A stretch of 64,000 bases of DNA. Source: Streptomyces sp. 71268 (lineage in GTDB: Bacteria > Actinomycetota > Actinomycetes > Streptomycetales > Streptomycetaceae). The notes under the pieces are model-generated. The model was not told where the DNA came from and did not search any database. It was given only the letters and a program-made list of their open reading frames with translations. Below, in pieces: positions 1-64,000 of the stretch. Within the stretch, counting starts at the first letter, position 1; every line of letters starts with the position of its first letter. The stretch spans positions 3,813,001 through 3,877,000 of the forward strand of contig NZ_CP114200.1 of assembly GCF_029392895.1 (NCBI RefSeq), in the 5' to 3' direction. Made by a program: the position numbers and the translations under genes.

Positions 1-663
1 CAGGGCCAGCGCGGTGCGCGGGGTGGCCTCGGACGCGATGGCGTCGGCGGGCACGGCCCGCAGCGCGCAGCCGGTGAGCCGGGCCGCGGACTCGGCGATG
101 TAACCGTCCGTGGGGAACGTGCTCACGTCCACCAGGATCTCGTCCCGCCCGCCGGCCGTCGCGCCGGCATCCGTGGCGCCCGCGCCCGCCTGCTCGCCGC
201 CCTCGGCGCCACGGGCCAGCCGCACGCCCGCCACCACCGCCTTGAGGACGTTGACGCTGGTCGAGTCGCCGACCACGATCTGGCCCGGGGCGGCCCCGAC
301 GAGCGCGCCGACCCGGTCGCCGATCCGCTCCGGCGCGGTCCACCAGTGGTTGTCCGACCAGGAGTTGATCCGGTCGCGGCCCCACTCGCGCTCGATCACG
401 TCGGCCATCCGGGCCGGTACGCCGCGCGGCAGCGCGCCGAGCGAGTTGCCGTCCAGGTAGACCGTGCCGTCCGGGTCGTCGACCGCGTCCACCACGAAGC
501 GTTCGCGGGTCCCGGCCAGCGGGTCCTCGCGGTCGCGCCGGGCGGCCTCGGCCGCGTGCGCGCGCCCCACGGCCGTGGCGGTGCCGGCGGCCGGGGCGGC
601 GGCTCCGGCGGTGGCGGGCGTAGCGCCCGGTGGCACGGTCTCGGTCCGCGAGTGCTCAGACAT
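1..663 (-). CDS. kynU: kynureninase, C-terminal part outside the window
   Basis: PLP-dependent hydrolase that cleaves kynurenine to anthranilate and alanine (or 3-hydroxykynurenine to 3-hydroxyanthranilate) in the cytosol. The visible 221 codons contain family hallmarks: YLDGNSLG, then INSWSDNHWWTAPERIGD, then the substrate/PLP segment IVVGDSTSVNVLKAV. The start ATG (663-661) overlaps the kynA stop by eight bases (ATGTCTGA), so the two genes are translationally coupled. The first 45 or so residues are a variable Ala/Gly-rich leader. The gene runs off the left edge, so the PLP lysine is not visible. Confidence 0.93.
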   Translation of the reverse strand, partial: MSEHSRTETVPPGATPATAGAAAPAAGTATAVGRAHAAEAARRDREDPLAGTRERFVVDAVDDPDGTVYLDGNSLGALPRGVPARMADVIEREWGRDRINSWSDNHWWTAPERIGDRVGALVGAAPGQIVVGDSTSVNVLKAVVAGVRLARGAEGGEQAGAGATDAGATAGGRDEILVDVSTFPTDGYIAESAARLTGCALRAVPADAIASEATPRTALAL

Positions 664-1639
664 AGCTACGCGCCGTCCACAGCTCGGGGAAGACCTGCTT
701 GCCGGCGCGCTTCTCCAGCCAGGCGACGCCCGCCGAACCGCCCGTGCCGGTCTTGGCGCCCATCGCGCGCCGGGTGGCCACCAGGTGGTCGTTGCGCCAG
801 CGCCAGACCAGCTCGGCGACCTCCGTCAGCGCCTCGCCGAGCGCGACCAGACCGCCGCCCGCGCCGCCGACGGCGGCGGCCACGGCCACCGCCCGCGCGG
901 CCTCCGGGGACTGATCGCCCTTCCTGGGCCGCGCCTTCGGGTCAGCGGCGTCCGCCGCGCCCGCCGCGTCACCGTCAGCCGCGGTCGGGGCGCCGGCGCC
1001 GGAGTAGACGCGCTGCCAGGCCCGCTCGACGGCCGGGTGCGCCTCGTAGCGCTGGGTCACGTCGCGGTGCAGCACCTCGTCCGGGATGTCGAAGCCCTGC
1101 CGGGCGAGGTAGCGCACCACCTCGTCGTACAGGCTCGGCTCGGCCAGCGCCTTCTCCAGCTCGGCGTACTCGCGCGGCGCGCCGCGGTGCGGGACCAGCA
1201 TCGAGGCGGACTTGTCGCCGAGCAGGAACTCCAGCCGGCGGAACATCGCGGACTGGAACCCGGAGCCCTCGCCGAGCGCGCCGCGGTAGGCGTTGAACTC
1301 GCCCGGCGTCATGTGCGCGAGCGGCTTCCAGGAGGCGTTCAGCGACTCCAGCTCGTACGTGGAGCGCTTGAGGGCGGCCAGCGCGGTGGGCACGTCGTCC
1401 CGGCGCAGCGCGTCGGCCGCGGTCTGCCACTCGTGCGTGATGACCGTGAACCACAGCTCCATCACCTGGCTGGTGACCAGGAAGACCATCTCGCCCGGGT
1501 CGTCGGAGAGCGGGTGCTGGAGGTGGGTGAGCACGGACGCCCTGACGTAGTCGTCGTACGGCGTGGTGCCCTGGAAATCGAGGTTGGGAGTCTCGGGCTC
1601 AGCCTCGTTCGTACCGGAATGTCCAGTGTGCTGGGACAT
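656..1639 (-). CDS. kynA: tryptophan 2,3-dioxygenase
   Basis: Heme dioxygenase opening the indole ring of L-tryptophan to N-formylkynurenine, first step of the kynurenine route; it is the first gene of a kynA-kynU pair. The 327-residue product has the family blocks YDDYVRAS (about 28-35), FLVTSQVMELWF (53-64), the probable heme-ligand His285 in WRWRNDHLVATRR and the KTGTGGSAGV loop (296-305). A GAGGAG ribosome site five bases before ATG 1639 supports the start. Residues about 213-262 form an Ala/Gly/Asp-rich insertion, making the protein roughly 45 residues longer than a typical bacterial enzyme. No kynurenine formamidase gene is adjacent. Confidence 0.94.
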   Translation of the reverse strand: MSQHTGHSGTNEAEPETPNLDFQGTTPYDDYVRASVLTHLQHPLSDDPGEMVFLVTSQVMELWFTVITHEWQTAADALRRDDVPTALAALKRSTYELESLNASWKPLAHMTPGEFNAYRGALGEGSGFQSAMFRRLEFLLGDKSASMLVPHRGAPREYAELEKALAEPSLYDEVVRYLARQGFDIPDEVLHRDVTQRYEAHPAVERAWQRVYSGAGAPTAADGDAAGAADAADPKARPRKGDQSPEAARAVAVAAAVGGAGGGLVALGEALTEVAELVWRWRNDHLVATRRAMGAKTGTGGSAGVAWLEKRAGKQVFPELWTARSYV

Positions 1640-1780
1640 GGCGTCTCCTCAGTCCTGCTTCCGGGTAGCGGTCCGCCCCTTCCTGTTCGGCATCGGAGCC
1701 CCGGTCCCCTCTTGAACCCACGATCGCTGATCATCGGGTCCTGCGCGCATCATGCGGGGTGCGCGGCGCGGACGGCAAGG

Positions 1781-1812
1781 GCCTGCCGGGTCGAGGTGCG
1801 CGACCGGCAGGC
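1781..1812 (-). terminator. hairpin downstream of the DUF3151 gene
   Basis: GCCTGCCGG (1781-1789) pairs perfectly with CCGGCAGGC (1804-1812), and TCG/CGA extends the stem inward past a one-base bulge. It lies 100 bp beyond the stop of the minus-strand gene at 1912. No U-tract follows, which is usual in Streptomyces. The rest of 1640-1911 holds the presumed kynA promoter, which I cannot pinpoint. Confidence 0.45.
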
Positions 1813-1911
1813 CCTGTATTCGGACACCCGCGACGGGTGAACGCCTGGGAATCTCGTCCCGTATGCCCGAACCGCCAACGGTTCAGGCGGCTCGGGTCAG
1901 CTCACGCCGGC

Positions 1912-2325
1912 TCAGCTCAGCGTGTCCGCCGCGGTCGGCGAGGAGTCGCGCAGGAAGGTCGAGCAGCGCTCGTACTCCTCCGTCTCGCCGATGGCCTGCG
2001 CGGCGCGCGCCAGCGCGTGCAGGGCGCGCAGGAAGCCACGGTTCGGCTCGTGCTCGAACGGCACCGGGCCGTGGCCCTTCCAGCCACTGCGGCGCAGCGC
2101 GTCCAGTCCCCGGTGGTAGCCGGTGCGGGCGTACGCGTACGACTCGACGACGCGCCCCGCCGCGAACGCCTCGTCGGCGAGCTGCGCCCAGGCGAGCGAG
2201 GAGGCGGGGTACTTGGCGGCGACCTCGGCGGGCGCGGCGCCGCTGGCGAGCAGCTCGCGCGGCCCGGGGTCGTCGGGCAGGTGGGTCGGGGGAGGTCCCC
2301 CGAGCAGGTTCTCGTGAATGGCCAT
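1912..2325 (-). CDS. DUF3151 domain protein
   Basis: A 137-residue soluble conserved actinobacterial protein of unknown function. The family signature includes NLLGGPPPTHLP near the N-terminus, the central WAQLADEAFAAGR segment, a YHRGLDALRRSGWKG block and a C-terminal helix ending in TEEYERCSTFLRDS. I chose ATG 2325 because the family begins MAIHENLL; an in-frame upstream extension to 2412 is low-complexity and non-conserved. In streptomycetes it sits near fbaA, as here, but no role can be inferred from that. Confidence 0.9.
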   Translation of the reverse strand: MAIHENLLGGPPPTHLPDDPGPRELLASGAAPAEVAAKYPASSLAWAQLADEAFAAGRVVESYAYARTGYHRGLDALRRSGWKGHGPVPFEHEPNRGFLRALHALARAAQAIGETEEYERCSTFLRDSSPTAADTLS

Positions 2326-2437
2326 GGGTTCCAGTCTGCCGGACCGCGCCACGCGGAGCCGCCTCGCGGGCGCCCCCGCGACTGGCCGGTTTCTTACGCC
2401 GCCGACCCGCACGGATATGGCCCGTTTGTGCCCGTGC

Positions 2438-2485
2438 GGCCGGGCTGGTTCGCGTCCGTGGGGCCGGGCCGGTTCGCGTCCGTGG
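2438..2485. repeat. 24-bp tandem duplication
   Basis: Two adjacent 24-bp units (2438-2461 and 2462-2485) read GGCCGGG(C/C)(T/C)GGTTCGCGTCCGTGG and differ at one base. They lie in the spacer between the MFS gene and the DUF3151 gene. Confidence 0.8.
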
Positions 2486-2493
2486 GGCCGGGG

Positions 2494-4095
2494 CTAGCCG
2501 GGCCGCGTGGGGGGCTCGCCCGGGTCGAGCGGGGGCGCGGCCACGCCGCAGTGGTGGGTGCACTCGGGGTGGCAGGGCTCGGCACGCTCCTGGCCCGCCG
2601 GGTGCTCCAGGGTGTCGGCGCGGACCGTCGTCCAGGCCAGCGCGGAGCCCAGCAGCAGCACGCCGGCGCACCAGAGCATCGCGCGCCGGAACGCCTCCTC
2701 GAACTCGCCCGCCGCGCGGTACGCCTCCGGGCCCATGCCCGCCAGCAACGGCAGCGCGGCCACCGCGACCAGGCCCGCCGCCCGGGCCGCCGCGTTGTTG
2801 ATGCCGCTGGCCAGGCCCGCGCGGCCGACGTCCACCGAGGCCAGCACCGTGGCGGTGAGCGGGGCCACCAGCGTCACCATGCCCGCGCCGAGCACCACCA
2901 GGGCGGGCAGCACGTCGCGCCAGTACACCGCGTCCGGGCCGACCCGCATCATCAGCAGCATCCCCGCCGCGCACAGCAGTGGCCCGACCGTCAGCGGCAG
3001 CCGGGGCCCGGTGCGCTGGGCCAGTTCGCCGGAGCGGGCCGAGAACAGCAGCATCAGCACCGTGGTCGGCAGCAGCGCGGCCCCCGCTTGGAGGGCCGAG
3101 TACTCCACCACCACCTGGAGCTGCACCACCGAGAGGAAGAAGAACCCGCCGAAGGCCGCGTACACGCACAGCGTGACCAGGTTGATCGCGGTGAACTGGC
3201 GGATCGCGAACAGGCCCAGCGGAAGCATCGGCTCCGCCCGGTGCGCCTCCAGGTAACAGAACCCCGCCGCCAGCAGCAGCCCGCCCACGGCCGCCCCGAC
3301 CACCAGCGGCGACGCCCCCGCGTCCGGGGCCGCGATCAGCGCGTACGTCACGGCGCCGAGCGCCAGCGCGCCCAGCGCGGCGCCGGCCACGTCGAACCGG
3401 CCGCCCGCCCGCGGGTCCCGGGACTCCGGCACGTGCCGCAGCGCGACCGGCACGCACACCGCGGCCAGCGGCACGTTGAGCAGGAACACCCAGCGCCAGC
3501 CGGGGCCGTCCACCAGCCAGCCGCCCACGAACGGGCCGACCGCCGCCGCCACGCCGCCCAGCCCCGACCAGGCACCCACCGCCCGCGCCCGGTCCTCCTG
3601 CCGGAACGCGGACTGGATGAGCGCCAGCGAGCCCGGCGTGAGCAGCGCCCCACCCACGCCCTGCAACGCCCGCGCGCCGATCAGCACCCCGGCGTTGGGG
3701 GCCAGCCCGCACAGCAGCGAGGCCAGCGCGAACCAGACCACGCCGACGACGAAGACCCGCCGCCGCCCGTACCGGTCGCCCAGCGCCCCGCCGAGCAGGA
3801 TCAGCGCGGCGAGGGTGAGCATGTACGCGTTGACGGTCCACTGGAGCCCGCCGAGGTCCGCGCCCAGGTCCTCGCCGATGCGCGGCAGCGCGACGTTGAC
3901 GACGGTGCTGTCGAGCATGGCCATGCCGGAGCCGAGCACCGTGGTCAGCAGCACCCAGCGTCCGGTGGGCGTCCCCATCGCCACGGCCCCGGCCGGCTCC
4001 ACCGGCTCGGCGGCGGGCGTGATGTCGGGGGCGGGCTCGGGGCTGGGTCCGGGGTCGGGGTCGGGTTCGGGGCCGGGGCGTCGCGGGTCCGTCAT
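2494..4095 (-). CDS. MFS multidrug exporter, DHA2-like
   Basis: A 533-residue inner-membrane, proton-coupled efflux protein of the drug:H+ antiporter class. TM1 carries LDSTVVNVALP (61-71), typical of the DHA2/EmrB branch. GDRYGRRR (106-113) is MFS motif A between TM2 and TM3, and motif C-like glycines follow in GVGGALLTPG. Residues 1-45 are a disordered Pro/Asp/Glu-rich leader, so a start at MGTPTGRW (residue 40) is possible. The cytoplasmic tail contains CHPECTHHCG, a Cys/His cluster that looks metal-binding and is not part of the MFS fold. Substrate cannot be predicted; no regulator is adjacent. Confidence 0.88.
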   Translation of the reverse strand: MTDPRRPGPEPDPDPGPSPEPAPDITPAAEPVEPAGAVAMGTPTGRWVLLTTVLGSGMAMLDSTVVNVALPRIGEDLGADLGGLQWTVNAYMLTLAALILLGGALGDRYGRRRVFVVGVVWFALASLLCGLAPNAGVLIGARALQGVGGALLTPGSLALIQSAFRQEDRARAVGAWSGLGGVAAAVGPFVGGWLVDGPGWRWVFLLNVPLAAVCVPVALRHVPESRDPRAGGRFDVAGAALGALALGAVTYALIAAPDAGASPLVVGAAVGGLLLAAGFCYLEAHRAEPMLPLGLFAIRQFTAINLVTLCVYAAFGGFFFLSVVQLQVVVEYSALQAGAALLPTTVLMLLFSARSGELAQRTGPRLPLTVGPLLCAAGMLLMMRVGPDAVYWRDVLPALVVLGAGMVTLVAPLTATVLASVDVGRAGLASGINNAAARAAGLVAVAALPLLAGMGPEAYRAAGEFEEAFRRAMLWCAGVLLLGSALAWTTVRADTLEHPAGQERAEPCHPECTHHCGVAAPPLDPGEPPTRPG

Positions 4096-4308
4096 GTCTG
4101 CGATCTTCCGCGTCGGGACACCGCCCGGCCACCCTGACACCCGGCCGTGCCGCGAACGCGCCACCGCAACCTCGCGTACGCGAGCGCGCGAGCACCCCGA
4201 CCGGGCCGCCCGGACCGTCTGGGGCGCCCGGGTCTTCCGGGGCGCTCGGGGCATCCGGGGGCGCTCGGGCCCCGGGCGCCACCGCCGCCCCCGTGCTCGC
4301 ACGCCGAA

Positions 4309-4356
4309 GGGCCCGGCCCCTCCACCTGGGCGAACCAGGGGGGAGGCGCCGGGCCC
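4309..4356 (-). terminator. fbaA terminator
   Basis: A long hairpin 77 bp past the fbaA stop: GGGCCCGGC (4309-4317) pairs with GCCGGGCCC (4348-4356). CCCCTCC/GGGGAGG and CCTGG/CCAGG continue the stem around a GCGAA loop. Confidence 0.75.
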
Positions 4357-4433
4357 GGAAAGGCGGCGCGCGCAGGCCGGCCTGGTGGCCGTCGGCCGGT
4401 GGGCCGGGGCCGCCGGGGGCCGGCGGTGCGGGA

Positions 4434-5456
4434 CTACTTCAGCTTCGTGCCGGTGGAGCGCAGGTCGGCACACGCCTTGGTGACGCGGGCGGCCATGCCG
4501 GCCTCGGCGAGCTTGCCCCAGCTCCGCGGGTCGTAGGTCTTCTTGTTGCCGACCTCGCCGTCCACCTTGAGCACGCCGTCGTAGTTGCGGAACATGTGGT
4601 CCGCGACCGGGCGGGTGAAGGCGTACTGGGTGTCGGTGTCGAGGTTCATCTTCACGACGCCGTTGCCCAGCGCGGTGCGGATCTCCTCCTCCGTGGAGCC
4701 GGAGCCGCCGTGGAAGACGAAGTCGAACGGGTCGGTCTTGCCGGAGCTGGCGGCCAGGCCGTCCTGGAGGTCGCGCAGCAGCTCGGGGCGGAGCACGACG
4801 TTGCCCGGCTTGTAGACGCCGTGCACGTTGCCGAAGGAGGCGGCCAGCAGGTAGCGGCCGTTCTCGCCCAGGCCGAGGGCCGCGGCGGTCTTCTCCACGT
4901 CGGCGACGGAGGTGTACAGCTCGTCGTTGATCTCGTGCGTGACGCCGTCCTCCTCGCCACCGGTCGGGGTGATCTCGACCTCAAGGATGATCTTCGCCTT
5001 GACGGCCTCGGCGAGCAGCTCCTTGGCGATGGCCAGGTTCTCGTCCAGCTTCTCGGCCGAGCCGTCCCACATGTGGGACTGGAAGAGCGGGTTCTGACCG
5101 GCGGCGACGCGCTCCTGGGAGAGGGCGATCAGCGGCCGGACGAAGCCGTCCAGCTTGTCCTTCGGGCAGTGGTCGGTGTGCAGCGCGATGTTGACCGGGT
5201 ACTTCTTGGCCACCACGTGCGCGAACTCGGCCAGCGCCACCGCGCCGGAGACCATGTCCTTGCTGTACTGGCCGCCCAGGAACTCCGCGCCACCGGTGGA
5301 AACCTGGATGATGCCGTCGCTCTCGGCCTCGGCGAAGCCACGCAGCGCCGCGTGCAGGGTCTGCGTCGAGGTCACGTTGATTGCCGGGTAGGCGAACTTG
5401 CCTGCCTTCGCCCGGTCGAGCATCTCGTTGTAGACCTCGGGGGTTGCGATGGGCAT
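4434..5456 (-). CDS. fbaA: class II fructose-bisphosphate aldolase
   Basis: Zn-dependent aldolase interconverting fructose 1,6-bisphosphate with DHAP and glyceraldehyde 3-phosphate in glycolysis and gluconeogenesis. The 340-residue product begins MPIATPEVYNEMLDRAK. It shows the class II blocks IALHTDHCPKDKL (Zn-binding His and catalytic Asp), LEVEITPTGGEEDGV, ASFGNVHGVY and FVFHGGSGSTEEE (second Zn His and phosphate-binding glycines), then KMNLDTDTQYAFT. ATG 5456 is preceded by AAGGAG at normal spacing. A strong terminator follows the gene and a hairpin lies in its leader. Confidence 0.96.
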   Translation of the reverse strand: MPIATPEVYNEMLDRAKAGKFAYPAINVTSTQTLHAALRGFAEAESDGIIQVSTGGAEFLGGQYSKDMVSGAVALAEFAHVVAKKYPVNIALHTDHCPKDKLDGFVRPLIALSQERVAAGQNPLFQSHMWDGSAEKLDENLAIAKELLAEAVKAKIILEVEITPTGGEEDGVTHEINDELYTSVADVEKTAAALGLGENGRYLLAASFGNVHGVYKPGNVVLRPELLRDLQDGLAASSGKTDPFDFVFHGGSGSTEEEIRTALGNGVVKMNLDTDTQYAFTRPVADHMFRNYDGVLKVDGEVGNKKTYDPRSWGKLAEAGMAARVTKACADLRSTGTKLK

Positions 5457-5505
5457 GGGTCCGCTCCTTGTGAAGTGCCGGTTGCGTTGTGAATGCCCTG
5501 ACCTA

Positions 5506-5529
5506 GGGGGCGACGTCATCGTCGCCCCC
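5506..5529 (-). promoter_or_regulatory. hairpin in the fbaA leader region
   Basis: GGGGGCGAC (5506-5514) and GTCGCCCCC (5521-5529) form a perfect 9-bp stem with a six-base loop, 50 bp before the fbaA start codon. It is not next to the pyrE stop, so it could be a leader structure acting on fbaA expression or message stability. No U-tract follows in either direction. Confidence 0.45.
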
Positions 5530-5590
5530 ATCCTTCCAGACTCGTCTGGCTCGGCTCCACGGCGTGTCGCGCAGTGGACGCCGAACGCGC

Positions 5591-5632
5591 CGAGGGCGGG
5601 GACCGTTTCACGTGAAACAGCCCCCGCCCTCG
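5591..5632 (-). terminator. pyrE terminator enclosing parS
   Basis: CGAGGGCGGGG (5591-5601) pairs perfectly with CCCCGCCCTCG (5622-5632), 43 bp past the pyrE stop. The 20-base loop is itself the parS palindrome with its flanks. It should stop pyrE transcripts before fbaA. Confidence 0.7.
5605..5618. other. parS centromere site (ParB binding)
   Basis: GTTTCACGTGAAAC is a perfect 14-bp palindrome identical to the core of the near-universal bacterial parS sequence bound by ParB (Spo0J). Streptomyces chromosomes carry about twenty such sites clustered around oriC, where ParA/ParB assemble segregation complexes during sporulation. The site is intergenic, between pyrE and fbaA. I saw no second exact copy in the window. 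Confidence 0.88.
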
Positions 5633-5674
5633 ACAAAAGCGCAGGTCAAGTGATCATTTACGGCGGTACGACGG

Positions 5675-6214
5675 TCAGTTGAGGCCCAGCTCCGCCAGCC
5701 CGTACGCCTGGTAGTACGGCAGGCCGGCGGCCTCGATCGCGGGCGCGGCGCCGCGCTCGACGATGACGGCCACGGCCACCACCTCGGCGCCCGCCTCGCG
5801 CGCCGCCTCGACGGCGGTCAGCGGGGAGCCGCCCGTGGTCGAGGTGTCCTCCACGATCAGCACGCGGCGGCCCTTGATGTCCGGGCCCTCGATACGCCGC
5901 TGGAGGCCGTGCGCCTTGTTGGCCTTGCGGACCACGAAGGCGTCGAGGCGGCGGCCCCGCGCGGCGGCGGCGTGCATCATCGACGTCGCCACCGGGTCGG
6001 CGCCCAGCGTGAGCCCGCCCACCGCGTCGTACTCCAGGTCGGCGGTCAGGTCGAGCATGACCTGACCGGCCAGCGGCGCGGCCTCGCCATCCAGGGTGAT
6101 CCGGCGCAGGTCGATGTAGAAATCGGCCTCGAGACCGGACGAAAGGGTCACCTTGCCGTGCACCACGGCCTTGTTCTTGATCTGCTCCAGGAGGGCATCA
6201 CGCGCGTCGCTCAT
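5675..6214 (-). CDS. pyrE: orotate phosphoribosyltransferase
   Basis: Transfers phosphoribose from PRPP to orotate, giving OMP in de novo pyrimidine synthesis. The 179-residue product shows FYIDLRRITLDG near residue 30, GGLTLGADPVATSM, KANKAHGLQRRIEG (the flexible catalytic loop) and the PRPP-binding motif VLIVEDTSTTGGSPLTAV. ATG 6214 begins MSDARDALLEQIKNKA, the usual N-terminus. The gene is followed by a terminator hairpin and parS. Confidence 0.95.
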   Translation of the reverse strand: MSDARDALLEQIKNKAVVHGKVTLSSGLEADFYIDLRRITLDGEAAPLAGQVMLDLTADLEYDAVGGLTLGADPVATSMMHAAAARGRRLDAFVVRKANKAHGLQRRIEGPDIKGRRVLIVEDTSTTGGSPLTAVEAAREAGAEVVAVAVIVERGAAPAIEAAGLPYYQAYGLAELGLN

Positions 6215-6267
6215 ACGCACGAGGTTAGCCGTGTCCAGCGGCGACGCCCGCTGGCGGCCGGCTCGGG

Positions 6268-7362
6268 TCAGCCTCGCGGGGCCTGGCCGGCGCGGTCGAC
6301 GGCGGCCTTGGCGAGGATCGCGGAGGTGCCGAGCACGGTCCCGGCCGGGCCCGCGTCGCCGGCCTCGGTGCTCACCGTGCGCTCGCCGAGGAACGCGTGG
6401 CTGGTCCGGTCGAAGATCCACTGCGTCTGCTGGCCGCGCGCGGTGCGGGCCACGGCCACGCCCTCGCGCCCGGCCGCGTCCTTGGCCGAGCGGACCACCG
6501 TGACCCCGGGGATCTTCCCGGCCGCCCGGTAGAGCGCGGCGTTGACCTTCGGCGGCGCCCACGTCTCGGCCAGCAGTTCGCCGATCGCGGTGAAGGCCCG
6601 CTGGTCCGGGTCCTGGCCCTGGCCACGGGTCTGCTGGCGGATCAGCTCCAGCAGGGCGACGGGGTCGGTGGGCAGCGTGGCGACGTAGGTGTGGGTCGGG
6701 TTGGTCACCGACGGGCCGGAACCGGTCGCGCTCGGCCGGGGCTTCGCCCCGCGCCGGTCGATGGTGTACACCGGCGCGTCGTCGCCGAGCGTGCTGTCGG
6801 GCTTGCCCGCCTCGCGCAGCAGGCCCGGGCGACTGCCGTCGGCGGCCAACCACACCTGCCGGGTGTGCGCGGGCGGCAGCGTCACGGCACCGCCGCCGGC
6901 GCTCTGCCCCGCGTAGGCGACCTTGCTCCTGACGTACACGAACTGCTCCGCGCCGACCGCGGGTTGCTCCCCCTCGGCGGCGGCGAGCGCGACGCGGTCC
7001 AGGAGTCGGGTCGCCTCGGGCGTCTCCTGGGCCTCGACCCGGGTGCCGTCGCGCGGCTCGTCGTCCGTGGACGACAGGTTCACCGCGACGATGGCGCCGG
7101 CCACGGCACAGGCCAGGGCCGGTGCCACGAAGCGGACCTGGAAGCGGCGCCGCGTGGGGCGGGCCGCACGGGCCGTACGACCGAAGCCGCGCGCGGCGGC
7201 CGGCTCCTCGCGGGCGGCCTCGCTGAGCACGGCCTGCCGCAGCGCGCGCTCGCGCTCGGGGGCCAGGTCGGGGACGGACGGCGGGGGCAGCAGCGCGGCC
7301 ATCTCCTGGCGCTCGGCCTGCTCGGGCCGGTTGGACGTACGGCGTCGCGGGGTGACGTTCAT
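6268..7362 (-). CDS. CU044_5270-like membrane-anchored partner of an ECF sigma factor
   Basis: A 364-residue protein with a roughly 75-residue cytoplasmic N-terminus, one TM helix (FVAPALACAVAGAIVAVNL, about 80-98) and an extracytoplasmic region of about 265 residues. That region has blocks seen in the actinobacterial CU044_5270 family (QFVYVRSKV, RQVWLAADGSRPGLLRE, LPTDPVALLELIRQQT). Its ATG overlaps the upstream sigma gene by four bases (ATGA), indicating co-expression. Family members commonly follow ECF sigma genes and are thought to act as anti-sigma or sensor partners. No zinc HxxxCxxC motif is present. Confidence 0.8.
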   Translation of the reverse strand: MNVTPRRRTSNRPEQAERQEMAALLPPPSVPDLAPERERALRQAVLSEAAREEPAAARGFGRTARAARPTRRRFQVRFVAPALACAVAGAIVAVNLSSTDDEPRDGTRVEAQETPEATRLLDRVALAAAEGEQPAVGAEQFVYVRSKVAYAGQSAGGGAVTLPPAHTRQVWLAADGSRPGLLREAGKPDSTLGDDAPVYTIDRRGAKPRPSATGSGPSVTNPTHTYVATLPTDPVALLELIRQQTRGQGQDPDQRAFTAIGELLAETWAPPKVNAALYRAAGKIPGVTVVRSAKDAAGREGVAVARTARGQQTQWIFDRTSHAFLGERTVSTEAGDAGPAGTVLGTSAILAKAAVDRAGQAPRG

Positions 7363-8159
7363 CCGTGGTTCTCCTGGGTCAGCGACGGGGCCACGGAGAA
7401 GCGGCCCGGCAGGTGCGAGTCGGGGGAGGGAGCGGGGGCGGGCGTCGCCGGGGCGGGGGCGGGCGTCGCCGGAGCGGGGCCGGGCACGACGGTCGGCCAC
7501 CGGGTGGCGGCCCGTGGCGCCTGCGGGCCCCGCGAGGACGGGCCGCCGGGCGCGGTCGGCGGGGCCTGCGGAGCCGTGACCTGGCGCCCCTGGCTGTCCT
7601 TACGGCCCCGGCTGTCCTCGCGTCCCTCGCGGGTCTCGGCGGTCGCCAGCTCGCGCAGCCGGCCACGGGCGCGGGACAGCCGCGAGCGGACCGTGCCGAC
7701 CGGCACGCCGAGCACCTCGGCCGCCGCCGCGTAGTCCAGGCCGGCCCAGACGACCAGCGTGAACACCTCGCGGTCGCGGCGGCGCAGCTTGCCCAGGGCG
7801 ATGCGGGCGACCCGCAGTTGCTCGGTGTCCGCGAGGTGCGCGACGAGGTCGTCCACGAAGTCCGGGACCGCGCCGCGCTCCGGAACCCGGGCGAGCGCCA
7901 CGTCCCGCCGGCGACGGGCCCGGGCGTTGCGGCGCATGACGTTGGTCGCGATGCCCAGCAACCACGGGCGCAGGCTCTCCTCGCCCGGGCGCACCTTCTC
8001 CCGGCCGCGCCACGCCTCCAGGAACGTGGTCGACACGACGTCCTCGGCCTCGGCCCAGTCGCCGGTCACCCGCAGGGCGTACCGGTACAGCACCTGGGCG
8101 TGCTCGTCGTAGAGCTCCCCCAGGGCGTCACGGTCCCCGCTACGGAAGCGATGTCTCAT
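7359..8159 (-). CDS. ECF RNA polymerase sigma factor
   Basis: Extracytoplasmic-function sigma factor. Region 2 covers ALGELYDEHAQVLYRY through AEDVVSTTFLEAWRG and RPWLLGIATNVMRR. Region 4 is REVFTLVVWAGLDYAAAAEV followed by VPVGTVRSRLSRARGRL, the -35 recognition helix. About 90 C-terminal residues are a disordered Ala/Pro tail with a 7-residue repeat PAPATPA encoded by a 21-bp tandem duplication near 7432-7473. I chose ATG 8159 (MRHRFRSGD); GTG starts up to 8219 are possible and would add 20 residues. Overlap with the next gene suggests a sigma/anti-sigma module. Confidence 0.87.
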   Translation of the reverse strand: MRHRFRSGDRDALGELYDEHAQVLYRYALRVTGDWAEAEDVVSTTFLEAWRGREKVRPGEESLRPWLLGIATNVMRRNARARRRRDVALARVPERGAVPDFVDDLVAHLADTEQLRVARIALGKLRRRDREVFTLVVWAGLDYAAAAEVLGVPVGTVRSRLSRARGRLRELATAETREGREDSRGRKDSQGRQVTAPQAPPTAPGGPSSRGPQAPRAATRWPTVVPGPAPATPAPAPATPAPAPSPDSHLPGRFSVAPSLTQENHG

Positions 8160-8296
8160 GAGTGATTCCACACTGAGCACTGCCTCCCGGGCCGCCCCGG
8201 TTCCGGTGACCTGCGCCACAGGCCGCGCCGCGCCCCGCCCGACGGAGAGTGACGCGGGTCACGGGAACTCCGGCGCGCGGACGCGCAGTGCTGATC

Positions 8297-9919
8297 ATGA
8301 CTACTTCTCCGTTGCCCCGGTCCCCCCGGATGCCCCGCCGGACCGCCCTGCGGTCGCTGGCCGTGGCCGCCACCGTCATCGCCAGCACCCTGCCCGCCTG
8401 GAACGCCTCGGCCTCGGGCACCCAGTCCGCCGGCTCGCCGGCCGCCGGCCGGACCAGCACCACCGCCGAGCAGCCGACGTACACCCTCACCATCCACCAC
8501 ATCGGCCGCGACGGGCGCGCCTCGCAGTTCTACAAGACCATCCTCACCGAGTTCGCCGGGGAGGGCGAGCGCCACGGCTTCGAGCCGGAGGGCGACACCG
8601 GCACCACCACGGTACGGCTCCCCAAGGGCCGCTACCTCCTCGCCTCCATGGTGTGGAGCGGCAAGTCGGAGGAGGGCACGGACTGGGTGGTGCAACCCAG
8701 GCTCGACCTCGACCGCGACCTGTCCGTCACGGTCGACGCCCGGACCACCAAGCTGGTCGACGTGCGGCCCCCGGACAGCACGGCCGACTTCCGGCTCGGC
8801 AACATGGGCCTGTCTGCCGAGTACGACGGCGTCGTCCGGGAGACCAACATGGCCATCGCGACGCCCACCCTGCGCGTCGCCCACCTGGGCCCGGCCGCCG
8901 AGCCCGGCTCGATCAGGCAGTGGTACGACGCGTACTGGACCACCAAGCGGCACAGCTACGCGCTGGGCAACGTCGTCACCGGCGACCGCGCGCTGAACGG
9001 GCTCTTCCGCCGGCCGGCCGCCAAGGACCTGGGCGAGATCAAGATCCGGGGCGCCGCCCGCCCGGGCACCGAGGGCACGTCCGTGCTGGACATCACGCCC
9101 AGCAACGACCTCTCCACCGCCTACCCGCTGCCGACGCCCACCCCCGGCACCACCAGCCTCCTCGTCGAACCGGAGCGCGGGCCCTACGACATCGGCTACA
9201 CCACCCCCCGCGACGAGGAGGGCCAGGGCGGGGTCACGTACCAGGCGAAGCGAGTTACCACCAGCCGCGGCCACACCACCACGCGCACCTTCAACAACGC
9301 CGTCTTCGGCCCCAGCCTCCCGGGCGGCTCCGGCGTCACACGCGACGGCAACCGCCTCACCGTGGACGTTCCGCTGCTCACCGACGGCGAGGGCAACGTG
9401 CCGTCCACGCCGGAGTACGACACGGCGCGGGTCACGCTGTACCGGAACGGGACCCGCGTGAAGACGGTGACCGGCGAGCCCGGCCAGGCCACCTTCGACG
9501 TGCCGGCCGACCGGGCCACCTACCGCGTCACCGCCACCGTGCGGCAAGCCGGCACGGCCGCCACCACCGTGACCGCCTCGTGGACCTTCGCCTCCCAGCG
9601 CACCAGCGGCGAGGTCGCGGTGCCGGTGAGCGCGGTGCGGTTCACGCCGACGCTCGACCTGACCGGCGCCGCGCCGGCCGGCACGGCGCTGCGCGTCCCG
9701 GTCGCCGTGCAGGGCGCCGCCAAGGGCCACACGCGCGCGCTCGACGTCGCGTTCTCCGTCAACGGCGGCACGACGTGGCAGCGGGCCTCGGTGGTACGCG
9801 GCGTCGCGACCATCCCGGCGTTCCCGTCCGGCACCGGCGTCTCGCTGCGCGCCAAGCTGACCGACACCGCGGGCAACACGCTCATCCAGACCGCTATCGG
9901 CGCCTACCGGACGCGGTGA
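8297..9919 (+). CDS. secreted protein of unknown function
   Basis: A 540-residue exported protein. The signal peptide has RMPRRTALRSLAV, a possible twin-arginine motif, then a hydrophobic core ending ASTLPAWNASASG near residue 40. The mature part starts with a beta-rich domain (YTLTIHHIGRDG, then LPKGRYLLASMVW) resembling domains found beside secreted subtilisin-type proteases of Streptomyces. Later parts look Ig-like (VKTVTGEPGQATFDVPAD; TTWQRASVVRGVATIPAF). I see no catalytic triad or zinc motif. ATG 8297 precedes a plausible signal peptide, but its ribosome site is weak. It diverges from the ECF sigma gene, which might control it. Confidence 0.8.
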   Translation: MTTSPLPRSPRMPRRTALRSLAVAATVIASTLPAWNASASGTQSAGSPAAGRTSTTAEQPTYTLTIHHIGRDGRASQFYKTILTEFAGEGERHGFEPEGDTGTTTVRLPKGRYLLASMVWSGKSEEGTDWVVQPRLDLDRDLSVTVDARTTKLVDVRPPDSTADFRLGNMGLSAEYDGVVRETNMAIATPTLRVAHLGPAAEPGSIRQWYDAYWTTKRHSYALGNVVTGDRALNGLFRRPAAKDLGEIKIRGAARPGTEGTSVLDITPSNDLSTAYPLPTPTPGTTSLLVEPERGPYDIGYTTPRDEEGQGGVTYQAKRVTTSRGHTTTRTFNNAVFGPSLPGGSGVTRDGNRLTVDVPLLTDGEGNVPSTPEYDTARVTLYRNGTRVKTVTGEPGQATFDVPADRATYRVTATVRQAGTAATTVTASWTFASQRTSGEVAVPVSAVRFTPTLDLTGAAPAGTALRVPVAVQGAAKGHTRALDVAFSVNGGTTWQRASVVRGVATIPAFPSGTGVSLRAKLTDTAGNTLIQTAIGAYRTR

Positions 9920-9925
9920 CCCGCC

Positions 9926-9971
9926 CCGGCCCGGCCGGTCGCCGCCCCCGCGCGACGCCCGGCCGGGCCGG
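9926..9971. terminator. bidirectional terminator between convergent genes
   Basis: CCGGCCCGGCCGG (9926-9938) pairs perfectly with CCGGCCGGGCCGG (9959-9971), and GTCG/CGAC can extend the stem inward. It starts 7 bp after the secreted-protein stop and lies between convergent genes. Confidence 0.75.
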
Positions 9972-10038
9972 ACTCCGCCGCTCGGTCCGCGCGCCGGCCC
10001 GGCCTCGGCTCAGGTCCGGCGCCGGGCCCGCGCGTGGC

Positions 10039-10908
10039 TCAGAACCGCTTCCAGCGCCAGGTCGTCGAGACCTCCAGCGGGTCGATCGGCGTCACCAGGC
10101 GCGGCACCGTGTTGAGGCCGTTCGGCGGGCCCGACTGCGGCTCCACGCACACCGCCTCCTCCTGCTCGTCGTAGACCACCACCCACTGCGCCCCGCTGGT
10201 GATGGTCAGCTCCAACTGGGTGGGCCAGGTCAGCGTGACGTCCACGCCGTCCGGCATCCCGAAGCAGTCGTCCCACGGGCCGGGCCCCGGCTCGACGCGC
10301 CGCCCGGTGGGCAGGTGGTCCACGCCCCGCTCCTCCTGCCACGCGGGGTCGAACGCGATCTGCACCGGCGCGCCCGTCGGGCCGAGCTGGCGCAGGAACC
10401 ACGGGTGCCAGCCGGCCTGCGCGGGGAAGGAGTCGCCGCGCGACTCCACGCCCATCGTCAACGTCAGCGCGTCGTCGGCCAGTTCGAAGGTCTGGGTGAC
10501 GCGCCCTCGGTACGGCCAGGGGTCGGTCAGGTCGCAGTAGAAGGTGGCGGACTGGTCGTCGACCGTGGCGGTGCGCCAGGGCTGGTCGCGGACCGTGCCG
10601 TGAATGGCGTGCGGCGTCGCGTTGATCGGCATCTGGTGCCGTACGCCACCGCCGCGGCCCGCCCCGTCGCCGCCGCCCGGCGCGGTGACGAAGCTGCGGA
10701 ACTGGCCCAGCTCGATCCGCCCGCACCAGGGCGCCATCGGGAAGGAGCCGTACCGGTCGCCCTGGCGCAACACCTCCAGGTCGTTGATGATCAGCGAGCT
10801 GATGCGGCAGCCGTCCTCCGGACGGATCGTCAACTCCGCGAATCCGGGTGCCACCAGGCGTACGTCGCGCGCCCCCGGGGCGCCTTCCGTGGTCTCTTGG
10901 GTGCTCAC
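10039..10908 (-). CDS. aldose 1-epimerase family protein
   Basis: A 289-residue galactose-mutarotase-fold protein expected to act on the anomeric carbon of an aldose or sugar phosphate. Catalytic candidates are His in TPHAIHGTVR (about 100), His in AGWHPWFLR (about 164) and Glu in AVCVEPQSG (about 254), the family arrangement. FPMAPWCGRIELG is the conserved sugar-contact segment. Start GTG 10908 gives STQETTEGAP with AAGGTCGGCGGG upstream; a longer reading to 11031 is poorly conserved. Substrate is not predictable. Confidence 0.88.
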   Translation of the reverse strand: MSTQETTEGAPGARDVRLVAPGFAELTIRPEDGCRISSLIINDLEVLRQGDRYGSFPMAPWCGRIELGQFRSFVTAPGGGDGAGRGGGVRHQMPINATPHAIHGTVRDQPWRTATVDDQSATFYCDLTDPWPYRGRVTQTFELADDALTLTMGVESRGDSFPAQAGWHPWFLRQLGPTGAPVQIAFDPAWQEERGVDHLPTGRRVEPGPGPWDDCFGMPDGVDVTLTWPTQLELTITSGAQWVVVYDEQEEAVCVEPQSGPPNGLNTVPRLVTPIDPLEVSTTWRWKRF

Positions 10909-11085
10909 CCCGCCGACCTTAACGGCGCTCCCGGGTCCGGACCCCACTGCCCACCGCGTGCCGCTGCACCTCAGCCGCCCGGCGCCCTCCCGACCCCCGC
11001 CGACGCCCGCCCGCTCCGGCGCACGCCCCACGGTCCGCCCCGGGTGGTGATCCCACCGGACAGCGGTTCAGGAGCCGGTACGGCG

Positions 11086-12126
11086 CTACTTGCGGCGGCG
11101 CAGCACGCGGCCCACGACGACCGCCGAGGCGAGCACGGCCGCCGCGGCGGGCGCGGCCCAGCGCAGGGTGGCCACGGTGGACGCGGTCTCGGGCGCGGGC
11201 ACCGGCGCGTACCGGCCGCGCGGCGGCGCGTGGTCCACCTCCTCGGCGCTGCGGCCGATCATCGTGCGCCGAGCGTGCGCCGCCTCGGCCGGCGGCACCT
11301 CCGCCGGGGCGCCACCGAGCGCGTCCGGCTCCAGCGAGGACGGCGGCACCTCGGTCTCGAACAGCGAGGACGCCGTCGCGTCGGAAGGTTGCTCGACCAC
11401 CCCGGCGTCGCCGGCCGCGTCGTCCCGGGCCAGGTCGTCCGAAGCCAGGTCGTCCGGAGCTACGTCGTCCCCGGCCGGGCCGTCCCCATGCGCGTCGCCA
11501 CTGGCCGCGTCATCTCGTCGTACGTCGTCCCGAGGTGCGTCGTCCCGGCCCGGGTCATCCCGGGGTGCGTCGTCCGGTGTCGGCTCCGGCGCGGCGGCGG
11601 CTGCCTCGTCCGCCGACCCGGCCAGCCCGTCCGACGCGCCGGCCTCGGCCTCCCCGTCGGCGTCCACCGGTCCGTTCGGGGTCGGTTCGGCCGCCAGGTC
11701 CGTGGCCAACTCCTCGGCGAACCGGTCGAGGAGCCGGCGGGCCGCCGAGGCCACCGTCTCCGCGTCGAACTCGGTCAGCCGGCCCTCGCCGTCCGTCAGC
11801 TCGACCTCGCCGGCGCAGCGCAGCGTGGTGCCGCCGTCAGTGGCCCGCGGGGCCACGGCCAGGGTCACCGTCACGCCGGCGCCGCCGCGCGACTCGGCGC
11901 CGTCGCCCGCGTACTCGACGCGGTCGCCGTGCTCGGCGATGTGCAGCACGCCCCGGTAGGTGATGGAGGAGCCACCGATGCGCAGCCGCAGCCGCCCGGC
12001 GATGGCGTCTGAGCCGGCGTCATCGTCCTGCTGGAGCCCGGGCAGGCAGCGGGCGATGCGCGCGGGCTCGGTGAGCGCGCGCCGTACGTCGTCTACGGGA
12101 ACCGGGACGAACACCTCATGCTCCAT
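11086..12126 (-). CDS. SRPBCC (CoxG-like) membrane-anchored protein
   Basis: A 346-residue protein with three parts. Residues 1-150 are an SRPBCC ligand-binding domain of the CO-dehydrogenase subunit G type (MEHEVFVPVPVDDVRRALTE at the start, IARCLPGLQ, then RLLDRFAEELATDL). Residues about 155-250 are a disordered acidic stretch of degenerate D-D-A/L-x-R/S-D repeats. The C-terminus has one TM helix (AAPAAAAVLASAVVVGRVL) and an RRRK tail, so the domain probably faces the cytosol, tethered to the membrane. No cox oxidase genes are nearby, so it is not a CODH maturation factor in any obvious way. Confidence 0.85.
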   Translation of the reverse strand: MEHEVFVPVPVDDVRRALTEPARIARCLPGLQQDDDAGSDAIAGRLRLRIGGSSITYRGVLHIAEHGDRVEYAGDGAESRGGAGVTVTLAVAPRATDGGTTLRCAGEVELTDGEGRLTEFDAETVASAARRLLDRFAEELATDLAAEPTPNGPVDADGEAEAGASDGLAGSADEAAAAAPEPTPDDAPRDDPGRDDAPRDDVRRDDAASGDAHGDGPAGDDVAPDDLASDDLARDDAAGDAGVVEQPSDATASSLFETEVPPSSLEPDALGGAPAEVPPAEAAHARRTMIGRSAEEVDHAPPRGRYAPVPAPETASTVATLRWAAPAAAAVLASAVVVGRVLRRRK

Positions 12127-12336
12127 GACCCCCGAGCGTACTCACCGGTCCCGGGATCAGACATCGCCGCGTCCACATTCGCCGCACCGCGTCGTCGCCG
12201 CGACCACCCCGCCGTGGACGCACCGTCACGGGCGCCGCCCCAACCGCCACCGTACGTGACATGGCTACGACAATGCGCGTCCCGACCGGCGCCGTCCCGG
12301 CCGCCCCGGCCTCCTCGCGCCCGCGCGGGTCCCGCC

Positions 12337-14013
12337 TCAGCCCGTCCCGTAGCGCGGGTGCATCAGCGTGGAGGTGGGCGCGCCCGGCCGGTGCAGGCGC
12401 TCCGCCCGTCGGTGCGCGGCGCGCAGCGCCCGAGGGGTGAGCCAGCGCAGCGCGGGCCGCGCCGCGGGCAGGCGCAGCGCCGGCCGGTCGCGGGCGGCCA
12501 GCACGAAGCCCCAGTCACCGGAGGCGCCCGACCCCCGCACGCCGCCGGGCCGCTCCGCGTGGCGCGCGTGGGGCCCGACCACCCCGTACGGCACCGTGCG
12601 CAGCCCGACGGAGCGCACCGTCGCGTCGACCGTCCAGTACGACCGCGAGCGTCCGTCGAGCGTCCCCGCGTGTACGGCGAGCCGCGCGCCGGGGCGCATC
12701 ACCCGCCGCACGAGGCCGTAGAACTCCTGCGAGTAGAGCTTGGTGCTGGCCGTCAGGCCCGGGGCGGGCAGGTCGGAGAGGACCACGTCGTAGCCGCCGC
12801 CCGGCTGGTCGCCGGGGCTCGGGCCGCCGGGTCGGCCGCGCTCGCGCAGCCAGCCGAAGGCGTCCGCCCGCACCACCCGCACCCGCGGGTCCTCGAAGGC
12901 ACGCCGGTTGAGCCGGCTGAGCCCGGGGTCCGCGCGCGCCAGGTCCACCACGTCGCCGTCGAGTTCGACCACCGTCACCGTGCGCACCCCGGGGTAGCGC
13001 AGCACCTCGCGCACAGCGAGCCCGTCACCGCCGCCGAGGACGAGCACCCGCCCGTGCGGGCCGGCCATCGCCGGGTGGGCCAGGGCCTCGTGGTAGCGGA
13101 ACTCGTCGCGCGCGCTCACCCGCAACTCGCCGTCCAGGTACAGCGCGAGCGGCGCCCCGGCCGAGCCGGCCCCGGGCTCGGCGCCGGCCCCGCCCGTGAT
13201 CACGACCTCCTGCACGTCGGTGTGGACGGCCACCCGCACGTCGGGCCCGTACACCGCGCGCCGCGCCGCGTCCTCGAACTGCCCGGTGAGCGCCGCGCCG
13301 CTGGCCAACAGGGACAGCACCAGGCCGTTGGCCGCGATCAGCGTGCCGCGCTCGCGCGGTGACAGGTCTCGGCGGAAGACCCACAGCACCAGCGCCCCAC
13401 CCACGACGACGTTGACCGCGCCGGTCAGCAGGGCGCCCAGTAACTGGCCGAGCCTCGGCAGCAGCAGGAAGGGGAAGGCCAGGCCGCCGACGAGCGCCCC
13501 GACGTAGTCCGCGGCGAACAGGTCGGCGACCGCGCCGCCGGCGTCCTGCCGCCGCACCCGCTGGATCAGCGTCATCAGCAGCGGCACCTCGGCGCCGATC
13601 AGCACGCCGATGGCCAACGAGAAGCCGACGATGACCAACCGGGTGTCCCCGTACCACGCGAAGCACGCGTACAGCGCCATCGCCGACGCGCCGCCGACCA
13701 GCGCGAGCAGCGACTCGACGACCCCGAACGCCAACGCCGCCCGCACCCGCAGCCGCTTGGCCAGCAGCGAGCCCGTGCCCATCGCGAAGACCATGACGGA
13801 CAGCACGACGGACGCCTGGGTGACCGAGTCGCCCATCAAGTACGAGGCGAGGGCGACGAGTTCGAGTTCGTACACGAGACCGCAGGCCGCACAGACGAAC
13901 ACGGTGGCCAGGACGGCGAACCGCCCGACCGGGGCCGGTACCCGGGACGGCCCCGCGGGCCCCGTCGGCGGTTCCTCGGCAACGGGCACAAGGGGCACCG
14001 GCGGGTCGATCAT
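12337..14013 (-). CDS. membrane spermidine-synthase-like aminopropyltransferase
   Basis: A 558-residue protein with about seven predicted TM helices in the first 250 residues (including [20 protein letters not shown], the signature of the membrane-bound form) fused to a Rossmann methyltransferase-like domain. That domain has [18 protein letters not shown], the nucleotide loop [16 protein letters not shown] (about 322-337) and catalytic-region [11 protein letters not shown] (about 405). Family members use decarboxylated SAM to build polyamines or act on unknown substrates. The neighbours give no clue to its product. ATG 14013 is the only sensible start. Confidence 0.9.
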
Positions 14014-14138
14014 GGGGTGAACGTTACGTTACCAACGTCTCACTATCGGTCACTCACACGGGGGGAACGCATCGCATTCCAGGGCATTAACGGTTCAACC
14101 GCGCCTCTCGCGGGCACCGTTGAACGCCCCGCGCGCGA

Positions 14139-14657
14139 CTACAGCGCCGCCACCACGCGCGCGCCCAGCCGCGTGCGGGTGGCGACCAGACACCCCTCCT
14201 GCGGGTACGCGTGCCAGGTGCGCCAGCCGATCTGCCCCTCCTGCCGGTGGGCGACCATGGCCGTGAACGCGTGCGGGCTGCCCGGGAAGGTACCGGCGAG
14301 GCCGTGCGGATGGTCGGCGACCAGCGCCAGCAACTCCTGCGCGCGCCCCGCGAAGGAGCCGCGCGAGAGGGTCTCGATGCGCGCCGCGAACTCGTACTCC
14401 CGCCCTTCGAGCAGCTTGGATACGCCGAGCGGGAGGGGGGTACTACTTCCGGGCATGCACGCCACCGTCTCCGAACAACGCCCGTCGCTGCCCTCAAGGA
14501 TGACTTGGTGCGAGGCGCCGAGCAGCCGTAACTGCACGGCGGAGGCGCCGAGTCGCAGGTCGAGGACGGCGAGCGCGGGCTGCGGTTCGCGGCCCAGGCA
14601 CCAGGCGAGGTCGGAGGCGCGGGTATCGGTGTAGGAAGTCTTGAGGATCGTGAGCAT
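14139..14657 (-). CDS. DUF2617 family protein
   Basis: A 172-residue conserved actinobacterial protein of unknown function, beginning MLTILKTSYTDTRASDLAWCLG. Recognisable family blocks are LRLLGASHQVIL, REYEFAARIETLS, LVADHPHGLAGTFPGSPHAFTA and GWRTWHAYPQEGCLVATRT. ATG 14657 is preferred over an upstream frame extension that lacks conservation. No TM segments or catalytic motifs are visible. Confidence 0.88.
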   Translation of the reverse strand: MLTILKTSYTDTRASDLAWCLGREPQPALAVLDLRLGASAVQLRLLGASHQVILEGSDGRCSETVACMPGSSTPLPLGVSKLLEGREYEFAARIETLSRGSFAGRAQELLALVADHPHGLAGTFPGSPHAFTAMVAHRQEGQIGWRTWHAYPQEGCLVATRTRLGARVVAAL

Positions 14658-14898
14658 GGGTCGGCTCCGGAAGCACGCAGTGGAAGATGGGCCGGCCCTT
14701 ATCCCCCATAAGGCAACCCCCATCCCGAGGGGACCAAGGGGTCACTATGCGCCGGCTGCTGACCACGTGGGGTCCGTGGGGTCCATAGGGTCCGAGAGAC
14801 ACGGAATCATGAAATGCGTGGCGGCACAGCCTTTTTACCCATCTTCGCCAGGTTTCCATCCCCCCGAGCGCCCCCCAGATCAATTGTTCAACGTTTGA

Positions 14899-14928
14899 GC
14901 GCCCGGCGGGGCTCAGCCCGCCGGGCGC
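14899..14928 (-). terminator. terminator of the Gly/Cys-rich gene
   Basis: GCGCCCGGCGGG (14899-14910) and CCCGCCGGGCGC (14917-14928) form a perfect 12-bp stem with a six-base loop, 40 bp after the stop of the minus-strand gene at 14968. The AT-richer stretch 14750-14898 on its left should contain the DUF2617 promoter. Confidence 0.8.
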
Positions 14929-14967
14929 ATATGCAAAATCAGCACGAGCCAGCCGCATTACCGGCTT

Positions 14968-15210
14968 TTAGCAGCCCCCGCCCCCACCGCCGCCGCAGCC
15001 CCCTCCGCCACCGCCGCCGCCACAGGACGAGCCCCCACCACACGAGGACCCGCCACCGCACGAGGCGCCGCCACCACCCGACGAACCACCGCCGGCCCAC
15101 CAACTCCCGCCGCCCCCACGGCGCTTCCTGCCGCCCCGGGCCAACTTGCTCACCCAGGCGAGCACGATCGCCACCATCACCACGATGTACAGGAAAAGTG
15201 CGAATCCCAT
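14968..15210 (-). CDS. small Gly/Ser/Cys-rich membrane protein
   Basis: An 80-residue protein: one N-terminal TM helix (FALFLYIVVMVAIVLAWV, residues 3-20), a basic turn KLARGGRKRRGG, then a tail made only of Gly, Ser, Ala, Trp and Cys with repeats of SCGGGS and runs of glycine, ending in Cys. The positive-inside rule puts the tail in the cytosol. Similar Cys/Gly tails occur on the actinobacterial TIGR04222-type membrane proteins, but that domain is absent. The repetitive tail and the strong terminator behind it support a real gene; function is unknown. Confidence 0.7.
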   Translation of the reverse strand: MGFALFLYIVVMVAIVLAWVSKLARGGRKRRGGGGSWWAGGGSSGGGGASCGGGSSCGGGSSCGGGGGGGGCGGGGGGGC

Positions 15211-15354
15211 GCCCTCACGCCCTTTCGTTCCCCGTTATCCCCCGGAGCGAGGCGCGGCCGCCGTGAGGTGACCGGAAGGCGCGGTCCCGTGTGCCGCGCG
15301 GCGGCACGGCCTTCGCGGCCCCGCTGGCGCGTGGCGTGCGCGCCGGGTGGGTCA

Positions 15355-15480
15355 TTCCCGGCGCCCCCGTCCCCCCGTTGTCCCCCTTGCTCCCCCGATA
15401 TCCCCGTTGCCCCGTAGATCCCGCAGATTCTGTAGTTTCGGTAGATTCCAGCGTTTCTGTTGATTCCGGCGCTTCGCTCT
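15355..15480. repeat. low-complexity tract with 9-bp periodicity
   Basis: The plus strand shows C-rich 9-bp words, then a T-rich stretch with recurring GTAGATTC and GTTGATTCC words and unusually low GC for this genome. The minus strand reads G-x-y triplets in two frames. I do not call a gene in 15211-15718; the aminotransferase promoter must lie at its right end. Confidence 0.5.
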
Positions 15481-15718
15481 TTATCGATGCCTGTGCAGTT
15501 ATTGCTGGTGAGATCGTCCGCGAAACTCCGCACGCGATGGGTGCGCCGCACACACGGTGCGGCGCGACGAAGTCCGCAAAGCCCCCTCATGCGCTCCGGG
15601 GCGCTTGTCCCGCGTCGCGCACGCGCGAACTCCCCGCGTGTACCGGTCTGATGCCCGGGGCCATTCCAGGCCAAAGCAGAGTTGAGCAAATCCAGAGGTT
15701 CGGCGGAGGATGTGACGT

Positions 15719-16912
15719 ATGAAGCGACCTCCGCTCAACCGCCGCCTCGCCGAATTCGGAACGACGATCTTCGCCGAAATGGCAGCCCTCGCCATCCGAA
15801 CCGGCTCCATCAACCTCGGTCAAGGCTCCCCCGACGTCGACGGCCCCGAGGAGGTCAGGGAGGCTGCCGTGCGCGCGCTGCGCGACGGGCGCGGCAACCA
15901 GTACCCCCCGGGCCCGGGCGTTCCGGAACTGCGCGCGGCCGTCTGCGCGCACCAACAGCGTCGGTACGGCCTGGAGTTCGACCCCGACCGCGAGGTCCTC
16001 ATCACCGCCGGGGCCACCGAGGCGCTCGCCGCCTCGCTCATCGCGCTCCTGGAACCGGGCGACGAGGTCGTCGCCCTGGAGCCCTACTACGACTCGTACG
16101 CGGCCGGCATCGCCATGGCCGGTGGCACCCGGGTCCCCGTCACGCTGCGCCCCGACCCCGAGGCCGGCCGCTACCGCCTCGACGTGGACGAGCTGCGCGA
16201 CGCCGTCACCGACAACACGCGGCTCATCCTCCTCAACACCCCGCACAACCCCACCGGCACCGTGCTCACGCGCGAGGAACTGTCCGCGATCGCCACCATC
16301 GCCATCGAGCGCGACCTGTACGTGGTCACGGACGAGGTCTACGAGCACCTGGTCTTCGACGACCACGAGCACATCCCGCTGGCCTCGCTGCCCGGCATGC
16401 GGGAGCGCACGGTGACCATCAGCTCCGCGGGCAAGACGTTCTCCTTCACCGGCTGGAAGGTCGGCTGGGTCACCGCGCCGCCGGAGCTGCTGGCGGCGGT
16501 CCGCTCGGCCAAGCAGTACCTGACGTTCGTGGCCTCCGGCCCGTTCCAGCACGCCATCGCCGAGGCCCTGACCCTGCCCGACTCGTACTACACCGGCCTG
16601 CGCGACGAACTCGCCGTCAAGCGGGACCTGCTCGCGGACGGCCTGACCACGGCGGGGTTCACCGTCTTCCGGCCGGCCGGCACGTACTTCATCACCACCG
16701 ACATCCGCCCGCTGGGCCCGGAGATCTCCGCGGGCGGCGACGGCCTGGCCTTCTGCCGCGGCCTGCCCGAACGCTGCGGCCTGGTGGCCGTCCCCAACCA
16801 GTTCTTCTACGACAACCGCGAGGCGGGCGCGCCGTTCGTGCGTTTCGCGTTCTGCAAGCAGATGAGCGTGCTGGAGGAGGCGGTGGACCGCCTCAAGCAG
16901 TTGACCCCCTGA
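15719..16912 (+). CDS. class I/II PLP aminotransferase
   Basis: A 397-residue fold-type I aminotransferase of the aspartate/kynurenine aminotransferase group. Visible features are SINLGQGSPDVDGP near residue 30, ITAGATEALAASL (PLP phosphate cup), LILLNTPHNPTGT, VVTDEVYEHLVF with the PLP-pairing Asp and Tyr, the Schiff-base lysine K239 in SSAGKTFSFTGWK, and the carboxylate-binding Arg in FVRFAFCK. GGAGG lies before the ATG. In Mycobacterium tuberculosis an aspC-type gene sits next to the EtfD gene in the neighbourhood of the dnaK operon, and related genes lie in the same region here. Kynurenine as substrate is possible but unproven. Confidence 0.9.
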   Translation: MKRPPLNRRLAEFGTTIFAEMAALAIRTGSINLGQGSPDVDGPEEVREAAVRALRDGRGNQYPPGPGVPELRAAVCAHQQRRYGLEFDPDREVLITAGATEALAASLIALLEPGDEVVALEPYYDSYAAGIAMAGGTRVPVTLRPDPEAGRYRLDVDELRDAVTDNTRLILLNTPHNPTGTVLTREELSAIATIAIERDLYVVTDEVYEHLVFDDHEHIPLASLPGMRERTVTISSAGKTFSFTGWKVGWVTAPPELLAAVRSAKQYLTFVASGPFQHAIAEALTLPDSYYTGLRDELAVKRDLLADGLTTAGFTVFRPAGTYFITTDIRPLGPEISAGGDGLAFCRGLPERCGLVAVPNQFFYDNREAGAPFVRFAFCKQMSVLEEAVDRLKQLTP

Positions 16913-16944
16913 CCAGCACGGCACCCGTTCCACCGATAGCCGCA

Positions 16945-16969
16945 GCCGGGCCCGCACGCCGGGCCCGGC
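16945..16969 (+). terminator. aminotransferase terminator
   Basis: GCCGGGCCC (16945-16953) pairs with GGGCCCGGC (16961-16969) around a seven-base loop, 33 bp after the stop codon. Confidence 0.7.
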
Positions 16970-17799
16970 CCCGTCACGCCCTCCGGCTTCCCCTGCCCCC
17001 AGCTCAGCGGCGTCGGACAGCGCTCCAAGAAGCTCGTCGGCGAAGGCCCGGGTCTCGTCCGCACCGCGAAGTGGCCAGAGCCCTCGATCCGCCCCGCGAA
17101 CGTTCCCCGCGCGGCCCGAGCGCCCGGCGTACGCCCCGCTCCCGCACGCCCGCACATCTCGGCCAGAGTCCACGGAGTACCCCGACCGCGCGCTGGCCGG
17201 GAGTGGGCCCCGGACGCCGGCACGCCTCGCCTAGCGCCCCGCGTATCCCGGTGCGCGGCCCGTGCGCCGTGTCCGTGCGCGGGGGGCGGGGCGCACGATC
17301 GACCGGCCGAGTGCGCCGGCTCGCTCCCGCCCATCGAGGTGGGGCCGGTCACCGCTGGACCGGGGCGCGGAACGCTGGATACGCGTCGAACGGGTGCGGA
17401 AGGCCGGACCTGGGGTACCCGTGGCGCACCCCCGTACGTGCGGTTCAGGGGCGGGGCCGGCCGCCTGGACGCCGGGGCCGGTGGTCCACCGGCATACGCC
17501 AGCGGCGAAGGGAAGTAGACGTGCCGTGGGCCTGCGACGTACGGCCGGGGCGCACTCGTCCGCACTGGCTTAGACGGGGGCGTACGCCGGGCGCGCTCCA
17601 TGGGCGTACGACGTCACATGATCGTTCCGTAGATCTCACAGCCGCCTCAGCCGACTCCTACCGCCGCGTCGTGCGCAGCCGACACGCGCGCAGGACAGCC
17701 ACTCGGCAGCGCGCCTCGGGCGGGGGGCCGCCGGGAAGGCGTGAACCCGTTCGGCGGTCTCCGGTCGCGGGCGCGGGCGGGGTGGCGCATCGTGAAGGA

Positions 17800-17835
17800 G
17801 GCCGGGCTCCCGCCTGCATTCCCGGGAGCCCGGCC
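17800..17835. terminator. strong orphan hairpin
   Basis: GGCCGGGCTCCCG (17800-17812) pairs perfectly over 13 bp with CGGGAGCCCGGCC (17823-17835), with a 10-base loop. On the plus strand it is followed by CCCTGTTTGCC. The nearest minus-strand gene ends 215 bp away and has its own hairpin, so the purpose of this one is unclear. Confidence 0.6.
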
Positions 17836-17911
17836 CCCTGTTTGCCCCGCCTCCGCCGTACAACAGCCCGTACGCCCGCGTACATCCGTGTACGTACCCC
17901 GTGGCACGCGA

Positions 17912-17965
17912 AAGGCCCGGTGGGCGGCGGCCGCCTGGTGGGGCGGGCCGTGCTCACCGGGCCTT
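17912..17965 (-). terminator. terminator of the clpB operon
   Basis: AAGGCCCGGTG (17912-17922) and CACCGGGCCTT (17955-17965) pair perfectly over 11 bp. The loop contains the nested GGCGGCCGCC palindrome. It is the first hairpin 85 bp beyond the stop at 18050. Confidence 0.65.
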
Positions 17966-18049
17966 ACGGACTCGCTCAGCCGCGCGCTCGCCCGGGCCGA
18001 TGGGCTGTGCCAGCGGCGCCGGGGGGCCGGCCTCGTGCTGGGGCGGAGG

Positions 18050-18586
18050 CTACTCCGCGCCGGGGGCGGCGTCGTCGCCCGGCGTGCCCTCGATGTCAGC
18101 CTCCAGGCCGAGCTGCTCCACGAGCCACTTGTCGAACTCGATGGACGCCCGCACCCAGCTCACCGTCGAGGAGACGAAGTGCTCCAGGCTGACGCCGGTG
18201 CCGATCAGCATCTGCGCCTCGCCGATCAGCCGGACGCTGCCGTCGTCGTTCGTGTGGCTGTAGACCTTCGGCCACAGGGTGCGGCGGTTCCAGTCGTCGG
18301 TCAGCTCCAGGAGCTGGGCCTTGTTCTCCAGCTCGTGCGGCCGGTCGTAGAACGTGCGCACCGAGAAGACCTGCTGCTCCTCCTCGCCGCGGAACATGAA
18401 GTACGTGCGGAACTGCTCCCACGGAGCGGCGAGGTCACCCTCGTCGTCCACCACGTACTTCAGCTCCATCTGCTCCAGGAGCTGCTTGACCAGGTCCTGG
18501 TCGGGGAGGACGGGGCCGCTCGGCCCAGCCTCCTGAGGTTCGGGCTGGCCCCCGAAATTCGGAATCGAGGTCGGGTCGATGCTCAC
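18050..18586 (-). CDS. YbjN-domain protein, second gene of the clpB operon
   Basis: A 178-residue acidic soluble protein with a YbjN-like fold, related to type III secretion chaperones: LVKQLLEQMELKYVVDDEGD, then FRTYFMFRGEEEQQVFSVR, then LLELTDDWNRRTLWPKVYSH and a C-terminal SLEHFVSSTVSWVRASIEF helix. N- and C-termini are disordered. From memory, the S. coelicolor homologue (SCO3660) is co-transcribed with clpB and belongs to the HspR regulon. The 177-bp gap and common strand here allow the same. A chaperone-adaptor role is only a guess. Confidence 0.85.
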   Translation of the reverse strand: MSIDPTSIPNFGGQPEPQEAGPSGPVLPDQDLVKQLLEQMELKYVVDDEGDLAAPWEQFRTYFMFRGEEEQQVFSVRTFYDRPHELENKAQLLELTDDWNRRTLWPKVYSHTNDDGSVRLIGEAQMLIGTGVSLEHFVSSTVSWVRASIEFDKWLVEQLGLEADIEGTPGDDAAPGAE

Positions 18587-18763
18587 CGTGTTTTTCCCTT
18601 CGTACGGATTCCGCCATCCTCCCTCATCACCGCCCGGTCACCGCAACCCCGCACGCGCCACCGGCCCAGCTCACCCCGGGTGCCCCGGGTCGGGCGATTC
18701 CGCTCATCCGGCGGCACACCCGGCACCGGGCCACCCGAGCGCCCCGGTGCCGGGTCGCGCGAC

Positions 18764-21451
<2,688 letters not shown>

Positions 21452-21512
21452 GGTCGCGCTCCTCCTCGCTCCTCGACCACGGTCCCACCATCTTGCTTAT
21501 TACAGCCTACGG

Positions 21513-21539
21513 TAAGTTGAGTCTATTCCACTCAACTTA
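21513..21539 (-). promoter_or_regulatory. HAIR operator for HspR upstream of clpB
   Basis: TAAGTTGAGT (21513-21522) and ACTCAACTTA (21530-21539) form a perfect 10-bp inverted repeat with a 7-bp spacer. The core TTGAGT-N7-ACTCAA matches the known HAIR consensus CTTGAGT-N7-ACTCAAG bound by HspR except at the outermost base of each arm. The hspR gene itself is 4.5 kb away at 25996-26472. Confidence 0.9.
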
Positions 21540-21960
21540 GTTTTGGTTCCTCTGTTCAGTGCTCCGAGGCCGCCCCGGCCGACCACCCGCCGATCCGCTG
21601 CGGCTCCAGCACCTCACCCGCCCAGGCCCCACTCCGGCCGCACCCCGCCCCTCCAACCCGAGTGCCCACCGTCCCGGTTCCACCGACCCCGGGCCCAGCA
21701 TGGCCGCCCCATGTGTCGCGGGCGTGTCGGGCGGCGCGGGCCGTACCGGGGCGGGCGGGGGCGGCCCGCTTCGCGACCTCCGGTCGGCGCACGGGACACC
21801 GGCGGGCGCGTACGACGCCGCCCGTGGGCGCGCGGCCCGGCCGCGCGCGGGCCCCACCGCACCGGCCCGACCGGACGCACTGGACCCGGTTGCGGGGCAG
21901 ACGTACGACAATCGGCCAGACGGGTGAGGGTCAGGCGGACTACGAGGGCGGGTCAGAGCC
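21540..21960. other. spacer without recognisable gene
   Basis: GC-rich DNA between the divergent clpB and the small membrane-protein gene at 21961. I found no coding frame with protein-like composition and no strong palindrome apart from the HAIR element at its left edge. Confidence 0.5.
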
Positions 21961-22464
21961 ATGAGTGAGGACGCGAGACGCGAGACGCGCGGCCGACTGC
22001 GCACGCTGGGCGGACCCCTGGCGGCGTTCGGACTGCTGCTGGTGCTGATCGGCGCCGTGGCGCTGTGGGTCGGCACGAACGCGCACCGCCTGATCACCGG
22101 CGAGACGGCCACCGTACGCACCCTCGAACGCTGCGCCGAGGGCGTCGGCACGGCCCCCGCCGGCTCCTGTGGCAGCGAGTGGGTCTTCCCCGACGGCAGC
22201 ACCGGCCATGGCGAGATCAAGAACCCGCCGGTGGCCGTCGGCGACCGGATCTTCGCCGGTGACGACTGGGCGTACTCCTCGACCGCCCCGCTACACCGCG
22301 CGGTCTGGCTCCCCGGCGCCCTGCTCTGCCTGCTGGTCCTCGGCGCCATCGCCCTCGCCATCGGCTACCGCATCGACACCCGCCGCGCCCGGGCGGCCCC
22401 GCCGCCCACCGCGCCTCCCCAGCCGACCCGGCACCAGCCCCCGGGCCCCGGGCCGACCGCCTGA
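21961..22464 (+). CDS. two-TM membrane protein of unknown function
   Basis: A 167-residue protein: a short cytoplasmic N-terminus with basic residues, TM1 (PLAAFGLLLVLIGAVALWVG, about 19-38), an outside loop of about 75 residues with two Cys (LERCAEGV and GSCGSEW), TM2 (AVWLPGALLCLLVLGAIALAIGY) and a Pro-rich cytoplasmic tail. The paired cysteines could form a disulfide. The layout resembles DUF3592-type proteins, but I do not recognise the family. GAGGGCGGG lies 12 bases before the ATG. It diverges from clpB. Confidence 0.72.
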   Translation: MSEDARRETRGRLRTLGGPLAAFGLLLVLIGAVALWVGTNAHRLITGETATVRTLERCAEGVGTAPAGSCGSEWVFPDGSTGHGEIKNPPVAVGDRIFAGDDWAYSSTAPLHRAVWLPGALLCLLVLGAIALAIGYRIDTRRARAAPPPTAPPQPTRHQPPGPGPTA

Positions 22465-22511
22465 CTCCTTCGCGCGGTATGTCCCGGTGCGACCCCACCG
22501 CCGGGGCCGAT

Positions 22512-22517
22512 TACGCT
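22512..22517 (+). promoter_or_regulatory. -10 element of a leaderless promoter
   Basis: TACGCT fits the actinobacterial TANNNT -10 pattern and lies exactly seven bases before ATG 22525. TGCGAC at 22488-22493 is a plausible -35. No Shine-Dalgarno sequence precedes the ATG. Confidence 0.5.
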
Positions 22518-22524
22518 GCCCGGC

Positions 22525-22929
22525 ATGGCCATCGACCTCGACCACCCCGACCCCGCCTACGTCGCGTTCTGGCACGAACGCCACCTGTGCACCTTCACCA
22601 CGCCGCGCCCGGACGGCACCCCGCACGTGACGCCGGTCGGCGTGACCTTCGACCCCACGGCCCGCGTCGCCCGGATCATCTGCCGCAAGACCAGCACCAA
22701 GGCGGCCAACGTCCAGGCCGCCGGCCCCGACGGGGCCCTGGTCGCCGTCTGCCAGTTCGCCGGCGCCCGGTGGGCCACGCTTGAGGGCCGGGCCCGGGTA
22801 CGTACGGACGAGGCCAGCGTCGCGGAGGCGGAACGCCGGTACGCCGAGCGCTACGGCCGCCAGCCCAGGCCCAACCCGGAGCGCGTCGCCATCGAGATCA
22901 CCCTGACGCGGGCGATGGGAAACGTCTGA
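22525..22929 (+). CDS. PPOX-fold F420/FMN-dependent oxidoreductase
   Basis: A 134-residue split beta-barrel protein of the pyridoxamine-phosphate-oxidase-like superfamily, probably of the F420-dependent (TIGR03618-type) group. The order of motifs is typical: FWHERHLCTFTTPRPDGTPHVTPVGVTFD, then RIICRKTSTKAANVQ (cofactor phosphate contact), then LVAVCQFAGARWATLEGRARV and the C-terminal RVAIEITLTRA. Such enzymes reduce small redox substrates, but the natural one is unknown. The start has a leaderless-type promoter. Confidence 0.85.
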   Translation: MAIDLDHPDPAYVAFWHERHLCTFTTPRPDGTPHVTPVGVTFDPTARVARIICRKTSTKAANVQAAGPDGALVAVCQFAGARWATLEGRARVRTDEASVAEAERRYAERYGRQPRPNPERVAIEITLTRAMGNV

Positions 22930-23372
22930 CCGACTCTTACCGGACCTGGCCGGCTCGGACCCGCTCTGGTCTGCTCTGGTCTGTTCTGACCGGCCCCACG
23001 ACCATCGGTCGCCACGAGCCGCCACGAGCCGCCCTACGCCGCCGCCGGCCGGCCGTACGAGGAGGTCGCGCCCCGTCGCGCGTTGGCGGGGAGCGCGCGC
23101 CCCGCGCGAGCGCCATCGCCCCGCACCGCTACGCGCCGTCGCAACAAGCTGCCAACAGCGGCCGCCGGCTGCCCACCAACACCGAAATCCCCGCCCCGAG
23201 CGCGGAACGTACCGCCGCACGAGCGACGAATCACCACGAAATTCCACGGCCCGTCAGCCATCGCCCGGCGCCCGTCAAGCACCCCGACGGGCGCCTCTCG
23301 TCCCGCGCGTCCACATGCCGGGACAAAGCCCTGGTTAGCAACCGCCGTGCCGTGGCAAGCTACACGTACCGA
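22930..23372. other. spacer upstream of tRNA-Trp
   Basis: No gene is recognisable. The left end has a 10-bp tandem repeat CTCTGGTCTG (22974-22993) followed by a third partial unit. The last 60 bp before the tRNA are AT-richer and should hold its promoter. Confidence 0.5.
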
Positions 23373-23445
23373 AGGGGCGTAGCTCAATTGGCAGAGCATC
23401 GGTCTCCAAAACCGAAGGCTGTAGGTTCGATTCCTGCCGCCCCTG
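23373..23445 (+). tRNA. tRNA-Trp (anticodon CCA)
   Basis: A full cloverleaf is readable. The acceptor stem AGGGGCG/CGCCCCT (23373-23379 with 23438-23444) is perfect. The D arm is GCTC-AATTGGCA-GAGC. The anticodon stem TCGGT/ACCGA encloses loop CTCCAAA with anticodon CCA at 23406-23408. The T arm GTAGG-TTCGATT-CCTGC closes the fold. The 3' CCA is not encoded. Confidence 0.97.
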
Positions 23446-23637
23446 CTACAGCAGTTGAAAACGGCACGGCACGGGCCAGCTACTGACGCCACCTCAGGCG
23501 CCGGAGCTGGCCCTCTCGCTGCGCGGGCCACGGCTGACCGCACCCGAAGACGCCCGCGACGAGAACGCGTGTCGGCCATCACGGCACTCCACCAGCGCCC
23601 CCAGCGGCCCAACCCCGCACCCGCGTGGTCGGGCTGG

Positions 23638-24441
23638 TCAGGCGGTCAGCTTCCACATCCAGCCGAGTTGGCGGAGTCCGAGGCGGCGGGTGACCCACTG
23701 GGAGGCGTGGTTGGTGGCCGTCGTGCTGTAGAACAGCCGCCTGCCGTCCCCGGTCGCCGCCATGACGCGAGCCCAGGCCGCCGTGACCGTCGCCGCGTGG
23801 CCGCGCCCGCGGCAGCCCGGGCGGGTCCACACCCCCGCCTCCGCCGCCCGCGCCGACCAGCACGGGGTGTGGCAGATGGCGATGACCCGGCCCGCCGCCA
23901 CGGCCATGGCCCAGGGCCCGAGCGCGCCGTCGAGGAGATCGTCCCACTCCTCCGCGCCCCAGTTGCCCGGATTCGCCGCTCGCAGCGCCGCCGGGTCGCC
24001 CCCGTCCGAGGTGACCACGCGGGCGGTCGGCGCGTACCGCACCTCGGGCGGGATCAGGTAGCAGGGCCCCGCCGAGAGCGTGACCGGGCCGGTGGCCTCC
24101 TCGACCAGTTGCCGGGCCCGCCGCACACCAGTCGGCACCGCGGGCGACGAGGCCGGTCCATCCGCCGCGCCCGACGGCCCCGGTTCCCCGGTCGCGCCCG
24201 CTGCCCGGGGCGCGCGCCAGGTCGGTGGCAGCTCCGGGCGTACGCCGACCACGGCGGCCCGCGCCCCGGCCACCACCGCGTCGGGCACCCCCGCGCTCGC
24301 CGCGACCACCACCCCGTCGGCCGCCGCGGCGACCACCAGCCGGGGCGCGCCAGGCCCGGTCAGCCGGCCGTTCTCGGCAACCGGCCAGTTCGCCCCCATT
24401 TGGAGGGCCAACAGGCCCCGGTCACCTGGGACGAGTTCCAC
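23638..24441 (-). CDS. GNAT-family N-acetyltransferase
   Basis: A 267-residue protein whose C-terminal half is a GNAT domain: GPWAMAVAAGRVIAICHTPCW, then the acetyl-CoA loop TRPGCRGRGHAATVTAAWA (R-x-x-G-x-G/A type), then FYSTTATNHASQWVTRRLGL, the usual end of the fold. The N-terminal half is divergent. I chose GTG 24441 because GAGGGGA sits nine bases upstream; GTG 24450 would be too close to it. The gene overlaps the 3' end of the HxlR regulator by 20 bases on the same strand, so they are probably co-transcribed. The substrate is unknown. Confidence 0.82.
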   Translation of the reverse strand: MELVPGDRGLLALQMGANWPVAENGRLTGPGAPRLVVAAAADGVVVAASAGVPDAVVAGARAAVVGVRPELPPTWRAPRAAGATGEPGPSGAADGPASSPAVPTGVRRARQLVEEATGPVTLSAGPCYLIPPEVRYAPTARVVTSDGGDPAALRAANPGNWGAEEWDDLLDGALGPWAMAVAAGRVIAICHTPCWSARAAEAGVWTRPGCRGRGHAATVTAAWARVMAATGDGRRLFYSTTATNHASQWVTRRLGLRQLGWMWKLTA

Positions 24442-25006
24442 GCTCGACACTCCCCTCACCGTACGAAGACCGCCCCACGGCCCGTCGGCCACGCCCCGTC
24501 GCCGATCCCGGGCCCTGACCACCCGCGCTCACCCCCCGCCGCCCCATGTCGACACCGCGCCGCCTCCCCCCGACGGCCTCGTCGTACGGCTCGTGCGACC
24601 CGTGCGACCCGTGCGACCCGTGCGACCCGTGCGATTCTCGCGACTCGTACGTCTCACGCGCGTCGAGGAGTTCGTCCCAGTGGTCGGCCGCCCACGCGCA
24701 CGCCGCGTGCAGGGGGTCGAGCATGCTGCGGCCGAGTGGTGTCAGGGCGTACTCGACCACGCGACGCGGGGCCACGTGCTCCGTGCGTGTGACGAGGCCA
24801 CCGCGCTCCAGGCCGCGCAACGACTGGGTGAGCACCTTCGGGGTCACGCGGTGCAGTGGAACGCGGAGTTCGGAGAAGCGGCGCGGGCCGTCCTCCAGAC
24901 AGCGCAGCACCAGGGCTCCCCACTTGTCGCCGAACCGGAACGGCAACAGCGGGGACGGACACACCTCCTCGAACAGGTCGGCCGGCAGTGGCTCGCGGTG
25001 CGTCAC
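24422..25006 (-). CDS. HxlR-family transcriptional regulator
   Basis: A 194-residue winged-helix regulator. The HxlR core covers about 1-115: CPSPLLPFRFGDKWGALVLRC, then GPRRFSELRVPLHRVTPKVLTQSLRGLE (recognition helix), then YALTPLGRSML. Cys16 is at the position used for redox or electrophile sensing in several family members. Start GTG 25006 follows AGGAGG. The tail (116-194) is unusual: it includes four SHG repeats encoded by the 9-bp array at 24592-24627 and then a basic disordered stretch. It diverges from an NAD(P)-binding protein gene across a clear inverted repeat, the common HxlR regulator-target layout. Confidence 0.88.
   Translation of the reverse strand: MTHREPLPADLFEEVCPSPLLPFRFGDKWGALVLRCLEDGPRRFSELRVPLHRVTPKVLTQSLRGLERGGLVTRTEHVAPRRVVEYALTPLGRSMLDPLHAACAWAADHWDELLDARETYESRESHGSHGSHGSHGSHEPYDEAVGGRRRGVDMGRRGVSAGGQGPGSATGRGRRAVGRSSYGEGSVERGTRPR
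24592..24636. repeat. 9-bp tandem array inside the HxlR gene
   Basis: CGTGCGACC is repeated four times exactly (24592-24627), followed by a partial fifth unit ending in GATT. The unit length is a multiple of three, so copy-number change would alter the protein (SHG units) without a frameshift. Confidence 0.9.
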
Positions 25007-25155
25007 GGGGCCCCCCTCCTGACTCTGCTCGCCGCCGCGTACGGCCACCCAGCGGCAGCACCCACCGGGCAGCCCCGACGAGCGGCCCGGCGGCAACACC
25101 CGTCACAAGCCCTGGCCGTCACGGCCCGGCCCGCGATCCCGTTCGTGATCCCGGC

Positions 25156-25188
25156 GGTATCCGGAAGGTAACCACCCGCCCGGATACC
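25156..25188. promoter_or_regulatory. inverted repeat, candidate HxlR operator
   Basis: GGTATCCGG (25156-25164) and CCGGATACC (25180-25188) form a perfect 9-bp inverted repeat with a 15-bp spacer. A second, offset pair GGAAGGTA/TACCTTCC (25163-25170, 25185-25192) overlaps it. It lies between the divergent regulator and the gene at 25224. Confidence 0.7.
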
Positions 25189-25223
25189 TTCCCGAGCACC
25201 AACTCTCCCGGAGGTATTCCGAC

Positions 25224-25877
25224 ATGAGCAGGATCGTCATCTTCGGCGCGGGCGGCCGGGCCGGACGGCAGGCCGTCGCCGAGGCCCGGCGGCGTGGGCA
25301 CGAGGTCACCGCCGTCGTACGGGACGCCGCCCGCTACCAGGGGCCGGCGGACGCGGGCGTACGGATCGCCGTCGGCGACGTCACCGACACCGCGCGCGTG
25401 ACCGCCCTGGCCGCCGGGCACGCGGCCGCGATCAACGTGACGGCGGTGTACGGCGCGGGCACCGACCCCGGCGCGTTCTTCCCCGCGAGCGCCCGCGCCC
25501 TGGTGGCGGGGTTGGGCGCGGCCGGCGTCGGTCGGCTCGTCGCCGCGGGCATCGCCACGCTCCTGCCCGGGCCCGACGGCAGGCCGCTGCTGGACGCGCC
25601 CGGCTTCCCGGCCGAGTTCCGGCCGTTCTGCCTCGCGCACGCGGCCGGCCGCGACGTACTGCGCGCCGCGGGGGACGAGGTGGACTGGGTGTACGTGAGC
25701 CCGTCCGGCGACTTCGACCACGACGGGGCGCGCCGCGGCCGGTACGCGGTACGCCCGCACGGCGATCTGGCCGACCAGATCTCCTACCCCGACTTCGCCA
25801 TCGCCCTGCTTGACGAGGCCCTGCCCGACGAGGCCACCGCGCCGCGTCACCACCGCACCCACCTCGCGGTGACCTGA
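25224..25877 (+). CDS. NAD(P)-binding Rossmann protein, YwnB-like
   Basis: A 217-residue atypical SDR with glycine-rich loop IVIFGAGGRAGRQAVAEA (residues 4-21) and VRIAVGDVTDTARV (adenine-binding DxxD region). The motif LVAAGIATLL replaces the classic YxxxK site. Proteins of this type are flavin- or NADPH-dependent reductases or quinone sensors; many lie divergent from HxlR regulators, as here, and respond to electrophiles. AGGAGG-like CGGAGG precedes the ATG. The exact reaction is unknown. Confidence 0.85.
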   Translation: MSRIVIFGAGGRAGRQAVAEARRRGHEVTAVVRDAARYQGPADAGVRIAVGDVTDTARVTALAAGHAAAINVTAVYGAGTDPGAFFPASARALVAGLGAAGVGRLVAAGIATLLPGPDGRPLLDAPGFPAEFRPFCLAHAAGRDVLRAAGDEVDWVYVSPSGDFDHDGARRGRYAVRPHGDLADQISYPDFAIALLDEALPDEATAPRHHRTHLAVT

Positions 25878-25924
25878 GCCCGACCGGTGCGTGCCGGCGG
25901 CGCGGGAGCCACGGCGCCCAGACA

Positions 25925-25975
25925 GCGGTGGGCCCGCCGCCCCCTGGAGAACGCCAGGGGCGGCGGGCCCACCGC
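25925..25975. terminator. bidirectional terminator
   Basis: A stem of 22 bp with a single bulged C: GCGGTGGGCCCGCCGCCCC pairs with the mirror arm ending at 25975, around a short AGAACG loop. It separates the convergent genes ending at 25877 and 25996. Confidence 0.85.
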
Positions 25976-25995
25976 AGTGACACACGGGGTGTCGG

Positions 25996-26472
25996 CTAGT
26001 CCTGCCCCGGCCTGCGGGGGCGCCACACCACCAGGGCGCTGGTCTGTTGCACCTGGTCGTAGGGGACCAGGTCGCGACGGTACGAGGCGTGCACGGCGGC
26101 CTCGCGCTGCTGCATCGCCGCCGCCGCGCCCTCCACCGCCTGCTGGAGCTCGGCGACCCGCTGCTGGAGCGCGGCCACCTGGTTCTCCAGCTCGATGATG
26201 CGCTTGATGCCGGCGAGGTTGATGCCCTCGTCCTGGCTGAGCGCCTGCACCTGGCGCAGCAGGCTGATGTCGCGGGCGGAGTAGCGGCGCCCGCGGCCCG
26301 CCGTGCGGTCGGGCGAGACCAGGCCGAGGCGGTCGTACTGGCGCAGGGTCTGCGGGTGCAGGCCGGAGAGTTGGGCGGCGACCGAGATGACGTACACCGG
26401 TGAGTCGTCGGTCAGCTCGTAGTAGGGGTTGCTGCGGCTGCCGCCGCCTGGGCGTGCGCCTCGGCCGTCCAT
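25996..26472 (-). CDS. hspR: heat-shock repressor HspR
   Basis: MerR-family repressor of 158 residues that binds HAIR operators with DnaK as co-repressor and so shuts down the dnaK and clpB operons after heat shock. The winged-helix part covers about 25-90: VYVISVAAQLSGLHPQTLRQ, YDRLGLVSPDRTAG, RRYSARDISLLRQV. A coiled-coil dimerisation helix follows (IKRIIELENQVAALQQRVAE, about 95-125). It is the last gene of dnaK-grpE-dnaJ-hspR and starts two bases before the dnaJ stop region. Confidence 0.95.
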   Translation of the reverse strand: MDGRGARPGGGSRSNPYYELTDDSPVYVISVAAQLSGLHPQTLRQYDRLGLVSPDRTAGRGRRYSARDISLLRQVQALSQDEGINLAGIKRIIELENQVAALQQRVAELQQAVEGAAAAMQQREAAVHASYRRDLVPYDQVQQTSALVVWRPRRPGQD

Positions 26473-26473
26473 C

Positions 26474-27661
26474 TCATTCTCCCTTCGCGGCCTGGAACAG
26501 CTCGGCCCGCGGGTCCACGTCCGCCGTGGCCTCGCGGTAGGTCTCCAGCGCCTCGCGCGCCTTGTCGTTCAGCTCCGTCGGCACGGCCACCTCTATGGTG
26601 ACCAGCAGGTCGCCCCGGGTGCCGTCCTTGCGGACCGCGCCCTTGCCACGGGCGCGCATGGTGCGCCCGCTGGGGGTGCCCGCCGGCAGTTTCAGGGTGA
26701 CCGGCGGTCCGCCCAGGGTCGGCACCCTGACCTCGCCGCCGAGGGCCGCCTCGTCGAAGGTGACGGGGACGGTGACGGTCAGGTTGTCGCCCTTGCGGCC
26801 GAAGACCGGGTGGGCGCCCACGTGCACCACCACGTACAGGTCGCCGGCCGGGCCGCCGGTCTCGCCGGGGGCGCCCTTGCCGCGCAGCCGGATGCGCTGC
26901 CCGTCGCTGACGCCCGCCGGGATGCGGACCTGCATGGTGCGCGAGGAGCGGGCCCGCCCGCTGCCCTTGCACTGGTCGCACGGGTCCTGGGCGATCAGGC
27001 CCCGGCCTCGGCAGTCCACGCACGGGTCGGTGAGCGAGAAGCCTCCCCCGCCGCCCCGGCTGACCTGCCCGGTGCCGACGCAGGTCGGGCACACCCGGGG
27101 GGTGCCGTTCTTGTCGCCGGTGCCCTGGCACGCCTTGCAGGGTGCCTGGCTCGACATCCGCAGCGGCACGGTCGCGCCGTCGACCGCCTCGGTGAAGCTG
27201 AGCGTCACCTCGGACTCGATGTCCTGGCCGCGTCGCGGCTGGGTGCGGGTGCCCGCGCCGGTGCGGTTGAACAGGCCGCCGAACACGTCCCCGAGTCCGC
27301 CGCCGAAGCCGCCCGCGCCCGGGCCGCCGGGCTGCGGGCCGCCGCCCCCGAAGAGGTCGCCCAGGTCGAAGTTGAAGCTCCCGGTGCCGCCGGGGCCGCC
27401 CGGGCCCGGGCGGAACCCGCCGTTCCCGAACAGCGCCCGCGCCTCGTCGTACTCCTTGCGCCGCTTGGGGTCGGCGAGGACGTCGTTGGCCTCGGAGATC
27501 TCCTTGAAGCGCTCCTCGGCCTTGGCGTCACCGGTGTTGGCGTCCGGGTGGTACTCGCGGGCCAGCTTCCGGTACGCCTTCTTGATCTCGGCTTCGGTGG
27601 CGTCCTTGGGGACGCCGAGGACCTTGTAGTAGTCCTTCTCCACGAAGTCCTTGGTACTCAT
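26474..27661 (-). CDS. dnaJ: chaperone DnaJ
   Basis: Hsp40 co-chaperone stimulating DnaK ATPase. The 395-residue product has the J domain with HPD (residues 10-75, YREYHPDANT region), a Gly/Phe-rich linker (about 80-140), four zinc-binding CxxCxGxG-type repeats (CKACQGTG, CPTCVGTG, CVDCRGRG, CDQCKGSG) and the C-terminal substrate-binding domain (VRIPAGVSDGQRIRLRGKG). It lies between grpE and hspR in the standard actinobacterial order. Confidence 0.96.
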   Translation of the reverse strand: MSTKDFVEKDYYKVLGVPKDATEAEIKKAYRKLAREYHPDANTGDAKAEERFKEISEANDVLADPKRRKEYDEARALFGNGGFRPGPGGPGGTGSFNFDLGDLFGGGGPQPGGPGAGGFGGGLGDVFGGLFNRTGAGTRTQPRRGQDIESEVTLSFTEAVDGATVPLRMSSQAPCKACQGTGDKNGTPRVCPTCVGTGQVSRGGGGGFSLTDPCVDCRGRGLIAQDPCDQCKGSGRARSSRTMQVRIPAGVSDGQRIRLRGKGAPGETGGPAGDLYVVVHVGAHPVFGRKGDNLTVTVPVTFDEAALGGEVRVPTLGGPPVTLKLPAGTPSGRTMRARGKGAVRKDGTRGDLLVTIEVAVPTELNDKAREALETYREATADVDPRAELFQAAKGE

Positions 27662-27691
27662 CCTCGACGTCCCTCCTCTCCGTACGTCACG

Positions 27692-28393
27692 TCAGCCCTC
27701 GTCCGGGCCACCGTTCTCCTCGTCAGACGCGTCATCGCCCTTGCCCGCCTGACCGCTGCCGGGCGTCGCGCCGGGCTGCGGTTCGGCGACGGCGACCCGC
27801 GCGGGGCGGATCGTGCGCTCGCCGATGCGATACCCCGGCTGCAGGATCGACACGCACGTGGTCTCGGTGACGTCCGGCGCGTAGCTGTGCATCAGCGCCT
27901 CGTGGATCAGCGGGTCGAAGGGCTCGCCCTCCTTGCCGAACTGCTGGAGGCCCATCTTGGCCACCACCGTCTCCAGCGACTCCGCGACCGACTTGAAGCC
28001 GCCGACCAGCTCGCCGTGCTCGCGGGCCCGACCGACGTCGTCGAGGACCGGAAGCAGCTCGGAGAGCAGGTTGGCCGCGGCGATCTCCTTGACGGTGACC
28101 CGGTCGCGCTCCACCCGGCGGCGGTAGTTCTGGTACTCCGCCTGGAGGCGCTGCAGGTCAGCGGTGCGCTCGTTGAGCGCGGTGCGGACCTGGTCGAGCT
28201 GAGCCGTCAGCGCCACGTCGTGCTGTGCTTTCTCGTCGAGGCCGGCATCTGGTGCGTCCCCGGCCGAGGCCGCCGGGCCCGCCGCGTCGGCGGACCCGGC
28301 CCCCTTCGCCGCGTCGGGCTTCGACGCGGCGTCGGAGGTGGCGTCGGAAGGGACGTCGGGCTGCTCGTCGAAGCCCGGAGTCTCTTCCGTCAC
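27692..28393 (-). CDS. grpE: nucleotide exchange factor GrpE
   Basis: Dimeric exchange factor for DnaK, 233 residues. A disordered acidic/Ala-rich N-terminus (1-80) precedes the long coiled coil ([25 protein letters not shown]) and the beta-wing domain ([19 protein letters not shown], then [23 protein letters not shown]). The GTG start overlaps the dnaK stop by four bases. The C-terminal 30 residues are acidic and disordered. Confidence 0.95.
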
Positions 28394-30255
28394 GCCGCAC
28401 CGCCCTGGCGGTTGTCCTTCTCGTCGTCGACGATCTCGGCGTCCACGACGTCGTCGTCCTTGGCCTGGCCCGCGCCAGCGGCGTCGGCCGCGCCCTCGGC
28501 ACCCGGCGCGCCGGCAGCCGCCTGGCCGTCGGCGTACATCGCCTGGCCGAGCTTCTGGCTGACGGTGGCGACCTTCTCGGTCGCCTCGCGGATGGCCGCG
28601 TTGTCCTCGCCCTTCAGCTTCTCCTTGAGGTCGGTGACCGCGGCCTCGACCTCGGACTTCACGTCACCGGGGACCTTCTCCTCGTTGTCCTTGAGGAACT
28701 TCTCGGTCTGGTAGACGAGCTGCTCGGCCTGGTTGCGGGTCTCGGCGGCCTCGCGGCGCTTGTGGTCCTCGTCCGCGTACTGCTCGGCCTCGCGCATCAT
28801 GCGCTCGATGTCGTCCTTCGGCAGCGCGGAGCCGCCGGTGACGGTCATCCGCTGCTCCTTGCCGGTGCCCAGGTCCTTGGCGGAGACGTGCATGATGCCG
28901 TTGGCGTCGATGTCGAAGGTGACCTCGATCTGCGGCACGTTGCGCGGCGCCGGCGGCAGCCCGGTCAGCTCGAACATGCCGAGCTTCTTGTTGTACGCCG
29001 CGATCTCGCGCTCGCCCTGGTAGACCTGGATCTGCACGGACGGCTGGTTGTCCTCGGCCGTCGTGAAGATCTCCGAGCGCTTGGTCGGGATCGTGGTGTT
29101 GCGCTCGATCAGCTTGGTCATGATGCCGCCCTTGGTCTCGATACCAAGCGACAGCGGCGTGACGTCGAGCAGCAGGACGTCCTTGACCTCACCCTTGAGC
29201 ACACCGGCCTGCAGGGCGGCGCCGATGGCGACGACCTCGTCCGGGTTGACGCCCTTGTTGGCGTCCTGGCCGCCGGTCAGCTCCTTGACCAGCTCGGCGA
29301 CGGCGGGCATGCGGGTGGAGCCACCGACGAGGACGACGTGGTCGATCTCGGAGAGCTGGATGCCCGCGTCCTTGATGACGTTGTGGAACGGCGTCTTGCA
29401 GCGCTCCAGCAGGTCGGCCGTGAGCTGCTGGAACTGGGCGCGGGTGAGCTTCTCGTCCAGGTGCAGCGGGCCCTCGGCGGACGCCGTGATGTAGGGCAGG
29501 TTGATCGTGGTCTCGGTGGACGAGGACAGCTCGATCTTCGCCTTCTCCGCGGCCTCGCGGAGACGCTGGAGCGCCATCTTGTCCTTGGACAGGTCCACGC
29601 CGTGCCCGTTGTTGAACTGCTTGACCAGGTAGTCCACGACCCGCTGGTCCCAGTCGTCACCACCGAGGTGGTTGTCACCGTTGGTGGCCTTGACCTCCAC
29701 CACGCCGTCGCCGATCTCCAGGAGCGACACGTCGAAGGTGCCGCCACCGAGGTCGAAGACGAGGATGGTCTGGTCGTCCTTCTCGAGGCCGTAGGCGAGA
29801 GCGGCGGCCGTCGGCTCGTTGACGATGCGCAGGACGTTCAGACCCGCGATCTCGCCGGCCTCCTTGGTGGCCTGGCGCTCGGAGTCGTTGAAGTACGCGG
29901 GGACGGTGATGACCGCGTCCGTGACCTTCTCGCCCAGGTACGCCTCGGCGTCGCGCTTCAACTTCTGCAGGATGAAGGCGCTCATCTGCTGCGGGTTGAA
30001 GTCCTTGCCGTCCAGGTTGATCTTCCAGTCGGTGCCCATGTGGCGCTTGACCGACCGAACGGTGCGGTCCACGTTGGTGACCGCCTGGCGCTTGGCGACC
30101 TCGCCGACCAGCACCTCGCCGTTCTTCGCGAAGGCGACGACGGACGGCGTGGTCCTGGCGCCCTCGGCGTTGGTGATGACGGTGGGCTCACCGCCTTCGA
30201 GAACACTGACGACGGAGTTCGTCGTACCCAGGTCGATGCCGACCGCACGTGCCAT
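28390..30255 (-). CDS. dnaK: molecular chaperone DnaK
   Basis: Hsp70 chaperone, 621 residues. The N-terminal ATPase domain starts [20 protein letters not shown], with [17 protein letters not shown] and [13 protein letters not shown] nucleotide-binding blocks. The substrate-binding domain ([33 protein letters not shown]) is followed by the helical lid and an acidic tail ending in [10 protein letters not shown]. It lacks the segment in the ATPase domain that distinguishes Gram-negative DnaK, as in other Gram-positives. GGAGG lies six bases before ATG 30255. Two HAIR-like repeats precede it. Confidence 0.97.
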
Positions 30256-30272
30256 GTCAATCCTCCAGCCAA

Positions 30273-30293
30273 CTTGAGTGGAACAGGCTCAAG
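30273..30293 (-). promoter_or_regulatory. HAIR operator 1 of the dnaK operon
   Basis: CTTGAGT (30273-30279), spacer of seven, GCTCAAG (30287-30293). It matches the HspR consensus CTTGAGT-N7-ACTCAAG at 13 of 14 positions and ends 18 bp upstream of the dnaK start codon. Confidence 0.9.
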
Positions 30294-30324
30294 CGTGCCT
30301 GATCCACTTTTCCCTGTCAACAGA

Positions 30325-30345
30325 GGTGAGTCAGGCAGGCTCAAC
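30325..30345 (-). promoter_or_regulatory. HAIR-like operator 2 of the dnaK operon
   Basis: GGTGAGT (30325-30331), spacer of seven, GCTCAAC (30339-30345). It is a weaker match than operator 1 and is centred 52 bp further upstream, five helical turns away, on the same DNA face. Confidence 0.75.
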
Positions 30346-30803
30346 TTTTATACGGCCCTTATTCGCACGCGGCCGAAAAACAGCGCCCACGCCCCGCGCG
30401 AAGCCGCCACCACGGCCACCGGGGGCCACTCGCGCGACACCCGCCCCACGCCCAGCCCGCCCGACGCCCCCTCTCCATGAGACATCCCGCGCCGGCCCCC
30501 CGCACCCGCGCGCGCCCGCCCTCGCCCCTCGCCGTCCGGCCCGACGCCAGGCCGGACCCCGCACCGGCCGACCCCCACCCCACGGGACCAGGTCACGGGA
30601 CCCACGGGGGCCAGCCCACGAAGCCGCGCCACGGAACCGCGGAACGCAGGGCGAAGCCCGTTCCGGCCGGGGAAAGAGGGAGACTGGAAGACGTCCAAGA
30701 GGGCATCGAAAGGCGATAAGGCAAGCCTGAGCGACGCATATCACCGGCTCGTCTTGTGCACCGCTCTCGTGATCCTCGGTAATCTCGGCGAAGACCAGAT
30801 AAG
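30346..30803. other. spacer between divergent dnaK and EtfD-like genes
   Basis: No recognisable gene. The left half is GC-rich with only Arg/Pro/Gly-type chance frames. The right end is AT-richer and carries the promoter region of the gene at 30847. Confidence 0.5.
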
Positions 30804-30819
30804 TTACTGCTTAGTAAGC
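30804..30819 (+). promoter_or_regulatory. AT-rich overlapping palindromes upstream of the EtfD-like gene
   Basis: TTACT-GCTT-AGTAA (30804-30817) and the overlapping GCTTA-G-TAAGC (30809-30819) are both perfect, in a region of unusually low GC 28 bp before the start codon. The shape suits a TetR-type repressor; no regulator gene is adjacent. Confidence 0.5.
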
Positions 30820-30846
30820 CCGCTCTCGAAGGTTCGAGGAGCCGCC

Positions 30847-33120
30847 ATGCAACTCGCCGCGATCATCGTGTCGCTGGTCCTCATCGCGGTCGGCGTCGCG
30901 CTGTTCGGCCGTGCCCTGCTACAGATCTTCCACTACCTACGGCTCGGCCAGCCCGTACCCGCGGGGACCAGGACCGACGAACCCGCGCAACGCACGATCA
31001 CCGTGGTCAAGGAGTTCCTCGGCCACACCCGCATGAACCGCTGGGGCGTCGTCGGCGTCGCGCACTGGTTCGTGGCGGTGGGCTTCTTCTCGCTGCTGCT
31101 GACCATCGTCAACGCCATCGGGCAGCTCTTCCAGGCGGACTGGCTGATCCCGGTCATCGGCGACTGGCTGCCGTACGAGGTCTTCACCGAGTTCCTCGGG
31201 CTGATGACGACCCTCGGCATCCTCACGCTCATCGTCATCCGCCAGCTCAGCAAGCCCGGCAAGGCCGGCCGCAAGTCCCGGTTCACGGGGTCGAACTTCG
31301 GCCAGGCGTACTTCGTCGAGGCCGTCATCCTGATCGTCGGCCTGTCGATCATGACGCTGCGCGGCCTGGAGGGCGCCCAGCACCACGTCACCTCGTACGA
31401 GGCCGGGTTCTTCGCCTCGTACCCGCTGGTCGCCGCCTTCCGCGACCTCGACGTCAGCACGTTGCAGAATTTGACGTACCTGGTCGCGATGATCAAGATC
31501 TCGACCTCGTTCATCTGGATGATCACGGTCGCCCTCAAGACCGACATGGGCGTGGCCTGGCACCGCTTCCTGGCCTTCCCCAACATCTGGTTCAAGCGCG
31601 AGGCCGACGGTTCCACCGCGCTCGGCGCGCTGCCGCCGATGGTCTCCGAGGGCAAGCCGATCGACTTCGAGGACCCGGGCGAAGACGACCAGTTCGGCGT
31701 CTCGCAGGTCGAGCACTTCTCCTGGAAGGGCCTGCTCGACTTCTCCACCTGCACCGAGTGCGGCCGGTGCCAGTCGCAGTGCCCGGCCTGGAACACCGGC
31801 AAGCCGCTCTCCCCGAAGCTGCTGATCATGGGCCTGCGGGACCACGCGCACGCCAAGGCGCCGTACCTGCTCGCCGGCGGCGGCAAGGACGCCGAGGGCG
31901 CGGAGAAGGGCAGCGCGGAGCAGCTCGCGCAGGTGCCGGCCGCCGCGCTGGCCGAGGCCGAGCGGCCGCTGATCGGCACGCTCGAGGAGAACGGCGTCAT
32001 CGACCCGGACGTGCTGTGGTCGTGCACCACCTGCGGCGCCTGCGTCGAGCAGTGCCCGGTGGACATCGAGCACATCGACCACATCGTGGACATGCGCCGC
32101 TACCAGGTCATGATCGAGTCCAGCTTCCCCAGCGAGGCGGGCACGATGCTCAAGAACCTGGAGAAGAAGGGCAACCCCTGGGGCCTGGCGAAGAAGCAGC
32201 GGCTCGCCTGGACGAAGGAGGTCGACTTCGAGGTCCCGGTCGTCGGCAAGGACATCGAGGACCTGACCGAGGTCGACTACCTGTACTGGGTCGGCTGCGC
32301 GGGCGCCCTGGAGGACCGGGCCAAGAAGACCACCAAGGCGTTCGCCGAGCTGCTGCACATCGCGGGCGTGAAGTTCGCGATCATGGGCGGCGACGAGGCG
32401 TGCACCGGCGACTCCGCCCGGCGCCTGGGCAACGAGTTCCTCTTCCAGCAGCTCGGTCAGCAGAACGTCGAGATGCTGAACATGGCCTTCGGCGAGGACA
32501 GTGACGACGAGTCCACCCGGAAGCCCAAGGCGAAGAAGAAGATCGTCGCGACCTGCCCGCACTGCTTCAACACCATCGCCAACGAGTACCCGCAGCTCGG
32601 CGGCGAGTTCGAGGTCATCCACCACACCCAGTTGCTCCAGCACCTCGTCGACGAGGGCAGGCTGGTCCCGGTGACCCCGGTCGAGGGCCTGATCACCTAC
32701 CACGACCCGTGCTACCTGGGCCGGCACAACAAGGTCTACACGCCGCCTCGGGAGATCATCGCCAAGGTGCCGGGGCTGCGGAACGAGGAGATGCACCGGC
32801 ACAAGGAGCGCGGCTTCTGCTGTGGCGCCGGTGGTGCCCGGATGTGGATGGAGGAGCGGATCGGCAAGCGGGTCAACGACGAGCGGGTGGACGAGGCGCT
32901 GTCCCTCAACCCCGACATCGTCTCCACGGCCTGCCCGTTCTGCCTCGTCATGCTCTCCGACTCGGTCAACGGCAAGAAGAACGACGGGAAGGCGAAGGAG
33001 TCGCTCCAGGTCGTGGACGTGGCGCAACTCCTCCTCGACTCGGTCAAGACGCCCGAGCAGCCGGACCCGGGCGGTGACGGCGAGCCGGCGACGGCGCCCG
33101 AGCCGGAGCCCGTGAAGTAG
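30847..33120 (+). CDS. membrane Fe-S oxidoreductase, EtfD-like (ETF:quinone)
   Basis: A 757-residue membrane protein. The N-terminal part has about six TM helices of the NarI/heterodisulfide-reductase gamma type, with candidate heme histidines (VVGVAHWFVAVGF, GAQHHVTSYEAGF). Two [4Fe-4S] motifs follow, CTECGRCQSQCP (about 302) and CTTCGACVEQCP (about 393), then two CCG domains (CPHCFNTIANEYP; HDPCYLGRHNKVY; GFCCGAGGARMW near 655). This matches the mycobacterial protein Rv0338c/EtfD, which passes electrons from acyl-CoA dehydrogenases via ETF to menaquinone. I infer the same job in fatty-acid oxidation. ATG 30847 follows GAGGAG; the C-terminus is a Pro/Glu tail. Confidence 0.88.
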   Translation: MQLAAIIVSLVLIAVGVALFGRALLQIFHYLRLGQPVPAGTRTDEPAQRTITVVKEFLGHTRMNRWGVVGVAHWFVAVGFFSLLLTIVNAIGQLFQADWLIPVIGDWLPYEVFTEFLGLMTTLGILTLIVIRQLSKPGKAGRKSRFTGSNFGQAYFVEAVILIVGLSIMTLRGLEGAQHHVTSYEAGFFASYPLVAAFRDLDVSTLQNLTYLVAMIKISTSFIWMITVALKTDMGVAWHRFLAFPNIWFKREADGSTALGALPPMVSEGKPIDFEDPGEDDQFGVSQVEHFSWKGLLDFSTCTECGRCQSQCPAWNTGKPLSPKLLIMGLRDHAHAKAPYLLAGGGKDAEGAEKGSAEQLAQVPAAALAEAERPLIGTLEENGVIDPDVLWSCTTCGACVEQCPVDIEHIDHIVDMRRYQVMIESSFPSEAGTMLKNLEKKGNPWGLAKKQRLAWTKEVDFEVPVVGKDIEDLTEVDYLYWVGCAGALEDRAKKTTKAFAELLHIAGVKFAIMGGDEACTGDSARRLGNEFLFQQLGQQNVEMLNMAFGEDSDDESTRKPKAKKKIVATCPHCFNTIANEYPQLGGEFEVIHHTQLLQHLVDEGRLVPVTPVEGLITYHDPCYLGRHNKVYTPPREIIAKVPGLRNEEMHRHKERGFCCGAGGARMWMEERIGKRVNDERVDEALSLNPDIVSTACPFCLVMLSDSVNGKKNDGKAKESLQVVDVAQLLLDSVKTPEQPDPGGDGEPATAPEPEPVK

Positions 33121-33157
33121 CCCGTCGGCCCGCACCGGGCCAACGGAAGCGCCAACC

Positions 33158-33200
33158 GCCGGTGGGCGCGGACCATGCGAGACGGTCCGCGCCCACCGGC
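33158..33200 (+). terminator. terminator of the EtfD-like gene
   Basis: A perfect 17-bp stem: GCCGGTGGGCGCGGACC (33158-33174) with GGTCCGCGCCCACCGGC (33184-33200), nine-base loop, 37 bp after the stop. Confidence 0.88.
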
Positions 33201-33243
33201 GTTCTCGTGCCCGGCACGGGGGCGTTCTCGTGCCCGGTACGGG
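33198..33243. repeat. 23-bp tandem duplication
   Basis: Units 33198-33220 and 33221-33243 (GGCGTTCTCGTGCCCGG, then C or T, then ACGGG) differ at a single base. They begin inside the terminator arm. Confidence 0.85.
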
Positions 33244-33300
33244 CCGAGTCGCCAGCCGCCGAGGTAGCGGGGGGGGCAGGCGCTTCCAGCTTCGGGGTGG

Positions 33301-33393
33301 GGGTACGTCGACCCCGGGGGCGGAGGACGCGTCCGCTTCGGACGGAGGGGTACGTCGGCCTCGAGGGCGGAGGACGCGTCCGCTTCGGCTGAG
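33301..33393. repeat. 47-bp tandem duplication
   Basis: Units 33301-33347 and 33348-33393 share GGGTACGTCG, then GGGCGGAGGACGCGTCCGC and TTCGG. Each unit contains the palindrome GGACGCGTCC. The region 33121-33498 otherwise shows no gene. Confidence 0.85.
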
Positions 33394-33462
33394 GCCACGT
33401 CCCCACAAGGGCAGCATCGGCTGCCCCTAAGGTCCCTTTGGCCTCGGTTCCCGTGCGTTCGG

Positions 33463-33476
33463 CGGACAGATGTCCG
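33463..33476 (+). promoter_or_regulatory. 14-bp palindrome upstream of the gene at 33499
   Basis: CGGACA-GA-TGTCCG is a perfect palindrome ending 22 bp before the start codon, within the likely promoter. It is a candidate operator. The neighbourhood contains no obvious cognate regulator. Confidence 0.5.
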
Positions 33477-33498
33477 ACCCGACTGTCACTATCCGTAC

Positions 33499-34131
33499 AT
33501 GAGTTTTTTCGAAGGGTTGATCAGCGCCGACCCGACCGAAGAGCCCCAGCCCCCCAACGAGCCGTCGTTACCGGCCTACGAAGCACCCCATGACGAGCCG
33601 CTTCCGCCGGACCGCTGGTTCATCCCCGCCCGCCTACCGCACACCGCCGAACTCGGCGCGGGTCCCGACACCCGGCTCATGCTCAGCGGCTGGCACGTGT
33701 GGCCGAGGTCGGTCACCATCCGCGTGGAGGTCTTCCGCCGCCGCCTCGCCCCGCCGAACTCCCCCCGCCGGGCCGCCCGCACCGCGGCCGGCGCCCTCCG
33801 CTGCGGGATGCTGCTCGGCGACGGCCGCAAGGTGACCACCCTCGACCCGGCCCCCACCTCCGCGACCAACGGCTCCCCCGGCCCGAGCCTGCGCCTTGAG
33901 GGCGGCGGCGACGGCTTCCACGAACACCTCGTCCTCCACCTGTCCCAACTGCCGCCCGAGGGCCCGCTGGAACTGGTCGTGGAATGGCCGGACGAGGGCA
34001 TTCCCGAGACCCGTACGACCTTCGACGGCACGGCCGTCCACGCCGCCGGCGCCGAGGCCGTCCCGATCTGGCCCGAGGCCGAGTTGTTCGCCACGTCGTC
34101 GACGAACGGGGCGGCGCCGGCCGCGCGCTGA
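33499..34131 (+). CDS. conserved hypothetical protein
   Basis: A 210-residue soluble protein I cannot place in a named family. It begins MSFFEGLISADPTEEPQPP, has a Pro/Glu-rich start, a central beta-rich part (LMLSGWHVWPRSVTIRVEVFRRR, then FHEHLVLHLSQLPPEGPLELVVEWPDEGIPET) and a short disordered end. The alternation of hydrophobics suggests a beta-sandwich. No TM, signal peptide or catalytic motif is visible. No Shine-Dalgarno precedes ATG 33499; ACTAT/TATCCG a few bases upstream suggests a leaderless or near-leaderless message. Confidence 0.78.
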   Translation: MSFFEGLISADPTEEPQPPNEPSLPAYEAPHDEPLPPDRWFIPARLPHTAELGAGPDTRLMLSGWHVWPRSVTIRVEVFRRRLAPPNSPRRAARTAAGALRCGMLLGDGRKVTTLDPAPTSATNGSPGPSLRLEGGGDGFHEHLVLHLSQLPPEGPLELVVEWPDEGIPETRTTFDGTAVHAAGAEAVPIWPEAELFATSSTNGAAPAAR

Positions 34132-34145
34132 CCGCGCCCCCTGAG

Positions 34146-34205
34146 CAGTGGCCCACCGGGCCGGCGCCACGCGCCGGCGGGTGCGCACCCCGACGTGGGC
34201 CACTG
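34146..34205. terminator. branched bidirectional terminator
   Basis: CAGTGGCCCAC (34146-34156) pairs perfectly with GTGGGCCACTG (34195-34205). A second hairpin CCGGCGC-CAC-GCGCCGG (34161-34177) sits inside the loop. It separates the convergent genes ending at 34131 and 34260. Confidence 0.75.
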
Positions 34206-34259
34206 GTCGGGCCGGCGACCGCGCGGGCCCACCCAGCACCCGGCCAGCCAGCCACACGG

Positions 34260-34769
34260 TCAGCGTTCCGCGCGCTCCTTGAGCCGGCTGAGGGTGCGGG
34301 CGATGTTGTGGTCGTTGACCGCGGTCCGTTCGCGTACGCCGGTGGCCAGCGCGGTGAGCCCCCTGAACCACCGCGGGCGCCGGTCCCAGGTGCTCTCCAC
34401 CACGAGGCAACCGCCGTCCGCCACGGCCCGGATGTCGTACCGCCACACCGACACCGGCAACGGCCCGCTGCGCACCTCGAACGCGAAACATCGGCCCGGG
34501 TCGGCGGCGGTGACGCGGGCGGTGGTGCACCAGCGGCGCGCGCCGCGCCGGTTGCTCCCCCTGAACCGCGCCCCGACCACCGCGGCCCCCGGTCGCCCGA
34601 CCCAGCGGTGCGCGCTCACCTCCTCGCCGAGTTCGGCGAGCACCCGCAGGTCGGTGACCAGCGCGTAGACCCGCTCGGTCGGGGCCGCGACCGCGATCTG
34701 GCCCGTCGCGTCGGGCTGCCCGAGCCCCGTCGGCCCCGTCGGCCCCGTGTGCGCGTCGGACGGTGACAT
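34260..34769 (-). CDS. SRPBCC family protein
   Basis: A 169-residue polyketide-cyclase/dehydrase-like (START-fold) protein. After a disordered Gly/Pro/Thr leader come IAVAAPTERVYALVTDLRVLAE, then ARFRGSNRRGARRWCTTARV, then RCFAFEV, LPVSVWRYDIRAV and a long C-terminal helix DHNIARTLSRLKERAER, the usual fold end. Family members bind hydrophobic ligands. I prefer ATG 34769 over 34778 because AGGGG then has nine-base spacing. The region 34779-35397 upstream carries no recognisable gene. Confidence 0.82.
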   Translation of the reverse strand: MSPSDAHTGPTGPTGLGQPDATGQIAVAAPTERVYALVTDLRVLAELGEEVSAHRWVGRPGAAVVGARFRGSNRRGARRWCTTARVTAADPGRCFAFEVRSGPLPVSVWRYDIRAVADGGCLVVESTWDRRPRWFRGLTALATGVRERTAVNDHNIARTLSRLKERAER

Positions 34770-35222
34770 GGCTGTCATCCCCTGCGTCTCCCCTCGCGTC
34801 GGCTCGTGCGGTGGCCGCCTGGCCCCGCCGGATCATGCCACCGATCACTGGCATGACACAGAGGGCACCGAGCCCCCTCGGCCACACCGGTGGCCTCCAC
34901 CGATAGCCAAAGGGGCATCGATACGCGCGCAAGACCTATCAAGATTCACTTCCCCCGCCGCGCGGTGACCCGGCACAGTTGCTGGCACGGCGCGGAAGCG
35001 TCGCGTTCGCCGCTAACTCCGGTGTTCTCAGGGCTACTTGCGACCACCGGCCATGGCGGACGAACCGCCGCCCGGCGCGCCACCGGTGCTCCGGCGCCCC
35101 GTCCTGCCGACGGGCGCCGCCGGGGCCGGGTCGGCGGCCCGCCTCGTCGGGGGGTGGGCCGCCTCGGGCATCCGGTCCCCGCGGTCGCTGGCCCGCCGCG
35201 GGGGCCGACCTCGGACGCGGCC

Positions 35223-35272
35223 CGTACGGTGTGGCGTGCCCGTACGGCGTGGCGTGCCCGTACGGTGTGCCC
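35223..35272. repeat. 18-bp tandem repeat, 2.8 copies
   Basis: CGTACGG(T/C)GTGGCGTGCC occurs at 35223-35240 and 35241-35258 with one mismatch, and again in part from 35259. It lies in a 619-bp spacer (34779-35397) in which I see no gene. Confidence 0.85.
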
Positions 35273-35384
35273 AGGCGGGCACCGGGCGGGCGCGCGCGAA
35301 TCGGCCATCAGCCACGGCGCACACCAGTCGCAAAATGGTCCTGACGTGGTCAAAAAAGCGGATGCCTGTGCGACCCTTCGCGGC

Positions 35385-35390
35385 TACCGT
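35385..35390 (+). promoter_or_regulatory. -10 element of a leaderless promoter
   Basis: TACCGT fits TANNNT and lies exactly seven bases before ATG 35398. No ribosome site precedes the ATG. A clear -35 is not evident. Confidence 0.5.
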
Positions 35391-35397
35391 CCGGAAT

Positions 35398-36621
35398 ATG
35401 GAACAAAGCTCCGCCCTACGCTTCGGTGAGGTGCCCGAAACCCGCCTCGACGAGGCGCTGGCCCTCTCTTATCTCGCCTTCCTCGAAACCCCCGAGAACG
35501 ACGAGCGCAAGCACCACTACGAGACCCTGCGCGAGTGCGCGCGCGTGGGCGCGTACGACGGCGACCGGCTGGTCGGCCTCATGGCCACCTACGACTTCAC
35601 GCTCTCACTGCCCGGCGGCGAGCTGCCGGCCCCCGGGCTGACCTTCGTCTCCGTGGCCCCCACCCACCGGCGGCGGGGCGTGCTGTCGGGGATGATGGCC
35701 GAGCTGTACCGCGGGTTCGGCGCCGCGGGCACGCCGCTGGCCTGCCTGTGGGCGTCCGAGGACGCGATCTACGGCCGTTACGGCTTCGGGACCGGCACCC
35801 GCGGGCTGACCGTCGAGATCAACTCGTCCCGGCCGCTGGCGCTGCGCATCGCGCCGGACGAGCGCCCCCTGCGCCTGGTCGACCCGGCTGACGCGCCCGC
35901 GCTGCTCGGCCCGTACTACGAGCGCACCCGCGCTGTGCGCGCCGGCCGGATGGCCCGTACGGAGCGCTGGTGGCGCGAGGAGTGGATGGTCGACAAGGAC
36001 CCCGATGACGACGACATGAGCCCGCCGCGGATCGTCGCGCTGGGCGAGCCGCTGGCCGGGTACGTGATCTACCGCACCAAGTCCGACGGCCACGGCCCGG
36101 GCAGCGTGCACATCGGCGAGCTGGAGGCCGACACCCCGGCGGTCGCCGCGGCCCTGTGGCGCTACCTCGCCGGCATCGACCTCTCCCACAAGGTGACCGC
36201 GTGGGCCCGCCCGCTCGACGACCCGCTGCTGCACTTCTGCGCCGACCGCGACCAGGTGCGCGTCACCGGCGAGGAGACCGGCCTGCGGGTGCGCCTGGTG
36301 GACGTGGGCGCCGCGCTGCGCGCCCGCTCCTGGGCCGCCGACGTGGACGTCGTACTCGACGTGCGGGACGCGTACGTCCCGGCCAACGCGGGCCGACACC
36401 GGCTGTCGGTGCGGCAGGGCACCGCCACCTACGAGCCGACCGACGCGCCGGCCGACCTCGGTCTGGACGTGCGCGAACTCGGCTCCGGCTACCTCGGCAC
36501 CATCCCGCTGCGCGAGTTGGCGCACGCGGGCCTGGTCACCGAGCACACGCCGGGCGCGGCGGCCGCCCTCGACGTCGCGCTGCGCACCGACCTCGCGCCG
36601 TACACGGTGGACGATTTCTGA
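35398..36621 (+). CDS. Eis-like GNAT acetyltransferase
   Basis: A 407-residue protein of the enhanced-intracellular-survival type. It has an N-terminal GNAT domain with the acetyl-CoA loop VSVAPTHRRRGVLSGMMAEL (about 90-110), then a second GNAT-like fold and a C-terminal SCP2-like domain (LSVRQGTATYEPTDAPADLGL, ELGSGYLGTIPLRELAHAG). ASEDAIYGRYGFGTGTRG is a family signature. The protein ends in a free carboxy-terminal Phe, often used as catalytic base in this family. Relatives acetylate amines, including aminoglycosides at several positions. The usual substrate in soil actinomycetes is not known. Confidence 0.93.
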   Translation: MEQSSALRFGEVPETRLDEALALSYLAFLETPENDERKHHYETLRECARVGAYDGDRLVGLMATYDFTLSLPGGELPAPGLTFVSVAPTHRRRGVLSGMMAELYRGFGAAGTPLACLWASEDAIYGRYGFGTGTRGLTVEINSSRPLALRIAPDERPLRLVDPADAPALLGPYYERTRAVRAGRMARTERWWREEWMVDKDPDDDDMSPPRIVALGEPLAGYVIYRTKSDGHGPGSVHIGELEADTPAVAAALWRYLAGIDLSHKVTAWARPLDDPLLHFCADRDQVRVTGEETGLRVRLVDVGAALRARSWAADVDVVLDVRDAYVPANAGRHRLSVRQGTATYEPTDAPADLGLDVRELGSGYLGTIPLRELAHAGLVTEHTPGAAAALDVALRTDLAPYTVDDF

Positions 36622-36707
36622 TCAGTCCCACCGACTCCTGACGTCGCCCGCACCGTGCCCGTGCCGTCGTACGCTGTCGTGAGGTGCGCCAAACACCAAG
36701 GTCAGCA

Positions 36708-36721
36708 GGGGGTTAGCCCCC
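36708..36721 (+). terminator. short hairpin after the Eis-like gene
   Basis: GGGGG-TTAG-CCCCC (36708-36721), immediately followed by CCGGGGTTCCCCTAGGGG, which can form an alternative fold. It lies 87 bp past the stop and upstream of the next promoter. Confidence 0.45.
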
Positions 36722-36807
36722 CGGGGTTCCCCTAGGGGATGTCACAGCTCGGCCGCAATGGCCCCGGTATTCTCCGCTGCCCTGTCACCGAGGTCCGCGG
36801 GACCAGG

Positions 36808-36813
36808 TACGTT
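36808..36813 (+). promoter_or_regulatory. -10 element near the GTG start of the Yip1 gene
   Basis: TACGTT fits TANNNT and lies six bases before GTG 36820, again without a Shine-Dalgarno sequence, suggesting a leaderless message. Confidence 0.4.
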
Positions 36814-36819
36814 CGAATC

Positions 36820-37959
36820 GTGGCTGGATTCAGGATCGGACGCGGACGCGACTCCCGCTCGGGACAGCAGGGACAACAGGGACAGCAGGGGCCGTACCCC
36901 GGCCCCTCCGGGCGCCCCAACCCCGGGGGGCACCCGGGGCACGGCGGGCACCCCGGACAGCCCGGCCCGCGGCAGGCGCCCCCGCCGTACGGACAACAGG
37001 GCGGCCCGCCGCCGTACGGGCAGCACGCCGCCCCGCCGCCGTACGGCCAGGCCGGCGGCGGCCAGGGCTACCCGCCCGGCCCGCCGCAGGGGCCGGGCCC
37101 CGGGGCGTACGGACCGAGCGCGGGCCGCGTCCAGTGGCCGCACCCGGCGCAGGGCCGGCCGGATGAGCCGGAGTACTTCGGCGACGGCGGCCACGACCCG
37201 TACTACGCGCCGGGCGGCGGCCAGGGCGGCTACCCCGGGCCCGGCGGCGGGGGCGGCCAGCCGGCGTACGACCCGAACGACAACCCGGGCCACACCCAGC
37301 AGTTCAGCCTCGCCGACGATCCGGCGTACGGGCCGCAGGGCGGTTACGGCGACGACGGGTACGACGACGGCACCGTGAGCGCCTACCGCGCCGGCCAGCC
37401 CGCGCCCCCACCCGCCGGCCCACGGCTGCACTGGAAGGACCTGCTGCGCGGCATCGTGCTGCGCCCGGGCCCGACGTTCTGGCAGATGCGCGACTACCCG
37501 ATGTGGCCCACGGCGCTGACCGTGACCTTCGTCTACGGGCTGCTCGCGGTCTTCGGTTTCGACCAGGCGCGCGAGGAGGTGCTGAACGCCTCGCTGTCCA
37601 ACAGCATCCCGTGGATGCTGAGCACCGCGGTCGCGGTCGTGCTGAGCGGCCTGATCCTGGGCGCGGTCACCCACACCCTCGCCCGCCAACTCGGCGGCGA
37701 CGGCGCCTGGGCGCCGACCATCGGCCTGTCGATGCTGATCACCTCCATCACGGACGCGCCACGCCTGCTGTTCGCGATGTTCCTGGGCGGCGACAGCACC
37801 CTGGTGCAGCTCCTGGGCTGGGCGACCTGGCTCGCGGCGGGCGCGCTGTTCACGTCGATGGTGAGCAAGTCGCACGACCTGCCCTGGCCCAAGGCCCTGG
37901 GCGCCAGCGCGATCCAGCTCGTCGCGCTGCTGTCCATCATCAAACTGGGCACGCTGTAG
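36820..37959 (+). CDS. Yip1-family membrane protein
   Basis: A 379-residue membrane protein. Residues 1-200 are disordered and dominated by Gly, Pro, Gln and Tyr with recurrent PPPYGQ and GQQGQQG words. The C-terminal 180 residues are a Yip1-type domain with about five TM helices: LLRGIVLRPGPTFWQMRDYP, ALTVTFVYGLLAVFGF, IPWMLSTAVAVVLSGLILGAV, then ARQLGGDGAWAPTIGLSMLI and a final LGASAIQLVALLSIIKLG. GTG 36820 follows a TANNNT element; an ATG at 36739 would add 27 unlikely residues. Function is unknown; a scaffold role for the tail is speculation. Confidence 0.82.
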   Translation: MAGFRIGRGRDSRSGQQGQQGQQGPYPGPSGRPNPGGHPGHGGHPGQPGPRQAPPPYGQQGGPPPYGQHAAPPPYGQAGGGQGYPPGPPQGPGPGAYGPSAGRVQWPHPAQGRPDEPEYFGDGGHDPYYAPGGGQGGYPGPGGGGGQPAYDPNDNPGHTQQFSLADDPAYGPQGGYGDDGYDDGTVSAYRAGQPAPPPAGPRLHWKDLLRGIVLRPGPTFWQMRDYPMWPTALTVTFVYGLLAVFGFDQAREEVLNASLSNSIPWMLSTAVAVVLSGLILGAVTHTLARQLGGDGAWAPTIGLSMLITSITDAPRLLFAMFLGGDSTLVQLLGWATWLAAGALFTSMVSKSHDLPWPKALGASAIQLVALLSIIKLGTL

Positions 37960-37980
37960 GGCGCGACGGCCCCACCCACA

Positions 37981-38033
37981 CCACCAGGGGCCCGGAACCG
38001 CGACGGTCGTCGCGTGTTCCGGGCCCCTGGTGG
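37981..38033. terminator. bidirectional terminator
   Basis: CCACCAGGGGCCCGGAAC (37981-37998) pairs perfectly over 18 bp with its complement at 38016-38033, and CGCGACG/CGTCGCG extends the stem. It separates convergent genes ending at 37959 and 38060. Confidence 0.92.
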
Positions 38034-38059
38034 TGGCCGGTCTCGGGTGTGCGGACGGC

Positions 38060-38557
38060 TCAGGCGTCGAGCACCTGTCCGTCGCGGCGGACCACCGGCG
38101 GCTCGACCGACCAGGGGAAGTTGATCCACTGGTCGGTGCGCTTCCACACGTACTCGCACTTCACCAGCGACTGCCTCTTCTCGTAGATCACCGCGCTGCG
38201 CACCTCGGCGACGGTGCCCACGCAGAAGTCGTGCACCAGCTTGAGCGTCTTCCCGGTGTCGGCGACGTCGTCGGCGATGAGCACCTTCTTGTCGGAGAAG
38301 TCGATGGCGTTGGGCACCGGCGCGAGCATGACCGGCATCTCCAGCGTGGTGCCGATGCCGGTGTAGAACTCCACGTTCACCAGGTGGATGTTCTTGCAGT
38401 CCAGCGCGTAGGCGAGGCCGCCGGCGACGAACACGCCGCCGCGCGCGATGGAGAGCACTATGTCCGGCTCGTACCCGTCGTCCGCGATCGTCTGCGCCAA
38501 CTCCCGGATCGCCCGACCGAACAGGTCGTACGTCAGGTTCTCCCGCACCGCACTCAT
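38060..38557 (-). CDS. phosphoribosyltransferase
   Basis: A 165-residue type I PRTase. The PRPP-binding motif is VLIADDVADTGKTLKLV and the pyrophosphate loop is SIARGGVFVAGGLAYAL. The segments LTYDLFGRAIRELAQTIADD and WKRTDQWINFPWSVEPPVV are typical of the xanthine/guanine/hypoxanthine-type PRTases conserved in actinomycetes. A purine salvage role is likely, but the base cannot be assigned. The gene lies beside dcd, another nucleotide-metabolism gene, on the same strand with a gap of about 105 bp. Confidence 0.9.
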   Translation of the reverse strand: MSAVRENLTYDLFGRAIRELAQTIADDGYEPDIVLSIARGGVFVAGGLAYALDCKNIHLVNVEFYTGIGTTLEMPVMLAPVPNAIDFSDKKVLIADDVADTGKTLKLVHDFCVGTVAEVRSAVIYEKRQSLVKCEYVWKRTDQWINFPWSVEPPVVRRDGQVLDA

Positions 38558-38662
38558 CTCACTTCGCCCCGCTGTCTCTCGTAACTCCCTGGCCGCGCGA
38601 CCGCCCCGCCCCGAACCCCGAGGCCAGGACCGCGCCGCCGCACCACCGCACCACCAGACCGC

Positions 38663-39238
38663 TCAGACCGTGGTCCGGTGGAAGTTTATGAAGGAGCGCG
38701 ACGGGGTGGGCCCGCGCTGCCCCTGGTAACGCGACCCGTACCGCTCGGAACCGTACGGGTGCTCGGCCGGCGAGGTCAGCCGGAACATGCACAACTGGCC
38801 GATCTTCATCCCCGGCCACAGCTTGATCGGCAGCGTCGCGACGTTCGACAGCTCCAGCGTCACGTGCCCGGAGAACCCGGGGTCGATGAAGCCGGCCGTG
38901 GAGTGCGTCAGCAGCCCCAGCCGCCCCAGGCTCGACTTACCCTCCAGCCGCGAGGCGATGTCGTCGGGCAGGCTCACCACCTCGTACGTGGAGGCCAGCA
39001 CGAACTCCCCGGGGTGCAGGATGAACGCCTCGTCCCCCTCCGGCACCACCTCGCGCGTCAGGTCGGACTGCTCGACGGCGGGGTCGATGTGGGGGTAGCG
39101 GTGGTTCTCGAACACCCGAAAGTAGCGGTCCAGCCGCACGTCGATGCTCGACGGCTGCACCATCTGGTCGTCGTACGGATCGATCCGCACCCGGCCGGAG
39201 TCGATCTCGGCCCGGATGTCCTTGTCTGAGAGAAGCAC
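38663..39238 (-). CDS. dcd: dCTP deaminase
   Basis: Trimeric enzyme converting dCTP to dUTP (in some actinobacterial relatives straight to dUMP) for thymidylate synthesis. The 191-residue product begins [22 protein letters not shown] and shows [18 protein letters not shown], the catalytic Glu region [44 protein letters not shown] and the C-terminal [13 protein letters not shown] that closes the site. GTG 39238 gives the usual N-terminus and exact family length. Confidence 0.96.
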
Positions 39239-39269
39239 GCCACGAGGATACGCGGACAAACAAACCCCA

Positions 39270-39297
39270 AGGGCCCGACCCAACCGGGCCGGGCCCT
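39270..39297 (-). terminator. terminator of the 54-residue gene
   Basis: AGGGCCCG (39270-39277) and CGGGCCCT (39290-39297) form an 8-bp stem that starts 13 bp after the stop at 39311. Confidence 0.65.
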
Positions 39298-39310
39298 CAC
39301 TGAATGTGAG

Positions 39311-39475
39311 CTACCGCTTCTCCAGCACCACAGGAACCGCATGCCGAAGCCGGGCACACCGCGGACAGCGCAACAAGCGTCCGGGCCCGAGACGGTCGGC
39401 GGTCAGGTTCTGCATCGGGAACGAAGCGGTGCTGAATACGTGCCCTTCGGCACAACGGACGACGGTGCGCTCCAT
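39311..39475 (-). CDS. 54-residue zinc-ribbon-like protein
   Basis: A short frame on the minus strand translates as MERTVVRCAEGHVFSTASFP, an Asn/Leu/Asp-containing middle, then GRLLRCPRCARLRHAVPVV and a basic end. Cys8 with His12, and Cys37 with Cys40 (plus His45), make a plausible C-x3-H ... C-x2-C zinc site. Coding character, termination by a hairpin 13 bp downstream and its place beside dcd support a real gene. I recall similar small proteins in other streptomycetes but no function. 39476-39773 upstream holds no other gene. Confidence 0.75.
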   Translation of the reverse strand: MERTVVRCAEGHVFSTASFPMQNLTADRLGPGRLLRCPRCARLRHAVPVVLEKR

Positions 39476-39773
39476 CGGTCCCCTTCCCCAGCTGCGTGAA
39501 CGACAAAAGCCACATTAGGGGATAGATCAGGCGGCCCCGAACCCGGCACTCCGCGCCCCCACCGTACGCCCCAACTCCCGCCCCCACGTCCACATCCCCA
39601 CCCCCTCACCCCGGTCCCACACCTCCCGCCCCGCGCCCCGAGCCCAAACAGCACGAAGACCCCGCGGTCCATGCACCGGGGGTCGAGGATGAGGTAGAGT
39701 GATGCGCGATGCGAGGCCCTGTTGAGGTGCCCCACGGTGACGTGAGGCACGCAAGATCGGGCGGCTCGTTTTC

Positions 39774-39847
39774 GCGGGTGTAGTTTAATGGTAGAACATG
39801 AGCTTCCCAAGCTCAGAGCGCGAGTTCGATTCTCGTCACCCGCTCCA
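39774..39847 (+). tRNA. tRNA-Gly (anticodon CCC), CCA end encoded
   Basis: Acceptor stem GCGGGTG/CACCCGC (39774-39780 with 39837-39843). D arm region TAGTTTAATGGTAGAAC. Anticodon stem TGAGC/GCTCA with loop TTCCCAA gives anticodon CCC at 39806-39808. T arm CGAG-TTCGATT-CTCG is intact. Unlike tRNA-Trp in this window, CCA is encoded at 39845-39847. Confidence 0.96.
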
Positions 39848-40003
39848 TGACAAACCCCCAGGTCAGAGACCCGGGGGTTGTTTGTTGTTCGGGCCTTTTG
39901 CGGGGTGGCGCGTCCTCCGCGTGCCCTATCTCGTACGGCTACCCTGCGTGAGGCACGTCCCGGAGCGCGCGCCAGGAGTTACGGCCCGAGCGCCGCCAAT
40001 TCC

Positions 40004-40043
40004 TCAAGCCCAGAGGGCGAGTTCGGTTCTCGCCACCCGCTCG
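40004..40043. repeat. degenerate copy of the tRNA-Gly 3' half, probable att scar
   Basis: The stretch TCAAGCCCAGAGGGCGAGTT, then CGGTTCTCGCCACCCGCTCG, parallels the tRNA from its anticodon loop to the acceptor end (39807-39846) with few mismatches at a constant 197-bp offset. Similarity stops at the anticodon loop, so it cannot form a tRNA. Integrases commonly use this half of tRNA genes. The region 39848-40199 has no other recognisable feature. Confidence 0.65.
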
Positions 40044-40176
40044 CCTACGCAGCCCCGGATTGGTCGACCGGGCGGCATGTGTCGCACGGCGCGCCACCGG
40101 CGGCGGGCACCCGGAACCGCACGTGCCGCTTTGGGGCGAGCTCGCGTGGGGCGGCTGGTCGTCACACCAGTTGTGC

Positions 40177-40192
40177 GCATACTCCAGTATGC
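40177..40192 (+). promoter_or_regulatory. palindromic operator of the toxin-antitoxin pair
   Basis: GCATACT-CC-AGTATGC is a perfect 7-bp inverted repeat ending eight bases before the antitoxin start. Ribbon-helix-helix antitoxins usually bind such a site to repress their own operon. Confidence 0.75.
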
Positions 40193-40199
40193 TTCCCGT

Positions 40200-40448
40200 A
40201 TGTCCTCAACGACTCGCATCACCGTCACCCTGCCCAGTGACCAGGTGGCGGAGCTCCGCAAGCTCACGGACAACGTCTCCGGGTACGTGGCGGAGGCGGT
40301 CGCCCGGCAGATTCGACACCAGCTGCTGGGTGATGATCTGCGACGCCATGAAGAAGAACACGGGCGCTTCAGTGACGAGGAGCTGGCGGAGGCCCGCGCG
40401 AAGATCTTCGGTGCCGGCGGCGCCTCCAACGGCGCGGACGCGGCGTGA
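40200..40448 (+). CDS. ribbon-helix-helix antitoxin, VapB-like
   Basis: An 82-residue DNA-binding antitoxin. Residues 5-45 fit a CopG/RHH fold: TRITVTLPSDQVAELRKLTD with the beta strand at RITVTL, then VSGYVAEAVARQIRHQLLGD. The acidic second half (EEEHGRFSDEELAEARAKIF) would wrap the toxin and block its active site. The gene overlaps the downstream toxin by four bases and follows a perfect palindrome. Longer upstream starts read through the att scar and are not credible. Confidence 0.85.
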   Translation: MSSTTRITVTLPSDQVAELRKLTDNVSGYVAEAVARQIRHQLLGDDLRRHEEEHGRFSDEELAEARAKIFGAGGASNGADAA

Positions 40449-40846
40449 GTGAGCGCGTCGAGAGCGTCGTCCTGGACTCGGAAGGGCTTTCCGCCTGGAT
40501 CGCGCAGGACCGTAAGTTCCTCGCGTTGTTGCAGGTGTTCCACGACATGGGGGCCGACCTCGTCGTCGGGGCGAACACCATCGTGGAAGTCATCCACTCC
40601 CGTACCAACATCCCGCGCCTGAACTGGGCCCTGTCCCGCATCAAGGTGGAGCCGGTCACCGAGCAGGCGGCGAGGGCCGCGGCGGAACTCCTCAAGGGCG
40701 CCGGGCTACACGGGCACAAGTACGCCATCGACGCCACGGTGGCCGAGGTCGCGCTGCGTCAGCCGAAACCGGTAGCCCTGCTGACGTCCGACAGTGACGA
40801 CATGACAAAGCTCTGCGGCAGCCAGGTTCGGATCATTCCGCTCTGA
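40445..40846 (+). CDS. PIN-domain toxin, VapC-like ribonuclease
   Basis: A 133-residue Mg-dependent RNase expected to cut tRNA or rRNA and halt translation when the antitoxin is degraded. The four acidic PIN positions are present: Asp11 in SVVLDSEGLSAW, Glu48 in NTIVEVIHS, Asp96 in YAIDATVAEVA and Asp116 in LLTSDSDDM. The start GTG (40445) overlaps the antitoxin stop. The location beside a tRNA-Gly scar is typical of mobile toxin-antitoxin modules. Confidence 0.88.
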   Translation: MSERVESVVLDSEGLSAWIAQDRKFLALLQVFHDMGADLVVGANTIVEVIHSRTNIPRLNWALSRIKVEPVTEQAARAAAELLKGAGLHGHKYAIDATVAEVALRQPKPVALLTSDSDDMTKLCGSQVRIIPL

Positions 40847-41043
40847 CGCGCCGACTCACACTGAACGCCCCCCTGGCAAGGCCCACCGCGCCGCCCCCTA
40901 CCCCGCTGAGGCGGTCGGCCGCGACTTGAGCCGCCTCCCTGGCTGGGGCCCCGTGTCGAGAGGTCAGCAGGCAATGCCCATCAGCCTCGCGCCACTGATC
41001 TGCAGCACGAGCGAACCGGCGATCCGGCCACATACTGCTGCCC

Positions 41044-41069
41044 GAGATACTATCGCTGGAGATACTATC
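41044..41069 (+). promoter_or_regulatory. direct repeats in the AAA-ATPase promoter
   Basis: GAGATACTATC occurs twice (41044-41054 and 41059-41069), 15 bp apart, in the only AT-rich patch before ATG 41089. They could be operator half-sites or overlap the -10 (TACTAT). Confidence 0.55.
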
Positions 41070-41088
41070 TTCGACGGGAGCGTAGGGG

Positions 41089-42510
41089 ATGCATCGATTC
41101 ATCGGGCGCGAGCGGGAGCTGCGGGTGCTGGGCGCGGCCCTTGCGAAGGTCCGCGAGGGGGGCGGGTCCCAGAAGCCCGGCGAGTGTGTCCTGCTGCGTG
41201 GGCGGCGTCGCGTCGGGAAGTCGAGCCTGGTCGAGGAGTTCCTCGGGCGGGCCGAGGTCCCGTACCTCTTCTTCACCGCGGCGGGGGGATCAGCCGAGGA
41301 TGAGCTGACGGAGCTGCTCGACGCTGTCGCCTCCTCCACGCTGCCGGAGCGGTCCCTGTTCGCCGAGGAGGCTCCGACGCAGTGGAACGCCGCGTTTCGC
41401 CTGCTGGCGGAGATCCTGCCCGACGACAGCCCGAGCGTGGTCGTGCTGGATGAGGTCCCCTACCTCATGGACCGGATCGACGCCTTCGAGGGGATGCTGC
41501 AGCGGGCCTGGGACCGGCTGCTCAGCCGCAAGCCGGTGCTCCTGCTCCTGGTCGGCTCCGATCTGTCGATGATGGAGGCCCTGAACAGTTACGACCGCCC
41601 CTTCCACCAGCGCGGGCGCGAGATGGTCCTGGGCCCGCTCAATCCCCACGACATCGCTGACATGCTCGACCTGGAGCCCGCGGCCGCGTTCGACGCGGCG
41701 CTGGTGACCGGCGGCCTGCCCCTCGTCTGCGCCGAGTGGCCCCGGGGTGCCTCGCTGTGGGAGTTCCTCCGCGCCTCGCTCGACAATCCCATCTCCGCCC
41801 TGCTGGTCTCCGCCGAGCGGTCACTGGCCGCCGAGTTCCCTCCCCAGGCGATGAGCCGGGAGGTGCTGCGTGCGATCGGGAGCGGTGAGCGCACGTTCAC
41901 CAACATCGCCCGGGCGGCCGGTGGTATCGCCCATACGACCCTCACCCGGGCCACCGACCTCCTGACGGCCAAGCGCGTGGTCGCGGCCGAACTCCCCGTC
42001 TCCCTCAGGCCGTCCAAGGAGCGCCGCTACCGGGTCGCCGACCCGTACCTGCGCTTCTGGCTGGCGTTCCTCGACCCCCACATGGCGGAGATCGAGCGCA
42101 TGCGCGGTGACCTGACCCTGCGGCGGATCCAAGAGCAGTGGACCAGTTGGCGAGGGCGGGCCGTCGAGCCGCTCGTACGAGAGTCCCTCGCCAGGCTCCT
42201 GCCTGACAGCGACCTGCCCGCCGCCCCGGCCGTCGGCGGGTACTGGACCCGCAGCAACGATGTCGAGATCGACCTGGTCGGCGCCGACCGTCAGCCGGTG
42301 GCCAGGGAACTGCTCTTCCTCGGGTCGGTCAAGTGGCTGGAGAACTCGTCGTTCGACAGCCACGATCTCGCCGCACTGCACAAGCACCGGGCGGCGGTCA
42401 CCGATGACCCCGTGCCCCTGATCGCGGTTTCTCGCGGCGGCGTCGCCTGCGCCGGGCTTCAGGCGACGTACGGCCCGGAGGAACTGCTCACCGCGTGGCG
42501 CGGAGACTGA
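41089..42510 (+). CDS. AAA ATPase with C-terminal DUF234 domain
   Basis: A 473-residue ATPase of the archaeal-type (PF01637) group. RFIGRERELRVLGAAL opens the domain; Walker A is GRRRVGKSS (38-46); Walker B is VVVLDEVPYL (117-126); a GSDLSMMEAL sensor segment and a winged-helix part (SRPSKERRYRVADPYLRFWL region) follow. The end (about 385-473) is DUF234, a PD-(D/E)xK-related fold with VEIDLVGAD and LFLGSVKWLE. The usual E-x-K is S-x-K here, so nuclease activity is doubtful. These genes are patchily distributed and often mobile or defence-linked. It follows a toxin-antitoxin pair. Confidence 0.87.
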   Translation: MHRFIGRERELRVLGAALAKVREGGGSQKPGECVLLRGRRRVGKSSLVEEFLGRAEVPYLFFTAAGGSAEDELTELLDAVASSTLPERSLFAEEAPTQWNAAFRLLAEILPDDSPSVVVLDEVPYLMDRIDAFEGMLQRAWDRLLSRKPVLLLLVGSDLSMMEALNSYDRPFHQRGREMVLGPLNPHDIADMLDLEPAAAFDAALVTGGLPLVCAEWPRGASLWEFLRASLDNPISALLVSAERSLAAEFPPQAMSREVLRAIGSGERTFTNIARAAGGIAHTTLTRATDLLTAKRVVAAELPVSLRPSKERRYRVADPYLRFWLAFLDPHMAEIERMRGDLTLRRIQEQWTSWRGRAVEPLVRESLARLLPDSDLPAAPAVGGYWTRSNDVEIDLVGADRQPVARELLFLGSVKWLENSSFDSHDLAALHKHRAAVTDDPVPLIAVSRGGVACAGLQATYGPEELLTAWRGD

Positions 42511-42525
42511 GTCACGGCTCGCCCC

Positions 42526-43381
42526 CTACCCCGCCCACGTCCCCCGAGCCGCCACCCGGTGGGCCCAGGGGGTCAGGTCGGTGGGGGTGTGGCCCAGGAC
42601 GCGGTGGACGTCGTCGGTGACGTTGGCGGAGTGGCCCGCGCGGTGGAGGGCGAACATGGCGTTCAGGGCGTCGGCGGCGGGCTCCGGCCAGCCTTCGGCG
42701 AGGAGTTGGGCGCGATAGGCGGCCGGGGTGATCTCCTCGTAGCGGATGGGGCGGCCGGCGGCCTCGGCGATGGTGTGGGTGGCCTCGGCGAAGGTGAGGG
42801 CGCGGGGGCCGGTCAGTTCGTAGGTGTGGCCCGCGTGGCCGTCCTCGGTGAGGACCTTCGCGGCGACCGCCGCCACGTCGTCGGCGTCGATGAACGGTTC
42901 GGGCGTCTCCCCGATCGGCAGGGCCAGGCGGCCCGCGCGCAGGGGGGCCAGCCACAGGTCCTCGTCGAAGTTCTGGAAGAAGTTGTTGGGGCGCAGCACG
43001 GTCCACTCGACGCCGGACTCCCGGACCGCCTCCTCGCCGACGGCCATGCCCCGGCCGAAGTCGTCGCCCGCGTGCTCGATGCCGTGGCCGGAGAGGGCCA
43101 CGAAGCGGCGTACCCCCGGACGCCGTGGCCTGGCGTACGAACTCGTCGATGGGGGACGGGTCCTCGGGCGCGACGAGGTAGACGGCCCCGGCGCCGGCGA
43201 GCGCGGGCTCCCAGGTGTCGGGGAGGGTCCAGTCGAAGGTGACCTCGCCGGACCGGGAGGCGGCTCGGACCGGGGCGGTGCCGGCCTCGCGCAGCCGGGC
43301 GACGAGGCGGCGGCCGGTCTTGCCGGTGGCGCCGAGGACGAGGATGTCGGAGGGGGTGCCGTGGGTGCGCTGCGTTGTCAT
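42526..43381 (-). pseudogene. NmrA-like NAD(P)-binding protein, frameshifted
   Basis: Two frames together make one complete protein of about 285 residues. The 5' part (from ATG 43381) has DILVLGATGKTGRRLVARL, the NAD(P) loop, and ends in EFVRQATAS. The 3' part, in another frame, continues RRFVALSGHG-type sequence through VEWTVLRPNNFFQNF and AGHTYELTGPRALTF. The frames join if one base is removed from the run of five C at 43113-43117. This is a pseudogene or a sequencing error in a homopolymer. Intact relatives are atypical SDRs acting on quinones or azo compounds. It diverges from an AraC regulator. Confidence 0.85.
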
Positions 43382-43471
43382 GGGGCAAGTCCACCGCGTG
43401 GCCGGTGGCCGAACCATGGCCGTCCGTCCGTCGTCCATAGGCGATCGTCCGGGGCGCTGCCCGGACCTGCT

Positions 43472-43477
43472 TATCGT
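43472..43477 (+). promoter_or_regulatory. -10 element of a leaderless promoter
   Basis: TATCGT fits TANNNT and lies exactly seven bases before ATG 43485, with no ribosome site between them. Confidence 0.5.
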
Positions 43478-43484
43478 TGGCGCC

Positions 43485-44474
43485 ATGGACGTGTTCGACG
43501 AACTGCTGCGGGGCGTGCGGGGCAAGGGTGCGGTGTTCGGGCGTTCGGTGTTGTGGCCGCCGTGGTCGCTCCGGTTCACCGACGGCGCGTACCTGACCCT
43601 GTGCATCCCGATGCGTGGCGCCGGCTGGATCGTGCCGGAGACCGGGGACGCACGGCACGTGGCGCTCGGTGAGGCCGCGATCGTCCGGGGGCCCGCGCCG
43701 TTCACCTTCACCGACGACCCGGCGAACGTCACGGCGGCGGCGGGCGCGTCGGGGACGGCGGGCGTGTCGGCGGGGGCGGGCGCGGCGGGCGTACGGGAGG
43801 TGCGCTGGGGCGAGGACGCGCCGGACGCCGTGGACCGGGGCCTGGAGTTCGACTGCGCCACCGTGCTGTTGGCCGCCGCGTACGACGTACGGGAGGAACT
43901 TCCGCAGCGGCTGCTGCGGGCCCTGCCGCCGGTCCTGGTGGTCCCCGACGAGCAGGACTGCTCGCCGATGCGTGACTACCTGGAGGCGCAGATCGGCGGC
44001 GGCCGGCCGGGGCACCAGATCGTGCTCGATCGGCTGCTGGACTGGTTGCTGGTGTGCACGCTGCGGGACTGGTTCGACCGTCCGGAGGCGGAGCCGCCCG
44101 GGTGGTACGGCGCGCTCGGTGACGCGGTGGCGGGGCCCGCCCTGCGCGCGATGCACGAGGACCCGGCGCACCCGTGGACGACGGCGGAGCTGGCCGGCCG
44201 GGCGGGGGTCTCGCGGACGACGTTGGCGAAGCGGTTCACGGAGCTGGTCGGGACCGGGCCGGTGGCCTACCTCACCGAGTGGCGGATGACGCTCGCCGCC
44301 GATCTGCTGACCCGCCCGGAGCTGACGGTGGCGGCGGTGGCCCGCCGGGTCGGGTACGCGGACGCGTTCGGCTTCAGCGCGGCGTTCAAGCGGCTCCGGG
44401 GCGAGAGCCCGAGCGCGTACCGGCGGGCGGCCGCCGCCGCGCACGCGGCGGAGCGCGTCGTTCCGGCGAGTTGA
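43485..44474 (+). CDS. AraC-family transcriptional regulator
   Basis: A 329-residue regulator with an N-terminal cupin-type sensor domain of the AraC_binding_2/cupin_6 kind (GAYLTLCIPMRGAGWIV, HVALGEAAIVRGPAPFTF) and a C-terminal double helix-turn-helix: HPWTTAELAGRAGVSRTTLAKRF and LTVAAVARRVGYADAFGFSAAF. An Ala/Gly insertion of about 20 residues interrupts the sensor domain. It diverges from the NmrA-type gene with 103 bp between, so that gene is the likely target. The promoter appears leaderless. Confidence 0.92.
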   Translation: MDVFDELLRGVRGKGAVFGRSVLWPPWSLRFTDGAYLTLCIPMRGAGWIVPETGDARHVALGEAAIVRGPAPFTFTDDPANVTAAAGASGTAGVSAGAGAAGVREVRWGEDAPDAVDRGLEFDCATVLLAAAYDVREELPQRLLRALPPVLVVPDEQDCSPMRDYLEAQIGGGRPGHQIVLDRLLDWLLVCTLRDWFDRPEAEPPGWYGALGDAVAGPALRAMHEDPAHPWTTAELAGRAGVSRTTLAKRFTELVGTGPVAYLTEWRMTLAADLLTRPELTVAAVARRVGYADAFGFSAAFKRLRGESPSAYRRAAAAAHAAERVVPAS

Positions 44475-44566
44475 CGTGGTCGGTGGCCGGCCGAACACGG
44501 GTGCCACGTGGGCGAGTTGGCGCGAACACGCCTGGCGGCGGCCCGAAACCTGGCAGGGTGCGGATC

Positions 44567-44875
44567 ATGCGGTACTGCGAACGCCATGAGATGCACAACT
44601 GCGCGGACTGCGCTCCCCGCGGCGGCGCGCCCACCAGCGAGTGGGAGGGCTGGCCGGCGGCCTCGATCATCATCCACGCCAGCGGAAAGGCCCACCTTCC
44701 CGGCTGCACGCACATCGACCCGGCCGACATCCGGCCTCCCGTCTACGGCTGGGTGCCCGCCCCCTCCCCCGGCGCGTGGCGTCGCCTCGCGCCCTCCAAC
44801 CCGCTCCGCGCCGTCCAGGGCAACACCGAGCGGACGGCCGTGAGCCGCTGTGAGACGTGTGACGCGACGCGGTAG
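44567..44875 (+). CDS. small Cys/His-rich hypothetical protein
   Basis: A 102-residue protein with three Cys/His clusters: CERHEMHNCADC at residues 4-15, CTH at about 47-49 and CETC at 95-98. These could bind one or two zinc ions. The middle contains ASIIIHASGKAHLPGCTHI, a hydrophobic strand followed by the second cluster. No known family is recognised. It follows the AraC regulator on the same strand by 92 bp and converges on the SDR gene. Confidence 0.65.
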   Translation: MRYCERHEMHNCADCAPRGGAPTSEWEGWPAASIIIHASGKAHLPGCTHIDPADIRPPVYGWVPAPSPGAWRRLAPSNPLRAVQGNTERTAVSRCETCDATR

Positions 44876-44982
44876 GGCTGCGCGGGAGGCAGCCGGCGCC
44901 ATGAGTGTGCGGGGGCGTGGGTGTGTCACCGTGGGCGCGCGCACGCCACGGCACTCGCAGCGGGCGGCCCGGGGCTCGGCGA

Positions 44983-45864
44983 TCAGTCCTCCCGGGAGGC
45001 GGCGGCCTGGTCGGCCTGGCCGCCGGTGCCCAGGGGGCCGGTGGGGCGCCAGGGGGCGGTTGCCTGGAGGCGGGGGAGTTCGCGGCGGGAGAGGCGGAGG
45101 ACGGCTGAGGGTACGGCGGCGCGCACCGGCTGGGTGAGGCGGAGCCAACCGGGCACGTAGACGGCGGTGCGGCGGCGTTCCACGGAGCGGATCAACCGGG
45201 CGGCCACCGGCTCGGGCGGCGTGCTCCGGCGGACCGGCGGGGGCATGCGGGCCCGCAGTTCGCGCAGGACGGCGTACTCGTCGAGGTCGCGGATCATGTC
45301 GGTGGCGATCCAGTTGAGGTACGCGATGCCCACGCTGACCCGCTCGTGCGCCACCTCGGCGCGGAGCGCGTGCGCGAACGCCTCCACGCCCGACTTGGCC
45401 GCGCAGTAGGCGCTCAGCAGGGGCGCCGCGCCGATGGACGCCAGGGACGCCACCTGGAGGTAGTGGCCCGCCGTGGTGAACAGGTCGGGCAGGAAGGCCC
45501 GGGCGGTCTGGGCGCTGCCGACGAGGTTGACGTCGATGACGCGGTGCCACGACCGGGGATCGGATGTGGCGAACGGGCCGCCCTCGGCGATGCCCGCGTT
45601 CGCGATCACCACCGAGGCGGGCCCGAGTCGTCGGCGTACCTCGCGAGCCGCCGCGTCGAGTGCCGCCTGGTCGGTCACGTCGACCGTCAGCGGCAGGGCG
45701 GCGGTGGGCAGGGAGTCGGCCACCGCGCGCAGGGCGGCCGGCTCGTGCCCCAGCAGCGCGAGGCGGGCGCCCCGGTCGGCGGCCTCCCGGGCCAGGGCCG
45801 CGCCGATGCCGCGCGCCGCCCCGGTCACCACCACCGTGCGGTGTTCGAGCGGACTGCCGCCCAT
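44983..45864 (-). CDS. short-chain dehydrogenase/reductase
   Basis: A 293-residue classical SDR. Cofactor loop VVVTGAARGIGAALAREA (TGxxxGxG, about 12-22), DVTDQAAL, NAG in VVIANAGIAEG, catalytic Ser in LQVASLASIGAAP and the YxxxK of SAYCAAKSGVEAF. The C-terminal 60 residues (RLTQPVRAAVPSAVLRLSRR) are amphipathic and may bind membrane. AAGGAG with nine-base spacing selects ATG 45864. It follows the FAD oxidoreductase gene on the same strand, which suggests joint action on a lipophilic substrate. Confidence 0.9.
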   Translation of the reverse strand: MGGSPLEHRTVVVTGAARGIGAALAREAADRGARLALLGHEPAALRAVADSLPTAALPLTVDVTDQAALDAAAREVRRRLGPASVVIANAGIAEGGPFATSDPRSWHRVIDVNLVGSAQTARAFLPDLFTTAGHYLQVASLASIGAAPLLSAYCAAKSGVEAFAHALRAEVAHERVSVGIAYLNWIATDMIRDLDEYAVLRELRARMPPPVRRSTPPEPVAARLIRSVERRRTAVYVPGWLRLTQPVRAAVPSAVLRLSRRELPRLQATAPWRPTGPLGTGGQADQAAASRED

Positions 45865-45990
45865 GGCCACCTGCTCCTTCTGTGCGTGCTGTCGTTCTCC
45901 TCGGGTGTGTGCTCGCGCGGCCGGTCGTGCGGGCGGTCGTCTCGGCGAGAGTCGCGGCGTACGGTCAACTCGGCTGCCGCGTGCGGGGGT

Positions 45991-47670
45991 TCAGCGTTTT
46001 CGGCCGGTGCGGTCGCGGGCCGTGAGGAGGCGTTGGGCGCGAGCCAGGCCGGGTGGGAGGTGGCGGCGGAGGGCGGCGCGGGCGGCGTTGGCGCCGGGGG
46101 CGCCGTGTACGCCGCCGCCCGGGTGGGCGCTGGCGGAGGCGAGGAACAGGCCCGCCACGGGGGTCTCGGGGCGGCCGAGGCCCGGTACGGGGCGGAAGAC
46201 CAACTGTTGGTGGAGGGCGGTCGTGCCGCTGTTGAGGGCGCCGTTCATCAGGTTGGCGTCCATTGCCTGGAGGGTGGGCGGCGCCAGGACGCGGCGGGCG
46301 CGGATCAGCGCGCGGAAGCCCGGCGCGAACCGCTCCACCTGCTGCTCGACGCGGTCCGCCATGCGGTTGCGCGCGTCGGGGTGCCAGTCGCCCGTGATGC
46401 CCTGGTCGCCGGCGTCCCCGGTGATCTTGTGTGGAACGTGGGTGTAGGCCCAGGCCGCCTCGGTGCCCTGGGGCGAGCGGCTGGGGTCGGACCGGGTCAT
46501 CTGGCCGAACAGCAGGAAGGGGCGGTCGGGGACCTGGCGCATGGCGATCTGGGCGGCGAAGCGCGTCAGTTCGTTCACGCCGTCGGCCACGTGCACGGTC
46601 CCGGCCCGCGCCGCCTGTTCGGCCCGCCAGGGCACCGGGCCATCCAGCGCCCAGTCCACCTTGAAGGTCGCGAAGTCCCACTGGAAGCGTCGCAGGTCGG
46701 ACAGGAGTTGGTCGGGCAGGTGCGCCGGGGCGACAAGGTCGCCGTAGAGGGCGGGGGCGGACACGTCCGCGAGCACCGCCCGGCCGGCCTCGACGGTCTC
46801 GCCGCCCGCCGTCCGTACGCCCACCGCGCGCCCGTCCCGTACCACCACGGACTCGACGCGCTGCCCGCAGCGAACCTGCCCGCCCAGCGACTCCAGGCGC
46901 CGGACCAGGGCCCGAGTCAGGGCGCCGGAGCCGCCGACGGGCACGGGGAAGCCGTAGGTCTGGCCGAGCATGGCCATCAGCCAGCCGAAGCCGCCGCTGC
47001 CGGCCGATTCCGGGGCGAGGTCGGCGTGCAGCGCGTTGCCGGCCAGCAGCAGCCTGCCGCCCTGGCCGGTGAACTCCTCCTCGCCCATCCGGCGCACCGG
47101 CAGCGTGAACATGCGCGCCAAGCGCAGCCCGCCGGCCGCGCGGAGCCGCAGCGCCAGCCGGGCGCCGGCCCGCACCGGTGGGAACGGGGTGAACAACGCG
47201 TCCAGCAGGTCGGGGCGCACCCGGTCCCACGCGTCGTGCAGCCGCCGCCAGGCATCCCCGTCGCCGGGCGCGAAGGCGTCGAGGGACGCGGCGGTGGTGT
47301 CGACGCGCCGGTCAAGCACGGCGCACGAGCCGTCGCTGAGCGGGTGCGCCAACACGTGCGGCGCGTGGCTCCAGCGCAGGCCGTGGTCCTGGAGCCGGAG
47401 CCCGGCCAGTACGGGGGAGGCGGCGGCCAGCGGGTAGAAGGAGCTGAACAGGTCGTTGGTGAACGCGGGGTCGACCCCCTGGTCGTGGCGGACCGCCCCG
47501 CCGGGTTCGGGCTGTTCCTCCAGGACCAGGACGTTCCAACCGGCGTCGGCCAGCAGGTTGGCGGCCACCAGGCCGTTGGGCCCGGCGCCGATGACCACGG
47601 CGTCCGTCGTCGTCCCCGGCGTCACCCGTGTCGTCCCTTCCGTCGCGGCCCCGTCGTGTTCCCCCGCCAT
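45991..47670 (-). CDS. FAD-dependent oxidoreductase, phytoene-desaturase-like
   Basis: A 559-residue flavoenzyme. DAVVIGAGPNGLVAANLLAD (about 23-42) is the dinucleotide loop, LVLEEQPEPGGAVRHD the ribose-binding strand, then PVPVGGSGALTRALVRRLES and VRCGQRVESVVVRDGRAVGVRT as in CrtI/NDP-family isoprenoid desaturases. The end LFLASASAHPGGGVHGAPGANAA is the second FAD site. The ATG at 47670 shares one base with the stop of the preceding SRPBCC gene (TGATG). No carotenoid biosynthesis genes are adjacent, so the substrate is open. Confidence 0.9.
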   Translation of the reverse strand: MAGEHDGAATEGTTRVTPGTTTDAVVIGAGPNGLVAANLLADAGWNVLVLEEQPEPGGAVRHDQGVDPAFTNDLFSSFYPLAAASPVLAGLRLQDHGLRWSHAPHVLAHPLSDGSCAVLDRRVDTTAASLDAFAPGDGDAWRRLHDAWDRVRPDLLDALFTPFPPVRAGARLALRLRAAGGLRLARMFTLPVRRMGEEEFTGQGGRLLLAGNALHADLAPESAGSGGFGWLMAMLGQTYGFPVPVGGSGALTRALVRRLESLGGQVRCGQRVESVVVRDGRAVGVRTAGGETVEAGRAVLADVSAPALYGDLVAPAHLPDQLLSDLRRFQWDFATFKVDWALDGPVPWRAEQAARAGTVHVADGVNELTRFAAQIAMRQVPDRPFLLFGQMTRSDPSRSPQGTEAAWAYTHVPHKITGDAGDQGITGDWHPDARNRMADRVEQQVERFAPGFRALIRARRVLAPPTLQAMDANLMNGALNSGTTALHQQLVFRPVPGLGRPETPVAGLFLASASAHPGGGVHGAPGANAARAALRRHLPPGLARAQRLLTARDRTGRKR

Positions 47671-48173
47671 CACTCGCCCTGCGGGCCGGCGGTGGTGGCC
47701 GGTGTCGTGGTCGGCGCCCGGCCGTGTTCCCGCCGCCGGTCGTCGTCGGCCTCGCAGAGCCCGGCGAGCCGGCCGAGCATCGCCCGGTGGCGCAGGTGGA
47801 TCAGCGGCTCGAACGCCGCGTTGTGCAGCCAGCCGCCCGCCCCCTGCAACGGGTGTTCGTCGACCAGGACGAGGCAGTGCTCGCCCCACGGCCGCAGCTC
47901 GATCGCGATGCGCGCGGTGCCCAGGGCGCCGGCGTGGGCCTCCAGCTCCAGCCGGCTGCCCTCCTCGCAGAAGCGGACGGTCGTCCGGTTGTTCAGCGAG
48001 ACGGGGCCGATGCGCACCTCGTAGCCGATGGCCGCGTCCGTCTGGGGCCAGTGGCCGTGGATCGGGCGTGAGGAGGACGTCCCCACCACCCATTCCGCGT
48101 AGCGGGAGCCGTCGGCGAGCACGGCCCACACGGTGCTCGGCGGGGCTTTGATCAGGCGATGGCGAACAGCCAA
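47670..48173 (-). CDS. SRPBCC family protein, TTG start
   Basis: A 167-residue START-fold protein: VRHRLIKAPPSTVWAVLADG, RYAEWVVGTSSSRPIHGHWP, IGYEVRIGPVSLNNRTTVRF, then LELEAHAGALGTARIAIELRP and HLRHRAMLGRLAGLCEADD. I chose TTG 48173 because a full AGGAGG lies six bases upstream and the fold begins right after it; an upstream extension to 48362 is not protein-like. It is the first gene of an operon with the FAD oxidoreductase (one-base overlap) and probably the SDR. It may present a hydrophobic substrate. Confidence 0.85.
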   Translation of the reverse strand: MAVRHRLIKAPPSTVWAVLADGSRYAEWVVGTSSSRPIHGHWPQTDAAIGYEVRIGPVSLNNRTTVRFCEEGSRLELEAHAGALGTARIAIELRPWGEHCLVLVDEHPLQGAGGWLHNAAFEPLIHLRHRAMLGRLAGLCEADDDRRREHGRAPTTTPATTAGPQGE

Positions 48174-48192
48174 GGCGCCTCCTCGGTTCGTC

Positions 48193-48232
48193 TGCCGTCG
48201 GATGCCGTCAGATGCCGTTCGACGCCGTCCGG
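48193..48232. repeat. 10-bp tandem repeat, four degenerate copies
   Basis: TGCCGTCGGA, TGCCGTCAGA, TGCCGTTCGA and CGCCGTCCGG follow each other without gaps just upstream of the SRPBCC operon, in its promoter region. Confidence 0.7.
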
Positions 48233-48410
48233 GGTCGTCGGACGCGTCAGCGCTCCACGAGTGCCCCGCTTCGCCTCCGTCCAACCAGCACGTTCGTCCC
48301 GGGCTCTTACGGATGAGTCCGCCGCGCCCCCGTGCGCGGCGGCCGGCCCGGATCACGGGCACGGAGGACGCCCCGGTGAGCCCCGGTGGGCGCCTGGTGG
48401 CCCGGCGCGA

Positions 48411-49334
48411 CTACCTCGGAGGGCGCAGGCGGGCGCGGTACTCCCCCGGGGCCGTGCCCCGGGCGCGTCGGAAGGCGCGGCTGAAGGCGTGCGGGGAGGC
48501 GTAGCCGACGGCGCCGGAGATCGACTCGACCGGCTCGTCGGTGTCGCGGAGCCGGACGGCCGCCAGGTCGAGCCGCCACCGCGTCACGTACGCGCCCGGC
48601 GTCTGTCCGAGGGCGGACCGGAAGTGCCTGGTCAGTGTCGCCCGGGAGACGCTCGTCGCGGCGGCCAGGGAGTGGGTGGTCCAGGGGTGCTCCGGCCGGG
48701 CGTGCACGTGTGCCAGGGCGTCGCGTACGACCGGGTCACGCATCGCGCCCAGCCACGAGGTGGACCGCTCCTCGGGGTGGCGGGCCAGCCAGGCGCGTAC
48801 GAACTGGACGAGCAGCAGGTCCACGATGCTGTTGATCGCGGCGGTGGTGCCGAGCTGCGGCTCCGCCAGCTCCGCGGCGAGGAGTTCGACGGTCCTGCTG
48901 AACTGCGCGTTCTGGCCGGCCGTGACGTGCATCGGCCGGGCGAGCGAGGTGAGCACCGGCGTGCTCACCTCCGGGTCCTGCTCGTAGTGCAGGACGATCA
49001 CCTCCGTGTGCGGCGGCGCCGAGCCCAGCCGCAGCGCCCGGCCGTCACCCATGGCCCGGGCCGCCGCCTCGCGGTCGCAGGAGCCCATCGTCACGCTGGC
49101 GGCGCCGGCGAGTCCGTGCGCGGTGCCGGGGGGCGCGAGTACGGCGTCCCCGGCCCGCACCTTAAGTGGCCGCTGGCCCGTGGTGTGGAGCCAGACCGTG
49201 CCACGGGAGACCACGTGCAGCGCCGCTCCCGGCGCGCCGTCCAGCCACAGGCCCCAGCTCCCGCCGGCCTCCACCACGACGCCCAGCGCGCCCCGCGCGC
49301 CCGACACCCGCAAGACCTCCGCCAGCACGTCCAT
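48411..49334 (-). CDS. AraC-family transcriptional regulator
   Basis: A 307-residue regulator of the cupin_6/AraC type. The sensor part begins MDVLAEVLRVSGARGALGVVV and has LKVRAGDAVLAPPGTAHGL. The DNA-binding end has HPWTTHSLAAATSVSRATLTRHF and EPVESISGAVGYASPHAFSRAF. ATG 49334 fits the family start. It lies 106 bp downstream of a quinone-oxidoreductase-like gene on the same strand, a pairing often seen where the regulator controls that enzyme. Confidence 0.92.
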   Translation of the reverse strand: MDVLAEVLRVSGARGALGVVVEAGGSWGLWLDGAPGAALHVVSRGTVWLHTTGQRPLKVRAGDAVLAPPGTAHGLAGAASVTMGSCDREAAARAMGDGRALRLGSAPPHTEVIVLHYEQDPEVSTPVLTSLARPMHVTAGQNAQFSRTVELLAAELAEPQLGTTAAINSIVDLLLVQFVRAWLARHPEERSTSWLGAMRDPVVRDALAHVHARPEHPWTTHSLAAATSVSRATLTRHFRSALGQTPGAYVTRWRLDLAAVRLRDTDEPVESISGAVGYASPHAFSRAFRRARGTAPGEYRARLRPPR

Positions 49335-49440
49335 GGGCCCATCCTCGTCCACCCCGGCCGACCGCCTCCCCGGGTGGGGAGGCGGCGTACGTACCACGCT
49401 CTCGTACGTGTCCCCGCCCACCGTGTCCCCGCCCACGGCC

Positions 49441-50358
49441 TCAGGCCACGTCGAGCACGACCTTTCCGTGCACCGTGCGCGCGAACAGCGCCCGCACGGC
49501 GTCGCCCACCTCCCGCCAGTCGCCGCGCAGGCCGACCGGGACCGTGAGCCGGCCGGCGGCGACCAGGCCCAGCAGGTCCGTCAGCTCGCCGCTGGTCGAG
49601 GTCCGGTCGCCGTAGGTGGCGATGGTGCGGGGTTCGCCGAAGCCGAACAGGGCCTCCGGCGGGAACGTGGTCGCCTCCCCCGACGAGCAACCGACCAGGT
49701 GAATGGTGCCGCCCTCGGCGAGCCGGTTCCACGCCTGGGCCACCAGCGGCCCGCCGACCGTGTCCAGGACGAGGTCGAACAGGTCCTCGGTGGCGGCCAG
49801 CTCGGCCGGGTCGGTCAGGACCGCGTCGGCGCCGAGTTCGCGCAGCCCGGCGGCCCGGCCCGGCGAACCGACGAGCGCCGTCACCCGGGCCCCGGCCAGC
49901 GCCGCCAACTGGACGGCGAAGTGCCCCACGCCACCGCTGGCGCCGGTGACCAGCACGTTCCGGGCCAACAGGGACCGCTTGCGCAGCACCCGCAGCGCGG
50001 TGACCCCGGCGATGCCCAGCGCGGCGGCGTCGGCCAGCTCCACGCCGTCGGGCACGGTGCCGAGCCAGCCGGGGCTCACGGCCACCCGCTCCGCCCACGC
50101 GTGGGGCGTCATGCCCAGCGCGACGCGCGCCCCCACCGGCGGCCCCGAGCCGTCGGCGGCGGCCCGCACCACGACCCCGGCCGCGTCGTGCCCGTGCACG
50201 GCGCCGTCCGGCCACAGGTGCAGGTAGTTCAGCTCCCCGAAGTTGAGCGCGATGTGCCGCACCTCCACCACCGCCTCCCCGACGGACGGTACGGGCTCAT
50301 CGACATCGGCGAACCGGACAGGCCCGGCTTCACCCCGGGCAACGACAAGTGCGCGCAT
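49441..50358 (-). CDS. MDR-superfamily NADPH:quinone-oxidoreductase-like protein
   Basis: A 305-residue zinc-independent medium-chain dehydrogenase/reductase. GroES-like part: HIALNFGELNYLHLWPDG, HGHDAAGVVV, VGARVALG. Rossmann part: NVLVTGASGGVGHFAVQLAALAG (AxxGxxG loop), ELGADAVL, LVLDTVGGPLVAQA. The structural zinc cysteines are absent. It is about 20 residues shorter than typical QOR. The aldehyde/quinone substrate is unknown. The neighbouring AraC regulator probably controls it. Confidence 0.9.
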   Translation of the reverse strand: MRALVVARGEAGPVRFADVDEPVPSVGEAVVEVRHIALNFGELNYLHLWPDGAVHGHDAAGVVVRAAADGSGPPVGARVALGMTPHAWAERVAVSPGWLGTVPDGVELADAAALGIAGVTALRVLRKRSLLARNVLVTGASGGVGHFAVQLAALAGARVTALVGSPGRAAGLRELGADAVLTDPAELAATEDLFDLVLDTVGGPLVAQAWNRLAEGGTIHLVGCSSGEATTFPPEALFGFGEPRTIATYGDRTSTSGELTDLLGLVAAGRLTVPVGLRGDWREVGDAVRALFARTVHGKVVLDVA

Positions 50359-50745
50359 GGGATCAACTTCCTTCTTTTCGTGGCGCTTTGGGGGTGCCGT
50401 ACGTGTCGCGCTTCTGGTGTGACCGCGGGGCGGCGTGACCGCTCGGCGGCGTAGTGACGTGGTGGCGGGGCCGTGGATCGAGGGGTGTTGACGCCGCGCC
50501 GGACGCCCCGTTGCCGCCCTCCTGGAACCCTACGCAGCGACGGGGCGGGGACCCAGTCCCGTGTGGATCAACCAGTTGGCCGTCTGTGTCAGTGCGGCGC
50601 GCGACGGGGGGCGGCCGGCGCATCCGACAGGGCGCACGGATTCACGTCCGGTTCCACCAGCCCGTACCGGTGGTGTAGTTGCCCGGGCAGCGCAAGGCAT
50701 GCCACGCCCTCGCGCGGGCGGCGGACCGGGACGGGGTGAGGGTGG
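50359..50745. other. spacer without recognisable gene
   Basis: Divergent promoter region between the MDR gene and the coiled-coil gene. Only Arg/Gly/Pro-rich chance frames are open. I see no strong palindrome. Confidence 0.45.
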
Positions 50746-51552
50746 ATGGCGTGGGTGCAGACGTTGAGTTGGGTCGTCGCGGTCTCGCTCGGCGTCCTCG
50801 CCTGTCGGTGGGCGTCCTATCCGGGCTCATGGGTCGCGATGTTCGGCGCGGAGTACGCGAAGCCACGCGGTGAGCTGCGCCGCGTCCGCGAGGAACTCAC
50901 GGCCGCCAGGCGCGCCAGCGCCCACCGACTGGAAGCAGCCACGGAGCGGCTCAGGGTGGCCAGGGCCGCGTACCAGGCCGAGGTGGACGGCGCCGAGCGA
51001 CGGCTGCGCAGCCTGCGCGCCCCCGCGCCCGGGAGCCGGGTCACCTGGCTGGGCCGGATCGCCGTGCACGAGGAGGCGCTCCGACTCTTCGACGAGGACG
51101 GCCCACTCGACGAGACGGGCCGCCACCGCACGCCCGCCAGCGGGCCCAGCACGGACCTCCCGCTCGCCACGCTCACCGTCGACTGCGCCCCGTCGGACGA
51201 CCCACCGGAGACGTGCGTGACCCTCACGTCCGGTAACTCCGTGTCGTACGAGGTCGGCTACGCCCACCGCGAGTACCCGGAGGCGAACGTGCGCCAGTTC
51301 GTGTCGGACGTACGCAGCGCCGTCGCGCGGGCGCGGGAGGCCCAGGCGGCGCGGGAGCAGCACATCGCGGCGGCCGAGGCCGACCTGGCGGCGGCCCGCG
51401 CGGCGACGGAGGACGTCGACGCCGCGCGTACGCGCGTGGAGCGGGTGAGGACGGCCGAGCGTGTGGACCCGGAGGTCAGGCGGGCCGCGGACGCGCTGGA
51501 GGCTCAACGCGACAGGTGGCACGCCATCACCGGGCGTCGGCCCTGGCGGTAG
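50746..51552 (+). CDS. membrane-anchored coiled-coil protein
   Basis: A 268-residue protein. One N-terminal hydrophobic segment (VQTLSWVVAVSLGVLACRWA, residues 4-23) is followed by a coiled coil (about 40-90, GELRRVREELTAARRASAHR), a globular middle (VTWLGRIAVHEEALRLFDED, ATLTVDCAPSDDPPETCVTL, YEVGYAHREYPEANVRQFVS) and a second coiled coil (about 185-255). The middle has a WLG...LTVDC pattern that I cannot assign. It could tether an unknown partner to the membrane. No family is recognised. Confidence 0.75.
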   Translation: MAWVQTLSWVVAVSLGVLACRWASYPGSWVAMFGAEYAKPRGELRRVREELTAARRASAHRLEAATERLRVARAAYQAEVDGAERRLRSLRAPAPGSRVTWLGRIAVHEEALRLFDEDGPLDETGRHRTPASGPSTDLPLATLTVDCAPSDDPPETCVTLTSGNSVSYEVGYAHREYPEANVRQFVSDVRSAVARAREAQAAREQHIAAAEADLAAARAATEDVDAARTRVERVRTAERVDPEVRRAADALEAQRDRWHAITGRRPWR

Positions 51553-51590
51553 GCCGCTGGCGGCCGGTTCCCGGGTTGCGGCGTCGCGCG

Positions 51591-51622
51591 GCGGCGCGTC
51601 AGCGCGGCGGCGCGTCAGCGCG
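51591..51622. repeat. 16-bp perfect tandem duplication
   Basis: GCGGCGCGTCAGCGCG occurs at 51591-51606 and 51607-51622. The second unit contains the stop codon of the small minus-strand frame at 51615. Confidence 0.85.
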
Positions 51623-51788
51623 CCAGCGCCCGCGCGTCGTACGGCGGCAGGGGGACGGTGCCGGGTGCCAGGTCCGGCGACGGCATGTGCCAGTGGCCCG
51701 CGCGGCCCCGTAGCACGCGGGCGCGCTGGGCGGTCCACGGGGCCCTGTCGGTCAAGAACGGCACCGTACCCGGACTATCGCGAGCCAC
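51615..51788 (-). CDS. possible 57-residue protein
   Basis: A minus-strand frame from GTG 51788 translates with mixed, protein-like composition: [38 protein letters not shown], then [11 protein letters not shown] at the end. A stop codon lies directly upstream, so the frame is bounded. GTG at 51761-51763 (PFLTDR) is an alternative start. No clear ribosome site precedes either. It lies in a 437-bp spacer (51553-51989) and diverges from the ligase gene. Function unknown; it may be chance. Confidence 0.35.
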
Positions 51789-51989
51789 CTAGATTTGCGA
51801 CCGAGCAGGATCGGGCACGAGCGAGGCACAACCGAGCAAAGCCGAGCGGGGCCCCGGCGGGGTCGGGATGCGACCCGGGGAGAGGGCTCGCGGGCGGGCG
51901 GTGCCGGGCCAACCACGAGGCGTCCGGCTGGTGCGCACGGCCCCATCTGCTCAGGTGGGGGTGCGCGGTGCGAACGGAGAGAGCTGCCG

Positions 51990-53084
51990 ATGGCAACCGT
52001 TGGCGTGGAAGAGGAGTACCTGTTGGTTGATCGGGTGACGGGACAAACGGCACCACACGCGAAGGCCGTGCTGAGAGCGGCCGAGTTGGAGCCCCTGATC
52101 GCCGCGGAAGAGGTGCAGTTGGAGCTGTTGCAGGCACAGGTCGAGGTGGCCACGCCGGTGTGCCACACGCTGGCGGAGGCGGGAGGGCATCTGGTGCGAT
52201 TACGGGGCGCCGTGGCGGCGGCGGCGCGGGAACACGGGTGCGGTCTCCTGGTCAGCGGCACGCCACCACTCCGCGATGACGCCCCCGTGGCGGTCACCGA
52301 CGAGGCCCGGTACCGCGCCATCCAGCAGCAGGCCCCGCAACTGGTCGGGGAACAACTAGTCAACGGCATGCACGTGCACGTCGCCGTCCCCAGCCGGCGG
52401 ATGGGCGTCGAGGTGCTGAACCGGATACGGGTGTGGCTGCCCACGCTCATCGCGATGGCGGCGAACTCGCCGCTGTGGAAGGGCGACGACACCGGCTTCG
52501 CCAGTTGGCGCACGATCGTCTTCGGCCGCTGGGCGGTCGGCGGCATGCCGCCGCACTTCGCCGACGAGGACGACTACGCGCGGCGCGTCCGGCAGTTGCT
52601 CGACACCGGCGTCATCCGCGACGTGGGCCAGCTCTACTGGCAGGCGCGGCTGTCCGAGCGCTACCCGACGGTCGAGGTGCGCTCCCTGGACGTGCAACTG
52701 CGCCCGCACGAGGCCATGTTGTTCGCCGGCCTGGTGCGCGCGCTGGTCGACACCGCGATGCGGGAGGCGGAACTGGGGGTCGCGGCGCCGGAGGCCAGCG
52801 CCGAGTTGCTGCGGCTCGCGGTGTGGCAGGCCGCCCGGCACGGGCTGAGTGGCGACCTCATCGATCCGGACGGCCGGCGCCGGGCCGCCGGCGACGTGGT
52901 GCGGGACCTCCTCGCGCACGTCACGCCCGCGCTCAAGGAGGCCGGTGACACGCGTGAGGTGACGAGCCTGACCCACCGGCTGCTCAGCGAGGGCACCGGC
53001 GCCGACCGGCAGCGCCGGGCCCTGGCCGCCGGCGGGCTGCCCGCGGTGGTGGAGATGATCGCCGCGGCCGGCGACCTGCGCTGA
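51990..53084 (+). CDS. YbdK-type glutamate-cysteine ligase family protein
   Basis: A 364-residue carboxylate-amine ligase of the GCS2 family that couples an amino-acid carboxylate to an amine with [23 protein letters not shown] opens the family; [33 protein letters not shown] (metal/ATP site), [20 protein letters not shown] and [19 protein letters not shown] follow in order. GGAGAGAG lies seven bases before ATG 51990. Streptomyces make mycothiol and ergothioneine rather than glutathione, so the product is uncertain; an EgtA-like or other gamma-glutamyl role is possible. Confidence 0.92.
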
Positions 53085-53173
53085 CGGCTCCGCCACCGGC
53101 GCTACCCCCGGCCCCGGTGCCGCCCCCCGCCGCACCACCGTTGATGGCCGCACGCGCGCGCCCTGTTGGCGGC

Positions 53174-53219
53174 GCACGCGTGCGGCTGGTGGTGGGGCAC
53201 GTGTGCGGCTGGTGGTGGG
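53174..53219. repeat. 23-bp tandem duplication
   Basis: GCACGCGTGCGGCTGGTGG-type units at 53174-53196 and 53197-53219 differ at one base. They lie between the convergent ligase and TerD genes (53085-53299), where I see no gene. Confidence 0.8.
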
Positions 53220-53299
53220 GTGCGCGGGCGCTGACTGGCGAGGGGGCACGGGGGCTGGCTGGCGGGGGGCGCGGGGGGCGGTTCGTACGCGCGCTGCGG

Positions 53300-54724
53300 C
53301 TACCGCCGCTTGAACTCCACCGGGCCGCCGTTCATCTCGACCGTGCCGTCCACGTGCAGGACCGGGCGCCGCTCGGTCATGCGGGCGCTGCACGCCTCGA
53401 CGTGGTGGATGGCCGCCCCGTCGGGGGAGCCGAAGTCGATGAGGGCGATGGCGACCCAGTAGCGGGTCATGGTGTTCTCGAAGAGGGGAACGGTGACCGT
53501 GGAGCCGCGCCCGTCGGTGATGACGACCTTCGCGCCGAAGCTGCGGAAGGAGCCGTAGCCGTTGCTGACGGCGGAGTACGCGCAGAGCAGTACGTAGCCC
53601 TGCTCGTCGGGCCGTACGATGCGCACGGACTCGCGGCCGGGGGCGCGAGCGTCGCCGTCGAGGCGGATGTAGGGGCGCTGCTTGAGCGAGCCGAGGTGCT
53701 TGTAGTAGACCGCCTCACCACCCTTGCCCTGCTTGTTCTTGCTGTTCTTGACCTTCTTGGGCTTGCCCGTAGGCTGGGCCTGGTCCGGCTCGGCGTCGCT
53801 CGGCGCCACCAGCGGATCGCCCTGGGGCTTGTGGCCGGCCTTGACGAGGGTGCCGGGCGTCTTGGGGCCGCGCAGCGCCTTGGTGGCCGGCACGAACAGC
53901 GCGTACAGGTCGAGATCGGCCCCCAGCTTGCGCCGCCGCTCGCTGCCGCCGTCCCATTCCAGCGCGGCCTCGACCACCAGCTCCCGGTCGTGCTTGTCCA
54001 GGTCGATCGCGGTGCGCCCGCCCTTGTCCAGGCTGATGCTGCCCAGCGGCGGCTTCCGCAGGTTGGCCCGGGCGGGGACCGGGGCCGGGCTCGGTGTCGG
54101 AGACGGGGCCGGGGACGGTGTTGGCGTCGGGGCGGCCGGGTTCGCGGCGGGGGCGGGTGTGCCGTTGGTGGCGCCGGCTTCGGCTTCGTCGTGGTCAGGC
54201 TCGGCCTCCTCCGCCACGGTGATCCCGTAGTCGGTGGCGAGTCCCGCGAGGCCGTTGGCGTACCCCTGGCCGATGGCGCGCAGCTTCCAGCCGGGACCAC
54301 GGCGGTAGATCTCGGCCAGGAGTACGGCGCGTTCGCCGTCGGTGAGGTCCGGCTGGTGGAAGACGATGGGCTCGGCGCCCGACTGCTCGACGCGGATCGT
54401 CACCTGCTTCACCCCGTGGAAGGTGCGGCTGGCGTCGTCCGGGTCGCAGCTCCCCACCAGGACGACCCGGTCCACGTCGGCGGGCAGCCCGGCCGGGTCC
54501 ACCTCGACGCGCTCGGGTCCCTCGGCGTCGGCGGCGAGGTGGCGTACCGCGTCGGACTCGGCGGCGGGTTGGTTGTAAAAGACCATGTCGTCGTCCGACC
54601 TGACCTTGCCGTCCGCGGCGACCAGCAGCGCGCTCAGGTCGACCACGTCGCCCTCCGCGTGCAACGCCGCGACGAGCCGCCCCGTCGCCACCGCCGTGTT
54701 CCCGCCCTTGCCAAGCTCCGGCAT
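53300..54724 (-). CDS. double TerD-domain protein
   Basis: A 474-residue protein with two TerD-type domains (calcium-binding beta-sandwich linked to tellurite and general stress resistance). The first covers about 1-170 (LGKGGNTAVATGRLVAALHA, DVVDLSALLVAADGKVRSDDD, YRRGPGWKLRAIGQGYANGL). A Pro/Thr/Ser linker of about 50 residues follows. The second (about 225-474) restarts with LGSISLDKGGRTAIDL and LDLYALFVPATKAL, is interrupted by a Lys-rich insert (KPKKVKNSKNKQGKGG) and ends with WVAIALIDFGSPDGAAIHHVEAC. ATG 54724 gives MPELGKGGN. No other ter genes are adjacent. Confidence 0.88.
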   Translation of the reverse strand: MPELGKGGNTAVATGRLVAALHAEGDVVDLSALLVAADGKVRSDDDMVFYNQPAAESDAVRHLAADAEGPERVEVDPAGLPADVDRVVLVGSCDPDDASRTFHGVKQVTIRVEQSGAEPIVFHQPDLTDGERAVLLAEIYRRGPGWKLRAIGQGYANGLAGLATDYGITVAEEAEPDHDEAEAGATNGTPAPAANPAAPTPTPSPAPSPTPSPAPVPARANLRKPPLGSISLDKGGRTAIDLDKHDRELVVEAALEWDGGSERRRKLGADLDLYALFVPATKALRGPKTPGTLVKAGHKPQGDPLVAPSDAEPDQAQPTGKPKKVKNSKNKQGKGGEAVYYKHLGSLKQRPYIRLDGDARAPGRESVRIVRPDEQGYVLLCAYSAVSNGYGSFRSFGAKVVITDGRGSTVTVPLFENTMTRYWVAIALIDFGSPDGAAIHHVEACSARMTERRPVLHVDGTVEMNGGPVEFKRR

Positions 54725-54921
54725 GCTCCCCCGCCTCCGCTGTCGCTCCACGGTCTGTGACGGGTCAGCCTGTCACATAGCACGACAATGTGGCACACCC
54801 GCCCCATCAACACCATGGGTATCGTGTGTTTCAGATACCTGGTCAGGCGGGTTCAGGAGGGTTCAGGCGTAGGTCAACGCCCGGATCTGCCGGGAGCCGA
54901 GGGCCGCGCCACGAACCCCCT

Positions 54922-56496
54922 TCAGTCGCCGAGTGGGTCAGTGTGTACGGGAAGCAGGATGCGGAACGTGGCGCCCTGGCCGGGGGAGGTGTGGACCTCC
55001 ATCCGGCCGTGGTGGGCGGCGACCAGGGAGTGGGCGATGGACAGGCCCAGGCCGGCGCCGCCGGTCCGGGTCCGGCCTCGGGCGGTGTCGGCGCGGTAGA
55101 AGCGGTCGAAGACGCGGGCGGCCTGTTCGGCCGTCATGCCGGGGCCCTGGTCGCCCAGTTCGAGGATGGCCAGCGCGTCGTGTGTGCCCACACCGATGCG
55201 GACCGGGGTGCCGGCCGGGGTGTGGGCGATGGCGTTGCCGATCAGGTTGGACATGACCTGGCGCAGCCGCGCCTCGTCCCCCAGCACGGGGGCGGCTCCC
55301 GGCGGGCCGCCGCCGGGGCCGGTCAGGGTGACCGTCCGGTCGGGGGCGAGGGCCCTCAGGTCGTGCAGGGCGTCGGCCGCCAAGGTGCGCAGGTCCATCG
55401 GGGTCGGCTCCAGCGGCAGCTCGGTGCGCGCGGTGGGGTCCTCGTCCAGGCGGGCCAGCAGCAGCAGGTCCTCGACGATGTGCGCCAGGCGGGCCGATTC
55501 GCGCTCGATGCGGTTCATCGCGGTGTCGACGTCGGCCCGCTCGGGCATGCCGCCCATGCGGTACAGCTCGGTGAAGCCCTTGATCCCGAACAGGGGGGTA
55601 CGCAGTTCGTGGCTGGCGTCCGCGACGAAGGCGCGCATCCGGTCGTTGGTGGCCGCCCGTGCCGCGTCACCGGCCTCGATGCGGTCCAGCATGCCGTTGA
55701 GCGCGGCGGCCAGGCGCCCCAGTTCCGTACGGGTGGAGGAGGCCAGGTCGGGGACCCGTCGGGAGAGGTCGCCGCCGGCGATGGCGGCCGCGGTCGTCTC
55801 GATGCGGCGCAGGGGGCGCAGCCCGGCGCGTACGGCGAACCAGCCGATGACGCCCAGCAGGACGAGGACCAGGGAGTCGATCACCAACATCCGCACTCCC
55901 AGGCCCCGGATCGTGCCGTTCACCTCCTCCAGTGAGCCGGCCACGACGATGCTTCCCGTGGCGGACGTGTCCCCGTCCGTGTTCCTGTTCCTCTCCTCGC
56001 CCCTGTCCTTGTCCCCCTCCCTGCCCCCGTCCCCGTTCTGGCGTGGCGGGGAGGGGGCCGGTTGGGCGATCACGCGCCAGTCGTGGCCGTCGCCCGACGC
56101 CTCGAAGGGGGCGCCGCCGCGGGCCGCGACCGCCGCGGCGTCCAGGCGCGGCAGCTCGGGTACGTCGCCCACCGCCGGGCGGGGGCGCTGCGACAGACTG
56201 CCGTCGGCGTTCAGACGGACCACGTAGACGTCCCCGGTGAGCTGGCGCTCCACCGCGTCGCGCTCCGGCGGCGCGGTGGCGTCGGGGTGCGTGCCGGGAT
56301 CGGGGAGCCGCACGGCCGCCGCGGCGGCCGTGCGCAGCCGCTCGTCCATCTGGTCCACCAGTTGCCGCTGGAGGAGCGTGATCAGCAGGGCGTTGCTGGC
56401 GAGCAGGGCGGCCACGACCAGCAGCAGGCAGATGATCACCAGCCGGGTCCGCAGCGACAGACGCGCGGCGCCACGGCGCGGGGACGTCGTGTTCAC
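54922..56496 (-). CDS. sensor histidine kinase
   Basis: A 524-residue two-TM kinase. TM1 is LSLRTRLVIICLLLVVAALL, followed by an outside sensor region of about 150 residues, a charged insert (GGREGDKDRGEERNRNTDGD), TM2 (VIDSLVLVLLGVIGWFAVRA), HAMP, the phospho-His in FVADASHELRTPLFGIKGF (about 295) and the ATPase domain with N, G1 and G2 boxes (MSNLIGNAIAHTP, LGDQGPGMTAEQ, GAGLGLSIAHSL). The GTG start overlaps the regulator stop by four bases. It ends 197 bp before the TerD gene. Confidence 0.93.
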   Translation of the reverse strand: MNTTSPRRGAARLSLRTRLVIICLLLVVAALLASNALLITLLQRQLVDQMDERLRTAAAAAVRLPDPGTHPDATAPPERDAVERQLTGDVYVVRLNADGSLSQRPRPAVGDVPELPRLDAAAVAARGGAPFEASGDGHDWRVIAQPAPSPPRQNGDGGREGDKDRGEERNRNTDGDTSATGSIVVAGSLEEVNGTIRGLGVRMLVIDSLVLVLLGVIGWFAVRAGLRPLRRIETTAAAIAGGDLSRRVPDLASSTRTELGRLAAALNGMLDRIEAGDAARAATNDRMRAFVADASHELRTPLFGIKGFTELYRMGGMPERADVDTAMNRIERESARLAHIVEDLLLLARLDEDPTARTELPLEPTPMDLRTLAADALHDLRALAPDRTVTLTGPGGGPPGAAPVLGDEARLRQVMSNLIGNAIAHTPAGTPVRIGVGTHDALAILELGDQGPGMTAEQAARVFDRFYRADTARGRTRTGGAGLGLSIAHSLVAAHHGRMEVHTSPGQGATFRILLPVHTDPLGD

Positions 56497-57194
56497 TTCC
56501 TCGGCCCGCGCAGGACGTAGCCGATACCGCGCACGGTGTGGATGAGCTTGGTCTCGCCGGTGTCGATCTTCCGACGGAGGTAGCTCACGTAGGAGGCCAC
56601 GATGGAGTCGTCGCCGCCGAAGTCGTAGTGCCAGACCTGGTCCAGCAGTTGTCCCCGGGACAGGACCTGTCCGACGTTCTCCATCAGGACGCGCAGCAGG
56701 TCGAACTCGGTCGGGGACAGCGGGACCGGCACGCCGCCCCGGGTTACCTGGTGGCTGTCGACGTCCAGTTCCAGATCGCCGACCGTGAGGCGGTTCACGG
56801 GTTGGTGGCCGCTGGTGCGGCGCAGTACGGCTTGGATGCGCAGGACCAACTCCTCCAGGTTGAACGGCTTGGTGACGTAGTCGTCCCCGCCCACCCGCAG
56901 CCCGCTGATCCGGTCCTCGGCCGCGTCCCGTGCGGTGAGGAAGAGGATCGGCGTGTGCCCCGTACGCGCGTGCGGGCGGGCGCGCAGGCGGCGGGCGACC
57001 TCGAAGCCGTCGATGTCGGGCAGCATCACGTCCAGCACGACCAGGTCTGCGGCGTGCTCGCGTACCGCGTCCAGCGCCTGCGCGCCGGTCTCGGCGGTGT
57101 CCACGTGGAAGCCGGCCAGCCGCAGGCTCGCCGACAGCAGCTCGCGCAGGGTGGGCTCGTCCTCCACGAGGAGCAGGCGTTGTCTCGTTGTCAT
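56493..57194 (-). CDS. OmpR-family response regulator
   Basis: A 233-residue regulator. The receiver has acidic pocket VEDEP, phospho-acceptor Asp55 in LVVLDVMLPDIDGFE, Thr in LFLTARD and Lys109 in VTKPFNLEEL. The winged-helix domain shows LSPTEFDLLRVLMENVGQVLS, VWHYDFGGDDSIVASYVSYL (recognition helix) and HTVRGIGYVLR. It is transcribed with the kinase and begins 51 bp downstream of the ABC permease stop, so all four genes from 59038 to 54922 may form one unit. Confidence 0.95.
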   Translation of the reverse strand: MTTRQRLLLVEDEPTLRELLSASLRLAGFHVDTAETGAQALDAVREHAADLVVLDVMLPDIDGFEVARRLRARPHARTGHTPILFLTARDAAEDRISGLRVGGDDYVTKPFNLEELVLRIQAVLRRTSGHQPVNRLTVGDLELDVDSHQVTRGGVPVPLSPTEFDLLRVLMENVGQVLSRGQLLDQVWHYDFGGDDSIVASYVSYLRRKIDTGETKLIHTVRGIGYVLRGPRK

Positions 57195-57245
57195 GGCATC
57201 TGCCCCCGACCGGCGATCTACGGCGCGCCCAGTGTCCCCGCCGCG

Positions 57246-58127
57246 TCAGGCGTCGCGCCCGCGGAACACGACGAACGCCGCCGCGAGGAGTGCGGCCACG
57301 CACCCGGCCATGACGCCGAGCCCGGCCCAGGGGGCCAGTGCGTCCGGGTCCCGGACGGCGGTGATGATCCGTCCGCCCGCGAGGGGCGGCCAGAACTTCG
57401 CGACCCCGTCGCCGAGCGCGCCGGGCAACGCGGGCGCGAACGCCCGCACGATGAGCATCACGCCGAACAGCGTCGTCACCGTGGCGGTCGTGGAGCGGAT
57501 CACCGCGCCCAGGGCCAGTCCGAGGAGGGCGGCCAGGGTCAGGTACAGGCCGCCGCCGAGGACGCCGCGCGTCGCCGCGCCGTCCGACAGCGCCAGGTGT
57601 GGGGCGCCCGCCCCGGACAGCGCGGCCTGTCCGACGAGGAAGGCGCCGAGCGACACCACGATCCCGACCGGCAGCGCCACCCCCACCAGCACCAGGGCCT
57701 TCGATCCCAGGACCCGGGCCCGCCGCGGTACGGAGGTGAGGGTGGGCACGATCGTGCGCGCCCCGTACTCGGAGGTCATCACCAGGCCGCCCAGCAGGCC
57801 GAACGCGATCTGCGCGACCAGGTAGCCCATCAGGCTGGTCTCCAGCGGGTCGAACTCGGCCCGGTCGGCGGGTGACAGGTCCGGGTACTCGTCGCCCGCC
57901 GACGAACCGTTCAGCGCGGCCAGGCCCACGGCGAAGGCCAGCGCGCCCAGGATCACGAACAGCGTCGAGCGCATCGTCCGGATCTTGACCCACTCGGCGC
58001 GCAGGCTGTGCCAGAAGGTCGCCCGGTCCGACGCCGCGCTGTTCGACGCGGGCCGCCGGCGGCCCGCGCGGGCGCGCCGCCGCGCCGGGGCCGGCGCCGG
58101 CTCGGGGTGCGCGAGAGGCTGGCTCAT
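57246..58127 (-). CDS. ABC-2-type transporter permease
   Basis: A 293-residue membrane subunit with a cytoplasmic Arg/Pro-rich leader (1-35) and six predicted TM helices: LFVILGALAFAVGLAAL, MGYLVAQIAFGLLGGLVMTS, VLVGVALPVGIVVSLGAFLV, GLYLTLAALLGLALGAVIRS, FGVMLIVRAFAPALPGAL and LGVMAGCVAALLAAAFVVF. SEYGARTIVPTLTSVPRR after TM2 is typical of small bacterial ABC-2 exporters. The ATG overlaps the ATPase stop by four bases. The cargo is unknown; exporters of this kind often handle antimicrobial peptides or lipids. Confidence 0.92.
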   Translation of the reverse strand: MSQPLAHPEPAPAPARRRARAGRRRPASNSAASDRATFWHSLRAEWVKIRTMRSTLFVILGALAFAVGLAALNGSSAGDEYPDLSPADRAEFDPLETSLMGYLVAQIAFGLLGGLVMTSEYGARTIVPTLTSVPRRARVLGSKALVLVGVALPVGIVVSLGAFLVGQAALSGAGAPHLALSDGAATRGVLGGGLYLTLAALLGLALGAVIRSTTATVTTLFGVMLIVRAFAPALPGALGDGVAKFWPPLAGGRIITAVRDPDALAPWAGLGVMAGCVAALLAAAFVVFRGRDA

Positions 58128-59038
58128 CGGTTCGTCTCCTTCTCGGCCTGGTACTCCACCGCGTCTCGGGTCAGGTCCATGAACGCCTTCTCCAGGGACG
58201 CCTGTTGTGGGGTCAGCTCGTGCAGCTCCACCTCGACCGCCGCGGCCAGGGCCCCTATCGCGGCGGCTTCCAGGCCGGTGACCACCAGCGTGTCGTCGCC
58301 CTCGGTCCGCACGTCGGCGGCGCCAGCCAGCAGCGGCCGGAGCTTCTCGGCCTGGGGGGTACGCACCAGGACCCGGCGCTCGGAGTGCGCCGCGATGAAG
58401 TCCTTCATCGCGGTGTCGGCGATCAGCCTGCCGCGCCCGACGACGATGAGATGGTCCGCGGTCAGTTCCATCTCGCTCATCAGATGGCTGGACATCAGCA
58501 CCACGCGTCCCTCGGCGGCCATCGCGCGCATGAGCGAGCGAATCCACACGATGCCCTCGGGGTCGAGACCGTTGAGGGGCTCGTCGAAGACCAGGACCGG
58601 CGGGTCGCCCAGCAGCGCGGCGGCGATCCCCAGGCGCTGGAGCATGCCGAGGGAGAACGTCCCGGCCCTGCGCCGCGCGACCTTCTCCAACCCCACCTCG
58701 GCCAGTACCTGGTCCACGCGGCCGCGTGGGATTCCGCTGCCGGCCGCGAGGGCGAGCAGGTGGTGGAAGGCGGTGCGGCTGGGCAGCACCGCGCCGGGGT
58801 CCAACAGGGCCCCGACCGCCTTGAGCGGGGCGGGCTGGGCGGCGTACGGGCGGCCGCGCACGGTCGCGGTGCCCGAGCTGGGGGCGTCCAGACCCAGAAT
58901 CATCCGCAGCGTCGTCGACTTGCCGGCGCCGTTGGGCCCCAGGAAGCCGGTGACCTCGCCCGCGCGGACGCCGAAGGTCAGGTCGTCCACGGCGAGGACC
59001 TCACCGTAGCGCTTGGTCAGTCCACGTACTTCGATCAT
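58124..59038 (-). CDS. ABC transporter ATP-binding protein
   Basis: A 304-residue ATPase for the adjacent permease. Walker A is GFLGPNGAGKSTT (about 34-46), the signature is SLGMLQRLGIAAAL (a divergent LSGGQ), Walker B is PVLVFDEPLNGLDPEG and the H loop is VVLMSSHLMSEM. The signature (F-S-L-G-M-L-Q-R) is typical of the DrrA/bacitracin-type exporter group. The C-terminal 80 residues are the usual accessory domain. The upstream 59039-59372 holds its promoter and an 11-bp repeat. Confidence 0.94.
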   Translation of the reverse strand: MIEVRGLTKRYGEVLAVDDLTFGVRAGEVTGFLGPNGAGKSTTLRMILGLDAPSSGTATVRGRPYAAQPAPLKAVGALLDPGAVLPSRTAFHHLLALAAGSGIPRGRVDQVLAEVGLEKVARRRAGTFSLGMLQRLGIAAALLGDPPVLVFDEPLNGLDPEGIVWIRSLMRAMAAEGRVVLMSSHLMSEMELTADHLIVVGRGRLIADTAMKDFIAAHSERRVLVRTPQAEKLRPLLAGAADVRTEGDDTLVVTGLEAAAIGALAAAVEVELHELTPQQASLEKAFMDLTRDAVEYQAEKETNR

Positions 59039-59312
59039 CAGGTCTCCACGGGCCGACGGTGGCGGGGTGCCCGCGATGGCCGCGAGCACCACGCCACCGT
59101 CGCCCGCGGACATGGGAGCGCATGGGAGAACATGAACGCCGCATGCCGCCCCTGCCCCGGTGACCTGCGCCGATCGGGGCGTCAGCCGCCTTCGGGGCGG
59201 GGACCTCACATGAAACTCACACGAAGGCCCGCTCCCGCGCGGGTACGGAGGACGCGGCAGCGCTCCGCGCGCGGTCGAGTCGGCCGCCGGCCGTCCGTTC
59301 ACCACCCCTGTC

Positions 59313-59356
59313 GCCGGACGGGCGCCGGACGGACGCCGTGCGGGCGCCGTGCGGGC
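59313..59356. repeat. 11-bp tandem repeat, four copies
   Basis: GCCGGACGGGC, GCCGGACGGAC, GCCGTGCGGGC and GCCGTGCGGGC follow without gaps (59313-59356), just past the end of the fused ATPase gene. Confidence 0.8.
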
Positions 59357-59372
59357 GGGCGCTGCGGCGTCG

Positions 59373-60980
59373 CTACGCCTGTCGCCCCCACGTCGCCGGT
59401 GACCACAGCGACGAGCGGTTCAGGGACTGGGGGCAGTGGCGGTAGACCTCGTCTATCTCGATGAGGACGGCCAGGCTCGGGCGCCCGCCCTCCGCCGTCA
59501 GGGCGTCGAAGAAGGGGGCGTCGGTGAGGACGCGGGCCCGGCCGTTGACGCGCAGGATGGTGCGGCTGCCGGGGAGCAGGTAGAGCAGTCCGGCGTGCGG
59601 GTTGTCGACGATGTTGTGCAGGCTGTCGCCGCGCCGGTTGCCGGGGCGCTCCGGCAGCACCAGCGTGCCGGGGTCGAGGACGTGCGTGAAGCCGGGGTCG
59701 CCTCCGCGCGGCGAGGCGTCACAGGTGCCGTACGCGTCCGAGGTGGACAGCAGGCAGAACGGGGAGCGGGCGACGAAGTCCCGGTCGTCCGGGTCGAGGC
59801 GGTCGTGAACCTTGTCGATGACGATCGGGTGCGGCTCGCCGAGCAACTCCCGTAGCTCGGCGTGCGAGTCGAGGGTGACGTAACCCGAACCGCTCGCGGT
59901 GGGCGTGGCCGTGGCGTGCTCGTGCTCGTGCTCCGGGGCAGCGGCGTCGGTCCTGCTGGGCAAGGCGTCTCCCGGTGGTGGTGGGTGGTGCGGGGCTGTC
60001 TGTGGTGGCCGGCGTACGGCGGTGGGTGTACGGCCGGACGGCGGTGGGGCGGGCGTACGGCGGTAGGCCGGGGGCGTACGGCGTCTCAGTGGGGGCTTGG
60101 CCGCCGGGGCCGGGGCGGGGGACGTGGTGGGTTCCGGGGCCGGGGCGGAGGGTGCGGTGGGGTCCGGGGTGGTGGCCGGTGGTCGGGTGCCGTGGCGGCC
60201 GATGGGGAGCATGAGGGGGCGGCCGGAGACCGGGTCCTCGATGATGCGGCTGTTGAGGCCGAAGACGGCGCGTACGGACTCCTCCGTGAGGACCTCGTGC
60301 GGCGGGCCCGCGGCGTGGAGTCGGCCGTCGGCCAGGGCGACGATGTGGTCGGCGTAGCGGGCGGCGAGGTTGAGGTCGTGCAGGACCATGACGACGGTCG
60401 TGCCGCGCTCGTGGTTGAGGTCGGTGAGCAGGTCCAGGACCTCGACCTGGTGGCTGGCGTCGAGGAAGGTGGTGGGCTCGTCCAGCATGAGGATGTCGGT
60501 CTGCTGGGCCAGCGCCATCGCGATCCACACCCGCTGGCGCTGGCCGCCGGAGAGTTCGTCCACGGAGCGGTCGGCGAGTGCGGTGGTGTCGGTGGCCTCC
60601 AGCGCCGCCGCGACCGCCGCGTCGTCCTCGCCGCTCCAGCGCGAGAACATCCGCTGGTGCGGGTGGCGCCCGCGGCCGACCAGGTCGGCGACGGTGATGC
60701 CCTCGGGCGCCACCGGCGACTGCGGCAGCAGGCCGAGGGTGCGGGCCAACTCCTTGGCGGGCAGCCGGTGTACCTCCTTGCCGTCCAGGACGACGCGGCC
60801 GGCGCGCGGGGACAGCAGCCGGGACATGGACCGCAGCAGCGTCGACTTGCCGCAGGCGTTCGCGCCCACGATCGCCGTGATGCGGCCCGGCGGCACAGTC
60901 AGGTCGAGTGAGTCGACGACGGTGCGGTCGCCGTAGCCGAGGGTGAGCCCTTCGGCGGCCAGGGAATGGGGCTGGGTCAC
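59373..60980 (-). CDS. siderophore ABC ATPase fused to a PPOX-type flavin domain
   Basis: A single open frame of 535 codons. Residues 1-265 are a FecE/FepC-type ATPase: Walker [10 protein letters not shown] (about 40-48), [11 protein letters not shown] (Q loop), [10 protein letters not shown] (about 143), Walker [17 protein letters not shown] (H loop). Residues about 265-370 are a Pro/Thr/Ala linker. The remainder is an FMN-binding split-barrel ([60 protein letters not shown]). GTG 60980 overlaps the permease stop by four bases. The frame never closes between the parts, but an internal TTG (59963) behind GGGAG could give the flavin protein separately. Confidence 0.7.
59961..59972 (-). promoter_or_regulatory. 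possible internal ribosome site and TTG start
   Basis: On the minus strand GGGAG (59972-59968) stands four bases before TTG 59963, inside the linker of the ATPase/flavin fusion. Initiation there would give a separate 196-residue PPOX-type protein. This decides whether the locus makes one or two products. Confidence 0.4.
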
Positions 60981-62083
60981 AGCGAGCCTCCCGCCCGGTT
61001 GGTGCGGATGATCAGGTAGACGAGGTAGGGCGCGCCGAGCACGCCGGTGACGACGCCGACCGGGTAGCGGGTGTCGAAGGCGTACTGGCCGGTGAAGTCG
61101 GCGACCAGCACCAGCAGCGCGCCGACCAGGCCGGCCGGGACCAGCAGCGAGCCGCCGGGGCCGGTGATGCGGGCGGCGATGGGGCCGGAGAGGAAGGCGA
61201 CGAAGGCGATCGGGCCGGCGCCCGCCGTGGCGAAGGCGATGAGGCCGACGGCGGCGATGATGACCGTGATCCGGGTGCGTTCGACGCGTACGCCGAGCGC
61301 CGCGGCGGTGTCGTCGCCGAGTCGCATGGCCGACAGGTTCCGGGCCTGCGACAGGAGTACGGGTCCGAGTACGGCCAGGGCCAGCGCGGCGGGCCTGGCC
61401 TGGTCCCAGGTGGTGCCGTTGAGGCTGCCGGTCAGCCAGCGCATGGCCTCCTGGAGGTCCCACTCGGCGGCCTGCGAGAGCACGTACGCGACGACGCTGT
61501 CGAGCATCGCCGCCATGCCGATGCCGATCAGGATGAGGCGGGTGCCGACCACGCCGTCCTTGAACGCCAGCGTGTAGACGAGCAGGGCCACGGCGAGGGC
61601 GGCGGCGATGGCCAGGGCCGACACCTGGGTCTCGCCGAGCGAGAGCATGACGATCGCGACGGCCGCCGCCGCGCTCGCGCCCGAGCTGATGCCGATGACG
61701 TCGGGGCTGGCGAGCGGGTTGCGCAGCATGGTCTGGAAGGTGACGCCGGCCAGGCCGAAGCTGAAGCCGGCCACGGCGGCGAGCGCGGCGCGCGGCAACC
61801 GCAGCCGCCCGACCGTGAACGTCGCCCCGGGCACCTTCTCGTCCAGGACCACCCGGACCACGTCGGCCAGCGGGTAGTTCGTCTGCCCGTACATCAGCGA
61901 GCCGACGAACGCGAGCAGCACCAGGACGGCCAGCAGCGCGATGACCGCGCGCCGGCGCAGCGCCCGGCGGACCCGGCCGCGCGCCACGGCCCGCACGGCC
62001 TCCACGGCGGACGGGGCGAGCGGGGCCGGGGTGGGTGACGTGGTGGACGAGGTGGTGGGGGCGGTGGGGGAGCCGGCGCTCAC
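60977..62083 (-). CDS. FecCD-family siderophore permease (second)
   Basis: A 368-residue BtuC-fold permease with about nine to ten TM helices. Landmarks are [45 protein letters not shown] (one block, given here as start of the conserved core), [32 protein letters not shown] and a C-terminal [21 protein letters not shown] Ser/Thr/Pro-rich N-terminus precedes TM1. GTG 62083 overlaps the preceding permease stop (GTGA) and its own stop overlaps the ATPase start. Confidence 0.93.
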
Positions 62084-63123
62084 AGGGCACGCACCTTCTG
62101 CCGACGGACGATCCAGATGAAGAAGGGGGCGCCGACCAGCGCCGTCACGATGCCCACGTCGATCTCGGCGGGCCGGGCGACGACCCGGCCGACGACGTCG
62201 GCGGCGGTGAGCAGCGCCGCGCCGAGCAGCGCCGAGAACGGCAGCAGCCAGCGGTGGTCCACGCCGACCAGCAGCCGGCAGGCGTGCGGGACGACGAGGC
62301 CGACGAAGCCGATCGGGCCGGCGACCGCGGTCGCCGCGCCGCACAGCACGACGGCGCCGAGCGCGGCCACGCCCCGGGCCAGCGCGACCCGCTCGCCGAG
62401 CCCGGCCGCCAACTCCTCGCCGAGCGCGAGCGAGTTGAGGGCCTTGGCCGACAGCAGGCAGATCGCGAAGCCGACGGCGAGGAAGGGCAGCACGTGCCCG
62501 ATGCGCTCGTACGAGGCGCCGCCCACGCCGCCGATCTGCCACAGCCGGAAGCTGCCGGCCAGGTCGTTGCGGGGCAGCAGTACCGCGGTGACCAGCGAGG
62601 CGAAGGCGGCGGAGGTGGCCGCGCCGGACAGGGCCAGCTTCAGCGGCGTGGCGCCGCCGCGCCCCAGCGTGCCGACGCCGTAGACGAACGCGGCGGCGAG
62701 CGCGGCGCCCGCCATCGCGACCCAGATGTAGCCGGTCGGCGAGGTGAGGCCGAAGTACGCGACCGAGACGGCCACGGCCAGCGAGGCGCCCATGTTGACG
62801 CCGAGGACGCCCGGGTCGGCCAGCGGGTTGCGGGTCACGCCCTGCATGACCGCGCCCGCCAGCCCGAGCGCCGCGCCGACCAGCACCGCGAGGAACGTGC
62901 GCGGCACGCGCTTGACGACCGCCGCCCGCTCCAGGGTGTCCTCCGCGCCGCCGATCCCCGCCCAGACGTCGGACCAGCCGACGGTGCGGGAGCCGAAGGC
63001 GACGGAGGCCACCATCAGCGCGGCCAGCACCACGACGGCGACCAGCAGCCACAGGGCGCGCACGCGCGCCGGACGCCGCACCACGGCGACGTCCGGCGTA
63101 CGAGGGGTGGTGTCCGTGGTCAC
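62080..63123 (-). CDS. FecCD-family siderophore permease (first)
   Basis: A 347-residue BtuC-fold permease. Conserved blocks: [59 protein letters not shown] (cytoplasmic coupling region) and the ending [18 protein letters not shown]. It pairs with the next permease to form the heterodimeric channel. GTG 63123 overlaps the binding-protein stop by four bases. Confidence 0.94.
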
Positions 63124-64000
63124 TTGACCTTGTCCGCGGCCTTGGCGAGCGCGGCGACGTAGTCATCGAGCACCCACGAGATCGACAGCGGCGTCGGGTT
63201 GGCCGCGGTCGCCAGCGGCGAGGTGCCGGGCAGCAGGTACATCGAGTCGCGCTTGATGGCCGGAAGCTTGGAGACCAGCGGGTCCTTGCGCAGCGTCTTG
63301 GCCAGGGTGCCCTTGTCGTCGCCGTAGCCGGTGACGATGTCGACGTCGTTGAACTCGTCGATCTGCTCGGCGCTGCGGGTGAGCGCGAACTTGTCGGTGC
63401 CCTTGGACGCCTTGGCGACGCTGTCCGGGATCTTCAGGCCGAGGTCCTCGAAGAAGAGCGTGCGGGTGTCGTTGGCGGTGTAGAAGCCGACCTCGCTGAC
63501 GTCCCCGGGGTCGATGTGCGTCATGAACATCGCCGACTTGCCCTTGAGCTGCGGGTACTTGCTGACGGTGCGGGAGATCTGCCCTTCCAGGTCCTTGATC
63601 ATCGCCTCGCCCTTGCCGGCGAGCCCGATGGCCTTGCTGTTGGACCGGATGATCTCGCGCCACGGCGTCGCCCACGGGGCGTCCGGGTAGACCACCACGG
63701 GGGCGATCTCGCTCAGGGTCTCGTAGTCCTGCTTGGTCATGCCGGAGTAGGTGGCGAGGATGACGTCCGGCTGGGTGTCGGCGACGGCCTCGAAGTCGAT
63801 GCCGTCGTTCTCGTCGAACAGGACCGGCGTCTTGGCGCCCAGTTCGTCCAGCTTCTTCTCCACCCAGGGCAGCACCCCGTCGCCGTCGTCGTCACCGAAG
63901 TCGGCCTTGGCCATGCCGACGGGGACCACGCCGAGCGCCAGCGGCACCTCGTGGTTGGCCCAGTTGACGGTGGCGACGCGCTCGGGCTTCTTCTTGATGG
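63120..64000 (-). CDS. iron-siderophore substrate-binding protein, N-terminus outside the window
   Basis: The visible 293 codons are a FecB/FepB-type periplasmic-binding-fold lipoprotein body that captures ferric siderophores at the cell surface. KKPERVATVNWANHEVPLAL opens it, then FEAVADTQPDVILATYSGMT, SEIAPVVVYPDAPWATPW, the long spine helix and NDVDIVTGYGDDKGTL near the C-terminus. The signal peptide and lipobox lie beyond the right edge. It heads the operon: binding protein, two permeases, ATPase. Confidence 0.92.
   Translation of the reverse strand, partial: IKKKPERVATVNWANHEVPLALGVVPVGMAKADFGDDDGDGVLPWVEKKLDELGAKTPVLFDENDGIDFEAVADTQPDVILATYSGMTKQDYETLSEIAPVVVYPDAPWATPWREIIRSNSKAIGLAGKGEAMIKDLEGQISRTVSKYPQLKGKSAMFMTHIDPGDVSEVGFYTANDTRTLFFEDLGLKIPDSVAKASKGTDKFALTRSAEQIDEFNDVDIVTGYGDDKGTLAKTLRKDPLVSKLPAIKRDSMYLLPGTSPLATAANPTPLSISWVLDDYVAALAKAADKVK

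Follow-up and report, generated by a model that had tools for sequence, protein, structure and literature searches.

The minus strand of the window (the whole stretch of 64,000 nucleotides analyzed here) carries, as deposited, a single frame without a stop codon from a GTG at 60980 to a TAG at 59373, and its translation of 535 residues begins as the ATPase of a siderophore importer and ends as a flavoprotein. Is this one protein, in which a candidate reductase is tethered to the importer, or are these two genes that happen to share a frame? We regard it as fairly probable that two separate genes of a ferric-siderophore import operon have come to share a frame through a one-base change, and that the flavoprotein is most likely an iron-releasing reductase.

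The long open frame and its operon

Residues 1–264 constitute the ATPase part of the frame, in which Pfam recognized ABC_tran at residues 23–171 (110 bits against a cut-off of 25). This part was assigned to the FecE/FepC type as an ABC ATPase whose operon also encodes FecCD permeases and a periplasmic-type binding protein (Pfam and NCBIfam); its top NCBIfam models, FepC (330 bits, cut-off 497) and FecE (321 bits, cut-off 375), both remained below their equivalog cut-offs. At the other end of the frame, PNPOx_N covered residues 398–514 (50.6 bits, cut-off 28.1), and residues 375–532 scored 199.4 bits with the NCBIfam model TIGR04025, "MSMEG_1061 family FMN-dependent PPOX-type flavoprotein," above its cut-off of 170, which places them in this family. 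No difference from the family was found within the domain, and the window member is located in a siderophore-import operon. A preliminary description of this DNA had reported a FecE-type ATPase and a PPOX-type FMN domain in one stop-free frame of a ferric-siderophore operon, and translation, Pfam, and NCBIfam confirmed both points, with two FecCD permeases and a Peripla_BP_2 protein lying upstream. The linker that it described is present between the domains, although it measures about 110 residues (265 to 374) rather than about 105, and the internal TTG that it noted at 59963 does follow a GGGAG located five bases ahead. The features of the locus are as follows.

63120..64000, minus strand: siderophore-binding protein, truncated by the window edge (Pfam Peripla_BP_2, 88.9 bits over 63120-63947)
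62080..63123, minus strand: FecCD-type permease (Pfam FecCD, 296.9 bits)
60977..62128, minus strand: FecCD-type permease, start codon not fixed (Pfam FecCD, 253.8 bits)
60189..60980, minus strand: siderophore-importer ATPase domain of the FecE/FepC type, residues 1–264, whose GTG start overlaps the preceding permease stop (Pfam, NCBIfam)
60089..60188, minus strand: C-terminal ATPase tail of low complexity, which is coding in the relatives as well and varies in length (alignment)
60091..60095, minus strand: C5 run that, in the alignment with S. buecherae and S. philanthi, exceeds the sister sequence by one base
60086..60088, minus strand: TGA, out of frame here, at which the ATPase of S. buecherae and S. 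philanthi terminates (alignment)
59964..60085, minus strand: spacer between the two genes, poorly conserved (S. buecherae alignment, third-position G+C)
59969..59973, minus strand: GGGAG, probable ribosome-binding site of the flavoprotein (GGGAG followed by TTG recurs in relatives)
59373..59963, minus strand: PPOX-type flavoprotein gene from TTG, 196 codons plus stop (TIGR04025, MSMEG_1061 family)

The operon would thus comprise a binding protein, two permeases, an ATPase, and then a separate gene that has its own GGGAG-TTG start and encodes an FMN-type PPOX flavoprotein, probably from the same message as the importer genes. Rfam found two tRNAs in the window and none at the ATPase-PPOX locus. 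Directly behind the flavoprotein, 54823-59367 holds a block consisting of an ABC-2 type exporter, a response regulator, and a sensor kinase:

58124-59098: ABC-2 exporter ATPase
57246-58127: ABC-2 exporter membrane protein, just above the cut-off
56493-57194: response regulator
54922-56496: sensor kinase

In Streptomyces buecherae, the flanks of this block are only 35 bases apart, and a TerD-domain gene comes after the flavoprotein.

The ATPase stop and the spacer in Streptomyces relatives

The sister genome, S. buecherae AC541 (NZ_CP060404.1), contains the same operon with 93% DNA identity (1963 of 2108 aligned columns), and its ATPase is 98% identical to that of the window. In this genome the ATPase is 298 codons long and ends with a TGA, behind which the flavoprotein begins at a TTG in the same frame; the corresponding NCBI protein (P0042) begins at the position matching the flavoprotein TTG of the window. 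The ancestral TGA is still present in the window (60088-60086) and is out of frame because the C5 run ahead of it has one extra base compared with S. buecherae. This one-base difference, whether a recent mutation or a sequencing error, would shift the old ATPase stop out of frame and so fuse the two frames.

A stop between ATPase and flavoprotein is present in all six other Streptomyces species in which the ATPase was found directly upstream. Besides S. buecherae, these are S. philanthi, S. uncialis, S. gossypii, and S. smyrnaeus, which came from a set of 80 loci retained after 94 relatives had been identified in the genome collection, and G497, found among 392 genomes of the genus; a further genome, G689, was left uncounted because its tail and spacer are the same as those of S. 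smyrnaeus. Relative to the ATPase, the flavoprotein is in frame 0 in the window and S. buecherae, in frame 1 in S. philanthi and S. gossypii, and in frame 2 in S. uncialis, S. smyrnaeus, and G497. The result that the preliminary description had named as refuting one covalent protein was thus obtained: the linker holds a stop in S. buecherae, and in the five other species the flavoprotein lies in another frame behind the ATPase stop. The alternative raised there, two proteins by way of GGGAG-TTG, proved to be the conserved state in relatives, and this start is shared by S. buecherae, S. philanthi, S. uncialis, and G497; in the alignment of relatives it is absent from S. gossypii and S. smyrnaeus, which start otherwise. 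The ATPase stop and a possible next start overlap in S. smyrnaeus as TGATG, which can, as read from the DNA, join the stop and start of two genes. Such an overlap is the usual sign of translational coupling between two genes. The flavoprotein of S. philanthi (P0043, locus L038), an insect symbiont, contains an inserted internal segment that includes a partial repeat, and its C end differs; both perhaps represent decay.

The spacer itself was then compared. Its alignment with S. buecherae contains gaps of 7, 3, and 1 bases, which appear hardly compatible with a coding linker, and the GGGAG/TTG block is almost identical. The third-position G+C was 0.97 in the ATPase, 0.82 in the tail (residues 265–302), 0.68 in residues 303–340, 0.91 in residues 341–374, and 0.95 in the PPOX domain. 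Across 1243 overlapping 38-codon segments of the operon genes, the minimum was 0.74, so that no segment was as low as 0.68. As proof of a non-coding spacer, this measure was weakened by a control and is not decisive alone, because the linkers of true fusions in another genus (g135, see below) gave 0.95, 0.70, and 0.84, one of them nearly as low. Conversely, we rejected the missing stop as proof of a fusion gene: when residues 303–340 (38 codons) were shuffled by single bases 10,000 times, 78% of the shuffles were still open in the frame tested, so that the lack of a stop is by itself no evidence of a fusion gene. The lesson from the window is that an open frame across two domains is weak evidence of fusion in high-G+C genomes.

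Against two genes stands the deposited sequence itself, which is without a stop and would be read through by ribosomes. The join may, however, be an error of sequencing or assembly at the homopolymer, with the long frame present in no living cell. We give this explanation, which is a sub-case of the two-gene reading and not additional to it, slightly less than an even chance. It gained weight from a comparison of 48 open frames of the sister region (at least 120 codons, coding base pattern), 40 of which were matched in the window at >80% identity. Four of the 40 looked odd: two were cut by the window edge, one had a different start, and one (42529-43438), a conserved gene that is intact in S. 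buecherae, was interrupted where a G5 run near 43115 carries one inserted base. The ATPase escaped flagging in this comparison because its shift sits in the last residues. In the reverse comparison of 39 genes, three had differing ends and none lay in two frames. A homopolymer error is a serious possibility because two one-base insertions in runs of five occur within 64 kb; on the other hand, these are only two events, and both could be genuine mutations. If the extra base is real, the fused protein would be made, and probably the short flavoprotein from the TTG as well.

Fusions of ATPase and PPOX domains in other genera

The PPOX part of the frame was searched against 5.8 billion proteins, with targets of 0.55 to 1.75 times the frame length. 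Forty proteins were returned, of which one (P0017) had an ATPase domain; the window's own protein was not among these 40. With the PPOX part of P0017 as the query, 11 proteins were obtained among the best 7995 candidates scored, namely nine full-length ATPase-PPOX fusions (P0017 included), one fragment (P0169), and one protein without ATPase (P0171). Named sources of the fusions are Williamsia sterculiae, Pseudonocardia sp. ICBG1293, and three Actinomycetospora. All nine exceeded the PNPOx_N cut-off and had the ATPase followed by the PPOX domain, as in the window. Their PPOX domain is a more distant relative, since TIGR04025 gave 154, 166, and 176 bits for the three fusions scanned, one of which passes the cut-off of 170. 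Full-length, stop-free fused genes were also present in three genomes of genus g135, among the matches listed from 150 genomes of another order, with the 56-, 33-, and 38-residue linkers in frame in each case. When P0017 was searched against 394 genomes of the class at E ≤ 1e-120, no match was found, yet G418 from the same survey holds a fusion; this empty result reflects the threshold or the first look and carries no weight. Judging from these sequences, the ATPase-PPOX fusion as a kind exists in other genera. In a different combination, an acetyltransferase-type domain (precomputed PF13673, PF13508, and PF00583) precedes a similar PPOX domain in P0007, P0008 (Paenibacillus), and P0005.

The other Actinomycetia fusions resemble the frame of the window in having a FecE-type ATPase and then a PPOX domain in one frame, and their ATPases belong to the same wider clade, but their linkers are shorter (roughly 10 to 30 residues in the database proteins, judged by eye, and 33 to 56 in g135, against about 110). 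In trees of the two domains, which were built by a quick method with a midpoint root, the nine database fusions formed one clade with a support of 100 in both the ATPase and the PPOX tree, without the window. The window grouped instead with unfused Streptomyces, with a support of 100 among six ATPases and 99 among three PPOX rows; the PPOX tree was limited to the nine fusions plus 17 rows from Streptomyces, and both trees were built without the g135 fusions. With a stop between the two genes in all six close relatives and no common descent with the nine fusions, the window falls outside the fusion clade. Because it nests with unfused Streptomyces apart from that clade, the window most likely acquired its join separately. 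Whether homologues keep the fusion, as the preliminary description had asked, thus has a divided answer: the six close Streptomyces species do not, and the nine database proteins and three g135 genomes do.

These fusions bear on the possibility that the frame of the window is a real fusion, produced by a recent loss of the stop and giving a 535-residue ATPase-PPOX protein together with a short form from the TTG, which would hold the candidate reductase to the importer at the membrane. The frame is open in a one-contig genome of 99.18% completeness, and the same domains are joined in the same order in the nine full-length database proteins and the three g135 genomes, which means that such a join is tolerated and can be kept. 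We nevertheless consider a real fusion in the window unlikely, because it depends on a single homopolymer base, because all six other species with this gene order are unfused, and because the nine fusions stand apart in both trees from the window and its unfused Streptomyces neighbors. The fused relatives in other genera are natural proteins for testing tethering.

A precedent for tethering is also found in mycobacteria. According to passages of PMC10246721, the siderophore interaction domain of IrtAB from Mycobacterium tuberculosis lies within the IrtA chain and controls reduction, with FAD as the electron donor. A flavin-using domain is thus covalently attached to a siderophore-import ABC protein in IrtA, part of the mycobacterial mycobactin importer, and because of IrtA, a flavin reductase tethered to a siderophore transporter is a known general idea (PMC10246721). 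The suggestion in the preliminary description that such a covalent arrangement was not known did not hold, given IrtA and the ABC-PPOX fusions in databases and genomes. The two systems differ in architecture: the FAD-linked siderophore interaction domain of IrtA is N-terminal in a half transporter that includes a membrane domain of its own, whereas the PPOX domain of the window stands C-terminal to a stand-alone ATPase, to which it is probably not joined at all. Neither a siderophore interaction domain nor a membrane domain was present in the frame, in which Pfam found ATPase-type and PNPOx_N domains only.

Fold, neighborhood, and possible function of the flavoprotein

The predicted structure of the flavoprotein was a split barrel (mean pLDDT 86). 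Its top structural match was HupZ (7kq2_A; E 2.1e-9, TM-score 0.83 by target length); the other best matches were 2htd and, as a separate entry, the Desulfovibrio vulgaris FMN-binding protein, while F420 proteins and HutZ (3tgv_A, E 2.2e-5) ranked below. A sequence search of solved structures with the single PPOX protein gave no match, and an alignment-based search returned 2htd only (E 2e-4). With this predicted split-barrel fold and FMN-binding proteins among its matches, the flavoprotein may bind FMN. In our preferred reading of the locus as two separate genes, it would act in the cytoplasm on the imported iron complex. From its neighborhood, the preferred function is that of a candidate flavin-dependent reductase freeing siderophore iron, which is plausible; reduction would most likely release the iron, and heme or tetrapyrrole chemistry would be the next possibility.

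In the latter case, the flavoprotein would degrade or bind heme, as a split-barrel protein similar to HupZ or HutZ, which act in an iron acquisition setting, and the importer would carry heme or another tetrapyrrole. The modeled fold is shared with both, and HupZ is the best match of the model with HutZ listed too, but sequence identity in the structural alignments is 15 to 19%, proteins of this fold that use FMN or F420 rank alongside, and the best heme model (239 bits) gave the ATPase a lower score than FepC and FecE did, all under cut-off; we regard this function as rather unlikely.

The neighborhood was examined across the 80 Streptomyces loci. A FecCD permease lies within 6 kb of the PPOX gene in 72 of them, a raw count without a background rate from related loci that are not 72 independent events, and two (L040 and L099) of the eight loci without a nearby FecCD are on short contigs. 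The ATPase is directly upstream on the same strand in five loci, a different ATPase is directly downstream in 35, and in some the permease operon is divergent from the PPOX gene. ATPases upstream of, divergent from, or fused to PPOX formed one clade of 23 rows (support 96), apart from the other ATPases of the window genome. The downstream ATPase (45% identical), with five rows in the tree, falls outside this clade, so that PPOX is not tied to a single ATPase lineage. In a class-wide draw, importer genes were within 1.5 kb in six of 30 loci fetched from 70 matches listed (4 of 11 in the genus, window included, and 2 of 19 elsewhere), and because the link falls to this level, iron uptake is not a setting shared by the PPOX family at large.

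To our knowledge, intracellular iron release from siderophores in streptomycetes is poorly worked out, and a family that lies near a siderophore importer in most Streptomyces loci would provide a named candidate enzyme for this step. A partial search of the literature on this PPOX family or its siderophore link found no description of it as an iron-release enzyme, and MSMEG_1061 is merely listed in an expression table in the passages of PMC3068626 available to us. A broader proposal, which we put forward tentatively and consider doubtful, is that these proteins form an undescribed class of cytoplasmic iron-release enzymes for the FecBCDE-type importers of Actinomycetia, tethered in some lineages and joined recently and independently in the window, with the fused and the free form made there from one message. 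If this were true, IrtA-like tethering would have been reached by way of a different flavin fold on a different kind of ABC protein.

A layout with two importers was seen in Streptomyces olivaceus (L053, 1500-10600), the one locus at which it was checked in full. There, the PPOX gene is flanked on one side by a divergent FecCD importer and on the other by a second importer, whose permease is of double length (697 residues).
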